The notes under the pieces are model-generated. The model was not told the DNA's origin, did no database searches, and was given only the letters and a program-made list of their open reading frames with translations. A stretch of DNA of 64,000 nucleotides from assembly GCF_000092505.1 (NCBI RefSeq), contig NC_014136.1, positions 1,758,501 through 1,822,500 on the forward strand, written 5' to 3'. This DNA is from Leuconostoc kimchii IMSNU 11154 (GTDB lineage: Bacteria > Bacillota > Bacilli > Lactobacillales > Lactobacillaceae). Positions 1-64,000 of this stretch are shown here, piece by piece. The first letter of the stretch is position 1; each line of letters opens with the position of its first letter. A program made the translations under genes and the position numbers.

Positions 1-1
1 T

Positions 2-2385
2 GACGTTACTGGCCAATATCCAGAAAATGGCGAAACCAAAGAAGTGACCTACGTTTATGGCAAACAAGGTCAACATACCACAAATTACGTTGACGAAGAT
101 GGTAAGACGCTTGTGCCTGCAGAGCAGACTCAAGGACCGAAAGATACAGATTATACAGCTACACCAGCTGAAATCCCTGGTTATCACTTAGTACCGGAAA
201 AGACAACGGGTGATGAAACTGGTAAGTATGATACGGGTAAGACAACGGATACAACGTATGTTTATGCTAAGGATCAGGGTAACTTGGTTGTCAACTATGT
301 CGATGAAAGTGGTGCAGTGTTATCACCAGCCGATTCATCAACTCAGGACAGCGGTGAAGAGTATACAACGACACCAAAGAATATTGACGGTTACGATCTT
401 GTTCCATCAAAGACAACAGGTGACGTGACAGGTCAATATCCAAACGATGGCGAAACCAAAGAAGTAACCTATGTCTATGGTAAACAAGGTCAACATACGA
501 CCAATTATGTGGATGAAAATGGTAATGTCTTAGTGCCAGCTGAACACACTCAAGGACCAAAAGATACCAATTATACAACGACACCAGCTGAAATACCTGG
601 TTATCATGTCGTACCAGAAAAGACAACCGGCGACGAAACCGTTAAGTATGATACAGGCAAGACAACAGATACCACGTATGTTTATGCCAAAGATCAAGGA
701 AATCTAATAGTCAACTACGTTGATGAAAGTGGTCAAGCAATTGCTGGGAAAGAGTCATCAACTAAGAATAGTGGTGAAGATTACACAACGACGCCAAAGA
801 ATATTGACGGTTACGATCTTGTTCCATCAAAAACAACCGGCAACATAAATGGTCAATATCCAACAAATGGGCAAACAGCTGAAGTAACCTATGTTTACGG
901 CAAACAAGGTCAACATACCACAAATTACGTTGACGAAGATGGTAAGACACTTGTACCAACAGACACTACCAATGGACCGAAGGATACGAATTATACAACG
1001 ACACCAACAAAAATACCTGGTTATCACTTAGTACCGGAAAAGACAACGGGTGACAACACTGGTAAGTATGATACAGGTAAGACAACAGATACCACGTATG
1101 TTTATGCCAAAGATCAAGGAAATTTGGTTGTCAACTATGTGGATGAGTCTGGTAACGTGTTATCATCAGCCGATTCATCAACTAAGAACAGTGGTGAAGA
1201 TTATACAACGACACCAAAGAATATTGACGGTTACGATCTCGTACCGGAAAAGACAACGGGTGACGTTACAGGTCAATATCCAAACGATGGCGAGACTAAA
1301 GAAGTAACGTATGTTTACGGTAAACAAGGTCAACACAAGACCAATTATGTTGACGAAGATGGTAAGACGCTTGTGCCTGCAGAGCAGACTCAAGGACCGA
1401 AAGATACAGATTATACAGCTATACCAGCTGAAATCCCTGGTTATCACTTAGTACCGGAAAAGACAACGGGTGATGAAACTGGTAAGTATGATACGGGTAA
1501 GACAACGGATACAACGTATGTTTATGCTAAGGATCAGGGTAACTTGGTTGTGAATTATGTCGATGAAAACGGCAATGTGTTATCCCCAGCCGATTCATCA
1601 ACTCAGGACAGCGGTGAAACTTATACCACCACACCAAAGGTAATTGATGGTTACGACCTCGTACCAACCAAGACAACGGGTGACATCACAGGTCAATATC
1701 CAGCAGATGGTGAAACTAAAGACGTAACGTATGTTTATGGTCAACAAGGGCAACATACAACCAACTACGTTGATGAAGCTGGTCATGTTTTGGTTCCAAC
1801 TGAACACACTCAAGGACCAAAGGATACCGATTACCAGACAACACCAGCAGAGATTTCAGGCTATCATGTCGTACCCGACAAGACAACGGGTGACGAAACT
1901 GGTAAGTACGACACAGGTAAGACAACAGATACCACCTATGTCTATGCCAAGGATCAAGGAAATCTAATAGTCAACTATGTCGATGAATCTGGTCAAGTGA
2001 TTGCTGGAAAAGAGTCATCAACTCAGAACAGTGGTGAAGATTACACAACGACACCAAAGAATATTGACGGTTACGATCTTGTACCAAATAAGACAACGGG
2101 TGACGTGACAGGTCAGTATCCAGCAAATGGTGAAACCAACGAAGTGACCTATGTGTACGGTAAACAAGGCCAACACACCACGAACTATGTGGATGAAGAT
2201 GGTAAGACACTTGTACCAACAGACACGACTAAGGGACCAAAGGATACCGGTTATACAACCACACCAGCCGAAATTCCTGGTTATCACTTAGTACCGGAAA
2301 AGACAACAGGCGACGAAACTGGCAAGTATGATACTGGCAAGACAACAGATACCACGTATGTTTATGCCAAGGATCAAGGTACAAA
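2..2385 (+). repeat. 420-bp tandem coding repeat (A+B MucBP pair), in register
   Basis: The A module starts recur at about 58, 478, 898, 1318, 1738 and 2158, exactly 420 bp (140 codons) apart with no indels. Within this, every third unit is most alike: 91-291 and 1351-1551 differ at one base (162 versus 1422), giving a 1,260-bp super-period. The variable tract after the DEDGK segment follows the same order twice: PAEQ, PAEH, PTDT, then PAEQ, PTEH, PTDT. Confidence 0.95.
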
Positions 2386-2644
2386 ACCTGAAGAGAATGT
2401 TGTTGAAAAAAATTCAAATCAAAAACAGGATGATCATGAGTTTGTTTTGAATAATAACCAGGTGATGCAAGATAAGGCACAAAGCGACAACTTAATCAAA
2501 AAAGAAGTCCCTGAAAAGTCTGTAAAACAGTTACCTAAAACTGGTGAAGAGACACAACCTCATAATACAATCACTATGATTCTTGGATTGGCATTGTCAA
2601 CACTAGGATTAACGATGTTTGACAAAAAGCGTAAAAATAAATAA
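2..2644 (+). CDS. LPXTG-anchored MucBP-repeat surface adhesin (5' end outside window)
   Basis: C-terminal part of a large cell-wall protein. The reading frame is open from base 2, so the true start lies upstream and no signal peptide can be seen. The body is made of alternating ~70-aa MucBP-type modules: type A begins near GQHTTNYVDE and type B near NLVVNYVDE, each ending in a TYVY strand. Six A and five complete B modules are present. A short linker rich in Asn, Gln and Lys follows, then the sortase motif LPKTG (2531-2545), a hydrophobic stretch (MILGLALSTLGL) and a positive tail (KKRKNK). MucBP domains are known from lactobacilli to bind mucin or to act as stalks. Sortase A is expected to link the Thr to peptidoglycan. 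The ligand cannot be told from sequence. Identity as an anchored MucBP protein is very likely. Confidence 0.93.
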   Translation, partial: DVTGQYPENGETKEVTYVYGKQGQHTTNYVDEDGKTLVPAEQTQGPKDTDYTATPAEIPGYHLVPEKTTGDETGKYDTGKTTDTTYVYAKDQGNLVVNYVDESGAVLSPADSSTQDSGEEYTTTPKNIDGYDLVPSKTTGDVTGQYPNDGETKEVTYVYGKQGQHTTNYVDENGNVLVPAEHTQGPKDTNYTTTPAEIPGYHVVPEKTTGDETVKYDTGKTTDTTYVYAKDQGNLIVNYVDESGQAIAGKESSTKNSGEDYTTTPKNIDGYDLVPSKTTGNINGQYPTNGQTAEVTYVYGKQGQHTTNYVDEDGKTLVPTDTTNGPKDTNYTTTPTKIPGYHLVPEKTTGDNTGKYDTGKTTDTTYVYAKDQGNLVVNYVDESGNVLSSADSSTKNSGEDYTTTPKNIDGYDLVPEKTTGDVTGQYPNDGETKEVTYVYGKQGQHKTNYVDEDGKTLVPAEQTQGPKDTDYTAIPAEIPGYHLVPEKTTGDETGKYDTGKTTDTTYVYAKDQGNLVVNYVDENGNVLSPADSSTQDSGETYTTTPKVIDGYDLVPTKTTGDITGQYPADGETKDVTYVYGQQGQHTTNYVDEAGHVLVPTEHTQGPKDTDYQTTPAEISGYHVVPDKTTGDETGKYDTGKTTDTTYVYAKDQGNLIVNYVDESGQVIAGKESSTQNSGEDYTTTPKNIDGYDLVPNKTTGDVTGQYPANGETNEVTYVYGKQGQHTTNYVDEDGKTLVPTDTTKGPKDTGYTTTPAEIPGYHLVPEKTTGDETGKYDTGKTTDTTYVYAKDQGTKPEENVVEKNSNQKQDDHEFVLNNNQVMQDKAQSDNLIKKEVPEKSVKQLPKTGEETQPHNTITMILGLALSTLGLTMFDKKRKNK

Positions 2645-2851
2645 CGGTCAATACATTATTTAAACATACTTGATAGGTTAATAATGATAACTTTTCAGCA
2701 ACTAATCATTCGATAATTTTATTTAGCTAGATGATGATGAAATTAATTGTCAGCAGTCATGAAGCTGATTTAGTTGTGAGTAATACGACTCATCTTAAAA
2801 CTTAGAATGAATTAGTCAAGTAAACAGTTATTATTGACATGATAATGACCA

Positions 2852-2879
2852 AAAAAGAAAGCACTTCGGTGCTTTTTTT
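2852..2879 (+). terminator. Rho-independent terminator, likely for the adhesin gene
   Basis: AAAGCAC, TTCG tetraloop, GTGCTTT followed by T residues; the stem can be lengthened by flanking A/T pairs. The 210 bp between the adhesin stop and this hairpin contain no convincing gene. The recX promoter starts directly after it. Confidence 0.8.
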
Positions 2880-2881
2880 CG

Positions 2882-2887
2882 TACAAT
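2882..2887 (+). promoter_or_regulatory. -10 box of recX; predicts a leaderless mRNA
   Basis: TACAAT, then six bases (agagtt), then the recX ATG. Transcription normally begins about 7 bases after the -10 box, which is the A of this ATG. There is no Shine-Dalgarno sequence before the ATG and no good -35 because the terminator stem occupies that place. Confidence 0.5.
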
Positions 2888-2893
2888 AGAGTT

Positions 2894-3691
2894 ATGAAAA
2901 CAATTACGAAGATTGCAACACAAAAAAAAGCAGGGCGATATAGCGTTGATTTGGACAAACAATTTGCGTTTGGTGTGTCTGAAAGTGTGTTAATTAAATA
3001 CGGTTTAGCAAAGGGTCGTGAGCTTGATGATGCTTTAATTGAACAAATTAAACATGATGATGAGGTTGCCAAAGCCTTTAATATAGCAATTAATTACTTA
3101 GGCCACGCCTTACGAACAATTAAACAAGTCAAACAAAAGTTAACTGAAAAGGCGGTTTCTGAAGCCATACAGGATCAGGCGATTGCACAGTTAAAAAATC
3201 TAGGATATCTTGATGATGCTAATTATGCAAGGCATTATGTTGCAACAAAGAAATTAATCAGTCCCAAAGGGCCAAATGCTATAAAAATGGATTTGAAACA
3301 AGCAGGTATCTTGGACGACGACATTGAGATGGCCCTCGAAACCTATACTTACGAAGAGCAAATTGAAATTGCTCAAAAAATGGCGACGAAATTTGCTAAT
3401 ACCTACAAACGTGAATCTACACGTGCTAAGCAACAAAAAATTATTCAAGCGTTAGCGAATAAAGGGTTTTCCTTTGATATTGGGCAATCTGTTATTTCAG
3501 AACTCAATTTTGAAAATGATGATGTGACTGAGTTAGACAACATAAAAAGGCAGGCCGATAAACTCTGGCATCGTTATCGCAATGTGCCACTGAGCCAGCG
3601 GCAGTATAAGACGAAAAGTTATCTTTATACTAAGGGGTATCATCGTGAAACTATTGATGTTATCATGTCAGCATTTGAAAGTGAGTCTTAA
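2894..3691 (+). CDS. recX: Recombination regulator RecX
   Basis: RecX modulates RecA filaments, stopping their extension during recombinational repair. The 265-aa product shows the family's tandem three-helix repeats. Recognisable pieces are FNIAINYLGHALRTIKQ near residues 60-77, then DQAIAQLKNLGYLDDANYA and RQYKTKSYLYTKGYHRETID near the C-terminus. Length is normal for the Lactobacillales form, which has an N-terminal extension absent from the E. coli protein. The start at 2894 has no ribosome-binding site but lies six bases after a -10 box. A small gene follows after 2 bases, suggesting one transcript. Confidence 0.9.
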   Translation: MKTITKIATQKKAGRYSVDLDKQFAFGVSESVLIKYGLAKGRELDDALIEQIKHDDEVAKAFNIAINYLGHALRTIKQVKQKLTEKAVSEAIQDQAIAQLKNLGYLDDANYARHYVATKKLISPKGPNAIKMDLKQAGILDDDIEMALETYTYEEQIEIAQKMATKFANTYKRESTRAKQQKIIQALANKGFSFDIGQSVISELNFENDDVTELDNIKRQADKLWHRYRNVPLSQRQYKTKSYLYTKGYHRETIDVIMSAFESES

Positions 3692-3693
3692 TC

Positions 3694-3966
3694 ATGCAAT
3701 TTTATGATCCAAAAGTGATACAAACAAAATTATCAGCAGCAGAGCAACAAGCGAATACAATGCTAAAAGAATTAAAGCTTTTAAAAGCAGTAGATCATAT
3801 TGATAATTATAGGCAACAACAAATCAAGGCATTAGAAAATCAATTACCCCATTTAAAATTAATTATCGTACAGTTACAAAAGCAGCTGATTTCTTCTAAA
3901 AAAGCTAACCAAAAAACGAATACGCAACATTTTGTTCGTGGTAATAGTCATCGCAATGACTTGTAG
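3694..3966 (+). CDS. Small coiled-coil protein of unknown function
   Basis: A 90-aa product that I do not recognise. It is rich in Gln, Lys and Leu with a heptad-like pattern (LSAAEQQANTMLKELKLLKAV and KALENQLPHLKLIIVQLQKQL), so it probably forms an alpha-helical coiled coil. It has no Cys, no membrane segment and no signal peptide. It starts two bases after the recX stop, with AAAGTGAG as a weak ribosome-binding site inside the end of recX, so translation is probably coupled. Nothing in the sequence points to a specific role. Confidence 0.65.
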   Translation: MQFYDPKVIQTKLSAAEQQANTMLKELKLLKAVDHIDNYRQQQIKALENQLPHLKLIIVQLQKQLISSKKANQKTNTQHFVRGNSHRNDL

Positions 3967-3989
3967 TCTATCATTTAATCGTGAAATTT

Positions 3990-3997
3990 GGTACAAT
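3990..3997 (+). promoter_or_regulatory. Extended -10 promoter for the DUF402 gene
   Basis: TGGTACAAT-type element (TGn plus TACAAT 3992-3997), 37 bases before the downstream ATG at 4035. The same TGGTACAAT/TGGTATAAT form recurs before other genes in the window (15627, 26069). Confidence 0.5.
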
Positions 3998-4034
3998 TAA
4001 ATAGAAATTCGGTGTTAGAAGAGTAGGTACGATC

Positions 4035-4604
4035 ATGAGCTTTGATAAGTCGAATCGCGGACCACGCGAAGGAGATTTCATTACGATCAAAAGTTACAAA
4101 CATGATGGCTCGTTGCATCGAACTTGGCGTGATACCATGGTGCTAAAAACTAGTGAAAATGCGATTATTGGATTAAATGATCATACTTTAGTAACTGAAG
4201 ATGACGGTCGTCGCTGGGTGACCAGGGAGCCTGCTATTGTTTATTTTCATAAAAAGTATTGGTTTAATATTATTGCAATGATACGTGATAATGGGGTTTC
4301 GTACTATTGTAATTTAGCATCACCTTATGTCTTAGACAAAGAGGCGTTAAAATATATAGATTACGATTTAGATGTCAAAGTTTTTCCGGATGGCGAAAAG
4401 CATTTACTTGATGCAGATGAGTATGCTGTTCATAGTAAAAAATGGCATTACCCACCAGAAATCGACCAAATTTTAAAAGCACATGTTAAAATTTTGGTTG
4501 ATTGGATTAATGACGAAACGGGCCCCTTTTCACAAGGTTATATTGATATTTGGTTTGCTAGATATCAGCATTTGATGCAACAACGCCTCAAAGATCGGCG
4601 TTAA
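4035..4604 (+). CDS. DUF402 nucleoside tri/diphosphate phosphatase (YgaC-like)
   Basis: 189 aa with the DUF402 pattern: an N-terminal beta-barrel part ([19 protein letters not shown]), the [11 protein letters not shown] segment, then the acidic set [25 protein letters not shown] and LLDADEY, which supplies metal-binding Asp/Tyr residues in this family. Staphylococcal and bacillary homologues hydrolyse nucleoside tri- and diphosphates; I infer the same here. It follows recX and the small coiled-coil gene but has its own promoter, and is closed by a strong terminator. Confidence 0.82.
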
Positions 4605-4609
4605 TGAAG

Positions 4610-4640
4610 AAAAAGCGCGCAAAGATTTGCGCGCTTTTTT
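4610..4640 (+). terminator. Strong Rho-independent terminator
   Basis: AAAAAGCGCGCAA paired with TTGCGCGCTTTTTT around a short AGAT loop, with a six-T tail. It separates the DUF402 gene from rexB; TAGAAT at about 4651 is a possible -10 box for rexB. Confidence 0.88.
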
Positions 4641-4722
4641 GTGTGATAAAATAGAATAATAGGTGACATAAGAGAAAATACACTAATAGTTATTTAAGGG
4701 TCATTAACGAGAGGGGCATGCT

Positions 4723-7700
4723 ATGGGACTTAAAATTTTTATGAATAATGCACGTACTGACCTACGTGCCAGTTTACTAGAAGATGTGCAAAAAAATCTA
4801 CAACAAACCCCTAATTTGACAGTTTATTATATCGTTCCAAATCACGTTAAATTTGATAGTGAAGTTGATGTTTTAAAACAATTTGCTATTTTGAATGGGA
4901 AAACGTCGAAAAATAAGTTCTATGCACAAAGCCGATTACAAGTCTATTCATTAACGCGTTTAGCGTGGGCATTATTAAAAGATATGCCCGATGCGCAACC
5001 GAATATCATTCAAAATACAGGCTTATTTATTATGGTTTCTGATATTCTACGTGAGTATGCTGCACAATTACCTGTTTTTGCGCGAATGCAGTCTAAAAGT
5101 GGCTTCATTTCAGCATTAGTTAAGCAACTGGTTGAACTACGTGCAAGTCATATTTCACCCCAAGATTTATTACAAATTTTAAATGATGAGAGTCACGATG
5201 ATACTTTTTTACGTCAAACACTTGCTAGTAAGTTACGTGATTTAGCCATCGTATCCGATGCTTTAACACGTAAAATAGGCACTGAACGTATCACACAGCA
5301 AGAGGTGCTACCTTTTTTTGCGACACAATTAGCGGCTACTCAGTTAGAAAATGTTGCTTTTTATTTTGATAATTTTAATGGTTTTACGAGTGCTGAAATG
5401 CAAGTTGTGAGCCAAATTTTGACACATTATCCAACGACAATAGCCTTATTGGGTGACGTCAAAAAATTAGGATATCAGCAGGCAGGTGATGTCTTTAATA
5501 AACCAATGCAAACAGCACAACAGCTCGTTTATTTAACAAAACAAGCTAACCAATCAGTAGAACTCATAGCTGCAACAAAACCAAGGCAGCTTAGTCACAC
5601 TGTAAATCAAGTATTGTCGGCGTGGGAAAATCTAGGAGAGTACCGCGCCTTTAGTGGAGAAGTAGACAAGGTTGAATTACAGGCATTTGCAGCAGAAAAT
5701 ACTGTTGTTGAAATGCAAGAGATTGCACGTCGTGTCCGACGCCTTTTGGTTGAGCAACCGACACTACGATTGCGTGATATTTTAATTTTAGCGCGTGATT
5801 TAACACCTTACACGGCACATATTCCCGAAGTGATGTCACAATTTGATTTACCTTACTTTTTAGACACAGATCAAAAAATGGTGAACCATCCTTTGGTTGA
5901 ATTAATTTTAAACTTACTGGTACCAGCTAAAGACAGATTTCAATATCAAAATGTTATGACGGTTTTAAAAACTAGTTTACTACGACCCTATAATCAGACC
6001 AGTTTAGTTCCTGAAGATGAGTTTTTCGATGTCGTCAGTTATTTTGATAATTATCTGTATGCAAATCGCCCCTATGAGAAAACTTGGCGTAATTTAGAAA
6101 AGCCCTTTGAATTATTCACCGTTGTTGGTCAAATTGATGACGATGATGCAACGATTGTTTCTGACGATGCTATCACAAATCGTCGAATTGAAACACTACG
6201 CCGATTTGTATTGACAGCGTTTGATGCGCTACAAGTTGCGTTGGATCAAGCAAAAACGACACAATTAGCGGCTACTAATTTGGTTACTTGGTTACAAAAT
6301 TTTCATGTTGTTGATGCGATTACAGAGCAACGTGATGCCTTAATTTTAGCTGGTGAACTCACACGATCACGCCAAGGCGAAGAAGTTTGGCAGTTATTGA
6401 CACAAACTTTAGATGAGATTGTTGAAATTAGTGGGAATGAACCGTTTGATTTAAGCGCATTCAAAGATGTTTTATCTACAGGATTCTCAGGTGCTAAATT
6501 TTCAGGTATTCCCAATAACTTAGATCAACTCACAATTTCTGAGGCAGGTATTGTTCAAAATAATCACTATAAACAACTCTTTTTTATTGGTGGGACACGT
6601 TCTAATTTACCAGCACAGGCCAAAACAACTGCTTTAATTAATGACGCTGAAAGACTCATTGTACAACCGGCATTAAAAGAAGCTGGTGTCTCAAAATATT
6701 TGCAAAATACGGCGCAACAACAAATGACGGAAGAAAACTTGTTATTTTATGGTGCACTGGCGGCAACCACAGATAATTTAACTTTGTCATATCCCATGTT
6801 GGAAGCCAGCGGTAAAATTTCAGAAATGTCACCTTTTTTCAAAAGACTAATTGCCACCTTTAATGTTAGTGTGGAAAAGGTAGCAAGTAAGCCACATAAC
6901 GGTGCGGATCTGTTGAAAAGGTATATTGGCACTGCACGGGCAACGCTTTCTGAACTCGTTAAAATTTTACCAACGCAACGAACAACAGCAGCTTTTAAAG
7001 CCATACAAAACACCATTGCAGACACTCAAAGTGACCGATTAACACGTGTTTTGTCAGCGCCAAACTATAAAAATACGTCACAAGTTTTAAAACCAGAATT
7101 TGTGCATGCTTTGTTTGGTGATCAGTTGAATGTTTCTATCTCACAATTAGAAAGTTATTATCGTAATCCATTGGGATACTTTATTCAGTATGGTTTGAAG
7201 TTAAAAGAGCGTGCCACCAATGAATTAGATGTGGCACAAACGGGTACATTATATCATGCAGTTTTGGAAGGTGTTTTGAAAGCGCTCATTAAAGAAAATA
7301 TGAGTTTGCGTGATATAACCACACCTGATTTATTGATATTAGTACAACAAAAGATGACTGAAATAATACAATCTCCTGAATATCAGTTATTGCAGGAGAA
7401 TGGTAAGATGCGTGCAACGCGTGATTATTTACAACGTGTGAGTGCGACGCTTTTGATGAATTTACAACGCTCCGCACGTGTTAATTCAGCTAAACCGAGT
7501 CACGTCGAACAACTATTTGGTTTTCCGAGTCAAGCGTCCTTACCACCGTTAAAGTTTTCGCGTGGGAAGGTTAACGTTCAGGTTCGTGGTAAAATTGACC
7601 GTTTTGATATACAGGATCAAGCACATGTGTTTGGTACGATTATTGATTATAAATCTAGTGGGAAACAATTTGATTGGGGGCAAGCATTTGACGGTTTGCA

Positions 7701-8259
7701 GATGCAACTGCTAACTTATTGGCAAGCGGCACAAATGAATGCTCAACTACTGGGTGTCGAAGCAATTGGTGGGGCGTTTTTTGCACAAATTGCGCCTGAA
7801 AAACAGCTCATTGCAAATTTCAAGGGTGATATAGATGATTTGTTAGCTGGGAACGTCAAACCAGATATATTTAAATATCGCGGATTATTTGTGTCAGAAG
7901 AAGATTATATCGACAGCTTAGATCATTCGGACGACAGTAGGGCTTCACAATTTTATCAATTAAAAAGAAAAAATGATGGCGCGCTTTATGCAAATAGTGA
8001 CTTTGTAGATCCGGAGGACTTCGAATTATTACTGAGTCGTAATCGTGATAATATCAACCGTGCAGGAGAGCACATTTTAGCGGGCTTATTTCCTTTAGAA
8101 CCGACGATAGCGAGTTTGCGTTACACGTCCTTTGCCGATATTTTACGGTTTGATCGTTCCTTGGGAGATACCTATCGGCCAGAAGCGCCCAAAGGGAAAG
8201 CAAATATATTAAAAATTTTGAGGGAGCGTGACGATCATGGCGACACAATTTACGATTAA
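4723..8259 (+). CDS. rexB: ATP-dependent helicase/nuclease subunit B
   Basis: One subunit of the two-subunit AddAB/RexAB enzyme that resects double-strand breaks to start RecA-dependent repair. At 1,178 aa it has the usual RexB length. The C-terminal nuclease domain is intact: [10 protein letters not shown] and [11 protein letters not shown] supply the Asp and Lys of the RecB-type nuclease motif. The N-terminus has no Walker A (GxxGxGKT), and the segment [14 protein letters not shown] has Asn where iron-sulphur AddB proteins carry a Cys. Both are known traits of the Lactobacillales RexB form. The ATG at 4723 has GAGGGG six bases upstream. It overlaps rexA, so the subunits are co-translated. 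Confidence 0.93.
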
Positions 8260-11200
8260 CCAACAGCGTGCGGTTCAGGAGACAGGGCATAACATTTTAG
8301 TTGCCGCCTCTGCTGGTTCAGGGAAAACAACTGTATTGATTGAACGTTTAATTCAAAAAATATTGGCAGGAACTAGTGTTGAAAATTTTCTAATCGTTAC
8401 TTTTACACATGCGGCTGCCAATGAAATGAGAGAGCGACTTGAAATAGCTATTGAAAAACGATTACAGACTGCTGATGAGCATTTAAAACGTTTCTTGCAA
8501 GAACAATTATTGCTATTACCAGCGGCCAATATTTCAACAATTGATGCTTACGCGCTACGTCTGATTGAAAATTACTATCATGTGATTGGCTTGGATCCAC
8601 AGTTTCGCTTGCTATCAGATACCGCGGAACGCGATATGCTTCGTCAGGATGTGCTAAACAATGTATTCTCAGATTTTTATGAAGAAACACACGTGCAACA
8701 TGCCAATTTTTTAGCCTTGGTGACTAATTTTGGTGATCCAACTCATGATGATCAATTACAAAACATTGTTTTAAAGTTAGCTGATTTTGCTGAAGCACGT
8801 CCAGATGGTTCAGCTTGGCTGCAAAGTTTACGTGAAGACGATTTGACGCATGCTAGTGATTTGACGCAGTCAGATATGTACCGTCATGAGATACGGCCTA
8901 TTGTTGAAAGTACGATTAATCAGTTGATGGCCGCTGCCAAAGACATCCAAATATTGACTGATGGCATACCCGAGTTTAAGAAAACGCAAGCCGGATTTTT
9001 GGACATGACAACTTATCTAAGTGGCATTCAAAGTTGTTTAGTTGATGGCAAATGGGATGTTATCCGTGACCAAATCATGCAATCACCTAAGATCAGTATA
9101 GAAACAAAAGCAAGTAAAGGGGTGAAAGAAGAGCCAGAAATGTTGGCGATTTTATCCCAGGCAACCACGGTTAAAAATAAAATTATTGGTTCCAAATCAG
9201 ACATTAAAAAATTGGCAGATACCTTTTTTCGATTCAATGAAAAAAATTGGCTATCAATACAATACGATTCTAATCAACTCACGCAAACACTTATTCTATT
9301 AACACAAACATTTCGGGAAGCATTTACCGAAGCAAAAAGAACAGCCAAATTAGTAGATTTTCCTGATTTAGGGGCATTGGCACTTCAAATTTTAGCAGAC
9401 GAAGCGACACAAAAGACAGTGAGCGGGCAATTTTCAGAAATATTGGTTGACGAGTATCAAGATATTAATCAATTACAAGAAACGTTACTATCTCAAGTAT
9501 CTAATGGTCAAAACATGTATATGGTTGGTGATGTTAAGCAGAGTATTTATGGCTTTAGGCAAGCAGAACCATCATTATTTACACAAAAGTATAAGCGTTT
9601 TGCACAAGGAAACAATGACGATACGCGCATCGAGTTAGCTGATAACTTCCGTTCCCAAAATAATGTCACGCAGGTCACTAATTTAATATTTACGCAGTTA
9701 ATGGATGAAAAACTAGGTGATATTGCTTACTTAGGAGAAGCTAAATTAGTGCCAAAAGCGGCTTATCCAGTGGATGTTCCTGCGGTATTTGATGTTGATG
9801 TGATCACGACAACGTCTTCAGAAAGTCATCAGGATGAGACGGCACAAATGGCTGACGAGCCAACGTTCGAAAAAAGACAGGCACAGTACGCACGACTGGC
9901 TGATAAAATTTTAAAGTTACGTCAAACAACAATCTTTGATCGAAAAAATGATCCAGCAGGCATGCGGCCTGTTGAGTATGCGGATATTGCTATTTTAACA
10001 AGATCAAAGGCTGGGTACATTGATCTTGTTGCTGCCTTGCGACAAGCAGGTATTCCAGTACAAGTTGATTCTGTTGGTAATTACTTTCAAACGATGGAAA
10101 TTTATTTAATGTTAGATGTATTACGCGTTGTTGATAACCCGCATCAAGACGTTCCGCTTGTTGCTGTACTGCGGTCTCCCATGTTTAATTTAACGGAAAA
10201 TGATTTAGCAGCCATTCGCTTGACAGACCAAAAGCATGATTTTTGGACAGCGCTAAAAGAATTTTCAAAAAGTGATGCTCAGGGTAAAGTGATACTGGAT
10301 TTATTTCAAAAATGGCATCTACTTGCAATTCAAAATGATCTAGTCACGCTTATTTGGACAATATTTGATGATACAGCTTGGTTAGACTATGTTGCGGGTA
10401 TGCCCGGTGGGGCACAAAGGCAGGCTAATTTACATGCCTTGTATGATTATGCACGAACATACCAAACTAATAATAATGCTGGTCTATTTAGATTCGTTCG
10501 GTACATTGAACAGTTACAAGATAATGATGGTCAACTTGGAGAAGCACCACAAGAGGCTGATGTGCAGGCCGTACGTATCATGACAATTCACGCATCTAAA
10601 GGCTTGGAATTCCCGATTGTTTTCCTGCCTGAGTTTGATAAAGACTTTAATACGAAAGATTTAACTGGTAACGTTTTAATTCAAAAAGATGCGGGTATTG
10701 GCATGGACTACATGCAACCAGATGCCTTAGTTTCAATGTCTACTTTACAAAAGTTAACTGTGCAGCAAGCATTGAAACGGCAAAGTTGGTCAGAAGAGAT
10801 GCGATTGCTGTATGTTGCTTTAACACGAGCAGAGCAGCAGTTGCATATCATTGGCTCTGTCAAAGTTGATGATGACGGCAAAAGTACGCGACTAACGGAA
10901 CTATGGCAACTAGCAAAAAAAACTAGTGGTCAGTTCTTAGCAGAAGACCTACGCTTATCAGCTAAATCTTATTTAGATTGGTTGGTAATTAGCCTTGCCC
11001 GTACAAAAAATGAGATACTAGAAGGTTGGTTAGGCGATGGTGAGCTACCAAGATTGGTTGGACCAGAAACATTATTAGATGGACAAATAACGATTAATTT
11101 GATAGATGATACGACAATTGAACCAATATTGGATGATATCAGCATTGCTGAAACTGCTCAACCTGAGAATACAGCTTACAGTGTAGATGATTTTACGCAA

Positions 11201-11962
11201 GCAAAAAAGATTATAAATTATGAATATAGCAATCAAAGTGCGAGCCATACTGCAGCTTATCAGTCGGTAAGCGAGATGAAACGCTTGTTTGAAGACCCAG
11301 ATCGTCCTGAGTTACAAACAGTTGATGTGCTCGAAAATGGTGATTTTAGACCAGCTAACGTATTAGTTAACCAGTCACTTGCATTACCTGAATTCATGAC
11401 AGATGGGTCAAAAAAGCCTTCAAGCGCGGCTGTAGGTGTTGCAACACATCTGATGCTGCAAATGCTTGATTTTAAAGTTATTCAAACGCGTCAAACACTT
11501 GAAAAATTACGTGATGATTTAGTGATTAGTCACCGAATTTTACCACAAGTAGCAGCCTTAGTTAATATTGATAATTTAATGGCTTTTTTGGAAACAACGT
11601 TTGCCCAACAAATCATAAAACATGTTGATACACTACGTCGAGAGGCAACATTTGCGATGATTATACCTGCTAATCAAATTTATAAAAACGTGATTGATGA
11701 TGAACCAGTGCTAGTTCATGGTATTATTGATGGGTACTTTATTGATGAAACGACTAAAATGATTACCATTTTTGATTATAAAACAGATTTTATTCGTCAT
11801 GATCGCATTGATGAAGATTTGAAAAAATTGGCAGCACGATATAAGGGGCAATTACGTTTGTATCAGCGGGCTTTGCAGCAAGAATACCCTGAGTATATAT
11901 GCCACACACCGCAGCTCATCTCATTAAGCATTGGCCGTGTTGTCGATATAGCATTAGCTTAA
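8237..11962 (+). CDS. rexA: ATP-dependent helicase/nuclease subunit A
   Basis: UvrD-like helicase subunit of the RexAB complex. Visible motifs are Walker A ([10 protein letters not shown], near residue 25), [15 protein letters not shown] (Ia), [13 protein letters not shown] (Walker B), [13 protein letters not shown] (III), [17 protein letters not shown] (V) and [13 protein letters not shown] (VI). A C-terminal nuclease domain has GIIDGYF and IFDYKTDF with catalytic Asp and Lys. I chose ATG 8237 because AGGGAG lies about 10 bases upstream; an in-frame GTG at 8228 is too close to that site. The gene overlaps the end of rexB by 23 bases. Length (1,241 aa) is normal for AddA/RexA. Confidence 0.95.
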
Positions 11963-11966
11963 TCTG

Positions 11967-11993
11967 ATATGTCATGTAATAGATGACATATGT
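11967..11993 (+). terminator. Weak hairpin terminator after rexA
   Basis: ATATGTCAT, 7-base loop, ATGACATAT, then GTTTGTTATT. The 9-bp stem is AT-rich and the T tract is broken, so termination may be partial. Confidence 0.45.
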
Positions 11994-12029
11994 TTGTTAT
12001 TATAAGCAACATCTATGCATAGAATAGTG

Positions 12030-12035
12030 TAAAAT
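12030..12035 (+). promoter_or_regulatory. -10 box of gluP; predicts a leaderless mRNA
   Basis: TAAAAT, six bases (agagcc), then the gluP ATG at 12042. No ribosome-binding site precedes the ATG. A second possible -10, TAGAAT at 12020-12025, would give a leader of about ten bases. Confidence 0.45.
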
Positions 12036-12041
12036 AGAGCC

Positions 12042-12731
12042 ATGATAATATCTTTTAAACAACAATTCAAACAAGCGCCGATAACGGTTAGCATTTTAAC
12101 ATTAACTGTGCTTATTTTCATTCTAGAACTTGTTATCGGGGGCGGACAAACCGATGATGGTCAATTACTCGTGGTACTAGGTGCTAAATGGGGGCCATAT
12201 ATTAAGTTGCATCATGACTATTGGCGGCTAGTCACACCATTGTTTTTACATGCTGGTTTTATGCATGTTTTTACTAATATGTTGACATTATGGTTTATTG
12301 GGCCACTTGTAGAATCATCATTTGGTAGTCGTAAATTTCTTATTTTATATTTGTTTAGTGGTGTAATTGGTAATATTTTCTCGTATCTATTTGCGCCATT
12401 GACGGTTTCTGTGGGTGCATCTTCTGCACTCTTTGGACTGTTTGGTGGTATGATTTTGTATGCCATACAATTTAAAGATGATCCACGCATTCGATCTCAA
12501 GGAACTGTGATGATCATGTTTGTTGCTTTAAATTTAGTGACAGGTTTTGCGACTACAGGTATCGATATGTGGGGACATATCGGTGGTTTAGTAGGTGGTA
12601 TGATTTTTACGATTATCGTTGGGTTTTATGGTCGTTCGGGTAAATATCCATTGATGATGCGTATAACAATGATTTTTGTAACTATCATTATTTTAATACT
12701 AATGGTTATTTCGAAAGGTGGTGTGGCATGA
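12042..12731 (+). CDS. gluP: Rhomboid family intramembrane serine protease
   Basis: Integral membrane protease that cleaves transmembrane helices. The 229-aa product has about six or seven hydrophobic segments. It carries the rhomboid signatures HAGFMHVFTNM (His and Asn in helix 2), GASSALFGLFGG (catalytic Ser in GxSx) and HIGGLVGGMIF (catalytic His). Unlike B. subtilis GluP it lacks TPR repeats. It overlaps yqgQ by 4 bases, and glucokinase follows after a hairpin; the order gluP-yqgQ-glk is also the order known in Bacillus. Substrate unknown. Confidence 0.92.
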   Translation: MIISFKQQFKQAPITVSILTLTVLIFILELVIGGGQTDDGQLLVVLGAKWGPYIKLHHDYWRLVTPLFLHAGFMHVFTNMLTLWFIGPLVESSFGSRKFLILYLFSGVIGNIFSYLFAPLTVSVGASSALFGLFGGMILYAIQFKDDPRIRSQGTVMIMFVALNLVTGFATTGIDMWGHIGGLVGGMIFTIIVGFYGRSGKYPLMMRITMIFVTIIILILMVISKGGVA

Positions 12732-12934
12732 AAAACTTCTATGATATATTAACTTTTTTAAAGTCTTTTGGTGTCTATATTCATGTTGGTAAGCGCTTAT
12801 GGGATATTGAAATGGCGGCTTTAGAAGTTGATAACTTACATCATGCTGATGTGATTAATGATAAAGAGTATGCAACGATGAAGCTGATATTGGCGCATGA
12901 ACATCACTTAGAGGAAGCGCAACCAAGCGATTAA
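12728..12934 (+). CDS. yqgQ: YqgQ (DUF910) family small protein
   Basis: 68 aa with the DUF910 pattern: FYDILTFLKSFGVYIHVGKRLWDIEMAALEV, then a helical LHHADVINDKEYATMKLILAHEH. The family forms a small helical bundle and occurs between the rhomboid gene and glucokinase in Bacillales and Lactobacillales. Its function is not established. ATG overlaps the gluP stop (ATGA), with AAAGGTGG just upstream, so translation is coupled. Confidence 0.85.
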   Translation: MKNFYDILTFLKSFGVYIHVGKRLWDIEMAALEVDNLHHADVINDKEYATMKLILAHEHHLEEAQPSD

Positions 12935-12966
12935 ATTTAAGGAATTGAATCGGTTACTGAAAAGCA

Positions 12967-12996
12967 TGAAAACGCTTGCAAATTGCAAGCGTTTTC
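12967..12996 (+). promoter_or_regulatory. Perfect 14-bp hairpin that is also a cre-like site, before glk
   Basis: GAAAACGCTTGCAA and its exact reverse complement flank one central A (12968-12981 / 12983-12996). The left half reads TGAAAACGCTTGCA (12967-12980), 13 of 14 matches to the CcpA consensus TGWAANCGNTNWCA. The hairpin may also end the gluP-yqgQ transcript (TTTTC tail). TTGCAA (12976-12981) and TAGAAT (13000-13005), 18 bases apart, form a promoter for glk, so CcpA bound here would cover its -35. Confidence 0.6.
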
Positions 12997-13038
12997 TGTT
13001 AGAATGAGTGGGTAATCAATTTTGAGGAGGAATGATGT

Positions 13039-14028
13039 TTGGTTCGAATTGACCAAGCATTAACTAACATGGCTAAAGATAAATTAATTGGTGTTGACCT
13101 TGGCGGTACGACGATCAAATTCGCTATTTTAACTGAAGATGGTGAAATTCAGCAGAAGTGGTCGATTAAAACAAATATATTTGATCAAGGGGCACATATT
13201 GTGCCAGATATTATTGATTCAATTAATCATCATCTTGATTTGTACCAACTTGATGCAGAACGTATTATTGGTATTGGCATGGGGACACCGGGAACTGTAA
13301 ACCGTCAAACTGGTACGGTAACAGGTGCATTCAATTTAAATTGGAAAACAGAACAAGCGGTTAAAGCAGATATTGAAGCAGGCACAGGATTTACGCTGAC
13401 AATTGATAATGATGCCAATGCAGCTGCATTGGGAGAAGCATGGCGCGGTGCAGGTAACAACGATGGTGAAGTCTCATTCATCACGCTTGGTACTGGCGTT
13501 GGTGGTGGCTTAGTTGCCAATGGTGAGCTAATTCACGGTACAGCTGGTGCAGGTGGTGAAGTTGGGCATGTTATTGTCGAACCAAACGGTTATTTGTGCA
13601 CATGTGGTAATCGCGGTTGTTTAGAACAATATACTTCAGCCACAGGCGTTGTTCATTTGGCACAAGATTTTGCTGAAGAATATGTTGGCTCATCTAAACT
13701 TAAAGAATTAATTTCTAATGGTGAAGAAGTGACTTCAAAAATCGTATTTGATTTGGCAAAAAATGGTGATTTTCTAGCCAATGAGGTGGTGAATAAAGTT
13801 GCTTATTATTTGGGCTACGCAACGGCGGCCATGGCTAATATTCTCAACCCTTCAGCTATTGTTATTGGTGGTGGTGTTGCGGCAGCTGGTGAATTTTTGC
13901 GCGCGCGTGTCGAAAAAAATTGGCAGATGTTCGCTTTTCCAACAGTGCGTCAAAGTACACGTGTAAAATTAGCTGAGTTAGGCAATGATGCGGGTGTCAT
14001 TGGTGCTGCTTCATTGGCTCGTGTCTAA
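13039..14028 (+). CDS. glk: Glucokinase, ROK family
   Basis: Phosphorylates cytosolic glucose to glucose-6-phosphate, feeding the phosphoketolase pathway. The 329-aa ROK protein has the ATP motif LIGVDLGGTTIKFA, the substrate segment IDNDANAAALGEA, the ROK signature GEVGHVIVEPNG and the zinc motif CTCGNRGCLEQ, and the second phosphate motif IVIGGGVAAAG. The TTG at 13039 is chosen because GAGGAGG lies eight bases upstream; an internal ATG at 13069 has no ribosome-binding site but would still keep the whole domain. Sequence suggests CcpA control. Confidence 0.93.
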   Translation: MVRIDQALTNMAKDKLIGVDLGGTTIKFAILTEDGEIQQKWSIKTNIFDQGAHIVPDIIDSINHHLDLYQLDAERIIGIGMGTPGTVNRQTGTVTGAFNLNWKTEQAVKADIEAGTGFTLTIDNDANAAALGEAWRGAGNNDGEVSFITLGTGVGGGLVANGELIHGTAGAGGEVGHVIVEPNGYLCTCGNRGCLEQYTSATGVVHLAQDFAEEYVGSSKLKELISNGEEVTSKIVFDLAKNGDFLANEVVNKVAYYLGYATAAMANILNPSAIVIGGGVAAAGEFLRARVEKNWQMFAFPTVRQSTRVKLAELGNDAGVIGAASLARV

Positions 14029-14047
14029 ATTTAGAATGTATAATTTT

Positions 14048-14070
14048 GCGACCAACTGGTTGCTTTTTTT
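14048..14070 (+). terminator. Rho-independent terminator after glk
   Basis: GCGACC, AACT loop, GGTTGC and seven T residues. TATAAT at 14113-14118 then serves the next gene. Confidence 0.85.
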
Positions 14071-14181
14071 ATACACTTTTTAATAAATAGCACGTTAGCG
14101 TCTAAAAAAAGGTATAATGGAAGGTAATTGTTATTTAAATTTTAAACTAAAATCAATATTTTTATAGAAAGAAGAAACAAT

Positions 14182-14970
14182 ATGATTACTTTAAAGTCAC
14201 CACGAGAAATTGAAGCCATGCGACAATCAGGTGCAATTATTGCAGGTATGCACCATATGCTACGTGATTTAATTAAGCCGGGTATTGACACTTGGGAAAT
14301 TGAAACAAAGTCACGTGAATATATTGAAAGTCATGGTGGTGTGGCCTTACAAGTTGGTTTTGAAGGCTTTAAATATGCGACAACTATTAGCGTGAATAAT
14401 GAAGTTGCGCATGGTTTGCCTCGTAAAGGCCTACACTTAAAATCAGGTGATTTAGTTAAAGTTGACACAGTTGTTGGTCTCAATGGTGCTGTGTCAGACT
14501 CTGCTTGGTCGTACGCTGTCGGGCAGGTATCACCAGAAATAGAGAAGTTAATGGCTGTTACAAAAAAGTCGATGTACTTAGGCATTGATCAGGCTGTTAT
14601 TGGTAATCGTATCGGCGATATTGGTCATGCAATTCAACAATACACGGAAGTTGAACATCATTATGGTGATGTCCGTCAGTACATTGGGCATGGTGTTGGG
14701 CCAACTATGCATGAAGAACCACAAGTGCCACATTATGGCAAACCAGGACATGGTATTCGCTTACGTGAGGGCATGGTTATTACGATTGAACCAATGATTA
14801 ATATTGGTGGTTGGGAAGTAGATACTGATCAAACCGAGGAAGATGGTTGGACAGTAACAACAACTGATGGTTCATGGTCAGCACAGTACGAACATACATT
14901 AGCAATCACAAAAGACGGTCCCAAAATTTTAACGAGTCAAGATCCAGAATTTGATGCACAATATTTGTAA
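14182..14970 (+). CDS. map: Type I methionyl aminopeptidase
   Basis: Removes the initiator methionine from new proteins in the cytosol. At 262 aa it keeps all metal ligands: Asp in VKVDTVVG and VSDSAW, His in GHGVGPTMHEEP, Glu in MVITIEPMI and Glu in QYEHTLAIT. Also present is the substrate His in HGLPRKG. AGAAAGAAG upstream is the ribosome-binding site; TATAAT at 14113 gives a leader of about 55 bases. It is followed after 15 bases by the first polysaccharide gene, which may read through from here since no terminator separates them. Confidence 0.95.
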   Translation: MITLKSPREIEAMRQSGAIIAGMHHMLRDLIKPGIDTWEIETKSREYIESHGGVALQVGFEGFKYATTISVNNEVAHGLPRKGLHLKSGDLVKVDTVVGLNGAVSDSAWSYAVGQVSPEIEKLMAVTKKSMYLGIDQAVIGNRIGDIGHAIQQYTEVEHHYGDVRQYIGHGVGPTMHEEPQVPHYGKPGHGIRLREGMVITIEPMINIGGWEVDTDQTEEDGWTVTTTDGSWSAQYEHTLAITKDGPKILTSQDPEFDAQYL

Positions 14971-14985
14971 AAGCGAGTAAGAAAT

Positions 14986-15621
14986 TTGAAAATCAAGCCA
15001 AAACATAAATCATATTTGATAGCCAAACGTATTATTGATGTGGTTTTTGCGTTACTTGGATTAATTATACTGTCACCAATATTTTTGATTGTTTTTATAC
15101 TGTTAAAAATAGATAGTCCAAAATCGCCAGCACTGTTTGAACAACGACGGATTGGTCGATACGGCAAACCATTTAATATTTATAAATTTCGATCTATGGT
15201 GCCAAATGCTGAAGAAATTTTGAAGGCTGATACTGTTTTGTATCAAAAGTACGTTGCAAGTGGTTATAAATTACCAACAAAGGAAGATCCGCGCATTACA
15301 AAGTTAGGATCTTTTTTACGCCGCTCAACAATTGATGAATTACCACAATTTTGGAATATGTTAGTTGGCGATATGAGCCTGGTTGGCCCTCGGCCTATTG
15401 TAGCTGAAGAGTTAAAAGAATACGGTGACAACATTGACCTTTTCCTTTCAGTTCGTCCAGGCGCACTAGGTCTATGGCAGGCAAGTGGACGTTCATTAAT
15501 TGAGTATCCAGAGCGTACACAAATAGAGTTAGAGTATGTTGCAAATGCTGGTTTCTTTTATGATATTAGCATTGTATTTAGAAATGTTATTGCAATATTC
15601 AAATCAGAAGGTGCTTATTAA
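14986..15621 (+). CDS. Priming sugar-phosphate transferase (undecaprenyl-phosphate acceptor)
   Basis: Membrane enzyme that starts exopolysaccharide or wall-polysaccharide repeat synthesis by moving a hexose-1-phosphate onto undecaprenyl phosphate. The 211-aa product is the short form: one N-terminal hydrophobic hairpin (VVFALLGLIILSPIFLIVFIL) then the catalytic part with RRIGRYGKPFNIYKFRSM, RITKLGSFLRRSTIDELPQ and NMLVGDMSLVGPRP. The acidic DELPQ and VGPRP motifs are family hallmarks. Start is TTG with only a weak site (GCGAGTAAG), so expression may be modest or coupled to map. The sugar is not predictable from this. Confidence 0.9.
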   Translation: MKIKPKHKSYLIAKRIIDVVFALLGLIILSPIFLIVFILLKIDSPKSPALFEQRRIGRYGKPFNIYKFRSMVPNAEEILKADTVLYQKYVASGYKLPTKEDPRITKLGSFLRRSTIDELPQFWNMLVGDMSLVGPRPIVAEELKEYGDNIDLFLSVRPGALGLWQASGRSLIEYPERTQIELEYVANAGFFYDISIVFRNVIAIFKSEGAY

Positions 15622-15636
15622 ATTGGTACAATAATT

Positions 15637-16410
15637 ATGGTAGAAAAAATTCAAATTTTGGTCGCGGCTCATAAACAAGTGCCCATGCCAACACAAAGCA
15701 TATATGTACCAACACAAGTTGGTGCAGCATTGTCAGCTGAACATTTTGACGGCTTTGTTCAAGATAATACAGGACGCAATATTTCTAGTAAAAATCCATA
15801 TTTTAACGAACTTACAGCGTTATACTGGGCGCGTTATAATAGTGACGCCGAGGTTATTGGTTTGGTCCATTACCGGCGTTTTTTCTCGTTTTCAAGGCAA
15901 AAAAATAGTGCTAAAATTTTAGATGAGTCAACAATACGTGCCTTATTATCACAAAAAAGTGTCATTGTGCCTAAAAAAAGACGTTATTGGATTGAGAGTA
16001 GTGAATCACACTATCGTCATGCACATCATGGTGTCGCACTAGACGTTTTACGTGAGGTTATTGCTACTAAGCAACCAGACTACTTAACAGCTTATGATTA
16101 CAATATGGCACAAACTTGGGCACATATGTTTAATATGTTTATTATGCCTCGTGCTGAGTATAATGATTATATTGACTGGTTGTTTGATATTTTGTTTGCA
16201 GTCGAGCAGAAAATACAGTCGGATGTTGTCGATTGGGATGCTTATGAAAAACGTGTTTATGGTTTTTTAAGTGAACGATTACTTGATGTTTGGTTAGAAA
16301 AGAATCATATCAGTTATATTGAAGTACCTGTTGTTTTTATGGAGAAGCAAAATTGGCTATTAAAGGGTGGTAAGTTTTTAGCCAGAAAAATTGGATTTGG
16401 ACGTGTTTAA
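15637..16410 (+). CDS. DUF4422 glycosyltransferase
   Basis: 257 aa matching the DUF4422 family found in capsule and exopolysaccharide loci: the N-terminal IQILVAAHKQ, the YVPTQVGAAL segment, NPYFNELTALYWARYN, IGLVHYRRFF and the C-terminal RVYGFLSERLLDVWL. Homologues transfer galactose or galactofuranose-type sugars in streptococcal capsules; donor and acceptor here are unknown. No ribosome-binding site precedes the ATG. TGGTACAAT (15624-15632) sits only four bases before it, so either a near-leaderless mRNA or coupling to the gene 15 bases upstream is possible. Confidence 0.82.
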   Translation: MVEKIQILVAAHKQVPMPTQSIYVPTQVGAALSAEHFDGFVQDNTGRNISSKNPYFNELTALYWARYNSDAEVIGLVHYRRFFSFSRQKNSAKILDESTIRALLSQKSVIVPKKRRYWIESSESHYRHAHHGVALDVLREVIATKQPDYLTAYDYNMAQTWAHMFNMFIMPRAEYNDYIDWLFDILFAVEQKIQSDVVDWDAYEKRVYGFLSERLLDVWLEKNHISYIEVPVVFMEKQNWLLKGGKFLARKIGFGRV

Positions 16411-16505
16411 TAGCGTAAATGTAGATGCATTGTAGTGATAAACTAATCGCTACACGCAGTGAGTAGTAGAGTTAAACTTAATCTATAAAAATTCCCTAAG
16501 TCAGG

Positions 16506-16511
16506 TATAAT
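16506..16511 (+). promoter_or_regulatory. -10 box of glf; predicts a leaderless mRNA
   Basis: TATAAT, six bases (ggagat), then ATGATG at 16518. Upstream at 16431-16454 is a 9-bp hairpin (TGTAGTGAT/ATCGCTACA) without a T tract, so its role is unclear. Confidence 0.5.
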
Positions 16512-16517
16512 GGAGAT

Positions 16518-17714
16518 ATGATGACAAATAAATTTAATACAAAAAATTATGATTATCTAATCGTAGGTGCTGGGCCATTTGGCATGATTTTTGCTTATGA
16601 AGCAGCCAAACGTGGTAAAAAATCTTTGATCGTTGAAAAGCGTCCCTATATTGCAGGAAATATGCATACACATACTGAACATGGTATTACAGTTCATGAT
16701 TTCGGGGCCCATATTTTCCATACTGATAACAAAGAAGTATGGGATTATATTCGTCAATTCGCTGAATTCAACGGGTATCAAAACCAAGTTGTAGCAAATT
16801 ATAAGGGCACATTATATAATCTGCCTTTCAACATGAATACGTTTTATCAAATGTGGGGTACAAAGACACCTGATGAAGCACAAGCTAAAATTGCCGAACA
16901 AAAGGCTTCGGCTTTAAAAGACTTGGGTAATCACGAACCACGTAACTTAGAAGAACAAGCAATTTCCCTCATTGGCACGGATATTTATGAAAAACTAATT
17001 AAGGGCTATACTGAAAAGCAATGGGGACGTCAAGCAACAGAATTACCTGCCTTTATTATCAAGCGTCTTCCCGTTCGTTTTATTTATGACAATAATTACT
17101 TTAACCATCGTTATCAAGGTATTCCGGTAGGTGGTTACACGCAAATATTTGAGCGTATGTTGGCACAGTCAGAAGGATTAGTAGATGTCATGACAGATAC
17201 AGATTTTTTTGATCACAAAGAGACGTTATTGTCAGAGTTTCCACGTGTGTTGTATACAGGGATGATCGATCAGTTTTTCGATTATAAATTTGGCGAATTA
17301 GAGTACCGGTCATTGCGATTCGAACACGAAGTCATCGATTCTGATAATTATCAGGGAAATGCGGTGATTAACTATACGGATGCACAAACACCATATACAC
17401 GAGTAATGGAGTGGCGACATTTTGATGGTTTGGCAAATGCTGGTAAAACGATCATTACGAAAGAGTATCCACAAGAGTGGCATCGTGAAAAAGAAGCATA
17501 CTATCCAGTCAATGACGATAAGAACACGAAAATATATAAACAATATGCGCAAGAAGCACGACAAAATCACCCAGAAATTATATTTGGAGGTCGGTTAGGA
17601 AAATATCGTTATTTTGATATGGATCAAGTGCTAAACGATGTTTTGAATACTGTACGCCAAGAGTTTAATATCAGTGCTGATTTTAATTTTGCACATGATA
17701 ACGTTGAATTATAA
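16518..17714 (+). CDS. glf: UDP-galactopyranose mutase
   Basis: Flavoenzyme interconverting UDP-galactopyranose and UDP-galactofuranose, the donor of Galf residues for surface glycans. The 398-aa product has the FAD motif LIVGAGPFGMIFAYEAAKRGK, HTDNKEVWDYI, the substrate-binding region EKQWGRQATELP and IPVGGYTQIFERML, and the C-terminal GRLGKYRYFDMDQVL. Size is typical. The first ATG (16518) lies six bases after a consensus -10; a second ATG at 16521 has GGAG five bases upstream. Its presence predicts Galf in the local cell-surface polymer. Confidence 0.94.
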   Translation: MMTNKFNTKNYDYLIVGAGPFGMIFAYEAAKRGKKSLIVEKRPYIAGNMHTHTEHGITVHDFGAHIFHTDNKEVWDYIRQFAEFNGYQNQVVANYKGTLYNLPFNMNTFYQMWGTKTPDEAQAKIAEQKASALKDLGNHEPRNLEEQAISLIGTDIYEKLIKGYTEKQWGRQATELPAFIIKRLPVRFIYDNNYFNHRYQGIPVGGYTQIFERMLAQSEGLVDVMTDTDFFDHKETLLSEFPRVLYTGMIDQFFDYKFGELEYRSLRFEHEVIDSDNYQGNAVINYTDAQTPYTRVMEWRHFDGLANAGKTIITKEYPQEWHREKEAYYPVNDDKNTKIYKQYAQEARQNHPEIIFGGRLGKYRYFDMDQVLNDVLNTVRQEFNISADFNFAHDNVEL

Positions 17715-17750
17715 GCCCGAGGTGGGTGTACATAAGAAATAGGATCAAAA

Positions 17751-18710
17751 ATGACAGAAAATAACCGCAACTACCCAATTGAAAAGTCAGATGTATTATC
17801 ACTTGTGGTTCCGGTGCATAATGAAGAAGCAACGATTCAAACTTTTTATGAAACGGTATCTGCTTTAAAAAACAAGTTAACAGCTACAATACATTATCAT
17901 TTTATTGATGATGGTTCGACAGATAGTACACTTAGTATTTTACGTGAATTAGCTCATCAAGATGAAAATGTTCATTATATTAGTTTTTCTCGTAATTTTG
18001 GTAAGGAAGCTGGGCTTTATGCTGGTTTGCAACAAACTACTGGGCAGTATGTTGCTGTGATGGATGTTGACTTACAAGATCCACCAGAATTATTACCACA
18101 GATGTTACATGAAGTTCAAAATGGGGATTACGATGCCGTAGGGACAAGGCGTGCTGACCGTGCAGGTGAAGCCAAAATACGATCATGGTTTTCAGCACAG
18201 TTTTATGTCTGGATGAATAAAATCAGTGAAACACAGTTAGTTGATGGTGCGCGTGATTATCGCGTGATGACACGTCAAATGGTTAATGCCATTTTATCAA
18301 TGAGTGAGAATCAGCGGTTTAGTAAGGGCATATTTAGTTGGGTAGGTTTTAAAACAAAATACATTTCATTTGAGAATAGAGAACGTACTGCTGGTAGTAC
18401 ATCGTGGTCATTTTGGTCATTGTCAAAATATGCTATTGAAGGTATTGTCTCATTTTCAACGTTCCCACTAACTATCATAACTGGTCTAGGTTTTGTATCT
18501 TTTATTATTTCGCTAATGAGTGCAGCATTTATTGTGATACGTGCTTTAGTATATAATAACAGCGTTGATGGTTGGCCTTCGATGGTGACCATTATCTTAT
18601 TTATTGGTGGGATACAGTTATTGAGTCTAGGGGTCATTGGTCGATATATTGCAGCAATATTTTTAGAATCAAAACATCGACCAATTTATATTACGCGAGA
18701 AGAAAAATAA
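17751..18710 (+). CDS. GT2 family membrane glycosyltransferase (GtrB/DPM-like)
   Basis: 319 aa. The N-terminal GT-A domain has LSLVVPVHNEEATI, FIDDGSTDSTL and the catalytic MDVDLQDPPE (DXD-type), then GARDYRVM. Two C-terminal membrane helices follow (about residues 235-260 and 270-295). This architecture belongs to enzymes that load a sugar onto undecaprenyl phosphate at the inner face of the membrane (GtrB, CsbB, YfdH). I infer that it makes an undecaprenyl-phosphate sugar for side-chain decoration of a wall polymer. AATAGGA precedes the ATG; tagD follows 19 bases downstream. Confidence 0.88.
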   Translation: MTENNRNYPIEKSDVLSLVVPVHNEEATIQTFYETVSALKNKLTATIHYHFIDDGSTDSTLSILRELAHQDENVHYISFSRNFGKEAGLYAGLQQTTGQYVAVMDVDLQDPPELLPQMLHEVQNGDYDAVGTRRADRAGEAKIRSWFSAQFYVWMNKISETQLVDGARDYRVMTRQMVNAILSMSENQRFSKGIFSWVGFKTKYISFENRERTAGSTSWSFWSLSKYAIEGIVSFSTFPLTIITGLGFVSFIISLMSAAFIVIRALVYNNSVDGWPSMVTIILFIGGIQLLSLGVIGRYIAAIFLESKHRPIYITREEK

Positions 18711-18729
18711 TTTAAAAGGATTATCAAAA

Positions 18730-19161
18730 ATGAGAAGAGTCATTACATATGGTACTTTTGATATGTTACATTATGGGCATATCAACTTGTTGAAACGTGC
18801 TAAGGAAATGGGCGACTATTTAATTGTTGCGTTATCGACTGATGAATTTAATTGGCATGCTAAACAGAAAAAAACTTATTTTTCATATGAAAAACGTAAA
18901 CAATTATTAGAAGCCATTCGTTATGTTGACTTGGTCATTCCTGAAGAATCATGGGATCAAAAAACATCTGATGTTAAGCTGTATCAAGTTGACACTTTTG
19001 TTATGGGCGACGATTGGGCAGGACAATTTGATTTTATTCAAGAAAAAACTGATGCAAAGGTTGTTTATTTAGCACGAACGCCAGAAATTTCAACGACACA
19101 AATTAAAAAAGACTTGAATACGAAAGACTTGGCAACAGATCATGAATCTAAAATCAATTAA
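18730..19161 (+). CDS. tagD: Glycerol-3-phosphate cytidylyltransferase
   Basis: Makes CDP-glycerol from CTP and glycerol-3-phosphate, the precursor for glycerol-phosphate wall polymers. 143 aa with TYGTFDMLHYGHINLLKRA (the HxGH nucleotidylyltransferase motif), DYLIVALSTDEFN, YVDLVIPEESW and RTPEISTTQIK, a slight variant of the usual RTEGISTT. AAAAGGA is the ribosome-binding site. Sitting among glycosyltransferases, it suggests glycerol-phosphate decoration of the same glycan or wall teichoic acid synthesis; no CDP-glycerol polymerase is seen in the window. Confidence 0.93.
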   Translation: MRRVITYGTFDMLHYGHINLLKRAKEMGDYLIVALSTDEFNWHAKQKKTYFSYEKRKQLLEAIRYVDLVIPEESWDQKTSDVKLYQVDTFVMGDDWAGQFDFIQEKTDAKVVYLARTPEISTTQIKKDLNTKDLATDHESKIN

Positions 19162-19178
19162 TGTATGTTGATAAGTCT

Positions 19179-19203
19179 AAAAAAGGCAGTTACTGTCTTT
19201 TTT
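19179..19203 (+). terminator. Terminator after tagD
   Basis: AAAAAAGGCAG, TTA loop, CTGTCTTTTTT; the stem includes one G-T pair. Also readable on the opposite strand. Confidence 0.8.
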
Positions 19204-19258
19204 ATTATGATATATGATTCAGAATTTTAAAATCTGGTACCATAAAAAAGGAAGCAAC

Positions 19259-20170
19259 ATGAGTGATGTAACAGTTTCAGCTGTCATTGTGACATATAAT
19301 CGCCTGTCACTATTAAAAAAGGCGATACCAAAGGTTTTAAATCAGCGCACTCACGCCTTGAAACATCTGATTATTATTAATGGTGCGAGTAATGATGGTA
19401 CAAGAGAGTACCTTGATTCGCTCGTGGACAAACGTTTAATTATCATTAATTTGTCTGAAAATATTGGTGGTGCTGGCGGTTTCAATCAAGGTATACGTCA
19501 ATTTTATGAAAGAACATCAGATGACTTCGTTTGGGTCATGGATGATGACTCGATGCCATCAGAAGACGCTCTGGAAAAACTATTAGCTATGTTTGAAGCT
19601 AATTCGCTGGCTGGTTGGGGCGCTAGCAAAGTAATTTGGGTTGATGGTAGTTTTTCAAGAATGAATTTTCCAGGTACCGTGACAGGTCAACGGTATCATA
19701 TTTATTCAGGAGCAGAAAACTGGGTACAAATTAAAAATGCGACATTTGTGTCGACAATTTTTAAACGTGCATTGGTTCAACAAATTGGTTTACCACAAAA
19801 AGAATATTTCATTTGGGGTGACGATATGGAGTTTACACAACGTGCAGCACAACAAATGATTGGCTATTATGTGCGAGACTCAGTTGTTGTGCACGAAAGT
19901 CAATTTAATGCTAAACCTGGAGATATTGTGGGTGAAAAATTAAACGAGCGTTTACCAAGATATCTATATGAGTATCGTAATCGTATTTTGACGTCACGTC
20001 GTCGGCATAAACGATCAAAAATGTTGAAAACGCTGGCACACAGTGCACTAGATTTTTTAAGAACATTGCTATTACCAGGCGTTTCGTATCGTGGCAGAAA
20101 ATTGTTAATTATTATCAAAGGGACATACCGTGGCCTGAAATTCAACCCGAAAATAGAGTATTTATCTTAA
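19259..20170 (+). CDS. GT2 family glycosyltransferase (GlfT2-like rhamnosyl/galactosyl type)
   Basis: 303 aa. GT-A fold with VSAVIVTYNRLSLLKKAI, GGAGGFNQGIRQ, the DXD motif in VWVMDDDSMPSEDALE, and FIWGDDMEFTQRA as the catalytic base region. The C-terminus is basic (SRRRHKRSK). The FIWGDD/GGAGGFN pattern resembles the rhamnosyl- and galactofuranosyl-transferases, so use of the UDP-Galf made by Glf is plausible but not proven. I chose ATG 19259 because AAAAAGGAAG lies just upstream; an earlier ATG at 19214 would add 15 residues before the fold and has no such site. Confidence 0.88.
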   Translation: MSDVTVSAVIVTYNRLSLLKKAIPKVLNQRTHALKHLIIINGASNDGTREYLDSLVDKRLIIINLSENIGGAGGFNQGIRQFYERTSDDFVWVMDDDSMPSEDALEKLLAMFEANSLAGWGASKVIWVDGSFSRMNFPGTVTGQRYHIYSGAENWVQIKNATFVSTIFKRALVQQIGLPQKEYFIWGDDMEFTQRAAQQMIGYYVRDSVVVHESQFNAKPGDIVGEKLNERLPRYLYEYRNRILTSRRRHKRSKMLKTLAHSALDFLRTLLLPGVSYRGRKLLIIIKGTYRGLKFNPKIEYLS

Positions 20171-20229
20171 AGCAGGATGTTCCCGAAATAAAATAACTGC
20201 TTGTTTAGTTAAGTATTGCGGTGATAAAC

Positions 20230-20235
20230 TATAAT
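20230..20235 (+). promoter_or_regulatory. -10 box for the riboswitch-permease transcript
   Basis: TATAAT 13 bases before the riboswitch P1 stem, so transcription would start close to the aptamer. No clear -35 is visible. Confidence 0.55.
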
Positions 20236-20247
20236 ATATTAGAAGTA

Positions 20248-20309
20248 TATGATATAGTGTCGGATAATGGCCGACTGTTTCTAGCCAACACCAATGTTGG
20301 ACTATCATA
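20248..20309 (+). promoter_or_regulatory. Purine riboswitch aptamer, guanine/hypoxanthine class
   Basis: P1 TATGATA/TATCATA (20248-20254, 20303-20309); P2 GTCGG/CCGAC with the conserved seven-base L2 ATAATGG; J2/3 containing GTTTCTA; P3 CCAACA/TGTTGG; J3/1 with C at 20302, the base that pairs with guanine or hypoxanthine. L3 is only four bases (CCAA) instead of the usual seven, but keeps the two Cs that would pair with the GG of L2. CTATCAT (20302-20308) can pair with ATGATAG (20333-20339) of the terminator, giving a classical OFF switch: ligand frees the terminator. Confidence 0.9.
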
Positions 20310-20317
20310 AATGTTAG

Positions 20318-20350
20318 ATCTGTCTATCGTTTATGATAGGCGGATTTTTT
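20318..20350 (+). terminator. Riboswitch expression-platform terminator
   Basis: ATCTGTCTATC, GTTTAT loop, GATAGGCGGAT (two G-T pairs), six T residues. Its 3' arm is complementary to the 3' side of riboswitch P1, so the two folds exclude each other. Confidence 0.88.
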
Positions 20351-20378
20351 GTATTTTATATATAGGAGAGAAAATAAA

Positions 20379-21827
20379 ATGTCGCATTTTTTTAAATTAG
20401 CTGAAAATAAAACGACCATTCGTCGTGAGATTATAGCTGGTATGACAACCTTTGTATCCATGGCTTATATCTTTTTTTTAAATCCACAAATTTTGGGTCA
20501 AGCTGGTATACCACAGCAAGCAGTTTTTTTGGCAGCGATTTTAGTCGCCGTGTTTGGCACGTTATTTATGGGACTATTCGCTAACGTGCCCTTTGCTCTT
20601 GCACCGGGTATTGGTATGCAAGCTTATTTTACTTACACAATTGTGTTTGGCTTTGGCTTTACTTGGCAACAAGCGCTTGCTATTGTCTTTTTGGTCGGTG
20701 TGGTCGATATCGTGATTACACTAACACATGGTCGTCGTGCCATTGTTAAGGGAATACCCACTGAATTAAAAGCTGCCATCGGTGGTGGTATTGGTATGTT
20801 TGTGACATACATCGGTCTGAAAAACGCAGGCTTTATTAATTTTATTGTGGATCCTGATAATATTAAAACACTGAATAACAAACCATTTACTGGAAAAGAA
20901 ACAGATAGTATACATGCAATTTTAGCAAACGGTGGTGTCACACCAGAGTTAGCAAAATTTAATGATCCTGCTGTTTTATTAGCCTTAATTGGTTTTATTA
21001 TTTTGGTTGTTTTAGTGATGCGAAAAGTACCTGGTGCGTTCTTAATCACTTTAATAGCGACAACACTTATTGGTATCCCAATGGGTGTGACTAACCCGCA
21101 TATTCAACCGGGTACGTCAATTGGTTCTGCTTTTGGTTCTTTGGGACATGTATTTGGTCAAGCACTAGGAGCGAATGGGATTGGTGCGTTGTTTACTGAT
21201 TGGCATCATGCCTCTTTGGCAATTATTACGATTTTTGCTATGGGTTTGACTGGCTTATTTGATGCCATTGGCACATTGATCGGCATTGGTAATCAAACTG
21301 GCATTTTTTCACAAAAAGATACACAGGCGTTTGAGTCTGATAATGGTATTAATTCAAAAATGGATCGGGCGCTTGTTGTAGATACGTTCACCACTGCATT
21401 TGCAGGTATTGCTGGAACGTCTAACACAACAACATTTATTGAGTCTGCTACAGGTGTCGCAGCAGGTGCACGCACGGGCTTAGCTAATATTGTGACAGCG
21501 ATTGGTTTTGCGTCGATGATTATTTTTGCACCATTTGTTGGTGTGATACCAACAGCTGCCACGTCACCATTATTAATCTTAGTTGGTATCATGATGATGG
21601 GAGAGTTTAAAAAAGTGTCATGGCAAAACTTAGAGGTAGCCATACCTGCTTTCTTCACTTCTGTTTTCATGGCATTTTCGTATTCAATTTCGTATGGTAT
21701 CGCTGCAGGATTTTTGCTTTTTATTATTGTTAAAGTAGCGTTAGGCAAGTACAAAGATATTTCACCAGTTTTGTTGATTGTATCGATATTTTTCTTAATC
21801 AATTTTATTGTACTGGCATTTATGTAA
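20379..21827 (+). CDS. Guanine/hypoxanthine permease, AzgA/PbuG type
   Basis: Membrane transporter importing purine bases. The 482-aa product has about 12 hydrophobic segments and the AzgA-like signatures RREIIAGMTTFVSMAYIFFLNP, ALAPGIGMQAYFTYT, GLFDAIGTLIGIGNQTG and AGIAGTSNTTTFIESATGVAAGARTG. The guanine-class riboswitch in its leader independently supports the substrate. ATG 20379 follows AGGAGAG by eight bases; the upstream in-frame ATG at 20349 sits in the terminator T tract and is rejected. Confidence 0.93.
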   Translation: MSHFFKLAENKTTIRREIIAGMTTFVSMAYIFFLNPQILGQAGIPQQAVFLAAILVAVFGTLFMGLFANVPFALAPGIGMQAYFTYTIVFGFGFTWQQALAIVFLVGVVDIVITLTHGRRAIVKGIPTELKAAIGGGIGMFVTYIGLKNAGFINFIVDPDNIKTLNNKPFTGKETDSIHAILANGGVTPELAKFNDPAVLLALIGFIILVVLVMRKVPGAFLITLIATTLIGIPMGVTNPHIQPGTSIGSAFGSLGHVFGQALGANGIGALFTDWHHASLAIITIFAMGLTGLFDAIGTLIGIGNQTGIFSQKDTQAFESDNGINSKMDRALVVDTFTTAFAGIAGTSNTTTFIESATGVAAGARTGLANIVTAIGFASMIIFAPFVGVIPTAATSPLLILVGIMMMGEFKKVSWQNLEVAIPAFFTSVFMAFSYSISYGIAAGFLLFIIVKVALGKYKDISPVLLIVSIFFLINFIVLAFM

Positions 21828-21862
21828 TGTCCTTTTAAATTTTTTTTGCTAGCATGACAAAC

Positions 21863-21888
21863 AAAACCGCCTAACTGGCGGTTTTTTT
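21863..21888 (+). terminator. Terminator after the purine permease
   Basis: AAAACCGCC, TAACT loop, GGCGGTTTT, seven-T tract. The csp promoter begins two bases later. Confidence 0.92.
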
Positions 21889-21896
21889 GATACAAT
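21888..21896 (+). promoter_or_regulatory. Extended -10 promoter of csp; predicts a leaderless mRNA
   Basis: TGATACAAT (TGn plus TACAAT 21891-21896), six bases (aagtat), then the csp ATG. No Shine-Dalgarno sequence; the -35 place is filled by the terminator stem, consistent with an extended -10 promoter. Confidence 0.55.
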
Positions 21897-21902
21897 AAGT
21901 AT

Positions 21903-22127
21903 ATGAAAACAGGAACAGTAAAAATTTGGCAAAAAGAACGTGGCTATGGCTACATTACTCCCGATGAAGGTGGCGAAGACGTCTTTGTACACTTTAATGG
22001 TATAGATATGGACGGCTTCAAATCGCTCAATCAAGGTGAAAAAGTGACTTATCAACTAGTACAAGGTTACAAGAACTATCAAGCGGCTCAAGTGCAGCCA
22101 GTTATGAAAAAAGCGTCAGAAATATAA
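21903..22127 (+). CDS. Cold-shock domain protein
   Basis: Single-stranded nucleic-acid binding beta-barrel, 74 aa. RNP1 is ERGYGYITPD (the usual form is GFGFI) and RNP2 is DVFVHFNGID. An acidic/basic C-terminal tail (QPVMKKASEI) extends it slightly past the 66-aa norm. Major cold-shock genes usually have long structured leaders; this one has none and starts six bases after an extended -10. Its stop overlaps the start of the Nudix gene (TAATG), an unusual partnership. It is probably an accessory, non-cold-induced paralogue. Confidence 0.88.
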   Translation: MKTGTVKIWQKERGYGYITPDEGGEDVFVHFNGIDMDGFKSLNQGEKVTYQLVQGYKNYQAAQVQPVMKKASEI

Positions 22128-22678
22128 TGGCAGAACGCGAGCAAGTGACGAATTCAAACATTGTATATGAAGGACCAATATTTAGTGTTGAAAAACAAGA
22201 GGTTAAGCTGTACAATGGCCGTCAATCACAACGTGATATTGTTCGACATGTACCAGCTATCGCAGTTTTGCCGTTTGTTGATGCCGATCATATGATGATT
22301 GAAAAACAATATCGGGCTACTATTGGTGATTTTATATTAGAGATACCAGCTGGTAAATTGGATGAACGCGATTTGGCTGTACCAGAACACGCTGTTGAAC
22401 GTGAGCTTAATGAGGAATTGCGTATGACAGCGGGTACGATTGAACGTGTGATGGGCTTTTTTGAGACGGTTGGTTTTTCAGATGCTTACATGCATGTTTA
22501 TGTGGCACGTGATCTCAAACCTATTCCGCTGAGCAAACAATTACCAAGAGATTTGGGAGAATCCTTGGATCTGATTACAATCTCTTTTGATGAGATGAAA
22601 ACATTATTTGAATCCGGAAAGATAAATGATCAAAAGACAGTACTCGCATTTTTGTATTGGTCTTATTTAAGAGGTTAG
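22127..22678 (+). CDS. nudF: Nudix hydrolase, ADP-ribose pyrophosphatase-like
   Basis: 183 aa, similar in layout to B. subtilis NudF: YEGPIFSVEKQEVKLYNG, RHVPAIAVLPFVD, IEKQYRATIGDFILEIPAGKL, then the Nudix box. It probably splits ADP-ribose to AMP and ribose-5-phosphate. The box is atypical. After GKL, the segment DERDLAVPEHAVE is two residues longer than usual, and RELNEELRM keeps the three metal-binding Glu but replaces the conserved Gly by Arg. Start overlaps the csp stop by one base; the next gene follows after one base, so the three are one operon. Confidence 0.85.
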   Translation: MAEREQVTNSNIVYEGPIFSVEKQEVKLYNGRQSQRDIVRHVPAIAVLPFVDADHMMIEKQYRATIGDFILEIPAGKLDERDLAVPEHAVERELNEELRMTAGTIERVMGFFETVGFSDAYMHVYVARDLKPIPLSKQLPRDLGESLDLITISFDEMKTLFESGKINDQKTVLAFLYWSYLRG

Positions 22679-22679
22679 T

Positions 22680-22976
22680 ATGTCAGAGGAACTATCACGT
22701 AGAGACGAAAAAAAAGCGCAAAAAAGGCGAGAAAAAGAACGTGCCCAGGTCGAGCGAGCATACGCCAAGGCACACCCTACAGAGATTACTGTTGTTCAAC
22801 CTGAAACGCGTGAAGAAATGCGTTTAACAAGAAAAGGTCGCTACGAGTTGGGATCCGACGGTAAATTAACGGCCCAAGGGAAATCCAGTCGTCTGACTCA
22901 TCGATATAACATGGCAATTATTGTATTACTATTATTGATAGTTACCACGTATGCCTATTTCTTTTTAGTGCATTAA
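22680..22976 (+). CDS. Small single-pass membrane protein of unknown function
   Basis: 98 aa. The N-terminal half is highly charged (RRDEKKAQKRREKERAQVERAYAKAH), the middle carries ETREEMRLTRKGRYEL, and one transmembrane helix (MAIIVLLLLIVTTYAYFFLV) ends the protein, so a cytosolic charged tail anchored at the membrane is likely. Genes of this type sit between nudF and mtn in related lactic acid bacteria as far as I recall, with no assigned function. GAGGTTAGT just upstream is a plausible ribosome-binding site. Confidence 0.75.
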   Translation: MSEELSRRDEKKAQKRREKERAQVERAYAKAHPTEITVVQPETREEMRLTRKGRYELGSDGKLTAQGKSSRLTHRYNMAIIVLLLLIVTTYAYFFLVH

Positions 22977-23028
22977 TCACTTGAATCGATTAACTATGAA
23001 AATTTGAAAGGAAATCAAGCTGATAGTA

Positions 23029-23034
23029 TATAAT
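23029..23034 (+). promoter_or_regulatory. -10 box upstream of mtn
   Basis: TATAAT, with TTGAAA at 23004-23009 as a poorly spaced -35 (19 bases). It gives a leader of about 48 bases that has no ribosome-binding site before mtn but carries a five-codon mini-ORF (ATG 23062 to TGA). An alternative weak -10, GATATT at 23077, lies six bases before the mtn ATG. Confidence 0.45.
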
Positions 23035-23088
23035 AGCCAATAAGCGACGTCTTGGTTATTATGACAATGAGTTTTTGATATTTAAAAC

Positions 23089-23763
23089 ATGAAAATTGGA
23101 ATTATCACGCCAATGGCGGAAGAAAAAATTGCTTTAATTGCGGCGCTAGAGAACATAACGACTAAACAGCATGGTGGCACAGAAATTACGCACGGCCAGT
23201 ACAATGGACATGAAGTCATTCTGACAGAATCTGGTATTGGAAAGGTTGCAGCAGCTTCAGCGACAACAGTAATGATTGATAACTTTCAACCTGATTTAAT
23301 TGTTAATACTGGCTCAGCAGGTGCATTAGATCCACAACTAAAAATTGGGGATGAAGTCATTGGTACGCGGATTGCATATTCGGATGTTGATGTCACGGTG
23401 TTTGGTTATGAATTTGGTCAACTGCCTAACAAACCACTGTACTTTGAAGCAGATACACAGGTTGTGAAAGCCTTTGAAAAACTGACTGCTGTCAAAGAAG
23501 GTTTAATTGTTTCAGGTGATCAATTTGTTCAAATGGACGCTAAGCAGCGCATTTTGTCTCATTTTCCTGAAGCATTGGTTGCTGAGATGGAAGCTGCTGC
23601 TGTTGCTCAAGTGGCTTATCAATTCAATACACCATTCATTGTATTGCGTGGTGTTTCAGATTTGGCTGATGGTGATTCAGGAATTGTGTTTGATGACTAT
23701 GTGATAGCCGCTGGGAAAGCATCAGCCAAACTATTGCTAGCCTATCTTGACAGTCAAAGCTAA
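23089..23763 (+). CDS. mtn: 5'-methylthioadenosine/S-adenosylhomocysteine nucleosidase
   Basis: Hydrolyses MTA and SAH to adenine and the thioribose or ribosyl-homocysteine, recycling by-products of SAM use and feeding the LuxS route. 224 aa with the family motifs MKIGIITPMAEEKIAL, the catalytic Glu near residue 12, GIGKVAAASATT, NTGSAGALDP, ALVAEMEAAAVAQV (substrate Met-Glu) and VLRGVSDLADGD with catalytic Asp. Length is standard. There is no clear ribosome-binding site before this ATG. Confidence 0.94.
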   Translation: MKIGIITPMAEEKIALIAALENITTKQHGGTEITHGQYNGHEVILTESGIGKVAAASATTVMIDNFQPDLIVNTGSAGALDPQLKIGDEVIGTRIAYSDVDVTVFGYEFGQLPNKPLYFEADTQVVKAFEKLTAVKEGLIVSGDQFVQMDAKQRILSHFPEALVAEMEAAAVAQVAYQFNTPFIVLRGVSDLADGDSGIVFDDYVIAAGKASAKLLLAYLDSQS

Positions 23764-23770
23764 TATCATT

Positions 23771-23791
23771 AGACCGTGTGAGCGGTCTTTT
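23771..23791 (+). terminator. Terminator after mtn
   Basis: AGACCG, TGTGAG loop, CGGTCT, TTT. The stem is short and the T tract brief; moderate strength. Confidence 0.7.
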
Positions 23792-23848
23792 GTATTTTAA
23801 AAGTGCTTATGATACCATAATAATACGACTGATTTAAGGATTAAGAAA

Positions 23849-24505
23849 ATGATAACAACTTATAATTTAAAAGCGAGTGGGGATATTCTAGTGATTATTC
23901 TCGAACCAAATGCTGCCACACAAAGTGTCACGACTAAAGGGGCAGTGACTTGCATTAAAAATATTGAAACTGGCGAGACTACAGGATTTAACATTGCAGG
24001 AATTGGCGACAAATTGGGCTTAACTAAACAGTCTGGACCAGTTAATTTAAGCGATGAACAGATCAATATCATTAACGACGAGATTGAAAAAGCAGGGTTT
24101 AAAGCAGAGCTGACAACATCTGAATCAAAACTAGTTGTCGGTCGTGTTCAGCGTATGACGCCTCATCCTGATTCAGATCATTTGCATGTTACCATAACCG
24201 AAGTTGGAAAAGGCAAGACGTTGCAAATTGTTTCCGGATCACCTAACATGCAGGTTGGTATTAAAGTGGCTGTTGCGCAACCTGGTACCATGATGCCATC
24301 AGGCGCTTTAATTTGGTCAGGCGAATTACGCGGTGTTGCTTCCAGTGGCATGATTGTTTCTGGACGTGAGTTACAATTACCTGGCGCACCTGAAAAACCA
24401 GGCGCGCTAGTATTACCAGAAAATTTTGGTGAGGTGGGAGAGCCTTTTGATTTTAAGCAGGCACAATCACTCTACACTTCCGGATTAGTGGATACAAATT
24501 ATTAA
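23849..24505 (+). CDS. ytpR: YtpR family tRNA-binding (EMAP/OB-fold) protein
   Basis: 218 aa. The N-terminal half is DUF4479-like. The C-terminal half is the OB-fold tRNA-binding domain also found at the start of PheT: VVGRVQRMTPHPDSDHLHVTITEVGKGKTLQIVSGSPNM, KVAVAQPGTMMPSG, and GVASSGMIVSGRELQLP. The family is widespread in Firmicutes; tRNA binding is inferred from the domain and no enzyme activity is known. TTTAAGGATT is the ribosome-binding site. It begins an apparent operon with a 49-aa gene and murC. Confidence 0.9.
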   Translation: MITTYNLKASGDILVIILEPNAATQSVTTKGAVTCIKNIETGETTGFNIAGIGDKLGLTKQSGPVNLSDEQINIINDEIEKAGFKAELTTSESKLVVGRVQRMTPHPDSDHLHVTITEVGKGKTLQIVSGSPNMQVGIKVAVAQPGTMMPSGALIWSGELRGVASSGMIVSGRELQLPGAPEKPGALVLPENFGEVGEPFDFKQAQSLYTSGLVDTNY

Positions 24506-24506
24506 A

Positions 24507-24656
24507 ATGCGTACACAAGATAAATTACAAAATGCACCACGTGTTTATCGCACATTTAATGGTGAGTTTGCGCAATATCGAAAGCTTGTATTTGAATTGC
24601 GTAAAGGTGAGTTGCAATATTTTATTTTTGAATCAGATAGGGGAAGTCATGTCTAA
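24507..24656 (+). CDS. Small 49-aa protein between ytpR and murC
   Basis: An open frame (MRTQDKLQNAPRVYRTFNGE ... FESDRGSHV) starting one base after the ytpR stop and overlapping the murC start by 8 bases. This tight packing is typical of a real translated gene and would couple murC translation. It has no Cys, no membrane segment and a balanced charge. There is no ribosome-binding site before the ATG. I do not recognise the family. Confidence 0.5.
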   Translation: MRTQDKLQNAPRVYRTFNGEFAQYRKLVFELRKGELQYFIFESDRGSHV

Positions 24657-25983
24657 AACGTATTATTTTATTGGGATTAAAGGGACTGGTATGGGCCCTT
24701 TAGCACAAATTTTGCATGATCAGGGGCATACTGTTTTAGGCTCTGATATTGATGCTTATACATATACACAGGCGCCGTTAGAAGCAGCGGGTATTAAAAT
24801 ACTATCGTTCAATAAAAATAATATTGCTAATTATCGTGAAGCGGTTTTTGTTCGTGGCAATGCTTTTTCTGATGATCATGTTGAGGTTGCTCAAGCATTA
24901 GCACTGGGTGTCCATATGATTTCATATCCTGAAGCTGTGCAAGAGCAGATTGAACAAACAACTGCGATAGCTGTGGCAGGGGCGCATGGTAAAACTTCAA
25001 CGACTGGCTTGTTAGCGCACGTATTAAAAAACATTGCACCCACTTCTTATCTTATTGGGGATGGCACAGGTCGCGGCGTTCCCAGTTCACAATTCTTTGT
25101 TGTTGAAGCAGATGAGTATCGCAGACATTTCAAAGACTATGTACCTGACTATGCTATTTTAACCAATATTGATTTTGATCATCCAGATTATTACCAGGAT
25201 ATTCAAGATGTAACGCACGCATTTTCTGATTTTGCTAGTCATGTTAAAAAAGCAATTTTTGCTTGGGGAGATGATGAGCACTTGAGAGCATTGCATCCTA
25301 AAGCAGATGTTTATTATTACGGTACAAACAGTGATAAGGATGATTTCGTGGCAACAAATATTCATAAATCAACCGAAGGATCCCATTTTACTGTTGTTTT
25401 TCGTGGTGAGACGTTAGGTGAGTTCTCGGTACCGTTATTCGGACAACATAGTATTTTAAATGCGCTAGCAGTCATTGCTGTTGCATATATGGAAAAAGTT
25501 AATCTCACGTTAATTCGTCAATACCTAATGACATATCAAGGGGTTAAACGTCGTTTTAGTGAGAAACAAATCGCTGATATTACTGTGATTGATGACTATG
25601 CACATCATCCGACAGAAATTGATGCAACCTTAGACGCTGCTCGTCAAAAATACCCTAATAAACAAATTATTGCTATTTTTCAGCCACATACATACTCACG
25701 TGTCATTGCCTACAAGGATGAGTTTGCTAAGAGTTTAGAAGCAGCAGACAAAGTTTACTTAGCCAACATTTTTGGTTCGGCACGAGAAAAGGCAGGCGCA
25801 GTAACATCAGCAGAAATTGGTGCAGAAATTAGTAAGTTTGGTGGCATTATTGAAGAAGATAATATGAGTTTACTCATGCCTTATGAAAATGCTGTCATGG
25901 TGTTTATGGGTGCTGGCGATATTGAAAAATACGAATTTGCATATGAAAAACTACTCGGACAGTTAAGAACTGATTTGCAATAA
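24649..25983 (+). CDS. murC: UDP-N-acetylmuramate--L-alanine ligase
   Basis: Adds L-Ala to UDP-MurNAc, the first amino acid of the peptidoglycan stem; cytosolic and ATP-dependent. The 444-aa protein has YFIGIKGTGMGPLAQIL, the ATP loop VAGAHGKTSTTG, EADEYRRHF, NIDFDHPDYY, and the C-terminal VIDDYAHHPTEID and IFQPHTYSR. ATG 24649 is chosen because AGGGGAAG lies a few bases upstream and the protein then starts with MSKTYYFIG, the normal MurC N-terminus. A longer in-frame start at 24532 is inside the preceding small gene and is rejected. Confidence 0.95.
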   Translation: MSKTYYFIGIKGTGMGPLAQILHDQGHTVLGSDIDAYTYTQAPLEAAGIKILSFNKNNIANYREAVFVRGNAFSDDHVEVAQALALGVHMISYPEAVQEQIEQTTAIAVAGAHGKTSTTGLLAHVLKNIAPTSYLIGDGTGRGVPSSQFFVVEADEYRRHFKDYVPDYAILTNIDFDHPDYYQDIQDVTHAFSDFASHVKKAIFAWGDDEHLRALHPKADVYYYGTNSDKDDFVATNIHKSTEGSHFTVVFRGETLGEFSVPLFGQHSILNALAVIAVAYMEKVNLTLIRQYLMTYQGVKRRFSEKQIADITVIDDYAHHPTEIDATLDAARQKYPNKQIIAIFQPHTYSRVIAYKDEFAKSLEAADKVYLANIFGSAREKAGAVTSAEIGAEISKFGGIIEEDNMSLLMPYENAVMVFMGAGDIEKYEFAYEKLLGQLRTDLQ

Positions 25984-26065
25984 CTTTTTTTGAATTTTGG
26001 TAGTTACTTCTAAGAGGACCAGAAGTATGTCGTGAGGTGTTTTAATATATGTTTAATCGATACTC

Positions 26066-26080
26066 TGGTATAATATACCT
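26066..26080 (+). promoter_or_regulatory. Extended -10 promoter within a palindrome, before the BI-1 gene
   Basis: TGGTATAAT at 26066-26074; GGTATAATATACC (26068-26080) is a perfect odd palindrome covering the -10 and start point. The ~80-base leader carries a small hairpin, GTAGTA/TACTAC (26101-26118), and GAGGAG before the ATG. A repressor could recognise the palindrome, but symmetry around AT-rich -10 boxes also arises by chance. Confidence 0.5.
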
Positions 26081-26162
26081 AACCAGAAATGGCAACTGTT
26101 GTAGTAATTTGATACTACTTGAAGAAACAACTGGGGAATATATGTAATGTGAGGAGACTCAA

Positions 26163-26882
26163 ATGGATAATTTTAATATTAATACGCGTCGTGATGTGAC
26201 AGGCGTAGATGAAGGTATGCGGGCGTTTTTTAAACAAACCTACACTTTCATGGGAATAGCTGTTTTGGTTACAGCTATTACTGGATTTATCGTACAAAAA
26301 TTCTTTTTGGAACAAGCCATTGCGTTACTTGCGGGTAATTTTATCGGCGCACTAGCCCTTATTGGTATTCAGATGTTAATCATAACGATGATTGGACGCT
26401 CTACTTTTAAAAATCCAGCACGTGCTTTCGGGTTGCTTATGGCATTTGCGGTTGTTGAAGGCTTGACGTTTGGCTTATTGTTAGCCATTTACACGGGTGC
26501 TTCTGTTGTTATGGCATTTGTGTCTGCATCAGCAGTGTTTGGTGGTATGGCATTGTATGGTGTATTTACGAAACGTGATTTGACTGGTATGCGATCGATT
26601 CTTTTCGGCGCTTTAATCGGGATCATTGTTGCTTCAGTTGTGAATATGATCTTTTATAGCGGTATTGTATCATTGTTGTTATCGATTGTAAGTGTGGTCG
26701 TCTTTGCACTCTATACGGCTTATGATAATCAAAATCTGAAAATCATGTATAGCCAATTTGCTGGTCAAGCGGATACAACTGGACTAGCCGTTAATGGTGC
26801 ATTAAGATTATATCTTGATTTTGTCAACCTATTCTTTGCTTTAATTCGAATATTTGGTGTTGCTGGCGGATCACGAGATTAA
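26163..26882 (+). CDS. Bax inhibitor-1/YccA family membrane protein
   Basis: 239 aa with seven hydrophobic segments and the BI-1 signatures: a short N-terminal tail, FFKQTYTFMGIAVLVTAITGF, GLTFGLLLAIYTGASVV, TKRDLTGMRSILFGALIG, FALYTAYDNQNLK (the Asp pair of the calcium-leak pore) and ALRLYLDFVNLFFALIRIFG at the end. Bacterial members are pH-sensitive calcium-leak channels or interact with FtsH; the role here is inferred only from family. GAGGAG is an excellent ribosome-binding site. Confidence 0.92.
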   Translation: MDNFNINTRRDVTGVDEGMRAFFKQTYTFMGIAVLVTAITGFIVQKFFLEQAIALLAGNFIGALALIGIQMLIITMIGRSTFKNPARAFGLLMAFAVVEGLTFGLLLAIYTGASVVMAFVSASAVFGGMALYGVFTKRDLTGMRSILFGALIGIIVASVVNMIFYSGIVSLLLSIVSVVVFALYTAYDNQNLKIMYSQFAGQADTTGLAVNGALRLYLDFVNLFFALIRIFGVAGGSRD

Positions 26883-26902
26883 ATAGATCCAGTATTAAAT
26901 TT

Positions 26903-26925
26903 AACAGCCTTAGGGCTGTTTTTTT
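26903..26925 (+). terminator. Terminator after the BI-1 gene
   Basis: AACAGCC, TTAG loop, GGCTGTT and further T residues. Confidence 0.9.
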
Positions 26926-26955
26926 GTTAAACTAGAGATAGCAAAGGAATATAAA

Positions 26956-29643
26956 ATGACAAAAAAATTACTTTTAATTGATGGCAATTCATTAGCATTT
27001 CGTGCGTTCTATGCTATGTATAATCAACTGGATCGCATGATTTCACATAAGGGGTTGCACACAAATGCGCTTGTAGCTTTTAATAATTTCCTAGATCAAA
27101 TTGTGGATCCAATGCAACCAGATTTGGCGGTTGTTGCTTGGGATGCGGCATCTGGTAAGGAAACTTTTCGTGGCGAATTATTTCCAGAATACAAGGATGG
27201 CCGTTCAAAAACACCATCGGAATTTCAAGAACAATTCCCATACTTACGTGAAATGGTAGCTTTGCACGGATTACGTAACTATGAGCAACCTGGTTTAGAA
27301 GCAGATGATATCATTGGCACTTTTTCAAGAATGGGAGAAAAAGCAGGGTATTCGGTCACAATTATCACAGGTGATCAGGACTTAACTCAATTAGCAACTG
27401 AAAAGGTGACCGTTAATGTTACTAAAAAAGGTGTAACAGAAATTGAGCAATATACACCAAGCTATATTATGGATAAGTTTGGACTAAAGCCATTACAAAT
27501 TATTGAGAAAAAAGCGTTGACTGGTGATACATCAGATAATTATCCAGGTGTGACCAAGGTTGGTGAAAAAACAGCTTTGAAATTACTGACTGAGTATCAC
27601 GATATTGATAATTTATACGCGCATATTGATGATATGAAGCAATCTAAATTGAAAGAAAATCTTATCAAGGATCGTGAAGCAGCCTTCTGCGCACGTCAGT
27701 TGGCAACGATTTTAACCGATGCTACCTTAGAATTGCCTTTAGAAGAAATTGAATATCGGCATATTGATTATGATAAGTTGGTCACGTTTTACGAGGATTT
27801 AGACTTTAAGCAACAATTAGCAAAAATAAAAGCGCTTCAAAAATCTGGCCAAATTATAGGTAGTCAAACGCAAACATCTGTTGAGAAAGCGATTAATGTT
27901 GTTACATTACAGGAAGATAATTTACAAGCAGTTGCGATGCTAGGTAATAAAATAGCATTACATATAGAAATGGCTGGGTCGAATTATCATATTGATGACA
28001 TGATTGGCTTTGTAATAGGCAGTCCGGCGACAGGTTACTATGGCAGTCGCGATGTATCGTTACTACAAAGACCAGAACTTAGATCAGTGATTGAAAATGC
28101 AGCCATTATCAAAAATGTGTTCAACGTCAAAGCGCAATTTGTATTGTTTAAACGTCTTGGCATGACATTAAGAGGCGTTGAATTTGATTTCTTATTAGCT
28201 GCGTATTTACTTGATACAACTGATAATGATAACGAGTTATCGACGTTGGCACAGCGATTTGATTTTTACGTCACACCTGATGAAGATATCTATGGGAAAG
28301 GTGCCAAATATGCTGTACCCGAAGAGACATCACGAGTGCTCGTACATTTAGCGCACAAAGCAGATGTTTTGATGCAACTCGAACAGCCTGCTTTTGCTGC
28401 GTTGCAAGATCATGAACAAACACATCTATATACCGAAATAGAATTACCGCTTGCGCATGTATTGGCTGATATGGAATATCGTGGGATTAAAATTGACCAG
28501 ACACGATTACGTGAGATTGGAACTGATCTTGAGGAACGCATTGATACCATAAAAGAAGCGATATTCATTGAAGCAGGTGAAGTTTTTAATATTAATTCTC
28601 CAAAACAGCTTGGTATTCTCCTGTTTGAGAAAATGGGCTTGCCAGTAATTAAGAAAACAAAAACTGGCTATTCAACCGCTGTAGATGTATTAGAAAAACT
28701 GGCGCCACAGGCACCCATTGTTGATCACATCTTACAGTATCGGCAACTAGCTAAATTGAAATCTACTTATGTTGATGGCTTATTATCAGTTGTACATGAA
28801 AAAGACAGTAAAATTCATACACGATTTTTGCAAACATTAACACAAACTGGGCGGCTGTCATCAATTGACCCTAATTTGCAAAATATTCCGATGCGAACAG
28901 AGGCAGGTCGAAAAATTAGAACAGCATTTGTTCCTAGTCAACCAGACTGGCAAATTTTTGGCGCAGATTATTCACAAATCGAATTGCGTGTTTTAGCACA
29001 TATGACTGGCGATAAAAATATGCAGCAGGCCTTTTTAAATGGTGAAGATATCCACGCAGAAACAGCTCGTGCAGTGTTCGGTCTAGATGATAACGTGCCA
29101 GTAGACCCATTGATGCGGCGGACGGCAAAAGCAGTTAATTTTGGTATTGTTTATGGCATATCTGATTTTGGGTTAGCTAACAATTTAGGTATTTCACGTG
29201 CTGAAGCGAAACGTTTTATCGAGACTTATTTTCAGGAGTTCCCTAAAATTCACGAGTGGATGACTCAAATTAAAGCAAAGGCCCATGAACAAGGGTTCAT
29301 AGAAACAATTGCTAAACGTCGACGATATTTACCAGAAATTGGTTCAAAAAATTTCAATTTGCGAAGTTTTGCAGAACGTACGGCTATGAATTCACCCATA
29401 CAAGGATCTGCAGCAGATATTATTAAAATTGCAATGATTAAAGTGGCTGATGCACTACAAGAAAATGGCATGCAAGCACGTATGCTATTACAGGTGCACG
29501 ATGAACTTATTTTTGAAGCACCTAGCGATGAGATAGCGGAATTATCTGAATTGGTTACGCGTGTGATGGATTCTGCCGTGGTGTTGGATGTACCCATGCT
29601 CGTCGAAAGTCATTCTGGCAACACATGGTATGAAGCAAAATAG
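26956..29643 (+). CDS. polA: DNA polymerase I
   Basis: Repair and Okazaki-fragment polymerase. The 895-aa protein has the N-terminal 5'-3' exonuclease (LLLIDGNSLAFRAFYAM, AWDAASGKETFRGELFPEYK, GLEADDIIGTFS, ITGDQDLTQL, KALTGDTSDNYPGV). The central 3'-5' exonuclease region is degenerate, lacking the DEDY metal ligands, as in Bacillus PolI. The polymerase domain shows motif A FGADYSQIELRVLAH, motif B RRTAKAVNFGIVYGIS and motif C LLQVHDELIFEAP. AAAGGA precedes the ATG. Length is typical for Firmicutes. Confidence 0.96.
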   Translation: MTKKLLLIDGNSLAFRAFYAMYNQLDRMISHKGLHTNALVAFNNFLDQIVDPMQPDLAVVAWDAASGKETFRGELFPEYKDGRSKTPSEFQEQFPYLREMVALHGLRNYEQPGLEADDIIGTFSRMGEKAGYSVTIITGDQDLTQLATEKVTVNVTKKGVTEIEQYTPSYIMDKFGLKPLQIIEKKALTGDTSDNYPGVTKVGEKTALKLLTEYHDIDNLYAHIDDMKQSKLKENLIKDREAAFCARQLATILTDATLELPLEEIEYRHIDYDKLVTFYEDLDFKQQLAKIKALQKSGQIIGSQTQTSVEKAINVVTLQEDNLQAVAMLGNKIALHIEMAGSNYHIDDMIGFVIGSPATGYYGSRDVSLLQRPELRSVIENAAIIKNVFNVKAQFVLFKRLGMTLRGVEFDFLLAAYLLDTTDNDNELSTLAQRFDFYVTPDEDIYGKGAKYAVPEETSRVLVHLAHKADVLMQLEQPAFAALQDHEQTHLYTEIELPLAHVLADMEYRGIKIDQTRLREIGTDLEERIDTIKEAIFIEAGEVFNINSPKQLGILLFEKMGLPVIKKTKTGYSTAVDVLEKLAPQAPIVDHILQYRQLAKLKSTYVDGLLSVVHEKDSKIHTRFLQTLTQTGRLSSIDPNLQNIPMRTEAGRKIRTAFVPSQPDWQIFGADYSQIELRVLAHMTGDKNMQQAFLNGEDIHAETARAVFGLDDNVPVDPLMRRTAKAVNFGIVYGISDFGLANNLGISRAEAKRFIETYFQEFPKIHEWMTQIKAKAHEQGFIETIAKRRRYLPEIGSKNFNLRSFAERTAMNSPIQGSAADIIKIAMIKVADALQENGMQARMLLQVHDELIFEAPSDEIAELSELVTRVMDSAVVLDVPMLVESHSGNTWYEAK

Positions 29644-29677
29644 AAATGCACTAATCTGTTTTTTATTTTAGTATTCA

Positions 29678-29694
29678 TGTCATAAAACCTGACA
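29678..29694 (+). promoter_or_regulatory. GlnR/TnrA box upstream of glnR
   Basis: TGTCA-N7-TGACA fits the TGTNA-N7-TNACA consensus exactly. It lies about 30 bases before a -10 box TAGAAT (29723-29728), so GlnR bound here would overlie or abut the -35. Autoregulation of glnRA by feedback-inhibited glutamine synthetase is the established scheme in Firmicutes. Confidence 0.85.
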
Positions 29695-29754
29695 TATATA
29701 TGCACAACTTTTAAATATCTATTAGAATAAAAGTATGTTAACGGAGGTTGTTAA

Positions 29755-30090
29755 ATGAGCGAACGTGAGCTGAGAAGAAATTTAGCGATTTTACCCATTG
29801 GCACGGTACGTGATCTCACATTGTTAACCGATAGACAAATTCGTTATTATGAGCAAAATGAGCTGATTGATCCAAGCCGTGGTAAAGGTGGACAGCGTCG
29901 ATTTTCTTTAAATGATGTGGATCGGTTACTTGAGATTAGAGATTTTTTAGATGCCGGTGACTCGATAAAGGACATTCAGGAAATTTTTGCAAAACAGCGC
30001 CGGAAGGCAGTTGAAAAACAAGATTCGGAATCAGCATTACGGCGGTCGTTGCAAAAAGAATTTGCTCAAATTGGCCGTTTTAATCGCTAA
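29755..30090 (+). CDS. glnR: MerR-family nitrogen regulator GlnR
   Basis: Represses glnRA and other nitrogen genes when glutamine is plentiful, through contact with feedback-inhibited GlnA. 111 aa: N-terminal winged helix [35 protein letters not shown] (the recognition helix and wing of the MerR fold), then a short coiled coil and the C-terminal tail ([13 protein letters not shown]) that senses GlnA in Bacillus. ACGGAGG precedes the ATG. A perfect GlnR box lies upstream and glnA 49 bases downstream. Confidence 0.93.
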
Positions 30091-30139
30091 TTTTAATTGT
30101 AGTTGTTGTCTCACAAGGCTTTATGAAGAAAGGGAAATC

Positions 30140-31486
30140 ATGGCACGAAAGTTATTCACTAAAGAAGAAATCAAGCAACTAGTTATAGACGAAAATGTGG
30201 AATTTATTCGTGTAACATTTACAGATGTTCTTGGTGCAATTAAGAATGTTGAAGTTCCTACATCTCAATTGGACAAATTATTAAACAATAATTTAATGTT
30301 TGATGGTTCATCTATTGAGGGATTTGTTCGTATCAATGAATCTGATATGTATTTATATCCTGATTTATCAACATTCATGATTTTCCCTTGGGCAACAGAT
30401 GGCCATGGTGGTAACGTTGCTCGCCTAATTGCAGATGTTTATACGTCAGACCGCGAACCGTTTGCTGGTGATCCACGTCATGCATTGCGGCATGTCTTGG
30501 AAGAAGCTAAAAATGCAGGATTCTCTGCCTTCAATGTAGGTACGGAGCCAGAATTTTTCTTATTTAAGTTAGATGCCAACGGTAATCCAACGACTGAACT
30601 TAATGATAAGGGTGGTTATTTTGATTTAGCACCGCATGATAAAGGTGAAAATGTTCGTCGTGAGATTGTGTTAACATTAGAAAAAATGGGCTTTGAAATT
30701 GAAGCTGCCCATCATGAAGTTGCCGAAGGCCAACATGAAGTTGACTTCAAGTATGCTTCTGCTTTAGAAGCAGCAGATAATATTCAAACGTTTAAGTTAG
30801 TCGTTAAGACGATTGCCCGTAAAAATGGTTATTACGCAACATTTATGCCAAAGCCAGTATCTGGTATCAATGGCTCAGGTATGCATACAAATATGTCACT
30901 TTTCCGTGATACTGATAATGTTTTTGAAGATAAGTCAGATGAAATGGGATTGTCAAAGACGGCTTACAATTTCTTAGGTGGCATATTAGCTCATGCAACA
31001 GCATTTACAGCACTAGCAAATCCAACTGTTAATTCTTATAAACGACTCACACCAGGATTTGAAGCACCAGTTTATGTTGCATGGTCTGCTTCTAACCGTT
31101 CACCAATGGTACGTGTTCCTGCCTCACGTGGTAAGTCAACACGTTTAGAATTACGTTCAGTTGATCCGACAGCTAATCCTTACACAACTTTGGCAGCAGT
31201 GTTAGCAGCTGGGTTGGATGGCATTAAAAATGAGCTAGAGCCGTTAGCTTCTGTTGATAAAAATATCTATTTAATGGATGAAGACGAACGCACAAAAGCT
31301 GGTATTACTGATTTGCCAGATACATTACTCGCTGCTGTTCGCGAACTTGCGGTAGATGATATGATTGTTTCAGCGATTGGTAATCATATTGCAGATAAGT
31401 TCATCGAAGCTAAAAAAATTGAGTACACTTCTTATCGTCAAGTTGTATCGCAGTGGGAAACTGACGCCTATTTTGAAAACTATTAA
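30140..31486 (+). CDS. glnA: Glutamine synthetase type I-alpha
   Basis: Makes glutamine from glutamate, ammonia and ATP. The 448-aa size and absence of the Tyr adenylylation loop mark the feedback-regulated GSI-alpha form. Motifs: [27 protein letters not shown] (beta-grasp), [22 protein letters not shown] (metal Glu/His), [11 protein letters not shown], and [21 protein letters not shown]. The ATG at 30140 has AAAGGGAAA upstream and gives the standard N-terminus [11 protein letters not shown]; an upstream in-frame ATG at 29987 lies inside glnR. Co-transcribed with glnR and closed by a terminator. Confidence 0.96.
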
Positions 31487-31519
31487 AACTTGTCTCCTAA
31501 ATATATAACGCACCAAACG

Positions 31520-31546
31520 AAAGCCACGACATTTCGTAGCTTTTTT
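31520..31546 (+). terminator. Terminator after glnA
   Basis: AAAGC-C-ACGA, CATT loop, TCGT-A-GCTTTTTT, with one C-A mismatch in the stem. Confidence 0.8.
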
Positions 31547-31595
31547 GTTATGATAGGGGAAGTGTTTTAGTAAGTTTGAGGAGTGTGATGTTGAT

Positions 31596-32573
31596 ATGAA
31601 GAAAATAACGATTAATTGGCGAAAGGTGCTACTGACAGCCGCCGTTTTTATTGCTAGTACTTGTGTTCAAGTTTTAGCTTTGAATGCATTTCTCATACCT
31701 AATAATGTTTTTTCGGGTGGATTTAATGGTGTCGCACAATTGCTATCGTTGCTGTTTGAATATGTTTTCCACATGAAATTACAGACTGGAACATTTATCA
31801 TGATTTTCAACATTCCAATTGGTATTATTGGTTGGAAATTGATTGGTGGTCGATTTACGATTTTAAGTTTCATCAATTCTATAACTGTTTCAGTCATACA
31901 AATTTTGGCACCTACGGAAGCATTGACAACAGATCCATTATTAGCTTCGTTATTCGGTGGCTTGCTTATAGGTATCTCAATTGGTTTAGCTATGCGTTAT
32001 GGCTTTTCGACAGGTGGCATGGATATTATTGCTATGGTTGTTCAAAAACGTACAGGTAAATCAATTGGTGCATTGATGAATGGTATTAATTTTGTCGTTG
32101 TTATTGTTGCGGGTGCGTTTATAGGATGGCAAAACGCACTGTTCACATTAATTGGTATATATGCTACCGGACGCGCGGTTGATGCGTTATATACAGGGTA
32201 TCAAAAGCTAACAGCATTGATTGTGACTTCTAAAGGTGATGAGGTTGTCGAGGCATTGCATCGCGATCTTATTCGTGGCATTACAATCTTACCTTCTAAA
32301 GGGGCCTATACTAAAAGAGAGTCAGCCACTTTGATGATGGTACTGTCCCGATATGAGTTAGTAGAAATGCAAGAAATTGTCCACAAATCAGATCCTAAAG
32401 CATTTATTAACTTATTGAGTACCGTCAGCGTTTCAGGTGAATTCTTTGATGCGGACCGACAACTGCAAATGCGGCAAGCTGTGTCTGTTCCCAAACTTGA
32501 AACAATTACCGCACAAATAGAAGCAGAGCAACAACTAGAGTCGCAACTGGATAAAATTGAAGATGACAAATAG
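31596..32573 (+). CDS. YitT family (DUF161/DUF2179) membrane protein
   Basis: 325 aa. Five or six membrane helices with the YitT pattern: FLIPNNVFSGGFNGVAQLLS, FNIPIGIIGWKLIGGRFT, SLFGGLLIGISIGLAMRYGFSTGGMDIIAM and KRTGKSIGALMNGINF. A cytosolic DUF2179 domain of beta-alpha-beta type follows (ALHRDLIRGITILPSKGAYTKRES). Homologues may move amino acids or other small molecules, but no substrate is established. GAGGAG precedes the ATG by about 11 bases. A tautomerase gene follows within 20 bases. Confidence 0.9.
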   Translation: MKKITINWRKVLLTAAVFIASTCVQVLALNAFLIPNNVFSGGFNGVAQLLSLLFEYVFHMKLQTGTFIMIFNIPIGIIGWKLIGGRFTILSFINSITVSVIQILAPTEALTTDPLLASLFGGLLIGISIGLAMRYGFSTGGMDIIAMVVQKRTGKSIGALMNGINFVVVIVAGAFIGWQNALFTLIGIYATGRAVDALYTGYQKLTALIVTSKGDEVVEALHRDLIRGITILPSKGAYTKRESATLMMVLSRYELVEMQEIVHKSDPKAFINLLSTVSVSGEFFDADRQLQMRQAVSVPKLETITAQIEAEQQLESQLDKIEDDK

Positions 32574-32593
32574 TCAAAGGAAAAGAGAAAAAT

Positions 32594-32779
32594 ATGCCCA
32601 TTGTACAAGTTGAATTATTAGAAGGCCGAACACACGAACAATTAGCTAAAATGGTAAAAGATATTACTGATGTCATTGTTGAAGACGCCGGTGCCAGCCG
32701 AGAAGCTGTCCATGTGATCCTTCGTGAAATGCCAAAGGACCATTATGCTGTTGGTGGTGTGTTGAAAAGCGATGCGTAA
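32594..32779 (+). CDS. 4-oxalocrotonate tautomerase family protein
   Basis: 61 aa. The family uses its N-terminal Pro (after Met removal) as the catalytic base; here the protein begins MPIVQVELLEGRTHEQLAKMV, and VHVILREMPKDHYAVGG contains the second conserved region with Arg. It functions as a small hexamer; the physiological substrate in lactic acid bacteria is unknown. AAAGGAAAAGAG is its ribosome-binding site. Likely co-transcribed with yitT and ended by a 23-bp hairpin. Confidence 0.9.
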   Translation: MPIVQVELLEGRTHEQLAKMVKDITDVIVEDAGASREAVHVILREMPKDHYAVGGVLKSDA

Positions 32780-32781
32780 AT

Positions 32782-32832
32782 AAGTAAATAAAGAGCCGCT
32801 AACATTAATTGTTAGCGGCTCTTTATTTACTT
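32782..32832. terminator. Bidirectional terminator between tautomerase and scrR
   Basis: A perfect 23-bp stem (32782-32804 / 32810-32832) with a five-base loop, flanked by A and T tracts on both sides; it serves the two convergent genes. Confidence 0.95.
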
Positions 32833-32836
32833 CCTA

Positions 32837-33814
32837 TCATAAAATTGTTGAATCGCGAATTACTAAATGACCATCGATGACAATCCGTTGTGCTTTTGCC
32901 GGTGTATTGTCTCGAACTTTAAGAAATAAGCGATAAAGTGCTTTTCCAGTTTCAAAATAGCTAAATTCAAAACTTGTTAGATTAGGAGATACGGTTTCAC
33001 TGAAAAAAGACTGGCCAAATCCGATGTAACGTGGCTGTTGTTTGAGAGAAAAAGCCGCTTGCATGGCACCAACAACAATACGGTCAGTTGCCCCAATAAC
33101 AAGATCAAATGTTTCATTTGCCATTGCTAATTTTGCAGCCTCCTTGGCATCTGTCATGTTAAAGTCAGTGATGATTTCCTTATGAGGAATGTCTGATAAC
33201 GCTGATTTTATGCCGACAAAACGGTCATGACCAACCGCACGATCTAAACGATCATCGACATTTAAGAGTAAGACATTTCGTGGTGCTAAAGTTTTGAGGT
33301 AGTCACCGACAACATTACCAGCATTGATGTCATTCATGATAATCCGATTGAAGCCTGGTTCATCTTGACCTTGAATAACAGTTGGCAATTCTGAAGCTTC
33401 CAAAATTGATCGGATGTCGTCTGTTAGGTTGGCTGTCAATATGATAAGACCGCTGACATTTTGAGAGTGCAATTTTTCAATGGCAGCCAATTCCCGTGCG
33501 CTATCTTGGTAGACATTGATAATCAAAAAAGTGTCATCTTTATTGAGTTCGTCAAGCCCTCTCAACATATCGGATTGTGCAATAGAATCAAGTCGTGGCA
33601 CAATAACACCAATTGTATGATTTGTTTGTTGTTTTAAACTTTGTGCAAAAGTGTTAGGTGTGTAGTTATATTTTGCCACAATATCATCAATTTTCGCGCG
33701 TGTGTGAACACTAACAGAACCACCATTTAAATAACGCGAAACAGTGCTTTTTGCAACATTGGCTAACGTTGCAATATCATTAATTGTAATCTTTTTATTC
33801 ATACTCTTAATCAT
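32837..33814 (-). CDS. scrR: Sucrose operon repressor, LacI family
   Basis: LacI-type regulator, 325 aa. The N-terminal helix-turn-helix TINDIATLANVAKSTVSRYLNGG and hinge FAQSLKQ are followed by a periplasmic-binding-like sensor domain (IGVIVPRLDS to the C-terminus). It is transcribed away from scrA, across a shared control region, so repression of the sucrose genes with a phosphorylated sugar as inducer is the natural inference. The first ATG (33814) and a second at 33802 both lack a ribosome-binding site; the second gives the usual MNKKITINDIA start. Confidence 0.88.
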   Translation of the reverse strand: MIKSMNKKITINDIATLANVAKSTVSRYLNGGSVSVHTRAKIDDIVAKYNYTPNTFAQSLKQQTNHTIGVIVPRLDSIAQSDMLRGLDELNKDDTFLIINVYQDSARELAAIEKLHSQNVSGLIILTANLTDDIRSILEASELPTVIQGQDEPGFNRIIMNDINAGNVVGDYLKTLAPRNVLLLNVDDRLDRAVGHDRFVGIKSALSDIPHKEIITDFNMTDAKEAAKLAMANETFDLVIGATDRIVVGAMQAAFSLKQQPRYIGFGQSFFSETVSPNLTSFEFSYFETGKALYRLFLKVRDNTPAKAQRIVIDGHLVIRDSTIL

Positions 33815-33864
33815 ATCAGAAAATTAAATTAAACGTTGTCACATAATTGTAATAAATAAAGTAC

Positions 33865-33893
33865 TTGCAAATAGTTATGTAAGCGGTTACAAT
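33865..33893 (+). promoter_or_regulatory. scrA promoter with an overlapping cre site
   Basis: -35 TTGCAA (33865-33870), 17-base spacer, -10 TACAAT (33888-33893). TGTAAGCGGTTACA (33878-33891) fits the CcpA operator consensus TGWAANCGNTNWCA at every position and overlaps the spacer and -10, so CcpA should block RNA polymerase when glucose is present. Confidence 0.88.
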
Positions 33894-33907
33894 AAAAGTG
33901 TAATAAA

Positions 33908-33942
33908 GAACCGGTTCCGTAAAACTCAATGCTGAAACGGAA
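33908..33942 (+). promoter_or_regulatory. Candidate ScrR operators at the scrA start point
   Basis: GAACCGGTTC (33908-33917) is a perfect palindrome of LacI-operator type with a central CCGG, just after the expected start of transcription. TTCCGT (33915-33920) is repeated inverted as ACGGAA (33937-33942). A related TTGAAACGGTTGTA lies before scrK at about 37276-37289. Confidence 0.6.
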
Positions 33943-33977
33943 TATATCTCACTTTTTAGAAGAGTAGGGGAAAGACA

Positions 33978-35954
33978 ATGAAGTATAATGAAGTAGCGAA
34001 GCGCATTGCAAAGACGGTAGATAAGGATAATATTGTTGCTGCAGCTCACTGTGCCACCAGATTACGTTTGGTTGTTAAGGATGTCAACAAAATTGATCAA
34101 GTTGCATTAGATAATGATCCAGATGTTAAAGGCACATTTAACGCTAATGGTCAATATCAAATTATCATTGGTCCTGGTGATGTTGATGGTGTGTATGATG
34201 AATTTGTTAAAATAACGGGTGTTAAACAAGCCACGCCTGATGATTTGAAACAAATTGCCGCAAAGTCGGGTAAGAAAAATCCTTTAATGGATTTAATCAA
34301 AGTCCTATCTGATATATTTGTGCCTTTGATTCCTGCATTGGTTGCCGGTGGTTTGTTGATGGCATTGAATAACATTTTGACAGGTGCCGGAATGTTTGGA
34401 CCAAAGTCACTTGTTCAAATGTTCCCACAGATCACTGGTTTATCAGAAATGGTTAATTTGATGGCATCTGCACCATTTGCCTTTTTGCCTATTTTAATTG
34501 GTATCACAGCTACACGTCGATTTGGCGGTAGTGAGATTCTAGGTGCTGCTGCAGGCATGATGTTAGTTATGCCAAGTTTAATCAATGGTTACGGTGTAGC
34601 TGAAGCTGTTGCTAGTGGTAAAATGCCAACATGGGACTTATTCGGGCTATCAGTTGCTCAGGCTGGTTATCAAGGTCAAGTTTTGCCTGTGATTGGTGTC
34701 GCATTTATACTAGCAACATTGGAAAAGTTCTTCCATAAGCATTTAAAAGGTGCCATTGATTTCACATTTACGCCTATGCTTGCGATGTTGATCACTGGGT
34801 TTGTGACATTCATTGTTGTAGGACCAGTGTTGCGTATTGTGTCAAACGGTATTACAGATGGCTTAACATGGTTGGTAACAACATTTGGGTTTATTGGTTA
34901 TGGTGTGTTTGGTTCATTTTATTCAGCAATTGTGATTACTGGCTTGCATCAAAGTTTTCCGGCAATCGAAACGCAACTGTTGGCTAATATTTCTAAAACA
35001 GGTGGTGACTTTATTTTCCCAATCGCCACGGCTGCTAACGTTGCGCAAGGTGCTGCGACATTTGCTGTCTACTTCTTGGCAAAGGGCAATACAAAGTTAC
35101 GCGCTTTGTCTTCATCAGCCGGTGCTTCGGCTATGTTAGGAATTACAGAACCAGCGTTGTTTGGTGTTAATTTGAAGTATCGCTTCCCTTTCTTCATCGC
35201 ATTGGGGGCATCAGGTATTGCTAGTCTTGTGATGGGACTATTCAAAGTGATGTCATCGTCACTTGGACCAGCCGGCTTGATTGGTTTTATCGCTATTCCT
35301 GCAAACCAGTGGGTTGGTTTCTTCATCGCAGTTATCGTTAGTTTCTCATTATCATTTGTCGCAACTTATGTCTATGGCCGCTCACATATGCCAGCTACTG
35401 ATGAAACCGTTGCGCAAGAAGCAGAGACAACAGAGCCTATTACACATGCCGAGGGTTTTGGAATAGCTGCGCCAGTAGTAGGACAACTTGTTGATATCAA
35501 AACTGTTGGTGATGCTGTCTTTTCGAGTGGTATGATGGGTAAAGGTGTTGCCATTGAACCGACCGATAATAAAATATTCGCACCTGCAGATGGTGAAATT
35601 ACAGTTGCATATGAATCAAAACATGCTTATGGCATCAAGACCACGGATGGTGTTGAAGTGTTAATCCATGTTGGTATTGATACAGTGAATTTGGCAGGGC
35701 AAGGTTTTACTAGTGAAATAACACAAGGACAGCAGGTTAAAAAGGGTCAGTTACTTGGCGCTTTTGACAAACAAATTATTGCAGATGCTGGTTACCCAGT
35801 AACAACAATGGTTATTGTTACAAATACTAATGATTTTAAAAACGTGGCACTGGATGCGACATTTGGAGACACAGTTCAAACTACTGACACTGTGATGACG
35901 GCTGTGCCAGAGGTTGAATCCGGTTCTGAAACTATCGCATCCGCAAATGCTTAA
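33978..35954 (+). CDS. scrA: Sucrose-specific PTS enzyme IIBCA
   Basis: Imports sucrose and phosphorylates it to sucrose-6-phosphate, using phospho-HPr. 658 aa with domains in the order IIB, IIC, IIA. IIB (1-90) has the phospho-Cys in VAAAHCATRLRLVV. IIC (about 105-470) has ten or so membrane helices, the sugar-site GITGLHQSF-like ITGLHQSFPAIE and LGITEPALFGVN. IIA (about 500-640) has PADGEITVAYESKHAYGIKT and VEVLIHVGIDTV with the phospho-His. AGGGGAAAG precedes the ATG. Forms an operon with scrB after 11 bases. Confidence 0.95.
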   Translation: MKYNEVAKRIAKTVDKDNIVAAAHCATRLRLVVKDVNKIDQVALDNDPDVKGTFNANGQYQIIIGPGDVDGVYDEFVKITGVKQATPDDLKQIAAKSGKKNPLMDLIKVLSDIFVPLIPALVAGGLLMALNNILTGAGMFGPKSLVQMFPQITGLSEMVNLMASAPFAFLPILIGITATRRFGGSEILGAAAGMMLVMPSLINGYGVAEAVASGKMPTWDLFGLSVAQAGYQGQVLPVIGVAFILATLEKFFHKHLKGAIDFTFTPMLAMLITGFVTFIVVGPVLRIVSNGITDGLTWLVTTFGFIGYGVFGSFYSAIVITGLHQSFPAIETQLLANISKTGGDFIFPIATAANVAQGAATFAVYFLAKGNTKLRALSSSAGASAMLGITEPALFGVNLKYRFPFFIALGASGIASLVMGLFKVMSSSLGPAGLIGFIAIPANQWVGFFIAVIVSFSLSFVATYVYGRSHMPATDETVAQEAETTEPITHAEGFGIAAPVVGQLVDIKTVGDAVFSSGMMGKGVAIEPTDNKIFAPADGEITVAYESKHAYGIKTTDGVEVLIHVGIDTVNLAGQGFTSEITQGQQVKKGQLLGAFDKQIIADAGYPVTTMVIVTNTNDFKNVALDATFGDTVQTTDTVMTAVPEVESGSETIASANA

Positions 35955-35965
35955 AGGGGAGTTTA

Positions 35966-37231
35966 ATGCTAGTAACAAACGATCAAGTCGCTTTTGAAAA
36001 ATATCATTTATATCCGTCTGTAGGGTTATTAAATGACCCGAATGGTTTGGTGTATTTTAAGGGGCAATACCATGTGTTTTATCAATGGAACCCACACGCC
36101 TGTGACCATACTTATAAGGTATGGGGACACTTTGTTTCCGATGATTTAAAAACGTGGCGACGTGTTGAAACATCCTTGGAACCCTCACTTGAAAATTTAG
36201 ATAGTGCAGGTATTTACTCAGGAGCAGCCTTTGTTCACAATGACCGGTTATATGTCTTCTATACAGGTAATGTGCGGGATAGTGCTGGTCATAGTGTGAA
36301 GTCTTCTCAAATGTGGGCAGTCAGCGACGATGGCATTCATTTTGAAAAATTGGGTGAATTATTACCACATCCAGAGGGATTTACAAAAAACGTACGAGAT
36401 CCTATGGTTTGGCAAGGTAAAAATGGGCATTATTTTCTAATATTAGGTGCACAACATGATGATAATGTTGGTGATATCATTGTTTATGAATCTACCGATT
36501 TTAATCATTGGCACTACCGTGGATCAATACTAGGTGACCAGTTACTAGATGTTCGTGGTTATATGTTAGAGTGTCCGGGCTTTATTGAAGTTGATGGCAA
36601 ACAAATTTTAATGTTCTCACCACAAGGATTGGCGCCAGACGCTAAAAATCATCGTTATGAAAATATTCATAATACAGGTTATGTTATTGGTGAATTTAAT
36701 GAAACAACGGCACAATTTGATGTATCAACTGAATTCTTGGAAGTAGATAAGGGATTAGAGTTTTATGCGCCACAAACTCTAATTGCGCCAGATGGTCGGC
36801 GTATTATGTGGGGATGGGCTGGCATGATGACGCCCGAACGGGAAGAATTGGTACCAACTATTGCAAAACAGCAGTGGGTACACGTTTTAAGTTTACCGCG
36901 CGAATTGCATGTTGATGTGGATAACAGGTTAGTTCAAAAACCCATTACAGAAATTTTGAATCCTAAAGTATTAAAAGACTTTACTCATGTTGATACTGGT
37001 CAATATATAATAGAAACAGTCGATGATTGGCGTATACAATTTGGTGAGCACACGACATTAGAGCGACAGGGTGACACCGTTATTGTGACACGCCGTCAGT
37101 GGGAATCTGATGAAATTGAGCAACGTCAAATCACTGGTCATGTGAATAATTTAATATTGATTGTAGACATTGATGTGATTGAAGTTTATACTGATGATGG
37201 ACTCAGTGTAATGACATTTCGTTGGTTTTAG
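35966..37231 (+). CDS. scrB: Sucrose-6-phosphate hydrolase, GH32
   Basis: Cleaves imported sucrose-6-phosphate to glucose-6-phosphate and fructose. The five-bladed propeller catalytic residues are present: nucleophile Asp in LLNDPNGL, RDP in NVRDPMVW and the acid/base Glu in YMLECPGF. At 421 aa it is about 50-60 residues shorter than most ScrB proteins. The reduction is in the C-terminal beta-sandwich, though the normal end (DVIEVYTDDGLSVMTFRWF) is kept, so it is a compact rather than broken form. AAAGGGGAG precedes the ATG. Confidence 0.93.
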   Translation: MLVTNDQVAFEKYHLYPSVGLLNDPNGLVYFKGQYHVFYQWNPHACDHTYKVWGHFVSDDLKTWRRVETSLEPSLENLDSAGIYSGAAFVHNDRLYVFYTGNVRDSAGHSVKSSQMWAVSDDGIHFEKLGELLPHPEGFTKNVRDPMVWQGKNGHYFLILGAQHDDNVGDIIVYESTDFNHWHYRGSILGDQLLDVRGYMLECPGFIEVDGKQILMFSPQGLAPDAKNHRYENIHNTGYVIGEFNETTAQFDVSTEFLEVDKGLEFYAPQTLIAPDGRRIMWGWAGMMTPEREELVPTIAKQQWVHVLSLPRELHVDVDNRLVQKPITEILNPKVLKDFTHVDTGQYIIETVDDWRIQFGEHTTLERQGDTVIVTRRQWESDEIEQRQITGHVNNLILIVDIDVIEVYTDDGLSVMTFRWF

Positions 37232-37317
37232 GTTTGTCACTAGCCGAGGTAAACATGGCGCACAGATCGTTTTTATTGAAACGGTTGTAGGTTGTATATA
37301 GACAAAGGGGTAAAATT

Positions 37318-38190
37318 ATGGGTTTATTAGGTGCAATTGAAGCAGGTGGCACAAAGTTTGTTGTAGCTGTTGCTGATGAAAATTATAATGTCATTGAACG
37401 TTCAGCTTTTCCGACATTGGATGGTGAAAAAACACTAGATCAGGTCATTGCGTTCTTTGATCAATTTGATAACATTGATGCGATTGGCATTGCAGCATTT
37501 GGTCCAATTGATATTGTCACTAACTCTAAAACATATGGTTATGTCTTAGATACACCAAAACGTGGCTGGTCAGGCTATGACTTTTTGGGACGTATGAAAG
37601 CATGGCGTGATATCCCTTATTTCTGGACAACAGATGTTAACGGTGCTGGTTGGGCAGAATTTGAAACTGGTGCTGCAAAAGATGTTAATAACATGGTTTA
37701 TTTGACAGTTGGTACCGGTGTTGGTGCCGGAATCGTTTCTGGTGGCCACCTCGTGAGTGGTTACGGTCATCCTGAGGCGGGACATATTTTCTTACAAAAG
37801 CACCCAGAAGACACGTATGAAGGCCATTGTCCATTCCATGGCGACAATTGTTTAGAAGGGTTAGCTGCTGGACCAGCGATTGAAGCACGTTGGCAAATGA
37901 GTGCAAAAGAAATACCTGATGATCATTTAGCTTGGAAGATTGAAGCTTATTATTTAGCACAAGCTGCATTAGATTATACGATGATCTTACGTCCTGAAAA
38001 AATTATATTTGGTGGCGGTGTACCACATCGTGATATTTTGTTCCCACTCATTCGCGAAAGCTTTGCTGAACAAATGAGTGATTACTTAGAAGTGCCGGAT
38101 TTAGATGATTACATTGTACCCGTAGCAAATGGTGACAATGCTGGTATCTTAGGTTGCTTCTACCTTGCTAAGACATTATTAACAGCTTAA
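37318..38190 (+). CDS. scrK: Fructokinase, ROK family
   Basis: Phosphorylates the fructose released by ScrB. The 290-aa protein starts GAIEAGGTKFVVAVAD, has GIAAFGPIDI, WTTDVNGAGWAE, LTVGTGVGAGIV and the zinc-binding segment HPEAGHIFLQKHP with CPFHGDNCLEGLAAGPA, all typical of bacterial fructokinases rather than glucokinases. AAAGGGG precedes the ATG. The 86-bp gap after scrB holds a LacI-type operator-like motif and a possible weak promoter, so scrK may also be expressed separately. Confidence 0.94.
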   Translation: MGLLGAIEAGGTKFVVAVADENYNVIERSAFPTLDGEKTLDQVIAFFDQFDNIDAIGIAAFGPIDIVTNSKTYGYVLDTPKRGWSGYDFLGRMKAWRDIPYFWTTDVNGAGWAEFETGAAKDVNNMVYLTVGTGVGAGIVSGGHLVSGYGHPEAGHIFLQKHPEDTYEGHCPFHGDNCLEGLAAGPAIEARWQMSAKEIPDDHLAWKIEAYYLAQAALDYTMILRPEKIIFGGGVPHRDILFPLIRESFAEQMSDYLEVPDLDDYIVPVANGDNAGILGCFYLAKTLLTA

Positions 38191-38197
38191 AATTAAC

Positions 38198-38253
38198 AAA
38201 AATAGCCATACCCTAGATAGACTAAAAAAGTTTATCTGGCGTGGCTATTTTTT
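38198..38253. terminator. Bidirectional terminator between scrK and the RNase H-like gene
   Basis: Outer stem AAAATAGCCA/TGGCTATTTT with an inner stem AGATAGACT/AGTTTATCT (one G-T). It lies partly within the 3' end of the convergent RNase H-like gene. Confidence 0.85.
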
Positions 38254-38621
38254 AGTGCTTGTAATGCAAGATTATGAGCGCCAAGGTTAGATTTTTCAGG
38301 AATCCACTGGCTTAACACAATCGTATGTGAGGCTAATAAGGACATAATAATATCGACAAGCGGTTGGTAATGTTTAGCGTAGTTTTTATGAAGTGCATCA
38401 ATTACAATTTGTGAGTCGCTGTATATTTGTAGCATATCAGTCGTATTTGGTAATTGCTGTAGTGCCCAAATTAAGCCATAAAATTCAGCTTCGTGATTAT
38501 CTTTTGTCATCCGAATACGTGTTTTAAGTTGTTTTTGCTGTTTATTAATAATCATAACTGCACCAGCAGCGCTCAAACCAGACGTGACATGACGAGCTGC
38601 ATCAAAATAAAGGGTTATCAA
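38232..38621 (-). CDS. RNase HI-like protein (reverse-transcriptase-like fold)
   Basis: 129 aa. The RNase H fold is clear: YFDAARHVTSG (first Asp), NHEAEFYGLIWAL (Glu) and IYSDSQIVIDALH (second Asp). The last catalytic Asp, normally in NxxxDxLA, is replaced by His in NLGAHNLAL. Many short Firmicutes homologues (YpeP/YpdQ-like) show similar variation, so it may act with a three-residue site, or bind RNA-DNA hybrids without cutting. Its 3' end runs into the scrK terminator. I see no good ribosome-binding site upstream. Confidence 0.82.
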   Translation of the reverse strand: MITLYFDAARHVTSGLSAAGAVMIINKQQKQLKTRIRMTKDNHEAEFYGLIWALQQLPNTTDMLQIYSDSQIVIDALHKNYAKHYQPLVDIIMSLLASHTIVLSQWIPEKSNLGAHNLALQALKNSHAR

Positions 38622-38807
38622 GACATTAGTTCTCCCATTCGACTAGTATGTTAAATTTGAAAAAATGTTTCTAGATTAAATTATACCGTGTTTTCTAAGG
38701 AAAGTTATCCAAATTCAATTAAAATACATGGTAAAATAAAGAGTAGCAACTCATGATGATAGACCAGACAACAAATTTAAAATAGCTAAGCAAAGTAGAG
38801 GCAAAAT

Positions 38808-39209
38808 ATGGTACCTAAACGCGGTTTTTTTCAACCATTAGATATAGCAGGACAAATTGGCTGGTTATGGTGGCTAATCTTTCTGATGGCTGGCATAATT
38901 GTATGGGGTGAAATGGCATTTAAAATTGAAATCATTTCAATGGCGTATATTTTAGCGGTATTAGCCTTAGGCGTCGCACTAATTTTACGTCGACGTATTT
39001 ATGTTGCCGGCTCACAATTATTTTTAGGACGCGTCTTTGTGTCAGATTACGAAAAAATCTCTTTGACAGCCATAGAAAATTGGCAATTAAAGGGGCGTGT
39101 CTTGTCATTTACACGTGCTGGGCGTGTACGTAAATATTTGTTGAGTCAAAATATTGCGAATCAGATTAAGGAATATATGAATATCTATGATGGAAAAAAC
39201 AATAATTAA
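38808..39209 (+). CDS. EbsA family membrane protein
   Basis: 133 aa matching EbsA, first described in enterococci next to genes for cell-surface properties and widespread in Lactobacillales before rluD-type genes. It has two membrane helices near residues 18-35 and 42-60, then RRRIYVAGSQLFLGRV and a soluble beta-rich tail. Function is unknown. AGAGG precedes the ATG, and TAAAAT near 38735 is a candidate -10. It overlaps the pseudouridine synthase gene by 23 bases. Confidence 0.83.
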   Translation: MVPKRGFFQPLDIAGQIGWLWWLIFLMAGIIVWGEMAFKIEIISMAYILAVLALGVALILRRRIYVAGSQLFLGRVFVSDYEKISLTAIENWQLKGRVLSFTRAGRVRKYLLSQNIANQIKEYMNIYDGKNNN

Positions 39210-40113
39210 TATTACAACGCAAGTTGGCCGTATTGATGCTATTTTGGCAAAAGAGGACTTACAATACTCAAGGACAACATTAGCGGAATGGTTACAAAAT
39301 GGGCATATTTTGGTTAACAATAATAAAGTAAAACGCTCTTATAAAGTCAGCGTGGGAGACACAATTAGCATTTTTCCGCCTGAAGTGGCTTCAACTGAGA
39401 TTATTGCTGAAGATATACCACTTGATATTGTTTACGAAGATAACGATATTTTAGTGGTTAACAAGCCACAGGGGATGGTAGTTCACCCAGCTGCCGGACA
39501 TTCTTCAGGAACGCTTGTCAATGCTTTACTACATCACGCACCGTTGTCGACAATTAATGGCACGTTTCGGCCGGGAATCGTCCACCGTATTGATCGCGAT
39601 ACAAGTGGCTTATTGATGGTTGCTAAAAACGATGTTGCACACAAAGCCTTGTCTGCACAATTAAAAGCGCATAAAAATGATCGTATTTATTATGCGCTAG
39701 TGCGTGGTGAATTTTCTGAAGATTCAGGTACAATCAACGCACCAATTGGACGTCATCCAGTTGATCGTAAGAGGCAAGCTGTTCAAGTAGGTGGGCGTGA
39801 GGCAATAACACATTTTGAAGTTGTTCATCGCTATGTTGGTTTCACGTTATTAAAGGTGCGTTTAGAAACTGGACGTACACATCAGATTCGCGTGCATTTA
39901 ACCTATATTGGACATCCTATAGTAGGAGATCCGGTTTACGGAAATGCGCAAAAATTAGCTGACGTATCTCTAATGGGACAGTTGTTGCATGCTAAAACAT
40001 TGTCATTAACGCAACCAACAACTGGTGAAGAATTGAGATTTGATAGTTCACTACCAACCTATTTTCAGGAAGCTTTGGCAACACTCACACCGATTAATCA
40101 AACCGATATTTAA
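39187..40113 (+). CDS. RluD-type 23S rRNA pseudouridine synthase
   Basis: Converts specific uridines to pseudouridine in rRNA. The 308-aa protein has an N-terminal S4 domain (GRIDAILAKEDLQYSRTTLAEWLQNGHILVNN) and the catalytic domain with HRIDRDTSGLLMVAK, where the Asp is the nucleophile, plus LETGRTHQIRVHL. RluC/RluD/YlyB subfamilies cannot be separated with confidence. Adjacent ATGs at 39187 and 39190 are both possible; AAGGA lies about 14 bases upstream. Its end is followed by the pyrR region. Confidence 0.92.
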   Translation: MMEKTIINITTQVGRIDAILAKEDLQYSRTTLAEWLQNGHILVNNNKVKRSYKVSVGDTISIFPPEVASTEIIAEDIPLDIVYEDNDILVVNKPQGMVVHPAAGHSSGTLVNALLHHAPLSTINGTFRPGIVHRIDRDTSGLLMVAKNDVAHKALSAQLKAHKNDRIYYALVRGEFSEDSGTINAPIGRHPVDRKRQAVQVGGREAITHFEVVHRYVGFTLLKVRLETGRTHQIRVHLTYIGHPIVGDPVYGNAQKLADVSLMGQLLHAKTLSLTQPTTGEELRFDSSLPTYFQEALATLTPINQTDI

Positions 40114-40158
40114 TTTGGAAGGAGAATATGTGACAAATAGTCATGTATTAAAATTACT

Positions 40159-40686
40159 ATGGCAAATAAAGAAGTGCTTGATAATGCATCTCTCCAGCGT
40201 GCATTAACGCGTATTACTTATGAAATTATTGAACGTAACAAGGGGGGCCAAGATTTGGTTCTTGTAGGGATTAAAACTCGTGGTGAGTTTTTAGCTCATC
40301 GTATCGCAAGTAGATTGGAACAACTCGAAGAAGTGAAAATTCCTGTTATGGCAATTGATATTACAAATTTCCGCGATGATGTTTTAAATCATGATGATAG
40401 CCTAGGATTAAATGATGAAGAGAGAACGAATATTGCTGATAAAAACATCGTACTAATTGATGATGTTTTATTTACTGGCCGTACGATTCGTGCAGCGTTG
40501 GATGCCTTGATTCATATTGGCCGTCCAAAAACAATTTCTTTAGCGGTTTTGGTTGATCGTGGGCATCGAGAACTGCCAATCCGTGCAGATTTTGTTGGTA
40601 AAAATATTCCAACAGCTCAAAACGAAAAAATTAAAGTTTTCGTTCAAGAAATTGATGGCCGTGATGCGGTTGAAATTGTACACTGA
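40159..40686 (+). CDS. pyrR: PyrR, pyrimidine attenuation regulator / uracil phosphoribosyltransferase
   Basis: RNA-binding regulator of pyr genes that also has UPRTase activity. 175 aa with [31 protein letters not shown], the PRPP motif [19 protein letters not shown] and [19 protein letters not shown]. All main motifs are intact; Tyr stands where B. subtilis has the RNA-contacting His22. The only usable start, ATG 40159, has no ribosome-binding site. A strong one (GGAAGGAG) lies 30 bases earlier in front of ATGTGA, a start-stop. I found no PyrR-binding attenuator before it or before the next gene. Next genes are degenerate carA and carB. Confidence 0.9.
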
Positions 40687-40745
40687 TAGGAGACTGTGCG
40701 TCTTATTTAGTTGATTTAGATAAAGAGTCGTACATATTAAAAAAC

Positions 40746-41828
40746 ATGATGAAACGTCACTTAATCCTTGAAGATGGTACGATATTTCAAGGCCTTGGTT
40801 TTGGTTCGCCAGCAACTACATTTGGAGAAATTATTTTTCATACAGCCATGACTGGCTATCAAGAAATCATTACTGATCCTATTTATGATGGGCAGATGAT
40901 TGTTTTTGCGATGCCGGTTATTGGTGCTGCCGGCATTCATGCGGAGGCATATGAATCAGTAAAACCAACGATTAGCGGCATGATTGTTCATGACTTAGCT
41001 GAAGTCTCTGTCAATCGTCAACGTCGTATGAATTTGGATCGATTTTTAAAACAGCATAATATTCCAGGCCTATACCAAGTAGATACTCGGCAACTCATTC
41101 GTCATTTACGTGAAACAGGGCCACAAAAGGCAACAATCGTTGACTATGCAGATGAGCACGCTGTAGACCAATTAGTGGCAACTGTTTTAACTAATAAGCA
41201 GGTTCAAAATACAGCGACCCCAAAAGCATATGCTAACCCTGGTAGAGGTCGTCATATTGTTGTCATTGATTTTGGACTAAAACACGGTATTTTACGCATG
41301 TTAGGTGATTATGATGCCAATGTATCGGTATTGCCTTACACGACTAGTGTAGAAGAAGTTTTAACTTTAGACCCTGACGGTATTATTTTATCTACGGGAC
41401 CAGGCGATCCTAGAACATTACCAGAAAGCGTTTTGACGTTGATAAGAGTGTTACAGTCAAAAGTACCAATGTTAGGAATTGGTTTAGGTCATGAGTTATT
41501 TGCTTTGGCAAATGGCGCAGAACTTAAACCATTACCGTCAGAACATCATGGTATGAACCATCCGATTCAAGAAATCATTTCTCGTCAAATATTTTATGCC
41601 ATGCAAGGTCAGGGCTATGCTGTAGATGAGGGGACCATTAACCGAAAGAAGCTATTTGTGACCTATCGTGATTTGGTGGATGGTGCTGTTCAAGGGTTGC
41701 GGCATCGTGAATTTCCAGCGTTTAGTGTCCAATTTTTTCCAGATGCGGCACCGGGCCCACTTGAAGCAACGGCTGTATTTGCTGATTTTTTTGAAACGGT
41801 AGAAGATTATGTCGAACAGTACAATTAA
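40746..41828 (+). CDS. carA: Degenerate carbamoyl-phosphate synthase small subunit (glutaminase-dead CarA)
   Basis: 360 aa, full CarA length and layout: N-terminal domain with EIIFHTAMTGYQEIITDP and LYQVDTRQLIRHLRE, then a class I glutaminase fold with DFGLKHGILRML, LSTGPGDP and HHGMNHP. The active site is gone: the nucleophile Cys is Gly246 (GIGLGHE instead of GICLGHQ), the His is Phe331 and the Glu is Asp333 (QFFPDA instead of QYHPEA). It therefore cannot release ammonia from glutamine. There is no ribosome-binding site; TTGATT/CATATT lie suitably before the ATG for a leaderless start. It overlaps the carB-like gene by 20 bases. A regulatory or structural role is my inference. Confidence 0.85.
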   Translation: MMKRHLILEDGTIFQGLGFGSPATTFGEIIFHTAMTGYQEIITDPIYDGQMIVFAMPVIGAAGIHAEAYESVKPTISGMIVHDLAEVSVNRQRRMNLDRFLKQHNIPGLYQVDTRQLIRHLRETGPQKATIVDYADEHAVDQLVATVLTNKQVQNTATPKAYANPGRGRHIVVIDFGLKHGILRMLGDYDANVSVLPYTTSVEEVLTLDPDGIILSTGPGDPRTLPESVLTLIRVLQSKVPMLGIGLGHELFALANGAELKPLPSEHHGMNHPIQEIISRQIFYAMQGQGYAVDEGTINRKKLFVTYRDLVDGAVQGLRHREFPAFSVQFFPDAAPGPLEATAVFADFFETVEDYVEQYN

Positions 41829-44322
41829 CAAAGAAATTAAAAAAGTTTTATTTATAGGTGCAGGGTCTAATGACTTTGGACGTGAAGCTGAGCATGATGC
41901 TGCTATTTATCAGGTCATGCCTGAATTACGTGGTCATGGTGTCGAGGTTTTTGTGATTGATGAAAATCCCTATGCTTTATCTCTTGAAAGCCTAGCGGCG
42001 ACAACGTTTTGGCAGCAACTGACCGTTGAAAATATCAAGAACATTATTCGAGAACATCAAATTGATACGGTTGCGCCACTATTTGGTGGACAATCATCAT
42101 TGAGATTATGGGCAGAAGTGGTACAGAGCTGGACGCATGGTGATGGTACAGTGCCACACACATTGGGATTAACCATTGATATGCTGCTCAAAGTGAACAA
42201 TTTACCTGCAATGACAGCATTTATGTCAGATCATGGGCTGCCTGTTATTAATAATTATGTAGTAAAAGCTCAAGATGAGGCTAATGAATTATTACGAGAA
42301 CTACAATTACCATTGATGGTTCGTGCTTTACATCCGAAGCAAACAAATACGCGTCATGTGGTAGAGCGTTTGGATGATTTTGAAGAGGCAATTAATCTGG
42401 CAAAAGTTCAGTCTGTGACACAAGAAGTTATTATTTCACGAGCAATTAACGGTCTAAAAGAAGTTAGTTTAGAGGTGTTACGTGATTTTCGTGGCAATAA
42501 AATGCAAATTGGGGCTAGTGAAGATATGGACCCTATTGGTATTCATACGTCAGATTCGTTGAGCGTATCGCCGATTTTAACAATTCAAGATCAACTTATT
42601 GGTAAAATGCGCGATTATGCCTTTAGAGTAGCAGATATGATACGGCTACAAGGTATTATGCATGTGCAATTTGCAGTTGACGATGAGACGCGTAGAATTT
42701 ATATCATTAAGGTGTCGCCTTACATTGATCAAATGGCCACACGAATGGCACTTGCGACAGGTTATCCAACAATGCTTGTGGCGGTTAATTTAGCCATGGG
42801 CATTGCATTAGAAGATATTGTATTACCGCATAATTTTGGTATTAACGCTGCGATGATGGAACCGATGATGGATCATGTTGTTGTGAAATTGCCAGTATTC
42901 CCGTTTGGTGAATTAGCAGAAGCAGGTGTGTCAGTTAAAAGGCAACTTAATAGTGTTCAGAAATCTATTGGTACCACACTTGGCTTTGGTCGGACGTTTA
43001 TTGAATCATTAGAAAAAGCTATCAGATCAGCGCACTTCAATAATGCTAGTTTTTCACCGACGAATATGGCTAATATTAATGATGATGAACTCATACAACA
43101 ACTTATTCATCCACAAGATAATCGTGTTTTGTTACTCATTGAAGCAATTAGACGTGGTTATGAGATAGATGAGCTTGCTGAATTGACCGCTATTGACGAA
43201 TTTTATTTTTATCAATTAAAACATTTGCATACACTTGAAGTTGAAATTGAAGCGGATACAGATAATATTCAGTCTTTGAGGCGTGGTAAGCGATATGGTT
43301 TATCAGATGGTTTATTGGCTCGATTTTGGCATACGGATTTTAATATCATTCGTACATTAGCAAAAGAAAATAATATTAGCGTTTCTTACAAGGCAGTGGA
43401 ACCCTCGGCTGGTGAATTTCCAGAAAATGCGCGTCAATACTATGCAACATATGAAACAGAAAATGAGTCCGTCCAAATTCATGAAAATGCCGTATTAGTC
43501 ATTGGATCAGGTGCTTTTCGTATGGGGGATGCAGCATCGGGCGGTTATGCGACAACGATAACTTTGTCTGAATTACGGCGTCTACAGTATCCAACTATTA
43601 TTATGAATAATAATCCAAGTGATGCAACCTTGTTACCACACTTGGCAGATAAACAATATCTTGAGCCACTTGAAATTTCAGATGTTATGCGCGTGGTGGA
43701 ACTCGAAAAACCACAGTTTATTGTTATTCCAGGTAATCGACGAAAGTTGATAAAAGCTTTGCGTAACTTGGGGCAGCGTGTGGTTATCCTACCAAAAGAA
43801 CGGCATACCCCCAATGGGCCCAATGAAAATCAGTCAGAGTTTGCTTTGAATTTTTTTTATGATGGGCATGATAGTTATCCAATAAATGTGACCCAACATA
43901 TGGCAGGTGAGATGCGTATCATTCCTCAAATCGCCAAAATGCCAGATGATCACTTGGCAACACATATTGATAATCCAGGTGTATATCAAGTGATTTGGCA
44001 TCAGAATACGATACATTGGAAAGAACATGTTGATATATCAAATATTGGACATGATACGTGGTTGCGGCCAATGCCGTTTGGTCAGGTAGCGTATTTAACA
44101 AAAGCCATGCAGATTCAATGGATTCGTCTCACTATCAGAGCAGCGATTGAGGAGATGACTGAGGAGGACCACGTGATATTATCCACAGTTAATGCGCGTT
44201 TAATGACGGATCAATTAGGCATGATAGCTTCTGATGTCAATTATCGTTTGCATCTACAGCCGAATAAAGTGATAGATGGGACAAGATTTGAAATAGGTGT
44301 GAGTGTGCAACGCTATGGGTGA
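41809..44322 (+). CDS. carB: Degenerate, shortened carbamoyl-phosphate synthase large subunit (CarB-like pseudoenzyme)
   Basis: 837 aa against about 1,060-1,070 for true CarB. The first half aligns along its length (PLFGGQSSLR, DPIGIHTSDS, LATGYP, FGRTFIESLEKAIRS). The ATP-grasp Gly loop has become HPKQTNT (about 175-181), and the metal/ATP triad ExNxR is KVSPY (301-305). The oligomerisation part is kept (YKAVEPSAGEFPENARQYYATYE). The second half begins normally (VLVIGSGAFRMG, IIMNNNPSDATLLPHLADKQYLEPL) but only about 285 residues remain instead of about 520, so most of the second ATP-grasp and the allosteric domain are missing. No frameshift or stop is seen. Catalysis is very unlikely. Confidence 0.85.
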   Translation: MSNSTINKEIKKVLFIGAGSNDFGREAEHDAAIYQVMPELRGHGVEVFVIDENPYALSLESLAATTFWQQLTVENIKNIIREHQIDTVAPLFGGQSSLRLWAEVVQSWTHGDGTVPHTLGLTIDMLLKVNNLPAMTAFMSDHGLPVINNYVVKAQDEANELLRELQLPLMVRALHPKQTNTRHVVERLDDFEEAINLAKVQSVTQEVIISRAINGLKEVSLEVLRDFRGNKMQIGASEDMDPIGIHTSDSLSVSPILTIQDQLIGKMRDYAFRVADMIRLQGIMHVQFAVDDETRRIYIIKVSPYIDQMATRMALATGYPTMLVAVNLAMGIALEDIVLPHNFGINAAMMEPMMDHVVVKLPVFPFGELAEAGVSVKRQLNSVQKSIGTTLGFGRTFIESLEKAIRSAHFNNASFSPTNMANINDDELIQQLIHPQDNRVLLLIEAIRRGYEIDELAELTAIDEFYFYQLKHLHTLEVEIEADTDNIQSLRRGKRYGLSDGLLARFWHTDFNIIRTLAKENNISVSYKAVEPSAGEFPENARQYYATYETENESVQIHENAVLVIGSGAFRMGDAASGGYATTITLSELRRLQYPTIIMNNNPSDATLLPHLADKQYLEPLEISDVMRVVELEKPQFIVIPGNRRKLIKALRNLGQRVVILPKERHTPNGPNENQSEFALNFFYDGHDSYPINVTQHMAGEMRIIPQIAKMPDDHLATHIDNPGVYQVIWHQNTIHWKEHVDISNIGHDTWLRPMPFGQVAYLTKAMQIQWIRLTIRAAIEEMTEEDHVILSTVNARLMTDQLGMIASDVNYRLHLQPNKVIDGTRFEIGVSVQRYG

Positions 44323-44608
44323 TAGTAAAAAATATACTGTACATGTTTTTACTGGTGTTACCCTGAATCAAGATGCTTCTGGACAATACGTTCCTCGTGC
44401 TGAATCGATGCCTCATATTTGGCGAACCGGAAAACATACAAAAGGCCAATTCAAAAAGATTGGTCAAATATTTATAACAGAAACAGGTCAAGCAGTTGCC
44501 GTGATAGGGGTTGAAAAGTTGAAATTTAGCCAACGGCATGATTTTGTTCCCTTGCAACGTTGGACAAATTTGTATGTTGAGCAGACAAAATTGCAACTAT
44601 GGTTATAG
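44315..44608 (+). CDS. 97-aa protein of unknown function overlapping the carB-like gene
   Basis: Begins MGDSKKYTVHVFTGVTLNQD and ends YVEQTKLQLWL. ATG 44315 overlaps the carB-like stop by 8 bases; a GTG at 44303 is a less likely start. It contains GKHTKGQFKKIGQIF and a basic, aromatic, beta-rich composition without Cys, signal peptide or membrane helix. I do not recognise the family. It ends before a bidirectional terminator, so it is the last gene of the pyrR-carA-carB unit and probably works with it. Confidence 0.7.
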   Translation: MGDSKKYTVHVFTGVTLNQDASGQYVPRAESMPHIWRTGKHTKGQFKKIGQIFITETGQAVAVIGVEKLKFSQRHDFVPLQRWTNLYVEQTKLQLWL

Positions 44609-44647
44609 ACTGGACAAATTATGTTATGATTTTTTCTTGAATAAATG

Positions 44648-44687
44648 AATAAAAGGCCAAGTATCTGTGCATACTTGGTCTTTTATT
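44648..44687. terminator. Bidirectional terminator between the carB-like unit and the MFS gene
   Basis: About 17-bp stem around AAAAGGCCAAGTAT / ATACTTGGTCTTTT (one G-T), six-base loop, A and T tracts on both sides. Confidence 0.92.
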
Positions 44688-44720
44688 TATTTAAAGTCAC
44701 TAGGTAGGCAAGTTTACCAG

Positions 44721-45953
44721 TTAATGAGTTGTTAGTTGGCTATTTCGTGTTGTGATGTTAAATAAAACAGCATTGATAACAATGAGACCAGCACTAAAAA
44801 TAAAAATGCCACGATAATCAAATTTACTAGCAATCAGAGCCCCAAACATTGGGCCCATGACAGACCCTAAAGATTGAAAGCTTTGATTATAACTAAAAAT
44901 ACGCCCAGTCATTTCTTTTGGCGATTTTTTTGATAATAATGTTTGAACAGCCGGTAGCATTGTAGCATCGCTAATACCCACTAGAAAACGAAAAAACATG
45001 AGCATGCCAATACTTGTCACAAATGCAGTTGGTATGAAGGCGACGATAGCTACTGCAAAGCCTATTTTAATCATGCGTGCTGTGCCGACATGATCGCCAA
45101 CGCGACCAAAAGTTGGGGCCGCGATAACAGTCGCAATGCCTGGCATGGCTGCAACTACGCCGGCGATGAAGGTTGTGTTAGATGCATGATTCATTAATTC
45201 ACGTACAAACAAACTAATAATAGGATTGATGGATGTATTAACAGTTTGTATCAACATCGTGGTGATAAATAAGCCAACAATGAGTCGTTTATCAGGTACA
45301 TGTTGCCATATATTCGGTATTTCCGGAGTATTTTTATCTTTTGACATGATCTGTGGTGTTTCTTTAACAAGAAATAGGGTTACTAGAAATACTAAGAATA
45401 AAATAACACCGGTGATATGAAATGACATACGATAGCTAAAAAAGGTCGCCAAGAGGCCACCAAACAGGGGACCGATTAAATTGCCAGCAGTCATGCCAGT
45501 AACTAAAATACCAAGCGCTTTGCCAGCGTGCTTTTTAGGTGTTTGTGTGGCAACTAAAGCATTAGCATTTGATATAAAACCACCCATCGCACCTTGCAAG
45601 GCGCGTAATATGAAAAGTTGCCAGACGTTAGTCACATTTCCCATCAAAAACATCACAAGAGACATGCCAATTGCAGCGCGTAATAACATGAGTTTTCGAC
45701 CCTTACGATCAGCTAATTTACCCCAAAAAGGAGACACAATAGCGGTAACAAGGAATGAAATTGCAAAAACGGCACCAGAGTAAAAGCTAAGTTGGTTTTT
45801 ATTAAAATGGCCTAATGTGTCAATGTAGAGTGCTAAAAATGGCATCACTTCGCTTAGTGCAATACCGGTCATAAACACACCAAACCAAAGAACAAAAACG
45901 TTACGTTGCCAAAGAAATTCGGCATCTGACGTTTTTTTGGTACTTTTAGACAT
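44721..45953 (-). CDS. MFS drug/H+ antiporter-like transporter
   Basis: 410 aa with 12 predicted membrane helices. The MFS motif A between helices 2 and 3 is GKLADRKGRKLMLL; GRVGDHVGTARMI is its second-half repeat; QGAMGGFISNANALVA lies in helix 5. This is the TetA/NorA-like multidrug family of Lactobacillales (related to MdtG/PmrA), exporting hydrophobic compounds by proton antiport; substrate not predictable. AAGAGGAA precedes the ATG on the - strand. A 12-bp palindrome in its upstream region may be an operator. Confidence 0.88.
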   Translation of the reverse strand: MSKSTKKTSDAEFLWQRNVFVLWFGVFMTGIALSEVMPFLALYIDTLGHFNKNQLSFYSGAVFAISFLVTAIVSPFWGKLADRKGRKLMLLRAAIGMSLVMFLMGNVTNVWQLFILRALQGAMGGFISNANALVATQTPKKHAGKALGILVTGMTAGNLIGPLFGGLLATFFSYRMSFHITGVILFLVFLVTLFLVKETPQIMSKDKNTPEIPNIWQHVPDKRLIVGLFITTMLIQTVNTSINPIISLFVRELMNHASNTTFIAGVVAAMPGIATVIAAPTFGRVGDHVGTARMIKIGFAVAIVAFIPTAFVTSIGMLMFFRFLVGISDATMLPAVQTLLSKKSPKEMTGRIFSYNQSFQSLGSVMGPMFGALIASKFDYRGIFIFSAGLIVINAVLFNITTRNSQLTTH

Positions 45954-46020
45954 ATAGTGATTCCTCTTTTTAAAAATGATATTACTAGTTTATGCCTATT
46001 TGTTAAAATATGCACGTTAT

Positions 46021-46032
46021 AAGACTAGTCTT
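46021..46032. promoter_or_regulatory. Palindrome upstream of the MFS gene, possible operator
   Basis: AAGACTAGTCTT, a perfect 12-bp palindrome. On the - strand TTCACA lies just upstream of it and AT-rich -10 candidates just downstream, so it would fall within the promoter of the MFS gene. Confidence 0.4.
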
Positions 46033-46189
46033 GTGAAAACATTAAATTTTTATTATAATTAAAATACGTATAAAAAACGTCAAAAGGCATACTGCGGTTT
46101 TTAAAATAGTGATGTGTCTTCCGGAATATATGAGGGGAAAAAATATCAATTCAATGGCAATATATGATTGATTTGGTATGTTTAAAATT

Positions 46190-48427
46190 ATGGCTAAAAC
46201 AAAAAAGTATACAGGTGAAGAGGTACTGACGTTAGTATCACGATACATGTCAGAATCTGATACTGCAAAAGTAAAAGAGGCTTATGAGTGGGCGTCTGAT
46301 TTGCACAAAAAACAATTACGTCAATCTGGTGAGCCTTATATTGTTCATCCTATCCAAGTTGCAGGCATTTTAGCTGAAATCAAAATGGATACTGCAACTG
46401 TCATTTCTGGTTATTTGCATGACGTTGTTGAAGATACAACAGCAACACTAGCAGATGTTGAAGCTAAATTTGGTCGTACAATTGCCCAGATTATTGATGG
46501 CGTCACTAAAATTAGTAAAATTCGATATAAAAATTCGCAAGAACAATTGGCAGAAAATCACCGTAAGTTGCTTTTGGCGATGTCAAAAGATATTCGTGTC
46601 ATCATTGTGAAACTAGCTGACCGATTGCATAATATGCGGACATTAGGTGCCTTACGTGAAGATAAACAACGCCGTATTGCCAACGAAACCTTAGATATTT
46701 ATGCACCGTTAGCTGATCGCTTAGGAATTAGTACAATTAAGTGGGAACTCGAGGATCTGTCTTTAAGTTATTTAGATCCAGAAAAGTATCATAGTATTGC
46801 TTCACAAATGAATATGAAACGTGATGAACGTATTCGTTATGTGCAAGAAGCTGTTTCCGAAATTCAAAAAGCGATTCAAGATTTAGAACTGCACAATGTG
46901 AGTGTTTATGGTCGACCAAAGCATATTTACTCTATTTATCGTAAAATGACTGATAAACACAAAGCATTTGAGGAAATTTATGATTTATCAGCTGTGCGTG
47001 TTTTGACCGATACGATTCCAGATACATATGCTGTACTGGGCGCCATTCACTCTAAGTGGATGCCTTTGCCGGGTCGTTTTAAAGATTATATTGCCTTACC
47101 AAAAGCCAATGGTTATCAAAGTCTACATACGACTGTTATCGGGCCAGGTGGCCGACCTTTAGAAGTGCAAATTCGAACACATAGCATGCATGAAGTAGCT
47201 GAATTTGGTGTTGCAGCACATTGGGCATATAAAAAGAACAAAGGTTCTAACAAGGAAGCTAGGGTTAGCGACCATAGCCAACAAGCCTTGAATGTGATTC
47301 AAGGTATCTTAGAATTACAAGAGGATGCTAAAAGCGCCGAGGATTTCATGGCTGGCGTACAAGGTGATTTATTTAGTGATCGTGTCTATGCTTTTACACC
47401 ACGTGGCGATGTGTTTGAATTGGCTAAGGGTGCTGGGCCGCTAGATATGGCTTTTTCGATACATACTAATGTGGGAATCACAACAACTGGCGCAAAGGTA
47501 AATGGTCGCATCGTGCCGTTGGATTATAAAATTAAAACAGGCGATATTATTGAAATTATTACAAGTTCTACGGCTAAGCCGAGTCGTGATTGGTTAGACT
47601 TAGTCTCAACACGGCGTGCGCGTAATAAGATTAAACAATATTTTAAACAATTAGACCGTGATGACAATATCGAAGCAGGTCGGGAGTTATTGACACGTCA
47701 TTTACGAGAAACTGGTTTTAACGTGTCTGATTTGTTAACCACGAGTCATCTAATTAAAGCAGCTGAGGCGCTACATTATCATTCATATGATGATATGTTT
47801 GCTGCCATGGGTTATGGTGATGTGGCAGTACCAGGTGTATCAAATAAACTCACAGAGGGCATTCGCGAAGCACAACAAGAAGTAGAGACGGCCGAATTAC
47901 AACGGGAACTTTTGGAGGAAGGGCATGAAATCAAGCGTGATGAGACTGCGCTGACGCAACGACAAAAGGGTACCTCAGATAATATTATTATTGCAGGTGT
48001 TGATAATTTATTAGTTCGGTTAGGGCGTTGTTGTACACCGGTTCCAGGTGATCAAATAAAAGGATATATCACCAAGGGACGTGGCATATCTGTTCATCGC
48101 GTTGGCTGCCCAAATATTCGTGCTGCTCAAACTGAGGGGCAACGGTTAGTTGATGTTGAGTGGGAAGATAAAAAGGGTCTAAAACCGAATTATGATGCTG
48201 ACTTAACTGTGCATGGCGAAAATCGTAATGGCTTATTGAATGACGTTTTGCGTACAGTTAACAATCGAACAAAATTTGTTAACTCTGTTAATGGTCATGT
48301 GACTAAAAATAGTATGGCACAAGTGTCATTATCACTGGGTGTCAAGAATAGTGAGCAATTAAATATAATTATGGATTCACTCAATAGTTTACCAGCTGTT
48401 TATGATGTGGAACGTACCTTCCATTAA
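46190..48427 (+). CDS. relA: Bifunctional (p)ppGpp synthetase/hydrolase
   Basis: Stringent-response enzyme, 745 aa. HD hydrolase domain: GEPYIVHPIQVAG, YLHDVVEDT, KLADRLHNMRTL. Synthetase domain: YGRPKHIYSIYRKM, DLSAVRVLTDT, GRFKDYIALPKANGYQSLHTTV, VQIRTHSMHEVAEFGVAAHW. Then TGS (VYAFTPRGDVFELAKG), helical and zinc-finger-like (CCTPVPGD, RVGCPN) and ACT domains. ATG 46190 gives the normal start MAKTKKYTGEEVL; ATG 46178 would add four residues. Neither has a ribosome-binding site. TGGTATGTT lies seven bases before 46190, so a leaderless transcript is possible. dtd follows after 36 bases. Confidence 0.95.
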   Translation: MAKTKKYTGEEVLTLVSRYMSESDTAKVKEAYEWASDLHKKQLRQSGEPYIVHPIQVAGILAEIKMDTATVISGYLHDVVEDTTATLADVEAKFGRTIAQIIDGVTKISKIRYKNSQEQLAENHRKLLLAMSKDIRVIIVKLADRLHNMRTLGALREDKQRRIANETLDIYAPLADRLGISTIKWELEDLSLSYLDPEKYHSIASQMNMKRDERIRYVQEAVSEIQKAIQDLELHNVSVYGRPKHIYSIYRKMTDKHKAFEEIYDLSAVRVLTDTIPDTYAVLGAIHSKWMPLPGRFKDYIALPKANGYQSLHTTVIGPGGRPLEVQIRTHSMHEVAEFGVAAHWAYKKNKGSNKEARVSDHSQQALNVIQGILELQEDAKSAEDFMAGVQGDLFSDRVYAFTPRGDVFELAKGAGPLDMAFSIHTNVGITTTGAKVNGRIVPLDYKIKTGDIIEIITSSTAKPSRDWLDLVSTRRARNKIKQYFKQLDRDDNIEAGRELLTRHLRETGFNVSDLLTTSHLIKAAEALHYHSYDDMFAAMGYGDVAVPGVSNKLTEGIREAQQEVETAELQRELLEEGHEIKRDETALTQRQKGTSDNIIIAGVDNLLVRLGRCCTPVPGDQIKGYITKGRGISVHRVGCPNIRAAQTEGQRLVDVEWEDKKGLKPNYDADLTVHGENRNGLLNDVLRTVNNRTKFVNSVNGHVTKNSMAQVSLSLGVKNSEQLNIIMDSLNSLPAVYDVERTFH

Positions 48428-48463
48428 CCACGAAAATCATGGACAATCTAGGAGTTTTAAATT

Positions 48464-48910
48464 ATGAAAATTGTATTACAGCGTGTTAAAGAAGCAAGTG
48501 TCTCTGTTAACAATCAACAACTTGGTGACATAGGACAAGGTTATGTACTACTGGTTGGTGTATCAGATGATGATACACAGGCAGATATTGATTATTTAGT
48601 GCACAAAATTAAACGATTACGTATTTTTGAAGATAGCGATGGTCGGATGAATTTAAGTATTCATGATGTTCAAGGACAAATATTGTCTATTTCACAATTT
48701 ACATTGTTTGCTAACACAAAAAAAGGTAACAGACCAAGTTTTACAGATGCGGGAGCACCTGATTTGGCAGCAAATTTATATGATCAGTTTAATGCTTCAT
48801 TACGACGTAATGGGTTGCTGGTTAAGACGGGTGAATTCGGTGCTGATATGCAAGTTTCTTTAGTTAATGATGGGCCCGTAACCATTCTTTTTGATACACA
48901 ACACCAATAA
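48464..48910 (+). CDS. dtd: D-aminoacyl-tRNA deacylase
   Basis: Removes D-amino acids wrongly attached to tRNA. 148 aa: [56 protein letters not shown] (the SQFTL active-site motif) and the cross-subunit [11 protein letters not shown], equivalent to the Gly-cisPro/NxGP(V/F)T motif. AGGAG precedes the ATG. Located directly after relA, as in Bacillus and many Lactobacillales. Confidence 0.95.
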
Positions 48911-48943
48911 AAAATGACTTTGCTCCAAGCAAAGTCATTTTTT
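48909..48943. terminator. Bidirectional terminator between dtd and plsY
   Basis: 16-bp stem AAAAAATGACTTTGCT / AGCAAAGTCATTTTTT with a three-base CCA loop, overlapping both convergent gene ends. Confidence 0.95.
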
Positions 48944-49555
48944 ATTATTTTTTTTACGAATCATAGCATAGATACCAAATGGCACGGTACTTTCTGTACC
49001 ATTTTTTATACGTTTAATATTTGAACGATGTCGATAAAAAACGAAAATTGTTAAAATTGCAGCAACAAATGTTAAAGTGAAATCATGATAGAATAGCGAG
49101 GTGATGACAGCAAAACTGAAACTAATCATTGCGCTAAGAGAAACCATAGAGGTTAAAATCAATATTAGAATAAAAATTAGAATTACTAGCATGAAAAATT
49201 GAGGGTTATAAGCCAGTAACACGCCAGCTGAGGTAGCAACGGCCTTACCGCCTTTGAATTTAAGCCAAATTGAGAAAGTGTGGCCAATAATTGCAGCAAT
49301 ACCAACTAACATCGGATTAATATGACTATGGAACAAAAGAGGCAGTAAACCAGCTGCAGTGCCTTTTAATAAATCTAATGTTAATGTGACAACACCGGCA
49401 ACAGGTCCAAGCACTCTAAAAGAATTAGTTGTGCCAATATTACCGGATCCTTCATCACGAATATCCTTATGATAAAAGACTTGACCAATCCAAAGACCAG
49501 GCATGAGAGAACCTAGAAGATAAGATAGAATAAACATTAATATGATTAAAAACAT
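48935..49555 (-). CDS. plsY: Acyl-phosphate:glycerol-3-phosphate acyltransferase
   Basis: Integral membrane enzyme for the first acylation in phospholipid synthesis, using acyl-phosphate from PlsX. 206 aa with five hydrophobic segments and the three PlsY motifs: GSGNIGTTNSFRVLG, GHTFSIWLKFKGGKAVATSAG, and the C-terminal YRHRSNIKRIKNGTE. AAGGAG precedes the ATG. Divergent from parE, as in many lactic acid bacteria. Confidence 0.95.
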   Translation of the reverse strand: MFLIILMFILSYLLGSLMPGLWIGQVFYHKDIRDEGSGNIGTTNSFRVLGPVAGVVTLTLDLLKGTAAGLLPLLFHSHINPMLVGIAAIIGHTFSIWLKFKGGKAVATSAGVLLAYNPQFFMLVILIFILILILTSMVSLSAMISFSFAVITSLFYHDFTLTFVAAILTIFVFYRHRSNIKRIKNGTESTVPFGIYAMIRKKNNKK

Positions 49556-49653
49556 AATTTGAACTCCTTATAGTTGTGCGTCAACACAGAGTTAATTCTA
49601 TCATAAAAACAGATAGTAGAGGGGGTAACTTAATTAAAATAAAATATTTGTAC

Positions 49654-49682
49654 TTGTCAGAATGTGATTTTTACTCTATGAT
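49654..49682 (+). promoter_or_regulatory. Promoter of parE
   Basis: TTGTCA (49654-49659), 17-base spacer, TATGAT (49677-49682). It predicts a leader of about 70 bases. Confidence 0.7.
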
Positions 49683-49758
49683 AATATAGATTGATGCATG
49701 AAAATGAACAACTGTTCGATCATGACAATGTTTTAAATTAAGAAAGATATGAGTATTC

Positions 49759-51816
49759 ATGGCAGAAAAAAACCATTATGATTCAGATTCAATAAAAATT
49801 TTAGAAGGCCTTGAGGCTGTGCGTAAACGTCCTGGGATGTATATCGGATCGACAGACGGTCGTGGTTTGCATCATTTAGTTTATGAAATTGTTGATAACG
49901 CGGTGGATGAAGCACTGGGTGGTTTTGGTAATGACATACGTGTTACCATTCATTCAAATAATTCAATTACTGTTCAAGATTTTGGACGTGGTATGCCCGT
50001 TGGTCTTCATGAGTCGGGTAAACCAACGCCAGAAGTTATTTTAACTGTTCTTCATGCTGGTGGTAAATTTGGTCAAGGTGGTTATGCTACTTCTGGAGGC
50101 CTTCATGGCGTTGGTTCATCCGTTGTTAACGCCTTATCAGAAAGTTTACAGGTTACCATTGTTCGCGATGGCCATAAATGGCAGGAAGATTTTACTAATG
50201 GGGGGCAACCAGTTGGCACGTTGCGGGATTTAGGTGTGACTAAAGAGAAGTCTGGCACTACCGTGACGTTTAAGCCAGATCCAACAATATTTAGTGCCGT
50301 TGTCTATAAGTATGATACTTTGTCTGAAAGGCTCCGTGAATCAGCCTTCTTAATGTCAGGTGTTAAATTTTCACTGACTGATGAGCGGGTAAAACCTGCT
50401 CGAGTGGAGACTTATCATTATGAAAAGGGATTAGAAGCTTTCGTTGGCTTTTTGAACGAAGATAAGGGCACCATTGGTCCTGTGATGACTTTTGAAGGCG
50501 AACAATCAGGCATTGTGGTTGATGTTGCCGCACAATACAATGATGGTTATTCTGAAACACTATTATCATTTGTCAATAATGTTAGAACGCAAGATGGTGG
50601 GACACATGAAGTTGGTTTTCGAACGGCTTGGACTAAGGCTTTCAATGAATATGCACGAAAGGTTAATCTTTTAAAAGAAAAAGATAAAAATCTTGAAGGA
50701 ACAGATGTTAGAGAGGGGCTAGCAGCTGTTATTTCATTGCGAGTACCGGAACAATTCTTACAATTCGAAGGTCAGACAAAAGATAAATTAGGAACACCTG
50801 AAGCTCGTGGTATTGTGGACTCAGTTGTCAACGAAACACTTGGGCGTTTTTTGATGGAGAATGGTGATTTTGGTCAGAACTTAATTCGAAAGGCAATTCG
50901 TGCACGTGAGGCGCGCGAGGCCGCTCGTAAGGCGCGTGATGAAAGTCGAACAGGCAAGGCAAAGGGTCAAAAAGAACGTTTACTATCAGGTAAATTGGCG
51001 CCAGCGCAATCAAAGAACGCAGAACGTAATGAACTTTTTCTTGTCGAAGGTGATTCGGCCGGTGGTTCTGCTAAACAAGGGCGTGACCGTAAATTTCAAG
51101 CTATCTTGCCACTACGTGGTAAAGTTTTGAACACAGAGAAGGCTAAGTTAGTTGATATTTTGAAGAACGAAGAAATATCAACATTAATCTATGCAATTGG
51201 TGGTGGTGTTGGTAATGATTTCAAGGTAGCAGACACAGCATTTAATAAAATAATCATTATGACTGATGCCGATGATGATGGTGCTCATATTCAAACCTTG
51301 CTGTTAACCTTCTTTTATAAATATATGCGCCCCTTGATTGAAGCGGGACGTGTTTATATTGCGTTGCCACCACTGTATCGTGTGAAGTATGCGTCAAAGA
51401 AGTTTGACGATAAATTTGCGTGGACAAACGATGAGTTAGAAACGATTACAAGCCAAAATGAAGCGCGTTATGAGTTAACTCGGTTTAAAGGTCTTGGCGA
51501 AATGAATGCACCACTTCTTTGGGAAACCACAATGAACCCAGAAACACGAACTTTAATACGCGTTAAAATTGATGACGCAGTATTAGCTGAGAAGCGTGTC
51601 ACAACGTTGATGGGTGATAAAGTTGAGCCTCGTCGAGAGTGGATTGAAGCCAATGTTCATTTTACTTTGGACGAAGCGGGGTCTATTCTGGATACAGTTG
51701 ATGGCGATGATACTAAGTCAAGTGATGTTTTTGAAAAAGCCCGTCAGCATGAAAAAAATAATAAGGATAAATCATCAGTGACAAGTGATCCGGTGATAAA
51801 AAATTGGCAAAATTAA
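49759..51816 (+). CDS. parE: DNA topoisomerase IV subunit B
   Basis: ATPase subunit of the decatenating type II topoisomerase. 685 aa: GHKL ATPase (EAVRKRPGMYIGSTDGRGLHHL, EIVDNAVDEALGG, GRGMPVG, GLHGVGSSVVNALS, transducer QFLQFEGQTKDKLGTPEAR) and TOPRIM (LFLVEGDSAGGSAKQGRDR, IIIMTDADDDGAHI). The order parE-parC and the C-terminal sequence mark topo IV rather than gyrase; GyrB usually sits near dnaN. AAGAAAGA is a weak ribosome-binding site. Confidence 0.94.
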   Translation: MAEKNHYDSDSIKILEGLEAVRKRPGMYIGSTDGRGLHHLVYEIVDNAVDEALGGFGNDIRVTIHSNNSITVQDFGRGMPVGLHESGKPTPEVILTVLHAGGKFGQGGYATSGGLHGVGSSVVNALSESLQVTIVRDGHKWQEDFTNGGQPVGTLRDLGVTKEKSGTTVTFKPDPTIFSAVVYKYDTLSERLRESAFLMSGVKFSLTDERVKPARVETYHYEKGLEAFVGFLNEDKGTIGPVMTFEGEQSGIVVDVAAQYNDGYSETLLSFVNNVRTQDGGTHEVGFRTAWTKAFNEYARKVNLLKEKDKNLEGTDVREGLAAVISLRVPEQFLQFEGQTKDKLGTPEARGIVDSVVNETLGRFLMENGDFGQNLIRKAIRAREAREAARKARDESRTGKAKGQKERLLSGKLAPAQSKNAERNELFLVEGDSAGGSAKQGRDRKFQAILPLRGKVLNTEKAKLVDILKNEEISTLIYAIGGGVGNDFKVADTAFNKIIIMTDADDDGAHIQTLLLTFFYKYMRPLIEAGRVYIALPPLYRVKYASKKFDDKFAWTNDELETITSQNEARYELTRFKGLGEMNAPLLWETTMNPETRTLIRVKIDDAVLAEKRVTTLMGDKVEPRREWIEANVHFTLDEAGSILDTVDGDDTKSSDVFEKARQHEKNNKDKSSVTSDPVIKNWQN

Positions 51817-51942
51817 TTGATTTTTATTGTGTACTTTATGATATATCAATTAACCGTGTACAATTGTGCATGGTCTTTACATAACTCATTTATTTGAAAG
51901 GAAATAGGCCTACTTAATTGAGATAAGCAGGCATTCGCATAT

Positions 51943-54381
51943 ATGGCAGATCGTATAACTGAACTTTCACTGGAAGCAGTGATGGGTGAGCGTTTTGGAC
52001 GCTACTCAAAATATATTATTCAAGAACGTGCATTGCCAGATATTCGTGATGGGCTGAAGCCAGTGCAACGACGTATTCTTTTTGCGATGGATCAAGATGG
52101 TAATACATATGATCATCCTTATCGAAAGTCAGCAAAGTCTGTTGGTAACGTCATGGGTAATTTTCACCCGCACGGTGATTCCTCTATTTATGAGGCAATG
52201 GTACGCTTATCGCAAGACTGGAAAGTTCGTGAACCTTTAATCGATATGAATGGTAATAACGGTTCAATTGATAATGACCCTGCAGCGGCAATGCGTTATA
52301 CCGAGGCGCGTTTGTCAAAAATAGCTGGTGAAATGATGGCAGACTTGGGACAAGAGACTGTTGACATGGTTTTGAATTTTGATGATACAACATATGAGCC
52401 AACAGTGTTGCCTTCTCGTATTCCGAGTTTGTTTATTAATGGTGCAACTGGTATATCAGCAGGATATGCCACAGAAATTCCACCACATAATTTAAAAGAA
52501 ATTAATGCTGCGTTAACGTACCTATTGGATCATCCTGAGGCACCTTTGTCAACCTTAATGCGATACGTCAAGGGCCCTGATTTTCCAACTGGAGGAATAA
52601 TCCAAGGCCTTGATGGTATTAAAAAAGCTTATAAAACCGGACGAGGTAAAATTGTTGTACGTGCTAAAACCGCAATATCAGAACTAAAAGGTGGCAAAAA
52701 AAAAATTGAAGTCACTGAACTACCATATGAAGTAGTTAAATCTAATTTAGTTTCCAAAATTGATGGCATTCGGTTAAATAAAGAGGTTGCTGGCATTTCA
52801 GAAGTGCGTGATGAATCAGACCGCGAAGGGATGTCTATTGTCATTGAACTGACTAAAGATGCTAATGCTGAAGGTATTTTAACTTATTTGTTTAAGAAGA
52901 CAGATCTACAGATTGCTTATAATTTTAATATGGTGGCCATTCATGATCAACGACCAGTTCATGTTGGTCTTAAGCAAGGATTGCAAGCCTTTCTTGGTTT
53001 CCGTAAAGAGGTGGTGTTGAAACGCTCAGCTTATGAATTAGCTAAAGCGCAAGCAAGGCAACATATTGTTGAGGGATTGATACGCATGTTGTCAATCTTA
53101 GATCAGGTTGTAGCTACAATTCGTGCTTCAAAAAATCGTAGAGACGCTACGCAAAACTTAATAACACAATTTCAATTCACGCAACCACAAGCCGAAGCCA
53201 TAGTCACGTTACAGTTGTATCGTTTGACTAATACGGATGTGACACAATTGGAAGAAGAGTTTGCAACATTAGCAGCCAAAATTGACCGATTAACTCTAAT
53301 TATTAACGAAGCATCAGCATTAAATGATGTCATTCGCGATGAAATTACGGCAATTACAACAAGCTACCGTTCTCAAAGACGATCAGAAATTGAAGCGGAA
53401 GTTGAAGACTTGGTGATTGATACGGCAGTAACGATTGCAGAAGAAGACGTGCAAGTCCTTGTTTCTCGTAATGGTTATTATAAACGGTCATCAATACGCT
53501 CTTACAAGGCCTCAGACTCTGATAATGGGTTAGCTGATGATGATATGGTTGTTTTTGAAGGGCAATTAAATACAACACAACATTTATTTATGTTTACTAA
53601 TAAAGGGAATCTGATTTATCGACCAGTTCATGAATTACCAGATTCGAAATGGAAAGATACTGGTGAACATTTTTCGCAACAACTATCGAATTGGCATGCA
53701 GATGAGTTTGTGATTCAGGCCGCTGTTGTGGATACATTGGATCAGGGTGGTGCATTTACCATTGTTTCAAATGATGGCTTTATTAAACAAACCACCTTAA
53801 ATGACATGTTGCCAAAGGCCTATAAGAAAAAAACCGCCATGGCAATTAAATTAAAGACCGATGCGAGTTATGTTGTTAACGTGTCATACTTTAAGGCAAC
53901 GGCTACCCCTGAGGTGTTGTTATTGTCACATCATGGTATTGGACTACGCTTCAAATTAACTGACGTACCAGAAATTGGACCGCGGACAGCTGGTGTTAAA
54001 GCAATGGACTTGCGAGGCGATGATCTTATCATGGCTGCATTATTTATCACTGATAAGACTCAGCAGGTTGCTATCGTTGCTAGGAACGGTGCATTTAAAT
54101 ATATGCCAATTTCAGAAATTAATATGTCAAAGCGTGCTAATAAAGGACTCCTGATTTTCACGCAAAAAAAGACAGTTGCTTATCATGTGGCAACGGCTAC
54201 TATTTTTGGTAATAACGAAACAGCGTTAGAAATTTTAACAACGCGTTGGCAAACTCAAAATTTGCAATTAAGTGATTATCGCCCATCACAACGTGTGGGC
54301 AATGGCCAATATGTTGTTGATGTTAAAAAGAATGGGGAACCATGGTATATTAAACCACTAACGATTAAAGCGACAAACTAA
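51943..54381 (+). CDS. parC: DNA topoisomerase IV subunit A
   Basis: DNA cleavage subunit of topo IV. 812 aa: RALPDIRDGLKPVQRRILFAM, GNFHPHGDSSIYEAMVRLSQ (quinolone-determining region with wild-type Ser and Glu), catalytic Tyr in AMRYTEARLSK and a C-terminal beta-pinwheel lacking a GyrA-box, which supports ParC over GyrA. It follows parE by 126 bp, where TACAAT (51866) is a possible extra -10. No strong ribosome-binding site next to the ATG; AAAGGAAA lies about 40 bases upstream. Confidence 0.94.
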   Translation: MADRITELSLEAVMGERFGRYSKYIIQERALPDIRDGLKPVQRRILFAMDQDGNTYDHPYRKSAKSVGNVMGNFHPHGDSSIYEAMVRLSQDWKVREPLIDMNGNNGSIDNDPAAAMRYTEARLSKIAGEMMADLGQETVDMVLNFDDTTYEPTVLPSRIPSLFINGATGISAGYATEIPPHNLKEINAALTYLLDHPEAPLSTLMRYVKGPDFPTGGIIQGLDGIKKAYKTGRGKIVVRAKTAISELKGGKKKIEVTELPYEVVKSNLVSKIDGIRLNKEVAGISEVRDESDREGMSIVIELTKDANAEGILTYLFKKTDLQIAYNFNMVAIHDQRPVHVGLKQGLQAFLGFRKEVVLKRSAYELAKAQARQHIVEGLIRMLSILDQVVATIRASKNRRDATQNLITQFQFTQPQAEAIVTLQLYRLTNTDVTQLEEEFATLAAKIDRLTLIINEASALNDVIRDEITAITTSYRSQRRSEIEAEVEDLVIDTAVTIAEEDVQVLVSRNGYYKRSSIRSYKASDSDNGLADDDMVVFEGQLNTTQHLFMFTNKGNLIYRPVHELPDSKWKDTGEHFSQQLSNWHADEFVIQAAVVDTLDQGGAFTIVSNDGFIKQTTLNDMLPKAYKKKTAMAIKLKTDASYVVNVSYFKATATPEVLLLSHHGIGLRFKLTDVPEIGPRTAGVKAMDLRGDDLIMAALFITDKTQQVAIVARNGAFKYMPISEINMSKRANKGLLIFTQKKTVAYHVATATIFGNNETALEILTTRWQTQNLQLSDYRPSQRVGNGQYVVDVKKNGEPWYIKPLTIKATN

Positions 54382-54429
54382 GCATTTTCTGATAAAATAA
54401 ACGTATAAACTTTTAGGAGATATGAACGA

Positions 54430-55335
54430 ATGGCTAAGACTTTAGTTTTCGGGCACAAAAACCCTGACACAGATACAATTGCATCTGCAATTGCTGCGAG
54501 TTACTTATTAAATGAAATGGGTGAAGATACTGAAGCAGTTGCGCAAGGTACACCAAATGCCGAAACACAATTCGCGTTGGACTACTTTTCGGTAACTGCA
54601 CCACGTGTTATTGCAAATGCTGATACAGAGACAGTTGTATTAGTTGATCACAACGAAGCTGCACAATCAGTTGATAATTTGGCTGATGTTGTTGTTGAGG
54701 GGATTTATGATCATCATAAATTTGCCTTTACAAATACGACACCTTTATATATTACAGCTAAGCCTTGGGGTTCAGTAGCAACAATTTTGTATTATGAATT
54801 CAAGCAAGCCAATGTGACGATTCCTTCAAAAATTGCTGGTTTGATGGCTTCAGCTATTATCTCAGATACACTGCTGTTAAAAAGTCCAACGACAACATCT
54901 TATGATCAACCTGCTTTAGAAGCACTGGCTCAAATTGCTGGTGTAACTGATTATGAAACATATGGTTTGGCACTTTTAAAGGCTGGAACAGATTTATCTT
55001 CACGTACAGATAAAGAATTAATTGATGGGGATGCCAAGTCATTTGAAATGGGTGGTCATCAATTCCGCATAGGACAAGTCAATACAGTTGATATTGATGA
55101 GGTTCTGTCACGGCAATCAGGTATTGAAGCGGCAATGGTTGAAGAAGGATACGAAGATTTCTTATTTGTCATTACTGATATTTTAAATTCTAATTCAAAA
55201 GCTGTGTATCTCGGTGATGCAGCGGCAGCGATTGAGGGTGCATTTGATAAAAAAATACAGAACAATGTCATTGATTTGCCTGGTGTTGTTTCGCGTAAGA
55301 AGCAAGTTGTTCCACCTTTAGAAAAACAATTTTAA
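54430..55335 (+). CDS. ppaC: Manganese-dependent inorganic pyrophosphatase
   Basis: Hydrolyses pyrophosphate made by biosynthesis. Family II enzyme, 301 aa: TLVFGHKNPDTDTIASAIAA (metal His/Asp), VVLVDHNEAAQ, GIYDHHKFAF (DHH motif), ISDTLLLKSPTTTSYD and the C-terminal SRKKQVVPPLEK with the SRKKQ substrate loop. AGGAGA precedes the ATG by nine bases. Length and motifs are standard. Confidence 0.96.
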   Translation: MAKTLVFGHKNPDTDTIASAIAASYLLNEMGEDTEAVAQGTPNAETQFALDYFSVTAPRVIANADTETVVLVDHNEAAQSVDNLADVVVEGIYDHHKFAFTNTTPLYITAKPWGSVATILYYEFKQANVTIPSKIAGLMASAIISDTLLLKSPTTTSYDQPALEALAQIAGVTDYETYGLALLKAGTDLSSRTDKELIDGDAKSFEMGGHQFRIGQVNTVDIDEVLSRQSGIEAAMVEEGYEDFLFVITDILNSNSKAVYLGDAAAAIEGAFDKKIQNNVIDLPGVVSRKKQVVPPLEKQF

Positions 55336-55418
55336 TCGGCACTTTTTGATAAATAGTTAGCCTGATGGCAGTTTAATTGAATTTCCGAACAGATTTTCGT
55401 AGGAATTTAGAAAATACC

Positions 55419-55475
55419 TTTACACTGCTGTCATGTTCATGTATAATAATTATTTGTATTGACAAGCAAATAATT
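55419..55475 (+). promoter_or_regulatory. rpmG-rpsN promoter with a 9-bp inverted repeat at the start point
   Basis: TTTACA (55419-55424), 17 bases, TATAAT (55442-55447). AATTATTTG (55448-55456) and its exact complement CAAATAATT (55467-55475) flank ten bases across the predicted start. This could be an operator for a dimeric repressor. It does not match the Zur or AdcR boxes I remember. Confidence 0.6.
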
Positions 55476-55503
55476 TTAACAAACCACACTAAGGAGTAAG
55501 AAT

Positions 55504-55653
55504 ATGCGTATTCACGTTGTTCTAGGAAATGACGAAACTGGTGAACGTATTTACTTGACGTCAAAAAATCGTCGTAATACACCCGATCGTCTTGAGTTGA
55601 AGAAGTACTCACCAAAACTTCGTAAAGTTGTAACATTTAAGGAGATTAAGTAA
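55504..55653 (+). CDS. rpmG: 50S ribosomal protein L33, cysteine-free type
   Basis: 49 aa: [40 protein letters not shown], then VVTFKEIK. The two CxxC pairs of zinc-binding L33 are absent, so this is the C-minus form. AAGGAG precedes the ATG. It ends one base before the rpsN ATG and shares its transcript. Confidence 0.95.
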
Positions 55654-55654
55654 A

Positions 55655-55924
55655 ATGGCAAAAAAGTCAAAAATTGCTAAAGCGCAAAAGCGTGAAGCTT
55701 TGGTTGCAAAGTATGCTACAAAGCGTGCTGAATTAAAGGCTGCAGGTGACTTCATCGGTTTGGCTGCTTTGCCAAAGGATTCATCTCCTGTACGTGTGCA
55801 CAACCGCGACTGGATTGATGGTCGTCCTCATGCTTACATGCGTGAGTTTGGTATGTCACGTTTGAACTTCCGCCAATTGGCACACAAGGGTCAAATTCCT
55901 GGTGTTCGTAAAGCTTCTTGGTAA
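55655..55924 (+). CDS. rpsN: 30S ribosomal protein S14, cysteine-free (type A) form
   Basis: 89 aa, the long form without the CxxC zinc motif of the 61-aa S14: [38 protein letters not shown] and [18 protein letters not shown]. In many Firmicutes such zinc-independent paralogues are made when zinc is scarce and replace the zinc forms. Whether this genome also carries a zinc S14 in its spc operon cannot be seen here. AAGGAGATTAAG at the end of rpmG is the ribosome-binding site. Confidence 0.95.
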
Positions 55925-56063
55925 ATGTTTTTGCGCGAACAGCGTAACTTACACCATGAGCATTACGTGGGCACGTTAAAAGTCAATTATTAGCATCAGC
56001 TAAATACAGTGACTGCCTCAATGAGCAAAGCGAATGGGGTCATAAAGGTTCACAAACTAGCAG
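55925..56063 (+). other. Non-coding stretch between rpsN and the rimP control region
   Basis: The 327 bases between rpsN and rimP hold no convincing gene. This first part has no clear signal; it is followed by a terminator (56064-56088), the rimP promoter (56098-56126) and the leader hairpin (56155-56194). Confidence 0.6.
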
Positions 56064-56088
56064 AAATCGCAGAAATGTGATTTTTTTT
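56064..56088 (+). terminator. Terminator after rpsN
   Basis: AATCGCA, GAAA tetraloop, TGTGATT (one G-T) and a T tract. Confidence 0.82.
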
Positions 56089-56097
56089 GTTGTATAT

Positions 56098-56126
56098 TTG
56101 CATTTTTATGTATATCACGTTATAAT
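56098..56126 (+). promoter_or_regulatory. Promoter of the rimP-nusA-infB operon
   Basis: TTGCAT (56098-56103), 17 bases, TATAAT (56121-56126). The start point would be near 56133, upstream of a strong hairpin terminator. Confidence 0.75.
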
Positions 56127-56154
56127 AATAAGTGTTAATTTACATAAGTTTTGT

Positions 56155-56194
56155 AAATGAGCGGGTCGCATCTTATGCGGCCGGCTCATTTTTT
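56155..56194 (+). terminator. Leader terminator (attenuator) upstream of rimP
   Basis: AATGAGC, inner stem GG-T-CGCAT / ATGCG-G-CC with one G-T and one G-G mismatch, CTT loop, then GCTCATT and six Ts. It lies between the operon promoter and the rimP ATG, so it must be read through for expression. This position implies transcription attenuation of the operon, perhaps by NusA itself. Confidence 0.75.
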
Positions 56195-56251
56195 ATGGGA
56201 TTGGCACTTGCTTGCAATACATTACAAAATTCATCAAGGGAGGGTAAGTAA

Positions 56252-56728
56252 ATGGCGAATAAAGTAGAACAAAAGATAACGGTACTCATTACACCGATTG
56301 TTGAAAAAAGAGACAAGCTCTTGTGGGATTTATCATACACCAGAGAAGGTGGACAAAAGGTTTTGAGAATTTTACTAGACAAGCCCAATCATGAATCTAT
56401 TACAATGACGGATCTAACTGATTTTACACAAGAGGTTAATGAACTATTAGATACGACTGACCCTGACCCAATTCCAGAACCATATCTGCTAGATATTTCG
56501 TCTCCTGGTGCCGATCGACCATTGATCAAACCGTGGCACTTCAAATGGGCTCAAGAGAGTGAAGAGGAAGTCTTGATTTCTCTCTTTGTTGCTAAAAATG
56601 GTCAAAAGAAGTGGCAAGGAAATATTTCATCGTTAACTGATGACGGTTTGGTTTTAGCTACGGAAGCAGATGAACTAGTACTTAATTTTGATGAGATTGC
56701 AAAAGCAGTGCTGAACATTCAGTTTTAA
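56252..56728 (+). CDS. rimP: Ribosome maturation factor RimP
   Basis: Needed for 30S subunit maturation. 158 aa: LLWDLSYTREGGQKVLRILLDKPN, DLTDFTQEVNELLDTTDP, YLLDISSPGADRPL (the signature), and a C-terminal SH3-like domain. GGGAGG precedes the ATG. First gene of the operon rimP-nusA-ylxR-ylxQ-infB-rbfA. Confidence 0.95.
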   Translation: MANKVEQKITVLITPIVEKRDKLLWDLSYTREGGQKVLRILLDKPNHESITMTDLTDFTQEVNELLDTTDPDPIPEPYLLDISSPGADRPLIKPWHFKWAQESEEEVLISLFVAKNGQKKWQGNISSLTDDGLVLATEADELVLNFDEIAKAVLNIQF

Positions 56729-56751
56729 CATAAACGTGTTTGTGAGAATAG

Positions 56752-56786
56752 TTAGGTGGGTTTGAATAGAGACTACGGCCCCCTAA
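56752..56786 (+). other. Hairpin in the rimP-nusA gap
   Basis: TTAGG-T-GGG pairs with CCC-CCTAA around an 18-base loop, without a T tract. It may be a processing or stability element; chance is not excluded. Confidence 0.35.
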
Positions 56787-56832
56787 TAAAATGACTAAAT
56801 GTACACGCTACTAATTAGATGAGGATAGGCGA

Positions 56833-57924
56833 ATGAGTAAAGAACTAGTCGATGCGCTCGATGCCCTTGAAGCCGAACGCGGGATAGAACGAACGGTTGT
56901 TATTGAAGCATTGGAAGATGCTTTGAGAGCAGCTTATAAAAAGCAATATAATGCTGAACAAAATGTGGAGGCAGTGTTTGACACCAAAAAGGGAAACGTT
57001 GCCATTAAACAGGTTAAGAGTGTTGTCTTGGATGAAGATTTTGAAAACGAAGATACGGAAATTGCTTTACAAGATGCGTTAGCAATTAATCGAGCTTATG
57101 AACCTGGTGATGAAATTCGTTTTGATGTGACACCAAAAGATTTTGGACGTATGGCTGCACAAGCTGCAAAGCAAGTTATTGTGCAAAAAATGCGTGAAGC
57201 GGGTCGAGAAGCAATTTATAATAAGTTTGCGGACTATCAAGATGAAATTATTACTGGTGAAGTTGACCGGCAAGATGCAAGATTCTTATACTTGACATTA
57301 CCGGGTAATCAAGAGGCCGCTATGGCGCCAAACGATCAAATGCCAAATGAGCATTACCGGATGGGTGACCGTATTAAAGTGTTAGTTAATAAAGTCGAAA
57401 ATAATGCTAAGGGCCCACAAATATTTGTATCACGTACGGCTCCTGATTTGGTTAAGCGTTTATTTGAACAAGAAGTACCGGAAGTATATGATGGTACTGT
57501 TGAGATTATGAATATTTCTCGTGAAGCAGGTGATCGTTCAAAAATTGCCGTTTATACGCATGACACAGATTTAGATCCAGTTGGCGCTATGGTTGGCCAA
57601 AGAGGTGGACGTGTTCAAGCCGTTGTTAACGAACTGGGCGGTGAAAACATGGATATCGTTGAATGGGTTGAAGATGAGGCGCAATATATTGCCAATGCTC
57701 TAAATCCATCCGAAGTGGCTGATGTTATATTTGATCCTGAAAATGAACGCGCAGTGACAGTTATTGTACCAGATAACCAGCTATCATTAGCCATTGGTAA
57801 AAAAGGTCAAAATGCTCGTTTAGCTGCACGTCTAACAGGTTTTAAAATTGATATTAAATCTGAAAGTGAAGCAGCAAGTGCGCTGACAAATGATGTCCCT
57901 ACAACGGACAAGACTAACGAATAA
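56833..57924 (+). CDS. nusA: Transcription termination/antitermination factor NusA
   Basis: 363 aa: N-terminal RNA-polymerase-binding domain (ELVDALDALEAERGI, ALEDALRAAYKKQY), S1 domain (ITGEVDRQDARFLYLTL), KH1 (PEVYDGTVEIMNISREAGDRSKIAV, VGAMVGQRGGRVQAVVNEL) and KH2 (NQLSLAIGKKGQNARLAARLTGFKIDI). The C-terminal acidic repeats of E. coli NusA are absent, normal for Firmicutes. GAGGATAGG precedes the ATG. Confidence 0.96.
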   Translation: MSKELVDALDALEAERGIERTVVIEALEDALRAAYKKQYNAEQNVEAVFDTKKGNVAIKQVKSVVLDEDFENEDTEIALQDALAINRAYEPGDEIRFDVTPKDFGRMAAQAAKQVIVQKMREAGREAIYNKFADYQDEIITGEVDRQDARFLYLTLPGNQEAAMAPNDQMPNEHYRMGDRIKVLVNKVENNAKGPQIFVSRTAPDLVKRLFEQEVPEVYDGTVEIMNISREAGDRSKIAVYTHDTDLDPVGAMVGQRGGRVQAVVNELGGENMDIVEWVEDEAQYIANALNPSEVADVIFDPENERAVTVIVPDNQLSLAIGKKGQNARLAARLTGFKIDIKSESEAASALTNDVPTTDKTNE

Positions 57925-57938
57925 ATTTTAGAAAGGAA

Positions 57939-58001
57939 ATGTGTTGTGAACATTGCCATTTGATAGAATGTTTACAGCACGCGAGTAGCCATGAAACCTA
58001 G
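57939..58001 (+). CDS. Possible 20-codon Cys/His-rich mini-ORF between nusA and ylxR
   Basis: Reads MCCEHCHLIECLQHASSHET, with AAAGGA immediately upstream (spacing very short) and its stop overlapping the ylxR start by 11 bases. Four Cys and four His in 20 codons is unusual next to proteins that contain almost none. It could couple translation into ylxR, which otherwise lacks a ribosome-binding site, or be chance. Confidence 0.25.
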   Translation: MCCEHCHLIECLQHASSHET

Positions 58002-58287
58002 AAAAATACCAATGCGAAAAGATATCGTGACAGGTGAAATGTTTCCTAAAAAAGAACTTGTTCGAGTTGTGCGGGATAAAGAAGGAAATGTTACTTTAGA
58101 CCCAACATCTAAGGCTAATGGCCGTGGTGCATATATTGGGCTAGATCGTGATATTGCAACAGAAGCGAAGAAAAAACGTATTTTTGATAAAACATTTGAG
58201 GTTAAAGTATCTGATGAATTCTATGATGAGCTCATTGCATATGTTGACCATCAGCAGGCGCGTCGGGAGTTGTTTGGTGATAACTAA
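57991..58287 (+). CDS. ylxR: YlxR (RnpM) family RNA-binding protein
   Basis: 98 aa of the DUF448 family: KIPMRKDIVTGEMFPKKELVRVV and KANGRGAYIGLDRDI. In Bacillus it is reported to bind RNase P RNA and dampen its activity. The conserved Cys in RKCVVTGE is Asp here. ATG 57991 has no good ribosome-binding site and probably depends on coupling. It overlaps ylxQ by 11 bases. Confidence 0.92.
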   Translation: MKPRKIPMRKDIVTGEMFPKKELVRVVRDKEGNVTLDPTSKANGRGAYIGLDRDIATEAKKKRIFDKTFEVKVSDEFYDELIAYVDHQQARRELFGDN

Positions 58288-58597
58288 AGATGATCAGATT
58301 TTAAACCTGCTTGGATTGGCAATGCGTGCTGGGAAGCTCGTATTGGGTTCGGACTCAACGTTGAGTGCCATTCGTGGCAATAAAGTGCAAATAGCGTTTT
58401 TCCCAAGCGATGGGGGCCAAAGCCAAAGCAAAAAATTTGCTGATAAATCAAATTTTTATCATGTAACACTAATCCAAGACTATACCAAGACACAATTAAC
58501 TGATGCTATTGGTGTCAATCGCAGTATATTTGCAATTGCTGATCGTGGCTTTAGTCGGAAAATTAAACAATTAATTTTAGAAAAGGAGCGGAACTAA
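58277..58597 (+). CDS. ylxQ: YlxQ, L7Ae-type ribosomal/RNA-binding protein
   Basis: 106 aa of the L7Ae/L30e family: ILNLLGLAMRAGKLVLGSDSTLSAIR, IAFFPSDGGQSQSKKFADK and a C-terminal FAIADRGFSRKIKQLI. The family binds kink-turn RNA. I chose GTG 58277 because GGGAG lies seven bases upstream and the start then falls at the domain edge; an in-frame ATG at 58148 would lie deep inside ylxR. Unlike the usual YlxQ it has SDGG instead of a Asp-Ala/Ser run in the middle loop. Confidence 0.88.
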   Translation: MITKDDQILNLLGLAMRAGKLVLGSDSTLSAIRGNKVQIAFFPSDGGQSQSKKFADKSNFYHVTLIQDYTKTQLTDAIGVNRSIFAIADRGFSRKIKQLILEKERN

Positions 58598-61099
58598 ATG
58601 ACAGAAGAAAAGAAATTCTCAGGGTCAAACCGTCCTGCAAGAAAACAAGCAGTTCCAGAACGTAAAGAATTACCAGCATCACAACGTCGTCACGCAGCAA
58701 AATTGACTGATGGTGGAACGACAAGTAATGGTGGTGGTTCAACGCCTCGTCCTAACAAACCGGTGGCAACGCGTTCAGGAAGTGCTCAGGGACAACAAAA
58801 CCGTAATGCAACAAATCAGAGTCGACCAAATGGTACTGGCACTCGTTCAAATACTAGTGGTCAAAATCGTAATCGACGTCCAGGTTCACGTGTTCAAGCA
58901 GCAGAGGGGCGCCCAGCCGTTCGTGAAAAAAAGAATTGGTCAACAAAGCCTCGTGAAGGTCAAGTGGATTATTCAAAGAAAACTGACAACAGTTTGAAAC
59001 AATATGTTAGTGAAAATGAAAAACGTAAGCAAGCTGTCGCGGCTGCAAAAGAGCCAAAGAAATCCGCACCAGCAGTAAAACCTGCTGAGGTTAAAAAGCC
59101 TGAAAACAAAGCGGCAACACAACCTGCAACTGCTACAACAGCAGGAGCAGGTAAATTTGGTGGGGCATTGGCATCTGGCAATAATTCAGCTCGTAATAAT
59201 TCACGTAAACGTAATACAGCAGGGACTGGTCAACAAACACCTCGCCGTAATGACAAACCTCGTGGTTCAAAAAAATCTCGACGTATTGCGGCTAAAAAAG
59301 GTCCTGTCGTACCTGTAACAGAGCGAAAAAAGCAACCATTACCAGAAGTTTTGGAATATCGCATTGGTATGAACGTTCAGGATTTGTCGAAGTTATTACA
59401 CCGAGATACAGCAGAAATTATTAAAAAATTGTTTTTACTTGGTATTATGACTAACCAAAACCAATCATTGGATACTGACACGATTGAAATTTTGGCAGCA
59501 GATTATGGTATTGATGCACAAGTTAAAGAAGAGGAAGATGTTGCAGATATCGACCGATTCTTTGATAATGATAACATTGATGAAGGTAATCTAGTGCCGC
59601 GTCCACCAGTTGTTACAATTATGGGTCACGTTGATCATGGTAAAACAACTTTGTTGGATTATCTACGTAATTCTCATGTAACAGATGGTGAAGCTGGTGG
59701 CATAACACAGCACATAGGTGCTTATCAAGCACAGTTAAATGGTAAGACAATTACATTTTTGGACACACCTGGGCACGCAGCGTTTACAGAAATGCGTGCG
59801 CGTGGCGCAAACGTTACCGACTTGACCATTTTGGTTGTTGCAGCAGATGATGGCGTAATGCCACAAACAATTGAGGCAATTAATCACGCAAAAGCTGCTG
59901 GAACACCTATTATTGTGGCAGTCAACAAGATTGATAAGCCAGGTGCTAATCCAGATGATGTGATGAATCAGTTGATGGCTTACGACTTAGTACCTGAGGA
60001 ATATGGTGGTGACACAATATTTGTTAAAATTTCCGCTAAATTTGGCCAAAATGTTGATGAACTGCTCGAAATGATTTTACTTCAAGCTGAAGTGCTTGAA
60101 CTAAAAGCTAATCCTGATATGCCAGCCCGTGGATCTGTGGTTGAAGCGCGTTTAGATAGAGGTAGGGGTCCAGTTGCAACTGTCTTAGTACAACAAGGCA
60201 CAATGCGCGTTGGTGATCCAATTGTTGTTGGTAACACATATGGTCGTGTTCGAACGATGACTAACGAACGCGGCGTAGATCTTGAAGAAGCATTGCCTGC
60301 TACGCCTGTTCAAATAACTGGCTTAAATGATGTTCCGCAAGCAGGAGATCGTTTCATTGTCATGGCTGATGAAAAGACTGCACGTGCAGCCGGAGAAGAA
60401 CGTGCAAAACGTGCACAAGAAGCTATTCGTAATTCTGGTTCTGTTGTAACTTTGGATACGTTATTTAGTACAATGTCTGAAAAAGCTATGAAAACTGTTC
60501 CAGTTATTGTTAAAGCTGATGTACAAGGTTCTGTTGAAGCGCTTTCTGGCTCTTTGAAGAAGATTGAAGTAGATGGCGTTCGTGTTGACATTATTCACAC
60601 GGCTGCCGGAGCGATTAATGAATCGGATGTGACATTAGCATCGGCCTCAGGTGCCATTATTATTGGCTTCAATGTTCGTCCGACACCATTGGCAAAATCT
60701 CAAGCTGATTCTGATAAAGTTGATATTCGTTTCTACAATGTCATTTATAATGCTATAGATGATGTTGAAGCAGCTATGAAGGGTCAACTAGAACCAGTTT
60801 ATGAAGAAAAGATAATTGGAACGATTGCTGTCAAGGAATTATTCAAGTTTTCTAAAGTTGGTATCATTGCCGGTGCTATGGTTGAAGAAGGTAAAATCAC
60901 TAAAGAATCTAAAGTCCGTGTTATTCGTGACGGTGTGGTTGTTTATGATGGTGAAGTTGCGTCATTACAACGTGGTAAAGATTCAGTGAATGAAGTTAAG
61001 ATGGGTTATGAATTTGGCTTTACTGTTGCTAAGTATAATGATGTGCAGGTTGGTGATACTGTAGAGGCCTATGTCATGGCAGAAGTTAAAGTTAAATAA
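58598..61099 (+). CDS. infB: Translation initiation factor IF-2
   Basis: GTPase that places initiator tRNA on the ribosome. 833 aa. The N-terminal 240 residues are low-complexity and basic (Asn, Arg, Ala, Lys rich, e.g. [14 protein letters not shown]), as in other IF-2 proteins. Then the IF2N domain, G1 [16 protein letters not shown]2 [11 protein letters not shown]3 DTPGHAAF, G4 [10 protein letters not shown] and domains II-IV to the end. AAGGAG precedes the ATG directly after ylxQ. Confidence 0.97.
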
Positions 61100-61154
61100 T
61101 ATAATTGATATTTTGAACAGATGTGTTTTCTAAAAAAGAAAGGGGCACAAATTC

Positions 61155-61508
61155 ATGGCTAATCCACAACGTGCGGGTCGCCTTGCACAAGAAGTTCAAC
61201 GCGATGTAACCGATTTGCTGCTCAAGCGAATTAATGATCCACGTGTGCAAGACATTACGATAACTAGCGTTGAGTTGTCTGGTGATTTACAAATTGCAAC
61301 TATTTACTATAGTACTTTGTCAGACTTGGCAAGTGTTGGTCAAAAAGCACAAGCAGGCTTGGATGCTGCTAGTGGATTGATTCGTAAAGAATTAGGTTCA
61401 CGATTGACAGTATATAAAACACCAGAATTGAAGTTTGTGCGCGATCAATCAATTCAGTATGGTAATCATATTGAAGATTTGATTCGTAAGCTTCATACTG
61501 ATAATTAA
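61155..61508 (+). CDS. rbfA: 30S ribosome-binding factor RbfA
   Basis: 117 aa: RAGRLAQEVQRDVTDLLLKRINDPRV, ITSVELSGDLQIATIYYSTL, LGSRLTVYKTPELKFVRDQSI, a KH-type fold acting in 16S rRNA 5'-end maturation. AGAAAGGGG precedes the ATG. Last gene of the operon before a terminator. Confidence 0.95.
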   Translation: MANPQRAGRLAQEVQRDVTDLLLKRINDPRVQDITITSVELSGDLQIATIYYSTLSDLASVGQKAQAGLDAASGLIRKELGSRLTVYKTPELKFVRDQSIQYGNHIEDLIRKLHTDN

Positions 61509-61528
61509 TAAGTTATAAACAAATTAAT

Positions 61529-61554
61529 GCTATCCGTATAGGATAGCGTTTTTT
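61529..61554 (+). terminator. Terminator at the end of the rimP-rbfA operon
   Basis: GCTATCC, GTATA loop, GGATAGC, then GTTTTTT. Confidence 0.88.
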
Positions 61555-61604
61555 GTGTTAAAATGGAATTACCATAATTTGATTAAAAATAAGGAATTCT
61601 AAAA

Positions 61605-62786
61605 ATGACCAATTTTATTCAACCTTTAAATTCAATAATTTTTGAAATGGCACCAGATAAATTATTAGGATTTCAAAAAGCTATTCGAGATATTCCTGGT
61701 ATTTTAAAATTAACATTAGGCGAACCAGGTTTTGCAGTAGATGGGCGGATCAAACAAGCAGCCATAAACGCAATCAATATTGACCGCTCACATTATGCTG
61801 AGAGCCAAGGCGAAAAAGAATTACGTTTGGAAGCAGTAAAATATTTTAATAAAACCTATCATTTGAATTATGCTGGTGAAGACAATGTGATTGTCACACT
61901 TGGTGTTAGCGAGGCAATCAATGTCGTATTAAATACTTTACTAGGTATTGGCGAAGGCTTGTTGGTACCCGAACCAACATATGGTCCATATTTTACATCG
62001 TTAGATTTAGCACACGGACAGAAAATCACAATTGATACATCTTCAAATCGTTTTAAGTTAACACCTGAAATGATTGATGAGGCAGTAACTAGTGCTACTG
62101 TTCCTGTCAGAGCAATCTTAATGAATTATCCAACTAATCCCACAGGTGTCACTTATTCACGTGATGAAATTATGGCTTTAGCAGAAACATTTAAAAAACA
62201 TAAAATATGGGTAATTTCTGATGAGATATACTCAGTGCTAACATATGATCAAGAGCACGTGTCATTTGCAGAAATTATTCCTGAACAGACTGTGTATATT
62301 AATGGTTTATCAAAATCACATGCCATGACAGGATATCGTGTTGGCTTCATTCTTGGCGCAGCGGATGTCATTGCGGAGATGCAAAAAGTTCATGGTGCGT
62401 TGACGTTTGCAATACCAACATTTATTCAGGATGCCGCAGTTGTTGCGTTGCGTGATGTAACTGATACGCCATTTGTTATGCGCGATCAATACAAAGCACG
62501 TCGTGATCGTATACTACCTCAGTTGCAAAATTTGGGCTTCGATGTCGTGTCACCAGAAGGGGCCTTCTATTTGTTCGCTAAGTTACCAATTGACTTAGGG
62601 GATGATGGTGATGCATTTGCTTTAAAATTGGCACATGAGGGTAAAGTAGCAGTCATTCCTGGATCAGGTTTTGGTGAATCTGCAAAAGCTTATATTCGAA
62701 TTTCATATGCGGCATCTGATGCCGATTTAGATGAGGGCATGCGCCGATTGACAGCTTATATTAATGAACTACGTGAGAATGAATAA
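61605..62786 (+). CDS. Pyridoxal-phosphate aminotransferase, class I/II (PatA/AraT-like)
   Basis: 393 aa fold-type I aminotransferase. Features: LTLGEPGF, HYAESQGEKELR, GVSEAINVVLNTLL, PEPTYGPYF, NYPTNPTGVTYS, VISDEIYSVLTY and the PLP lysine in NGLSKSHAMTGYRVGF, then AYIRISYA near the end. This is the subgroup annotated as aromatic, N-acetyl-diaminopimelate or MalY-like aminotransferase; the substrate cannot be assigned here. AAGGA precedes the ATG. Confidence 0.88.
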   Translation: MTNFIQPLNSIIFEMAPDKLLGFQKAIRDIPGILKLTLGEPGFAVDGRIKQAAINAINIDRSHYAESQGEKELRLEAVKYFNKTYHLNYAGEDNVIVTLGVSEAINVVLNTLLGIGEGLLVPEPTYGPYFTSLDLAHGQKITIDTSSNRFKLTPEMIDEAVTSATVPVRAILMNYPTNPTGVTYSRDEIMALAETFKKHKIWVISDEIYSVLTYDQEHVSFAEIIPEQTVYINGLSKSHAMTGYRVGFILGAADVIAEMQKVHGALTFAIPTFIQDAAVVALRDVTDTPFVMRDQYKARRDRILPQLQNLGFDVVSPEGAFYLFAKLPIDLGDDGDAFALKLAHEGKVAVIPGSGFGESAKAYIRISYAASDADLDEGMRRLTAYINELRENE

Positions 62787-62799
62787 AAGGTGGCTTACG

Positions 62800-63318
62800 A
62801 TGCGATGGTGGCATAAATTATTTAACCAAAAAAATAAACACCAAAAAATTAAATCAATGGGTCAACTCAATGCCATACATGTCGCGCGCAAATCCGAATT
62901 ACCTGTTATTGTTGCACCAGTAACAGGTCAGTTACAAAAAATTGATAGTGACGGAGAACCAGTTCATAGTAAAAATGGTTTTATGATGTTACCAGATGGT
63001 AACAATATTATGTCGCCAGTTGCTGGAATTGTGGCGGCTTCTGATGAACAGTTTTTGACAATTCAAAATGCACATTATCATGATGTTGTTGTGCAATTGA
63101 AAACCGAAGAAACGAAACTGTCGCGTTTAGCAACGTATGCTAAAGGACAACAATTGCATGCAGGTGATTTAATCGGTGTAGCTCATGCAACATCACATAA
63201 TGTACGTGTTTATGTCCTATTTGAAGACAGTGTCACACCTCAGTTGAAGTATGGTGCGGCATATGCTGGCCAAAATGTCTGGCAATATCAAGAGGATGCT
63301 ACGCATGGTGAAAAATAG
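62800..63318 (+). CDS. EIIA-Glc-like protein lacking the phosphorylation site
   Basis: 172 aa with the fold pattern of PTS enzyme IIA (glucose type): IVAPVTGQLQKIDSDGEPVHSKNGFMMLPDGNNIMSPVAGIVAA, then GQQLHAGDLIGVAHATSHNVRVYVLFED. Where active EIIA has VLIHVGIDTV with the phosphoryl-accepting His, this protein has VVVQLKTEET, so His is replaced by Gln. It has no fused IIB/IIC. ATG 62800 is preceded by AAAAGGTGG; earlier ATGs (62764, 62779) lie inside the aminotransferase gene. It overlaps truB by 14 bases. A non-catalytic binding or regulatory role is my inference. Confidence 0.78.
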   Translation: MRWWHKLFNQKNKHQKIKSMGQLNAIHVARKSELPVIVAPVTGQLQKIDSDGEPVHSKNGFMMLPDGNNIMSPVAGIVAASDEQFLTIQNAHYHDVVVQLKTEETKLSRLATYAKGQQLHAGDLIGVAHATSHNVRVYVLFEDSVTPQLKYGAAYAGQNVWQYQEDATHGEK

Positions 63319-64000
63319 CATAATTGATGGTATTATCGTTGTGAATAAACCACGAGGTTTAACATCATTTGATGTTGTTTCCAGAATTAGACGTGTTGTA
63401 GGGCAAAAACGTGTGGGGCATGCGGGCACGCTGGACCCTAATGTTGATGGTGTGCTGGTTATTGCGCTTGGCAAGGCAACCAAGCTAATTGATGAGTTAC
63501 AGGCGCGACCTAAGCGTTATATTGGGAGTATTACACTTGGTTTTGCAACTGAAACAGAAGATTTGGATGGGGAAATAATTGCACAGCAGGCGATTGAGAA
63601 ACCTTATACAGACGAGGCTATAGACAATGCGATTGTGCAATTAAATGGGGACATAAAGCAGATAGCACCAATGTTTTCTGCTGTTAAAGTTAATGGGAAG
63701 CGCCTTTATGAATATGCACGAGCTGGTGAGGTAATCGAACGTCCCGTTCGAGATGCGTTTATCTATGACTACCATCGAACGTCACCAATTACTTATCAAA
63801 ACGCACAACAACAATTTGATTTTGTGGCTAAGGTGTCAAAAGGTACCTACATCAGGACATTAGCTGTTGATACTGGGCGACAACTTGGTGTGCCAGCAAC
63901 AATGACAAGTTTAACTAGAATTATGGGCAGTGGCATGTCGATTGATCAAGCTACTGATCTACAGGATATCCTTGTGCTTGAACGTGAATCATTATTAAAA
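63305..64000 (+). CDS. truB: tRNA pseudouridine-55 synthase TruB (3' end outside window)
   Basis: Makes pseudouridine-55 in the T-loop of tRNAs. 232 codons are present: DGIIVVNKPRGLTSFDVVS, the catalytic Asp in VGHAGTLDPNVDGVLVIALG, PMFSAVKVNGKRLYEYAR and KVSKGTYIRTLAVDTG. ATG 63305 (or GTG 63308) has GAGGA about eight bases upstream, within the overlapping EIIA-like gene. The frame is open to the last base. Following rbfA at a short distance is the usual Firmicutes arrangement, here interrupted by two extra genes. Confidence 0.94.
   Translation, partial: MVKNSIIDGIIVVNKPRGLTSFDVVSRIRRVVGQKRVGHAGTLDPNVDGVLVIALGKATKLIDELQARPKRYIGSITLGFATETEDLDGEIIAQQAIEKPYTDEAIDNAIVQLNGDIKQIAPMFSAVKVNGKRLYEYARAGEVIERPVRDAFIYDYHRTSPITYQNAQQQFDFVAKVSKGTYIRTLAVDTGRQLGVPATMTSLTRIMGSGMSIDQATDLQDILVLERESLLK

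Follow-up and report, generated by a model that had tools for sequence, protein, structure and literature searches.

We found that a carbamoyl phosphate synthetase (CPS) gene pair following pyrR in Leuconostoc kimchii IMSNU 11154 has lost the catalytic residues of this central metabolic enzyme complex and yet is kept by strong selection, and that equivalents of the dead pair, hereafter CarA* and CarB*, recur across the family Lactobacillaceae. Their sequence and genomic setting suggest, at about even chances, that CarA*B* is a pseudo-CPS complex and putative ligand binder that has turned into a regulatory partner of PyrR.

The pair lies in a 64,000-nucleotide stretch of the genome, the window (Table 1). 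As an earlier note on this DNA had read, the four open reading frames (ORFs) of positions 40159-44608 are open on the plus strand and overlap at two junctions, by 20 and 8 bases, and Pfam and NCBIfam searches identified the first three products as PyrR, a CPSase small chain with a class-I GATase domain and a CPSase large chain. CarB* comprises an N-half ATP-grasp domain, an oligomerisation domain and a remnant C-half; the allosteric domain is absent, no CarB* residues aligned to the allosteric-domain motif, and the C-half ATP motifs were also absent from the alignment. The PyrR is the only one found in this genome, where the next-best match reached only E=4e-4, and carries DDVLFTGRT, which we take to be its PRPP motif. 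The last product, an unknown of 97 aa in the earlier note, does have that length from its first ATG at 44315 (101 aa from the GTG at 44303), but it belongs to the Pfam family DUF7671. Since only 8 of 38 carB* loci fetched from the family had this ORF, it was dropped as a core part of the module. The hairpin downstream was listed on the minus strand, with the plus side T-rich too, and terminator-like sites, this one included, were no commoner than in shuffled sequences (within about one standard deviation).

Table 1 Features of the pyrR-carA*-carB* locus in window coordinates
Feature	Position	Strand	Description
RluD pseudouridine synthase	39187-40113	+	Upstream landmark of the pyr operon site; Pfam
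PyrR	40159-40686	+	175 aa; NCBIfam NF003548, 258.9 bits vs cut-off 218
CarA*	40746-41828	+	Dead glutaminase subunit of CPS; 360 aa; Pfam PF00988 + PF00117
CarB*	41809-44322	+	Dead, shortened large subunit; 837 aa; Pfam PF25596, PF02786, PF02787
DUF7671 protein	44303-44608	+	Accessory gene; Pfam PF24710, E=6.8e-36
Terminator-like hairpin	44657-44678	.	Between the CarA*B* run and a convergent MFS-like gene; consensus match only

Alignment to the solved E. coli CPS bore out two of the three glutaminase losses first read from CarA*, Cys269 (E. coli numbering) to Gly246 and His353 to Phe331. The third, Glu355 to Asp333, was withdrawn as a sign of death because active lactobacillar CarA, including that of the same genome, has Asp as well, a change also found in 16 of 18 intact order-level CarA sequences. 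The reading of CarB* was upheld, in that the Gly loop is gone and Glu299, Asn301 and Arg303 are replaced by Lys, Ser and Tyr; we take this loop and these three residues to be the N-half ATP/Mg site. The estimate that CarB* is about 230 aa short also held: the other CarB of this genome has 1069 aa, 232 more than CarB*. With both ATP sites destroyed, an ammonia-dependent CPS was rejected for the window pair, as the earlier note had argued. Judged by these residues, CarA*B* of the window is a pseudoenzyme pair.

The same replacements are fixed in the core set of dead sequences. Gly stands at Cys269 in 119/119 CarA* sequences, the His of the catalytic pair is kept in 0/119, and Glu replaces Gln273 in 115/119; Lys or Arg stands at Glu299 in 118/118 CarB* sequences, none of which (0/118) retains the Glu. 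The set has lost its metal ligands, phosphate loop and nucleophile, and much of the N-site is variable. The fixation of Cys to Gly and of Glu299 to Lys/Arg is far above chance and not random. CarB* fails the NCBIfam large-subunit model TIGR01369 (417.7 bits vs a cut-off of 1027). CarA* passes the small-subunit model TIGR01368 (365.6 bits vs 307.35) and would therefore be named an enzyme by score-based annotation, so that CPS gene counts and pathway models for lactobacilli may be off.

A structure comparison with E. coli CarAB (PDB 1jdb/1a9x), which the earlier note had called for, indicated that the fold and domain order of E. coli CPS are kept. The AlphaFold2 model of CarB* aligned with E. 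coli CarB over 940 columns, gaps included, at a TM score of 0.82 by query, and the CarA* model, a weak one (pLDDT 69.7) to which we give little weight, aligned with E. coli CPS over 381 columns. CarA*B* thus resembles E. coli CarAB in sequence, domain order and fold, but is without the Cys and His of the triad, the Gly loop, the metal ligands and the allosteric domain, and has a shorter CarB* C-half. Human CPS1, an ammonia-dependent CPS I, is like CarA* in having a GATase domain without the catalytic Cys nucleophile, whereas it retains both of the ATP sites that are destroyed in the window pair. An enzyme fold retained for a regulatory role after its chemistry has gone is known from pseudoenzyme regulators such as bacterial pseudokinases and antizyme inhibitor. 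A search of titles and abstract openings, with subscription papers mostly outside its scope, returned neither a CPS-type pseudoenzyme complex nor a dead CPS beside PyrR.

When related genomes were searched for the cluster, rluD-pyrR-carA*-carB* proved syntenic across the family, the DUF7671 ORF excepted. Of 201 genomes sampled in the family, at least 109, from at least 21 of 40 genera, carry a short dead carB*, and CarA with Cys changed to Gly, longer forms included, was seen in 32 of 40 genera, 11 of them on the evidence of one genome each. We compared two locus sets with some species in common, one of 38 family loci and one of 80 loci, the best 80 of 259 relatives: rluD was the upstream neighbour in 37/38 and 79/80, and pyrR was missing between rluD and carA* in 6/38 and 2/80, respectively. 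All six such loci of the first set belong to genomes with a PyrR elsewhere, and PyrR was present in 109/109 genomes with a short carB* among those listed. Twelve further genomes yielded the Cys-to-Gly CarA in five (G010, G017, G021, G022 and G027), a CarA with Cys kept and His changed to Leu in G033, and intact CarA alone in the other six. One of the five, G017 (87% complete), carries the dead pair next to rluD, and the search found no PyrR in this genome. Five genera represented by one genome each (g12, g13, g25, g30 and g31) have PyrR at the rluD site, with only intact CarA found, indicating that PyrR can function without the dead pair. The N-half survives in reduced forms of CarB*, of 643 aa in L353 and 579 aa in L294, and its ATP motifs remain intact at L354, where CarA and the C-half are dead. 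The idea that L. plantarum is without the cluster, drawn from the accessible part of a paper listing two CPS, was wrong, as locus L122 has it.

The second canonical carAB that the earlier note had suggested looking for was found in the window genome, where an intact pyr operon encodes a live CarAB. Median dN/dS, the check suggested in the earlier note, was 0.028 for CarA* (8 pairs) and 0.032 for CarB* (3 pairs), and the live CarAB pair lay above both at 0.046-0.048. Within the window's genus, the dead CarA* evolves more slowly than its living paralogue (median dN 0.047 vs 0.098), and CarB* evolves faster than live CarB (0.181 vs 0.081). In the genus taken as Levilactobacillus, where PyrB is missing in 6/7 sampled genomes, dN/dS of the pair was 0.022-0.023. 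CarA*B* is thus under strong purifying selection. Dead CarA beside pyrR has at least two origins: the AU test rejected (p=0.009) the hypothesis that all dead CarA go back to one origin, on a tree that included CarA* rows only in part, was built without the long rows L266, L268, L272 and L294 and the dead loci L351-L356, and served to test a group chosen after viewing a first tree.

These data bear on several other explanations. The missing catalytic residues and roughly 230 aa, the existence of forms at different stages of loss and an internal stop in 3 of the at least 109 carB* rows would suit a relic in decay, left from duplication of the pyr operon, but dN/dS is 0.02-0.03 and nowhere near 1, the key changes are identical in all 119 and 118 core sequences, and frames stay open across at least 21 genera; ordinary decay was rejected for the genera tested, and we consider a relic highly improbable. 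The shared E. coli CPS fold and the live CarAB of the window genome are compatible with decoy subunits, CarA* or CarB* pairing with live CarB or CarA and tuning carbamoyl-phosphate synthesis directly. Against this, 17 genomes retain carB* with no second CarB match and no PyrB, a count that rests on one match per genome and includes G013, with one candidate unscored, and G060, with an internal stop in carB*; carA* is present in six of the 17, those with the locus fetched. Moreover, the dead CarB is the sole CPS-type CarB found in G209, G243 and G211, and strong selection persists in the genus taken as Levilactobacillus. The dead pair therefore outlasts the pathway of its origin and must do more than modulate an active CPS, so inhibition of CPS, one way to read the inhibitor of the earlier note, is not supported as a general role, and decoy subunits appear unlikely.

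We give the same low probability to a new enzyme, in which remodelled pockets would carry out other chemistry without glutamine and Lys/Arg299 and Glu273 would be new functional residues. The fixed replacements (with Gly269) and the intact N-half ATP motifs of L354 speak for it, but the core set is without metal ligands, phosphate loop and nucleophile, its N-site is largely variable, and the C-half is shortened. Improbable as well, if the least so of these alternatives, is a scaffold or moonlighting protein unrelated to PyrR and tied, for example, to rluD or translation. It gains from rluD being the most constant neighbour in both locus sets, from carA*B* staying though pyrR is missing in 8/118 loci (80 of them the best of 259), and from the G017 pair adjoining rluD with no PyrR found. 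However, rluD also neighbours the ordinary pyr operon, so the rluD link is inherited, and the dead pair lies inside a pyr operon in g49 and one gene from pyrR in G211.

Turning to regulation by PyrR, we found a PyrR leader at the window genome's pyr operon that scored 52.9 bits, just below the gathering score of 54 (E=1.3e-6; E=1.6e-6 in a genome-wide search). Among genomes without PyrB, a PyrR leader at E<=0.01 was found in 13/15 and above the gathering score in 7/15, and some of these leaders directly precede xanthine/uracil-type permeases or a nucleoside deoxyribosyltransferase, the gene behind a leader being its first following ORF, Pfam-checked in some cases and possibly misassigned for minus-strand leaders. 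No leader at E<=0.01 was found in G041 and G194, which have carB* and PyrR. L. plantarum EGD-AQ4 has two PyrR, of which the one adjacent to carA*B* differs from the pyr-operon copy and is hence, by exclusion, PyrR2. PyrR2 is described as the inorganic-carbon regulator of the L. plantarum pyr genes (PMC3582564, on Arsene-Ploetze 2006); the accessible part of this description mentions neither the adjoining dead CarAB nor any sensor, and CarA*B* is a concrete candidate beside PyrR2 for this response. An L. reuteri network paper names carA, the copy being unspecified in the part available. Of the proposal that the pair was retained with PyrR, retention is borne out by synteny, purifying selection, co-resident live CarAB and more than one origin, and the PyrR link is plausible, favoured by the shared occurrence in 109/109 listed genomes and the PyrR2 neighbour but opposed by G017.

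The proposed route to a regulatory partner of PyrR starts from the ancestral site rluD-pyrR-pyrBC-carAB, a layout borne out by loci of other families (L275, L277, L279, L280 and L288) and of two Lactobacillaceae genera (L357 and L358), where rluD-pyrR leads into an intact set of pyr genes. In much of Lactobacillaceae, carAB at this old site would then have undergone the losses observed today, of the glutaminase and, in the order we infer, only later of the ATP sites, with any working CPS set located elsewhere in the genome. Held by the observed selection, the subunits may assemble into a complex that binds a small ligand (candidates are a nucleotide, bicarbonate or carbamoyl phosphate) in remnants of the old pockets, the N-terminal half, retained by every form seen, presumably providing the main one. 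Contact with PyrR could relay the ligand state and thereby shift how pyr and base-uptake genes are attenuated. A wider claim is tentative and rather doubtful: that in much of the family inorganic carbon or a nucleotide is sensed by a dead CPS that controls PyrR, was built from the bicarbonate-activating half and arose at least twice within Lactobacillales, and that would be the missing sensor of the CO2 response published for L. plantarum as dependent on PyrR2. Against a partnership with PyrR, the pair owes part of its linkage to pyrR to descent from the old operon; the loci from which pyrR has gone, the leaderless G041 and G194, the five genera with PyrR and intact CarA, and the faster evolution of CarB* also weigh on that side.

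The earlier note had proposed that a catalytically dead CarA/CarB module beside PyrR was retained as a sensor, scaffold or inhibitor. Our analysis showed that carA*/carB* is a genuine pseudoenzyme pair maintained by selection and almost always accompanied by a PyrR, with its losses fixed, a low dN/dS and synteny across the family Lactobacillaceae. In E. coli carbamoyl-phosphate synthase (CPS), Cys269 and His353 of CarA and Glu299, Asn301, Arg303 and the Gly loop of CarB have catalytic or ATP-site roles. When the window pair was aligned with this enzyme, two of the three triad losses claimed for CarA* stood (Cys269 to Gly, His353 to Phe), whereas the third, Glu to Asp, says nothing about CarA death because the live CarA of the window genome and 16/18 intact order-level CarA also have Asp. 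The loss of the CarB ATP sites was confirmed, with Lys, Ser and Tyr at positions 299, 301 and 303 and no Gly loop, and the gene overlaps of 20 and 8 bases were as described. CarA* scores above the NCBIfam cut-off for the active small subunit, and would therefore be mislabelled as an active CPS small subunit wherever annotation relies on score.

Features of the window, with the locus of the dead pair
Feature	Position	Strand	Remark
Purine riboswitch RF00167	20230-20324		47.6 bits
rluD	39187-40113	+	
pyrR	40159-40686	+	
carA*	40746-41828	+	
carB*	41809-44322	+	
DUF7671 gene	44303 or 44315 to 44608	+	

A second, canonical carAB was found in the window genome (1069-aa CarB, CarA motif GICLGHQ) in the order pyrB-pyrC-carA-carB-pyrD-pyrF-pyrE, named from gene order and sequence, and for pyrB from a Pfam-type match of a relative's pyrB. 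A PyrR leader precedes this pyrB (52.9 bits, E=1.3e-6, slightly below the gathering score of 54), and the genome search gave a single PyrR, the carA* neighbour, with one further match at only E=4e-4. Since pyrB has a leader and no second PyrR was found, the likeliest regulator of the live pyr operon is the distant PyrR beside carA*.

The losses were surveyed in 119 CarA* and 118 CarB* (the window, 38 family loci and 80 or 79 named-genome loci, some species repeated). Cys269 is Gly in 119/119 CarA*, position 353 is never His and Gln273 is Glu in 115; in CarB*, Glu299 is replaced by Lys (113) or Arg (5) and position 303 is never Arg. Most CarB* retain Glu215 (110/118) and His243 (114/118), and position 169 is basic in 118/118; these residues may leave a candidate binding pocket. 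The CarB* model (mean pLDDT 78, pTM 0.82, 40 sequences) aligned with E. coli CarB at a query TM of 0.82 and an rmsd of 5.7 across 940 columns including gaps, and the weak CarA* model (pLDDT 69.7, pTM 0.56) best matched CarA chains.

Nei-Gojobori dN/dS, from pairs with dS <1.5 (many pairs being saturated), was 0.009-0.032 for the pair across three genera, far from 1. Within the window's genus, medians were 0.028 for CarA* against 0.046 for live CarA (8 pairs each) and 0.032 for CarB* (3 pairs) against 0.048 for live CarB (6 pairs). Of the two small subunits there, the dead one is better conserved, its median dN being 0.047 (7 genomes) against 0.098 (8 genomes) for live CarA; CarB*, in contrast, is less conserved than live CarB (0.181 vs 0.081). 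Values were 0.011 (CarA*, 15 usable pairs) and 0.009 (CarB*, 1 usable pair) in Lactiplantibacillus, and 0.022 (106 pairs) and 0.023 (24 pairs) in 22 named Levilactobacillus species.

By a hand count that is a lower bound, carB* is present in at least 109/201 sampled family genomes and 21/40 genera, with an open frame mostly of 820-901 aa and an internal stop in 3/109. The best 80 of 259 named relatives include Lactiplantibacillus, Levilactobacillus, Secundilactobacillus, Lentilactobacillus, Furfurilactobacillus, Paucilactobacillus, Apilactobacillus, Periweissella and Philodulcilactobacillus, among others. The order rluD-(pyrR)-carA*-carB* holds across family loci, two of which (L151, L186) end at contig boundaries: rluD lies upstream in 37/38 family loci and in 79/80 of those best relatives, and pyrR intervenes in 32/38 and 78/80. 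Cys-to-Gly CarA occurs in 32/40 genera in total, including, at one genome each, g4, g9 and g35 with short CarB, g15, g37 and g40 with CarB of 1054-1067 aa, and g11, g17, g21, g22 and g27 with CarB of 643-1067 aa. The sole CarA match of G033 (g33, L356) keeps Cys, has His to Leu and adjoins a degenerate full-length carB. Only intact CarA was found in g12, g13, g25, g30, g31 and g29 (one genome each); PyrR adjoins rluD in the first five, and g25 (L358) and g31 (L357) have a complete, intact pyr operon at this site. The rluD site is thus occupied in some genomes by a functional pyr operon, in others by a dead pair.

Half-way forms with dead CarA also stand at the rluD-pyrR site. CarB of G021 (L354) has lost its C-half motifs and still carries those of the N-half ATP site (Gly loop, EVNPR) intact. 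CarB of G010 (L352) retains the Gly loop but has Ala for Glu299, and that of G022 (L353, 643 aa) consists of the N-half alone. Outside the family, G211 (L294) has a CarB of 579 aa. Each form seen has lost the glutaminase and kept the N-terminal half of CarB, which in live CPS activates bicarbonate with ATP. A candidate bicarbonate-sensing role would fit this half.

Among 24 order-level (Lactobacillales) loci outside the family (L275-L298), rluD and pyrR precede pyr or car genes in 15, and CarA motif columns are intact in 21 and dead in three. Two of these (L278, L281; genus g49, family f2) have a dead CarA and full-length CarB within the pyr operon and nest among live f2 sequences in the CarA tree; the third (L294, family f4, 4177-8357), with pyrR, an SDR-like gene, Cys-to-Gly carA* and the carB* remnant, is a long branch of unsure placement. 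A single clade for all dead CarA was rejected (AU test, p-AU 0.009) on a tree that took in part of the CarA* rows, omitted long rows L266, L268, L272 and L294 and later-found dead loci L351-L356, and tested a group chosen after a first tree was seen. In L278 and L281 carA and carB have both lost catalytic residues; pyrC, pyrD and pyrF remain, and pyrB is listed in L278 only. No CPS-type CarB other than the dead one was found in G209, G243 and G211, so the pathway, if active there, would have to draw carbamoyl phosphate from elsewhere.

PyrB matches better than E=1e-20 were absent from 19/109 carB* genomes. In 17 of the 19 the single CarB match is carB* itself, and carA* was seen in 6/6 loci fetched from these 17. 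PyrB was lacking in 6/7 sampled genomes of g16 (Levilactobacillus by inference), these seven being the ones checked for it, and dN/dS over the 22 named species of that genus is low all the same (0.022 and 0.023). The function of the pair thus outlasts pyrimidine synthesis and active CPS, and a decoy role of the dead pair on CPS is disfavoured by the genomes in which no other CPS was found. The shared element behind retention is most likely PyrR, found in 109/109 carB* genomes. Seven g29 genomes lack PyrR and show no carB* among the matches listed (G029 has two intact CarA), weak evidence because this is one lineage. That the pair binds a candidate ligand and tunes PyrR is the best-supported explanation, evenly balanced in our judgement; the putative ligand, bound by CarA*CarB*, would bring about the tuning. 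On this PyrR/ligand explanation, the G021 state and the exception G017 (87% complete; rluD-carA*-carB*, a dead 1056-aa CarB*, no PyrR found) pull opposite ways.

Deletion of L. plantarum pyrR2 reportedly creates a need for high CO2. Strain EGD-AQ4 has rluD-pyrR-carA*-carB* (L122) and two true PyrR, 66% identical over the match; because the other sits in the pyr operon (L265), the carA*-adjoining copy is PyrR2 by exclusion. The spacer upstream of this pyrR2 looks like a PyrR leader, but its score of 26.4 bits (E=0.08) falls far short of the gathering score. PMC7911632 gives WCFS1 pyrR2 as lp_1782, and PMC3582564 presents L. plantarum PyrR2 as a regulator of pyr genes that responds to inorganic carbon. 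The titles and abstract openings searched, among which most subscription papers were lacking, gave no description of the pair as inactive.

Among 15 PyrB-less genomes searched, 13 have at least one PyrR leader at E<=0.01, above the gathering score in seven; G041 and G194 have none at that threshold. Directly behind some of these leaders lie xanthine/uracil-type permeases and a nucleoside deoxyribosyltransferase. In G037 (L267, g37) the pyrB-pyrC-carA-carB block lies between two pyrR genes. In g16 (L299, L301, L305, L308, L310) a PyrR leader precedes a nucleoside 2-deoxyribosyltransferase-like gene, possibly an uncommon PyrR target, with Pfam support at L299 alone.
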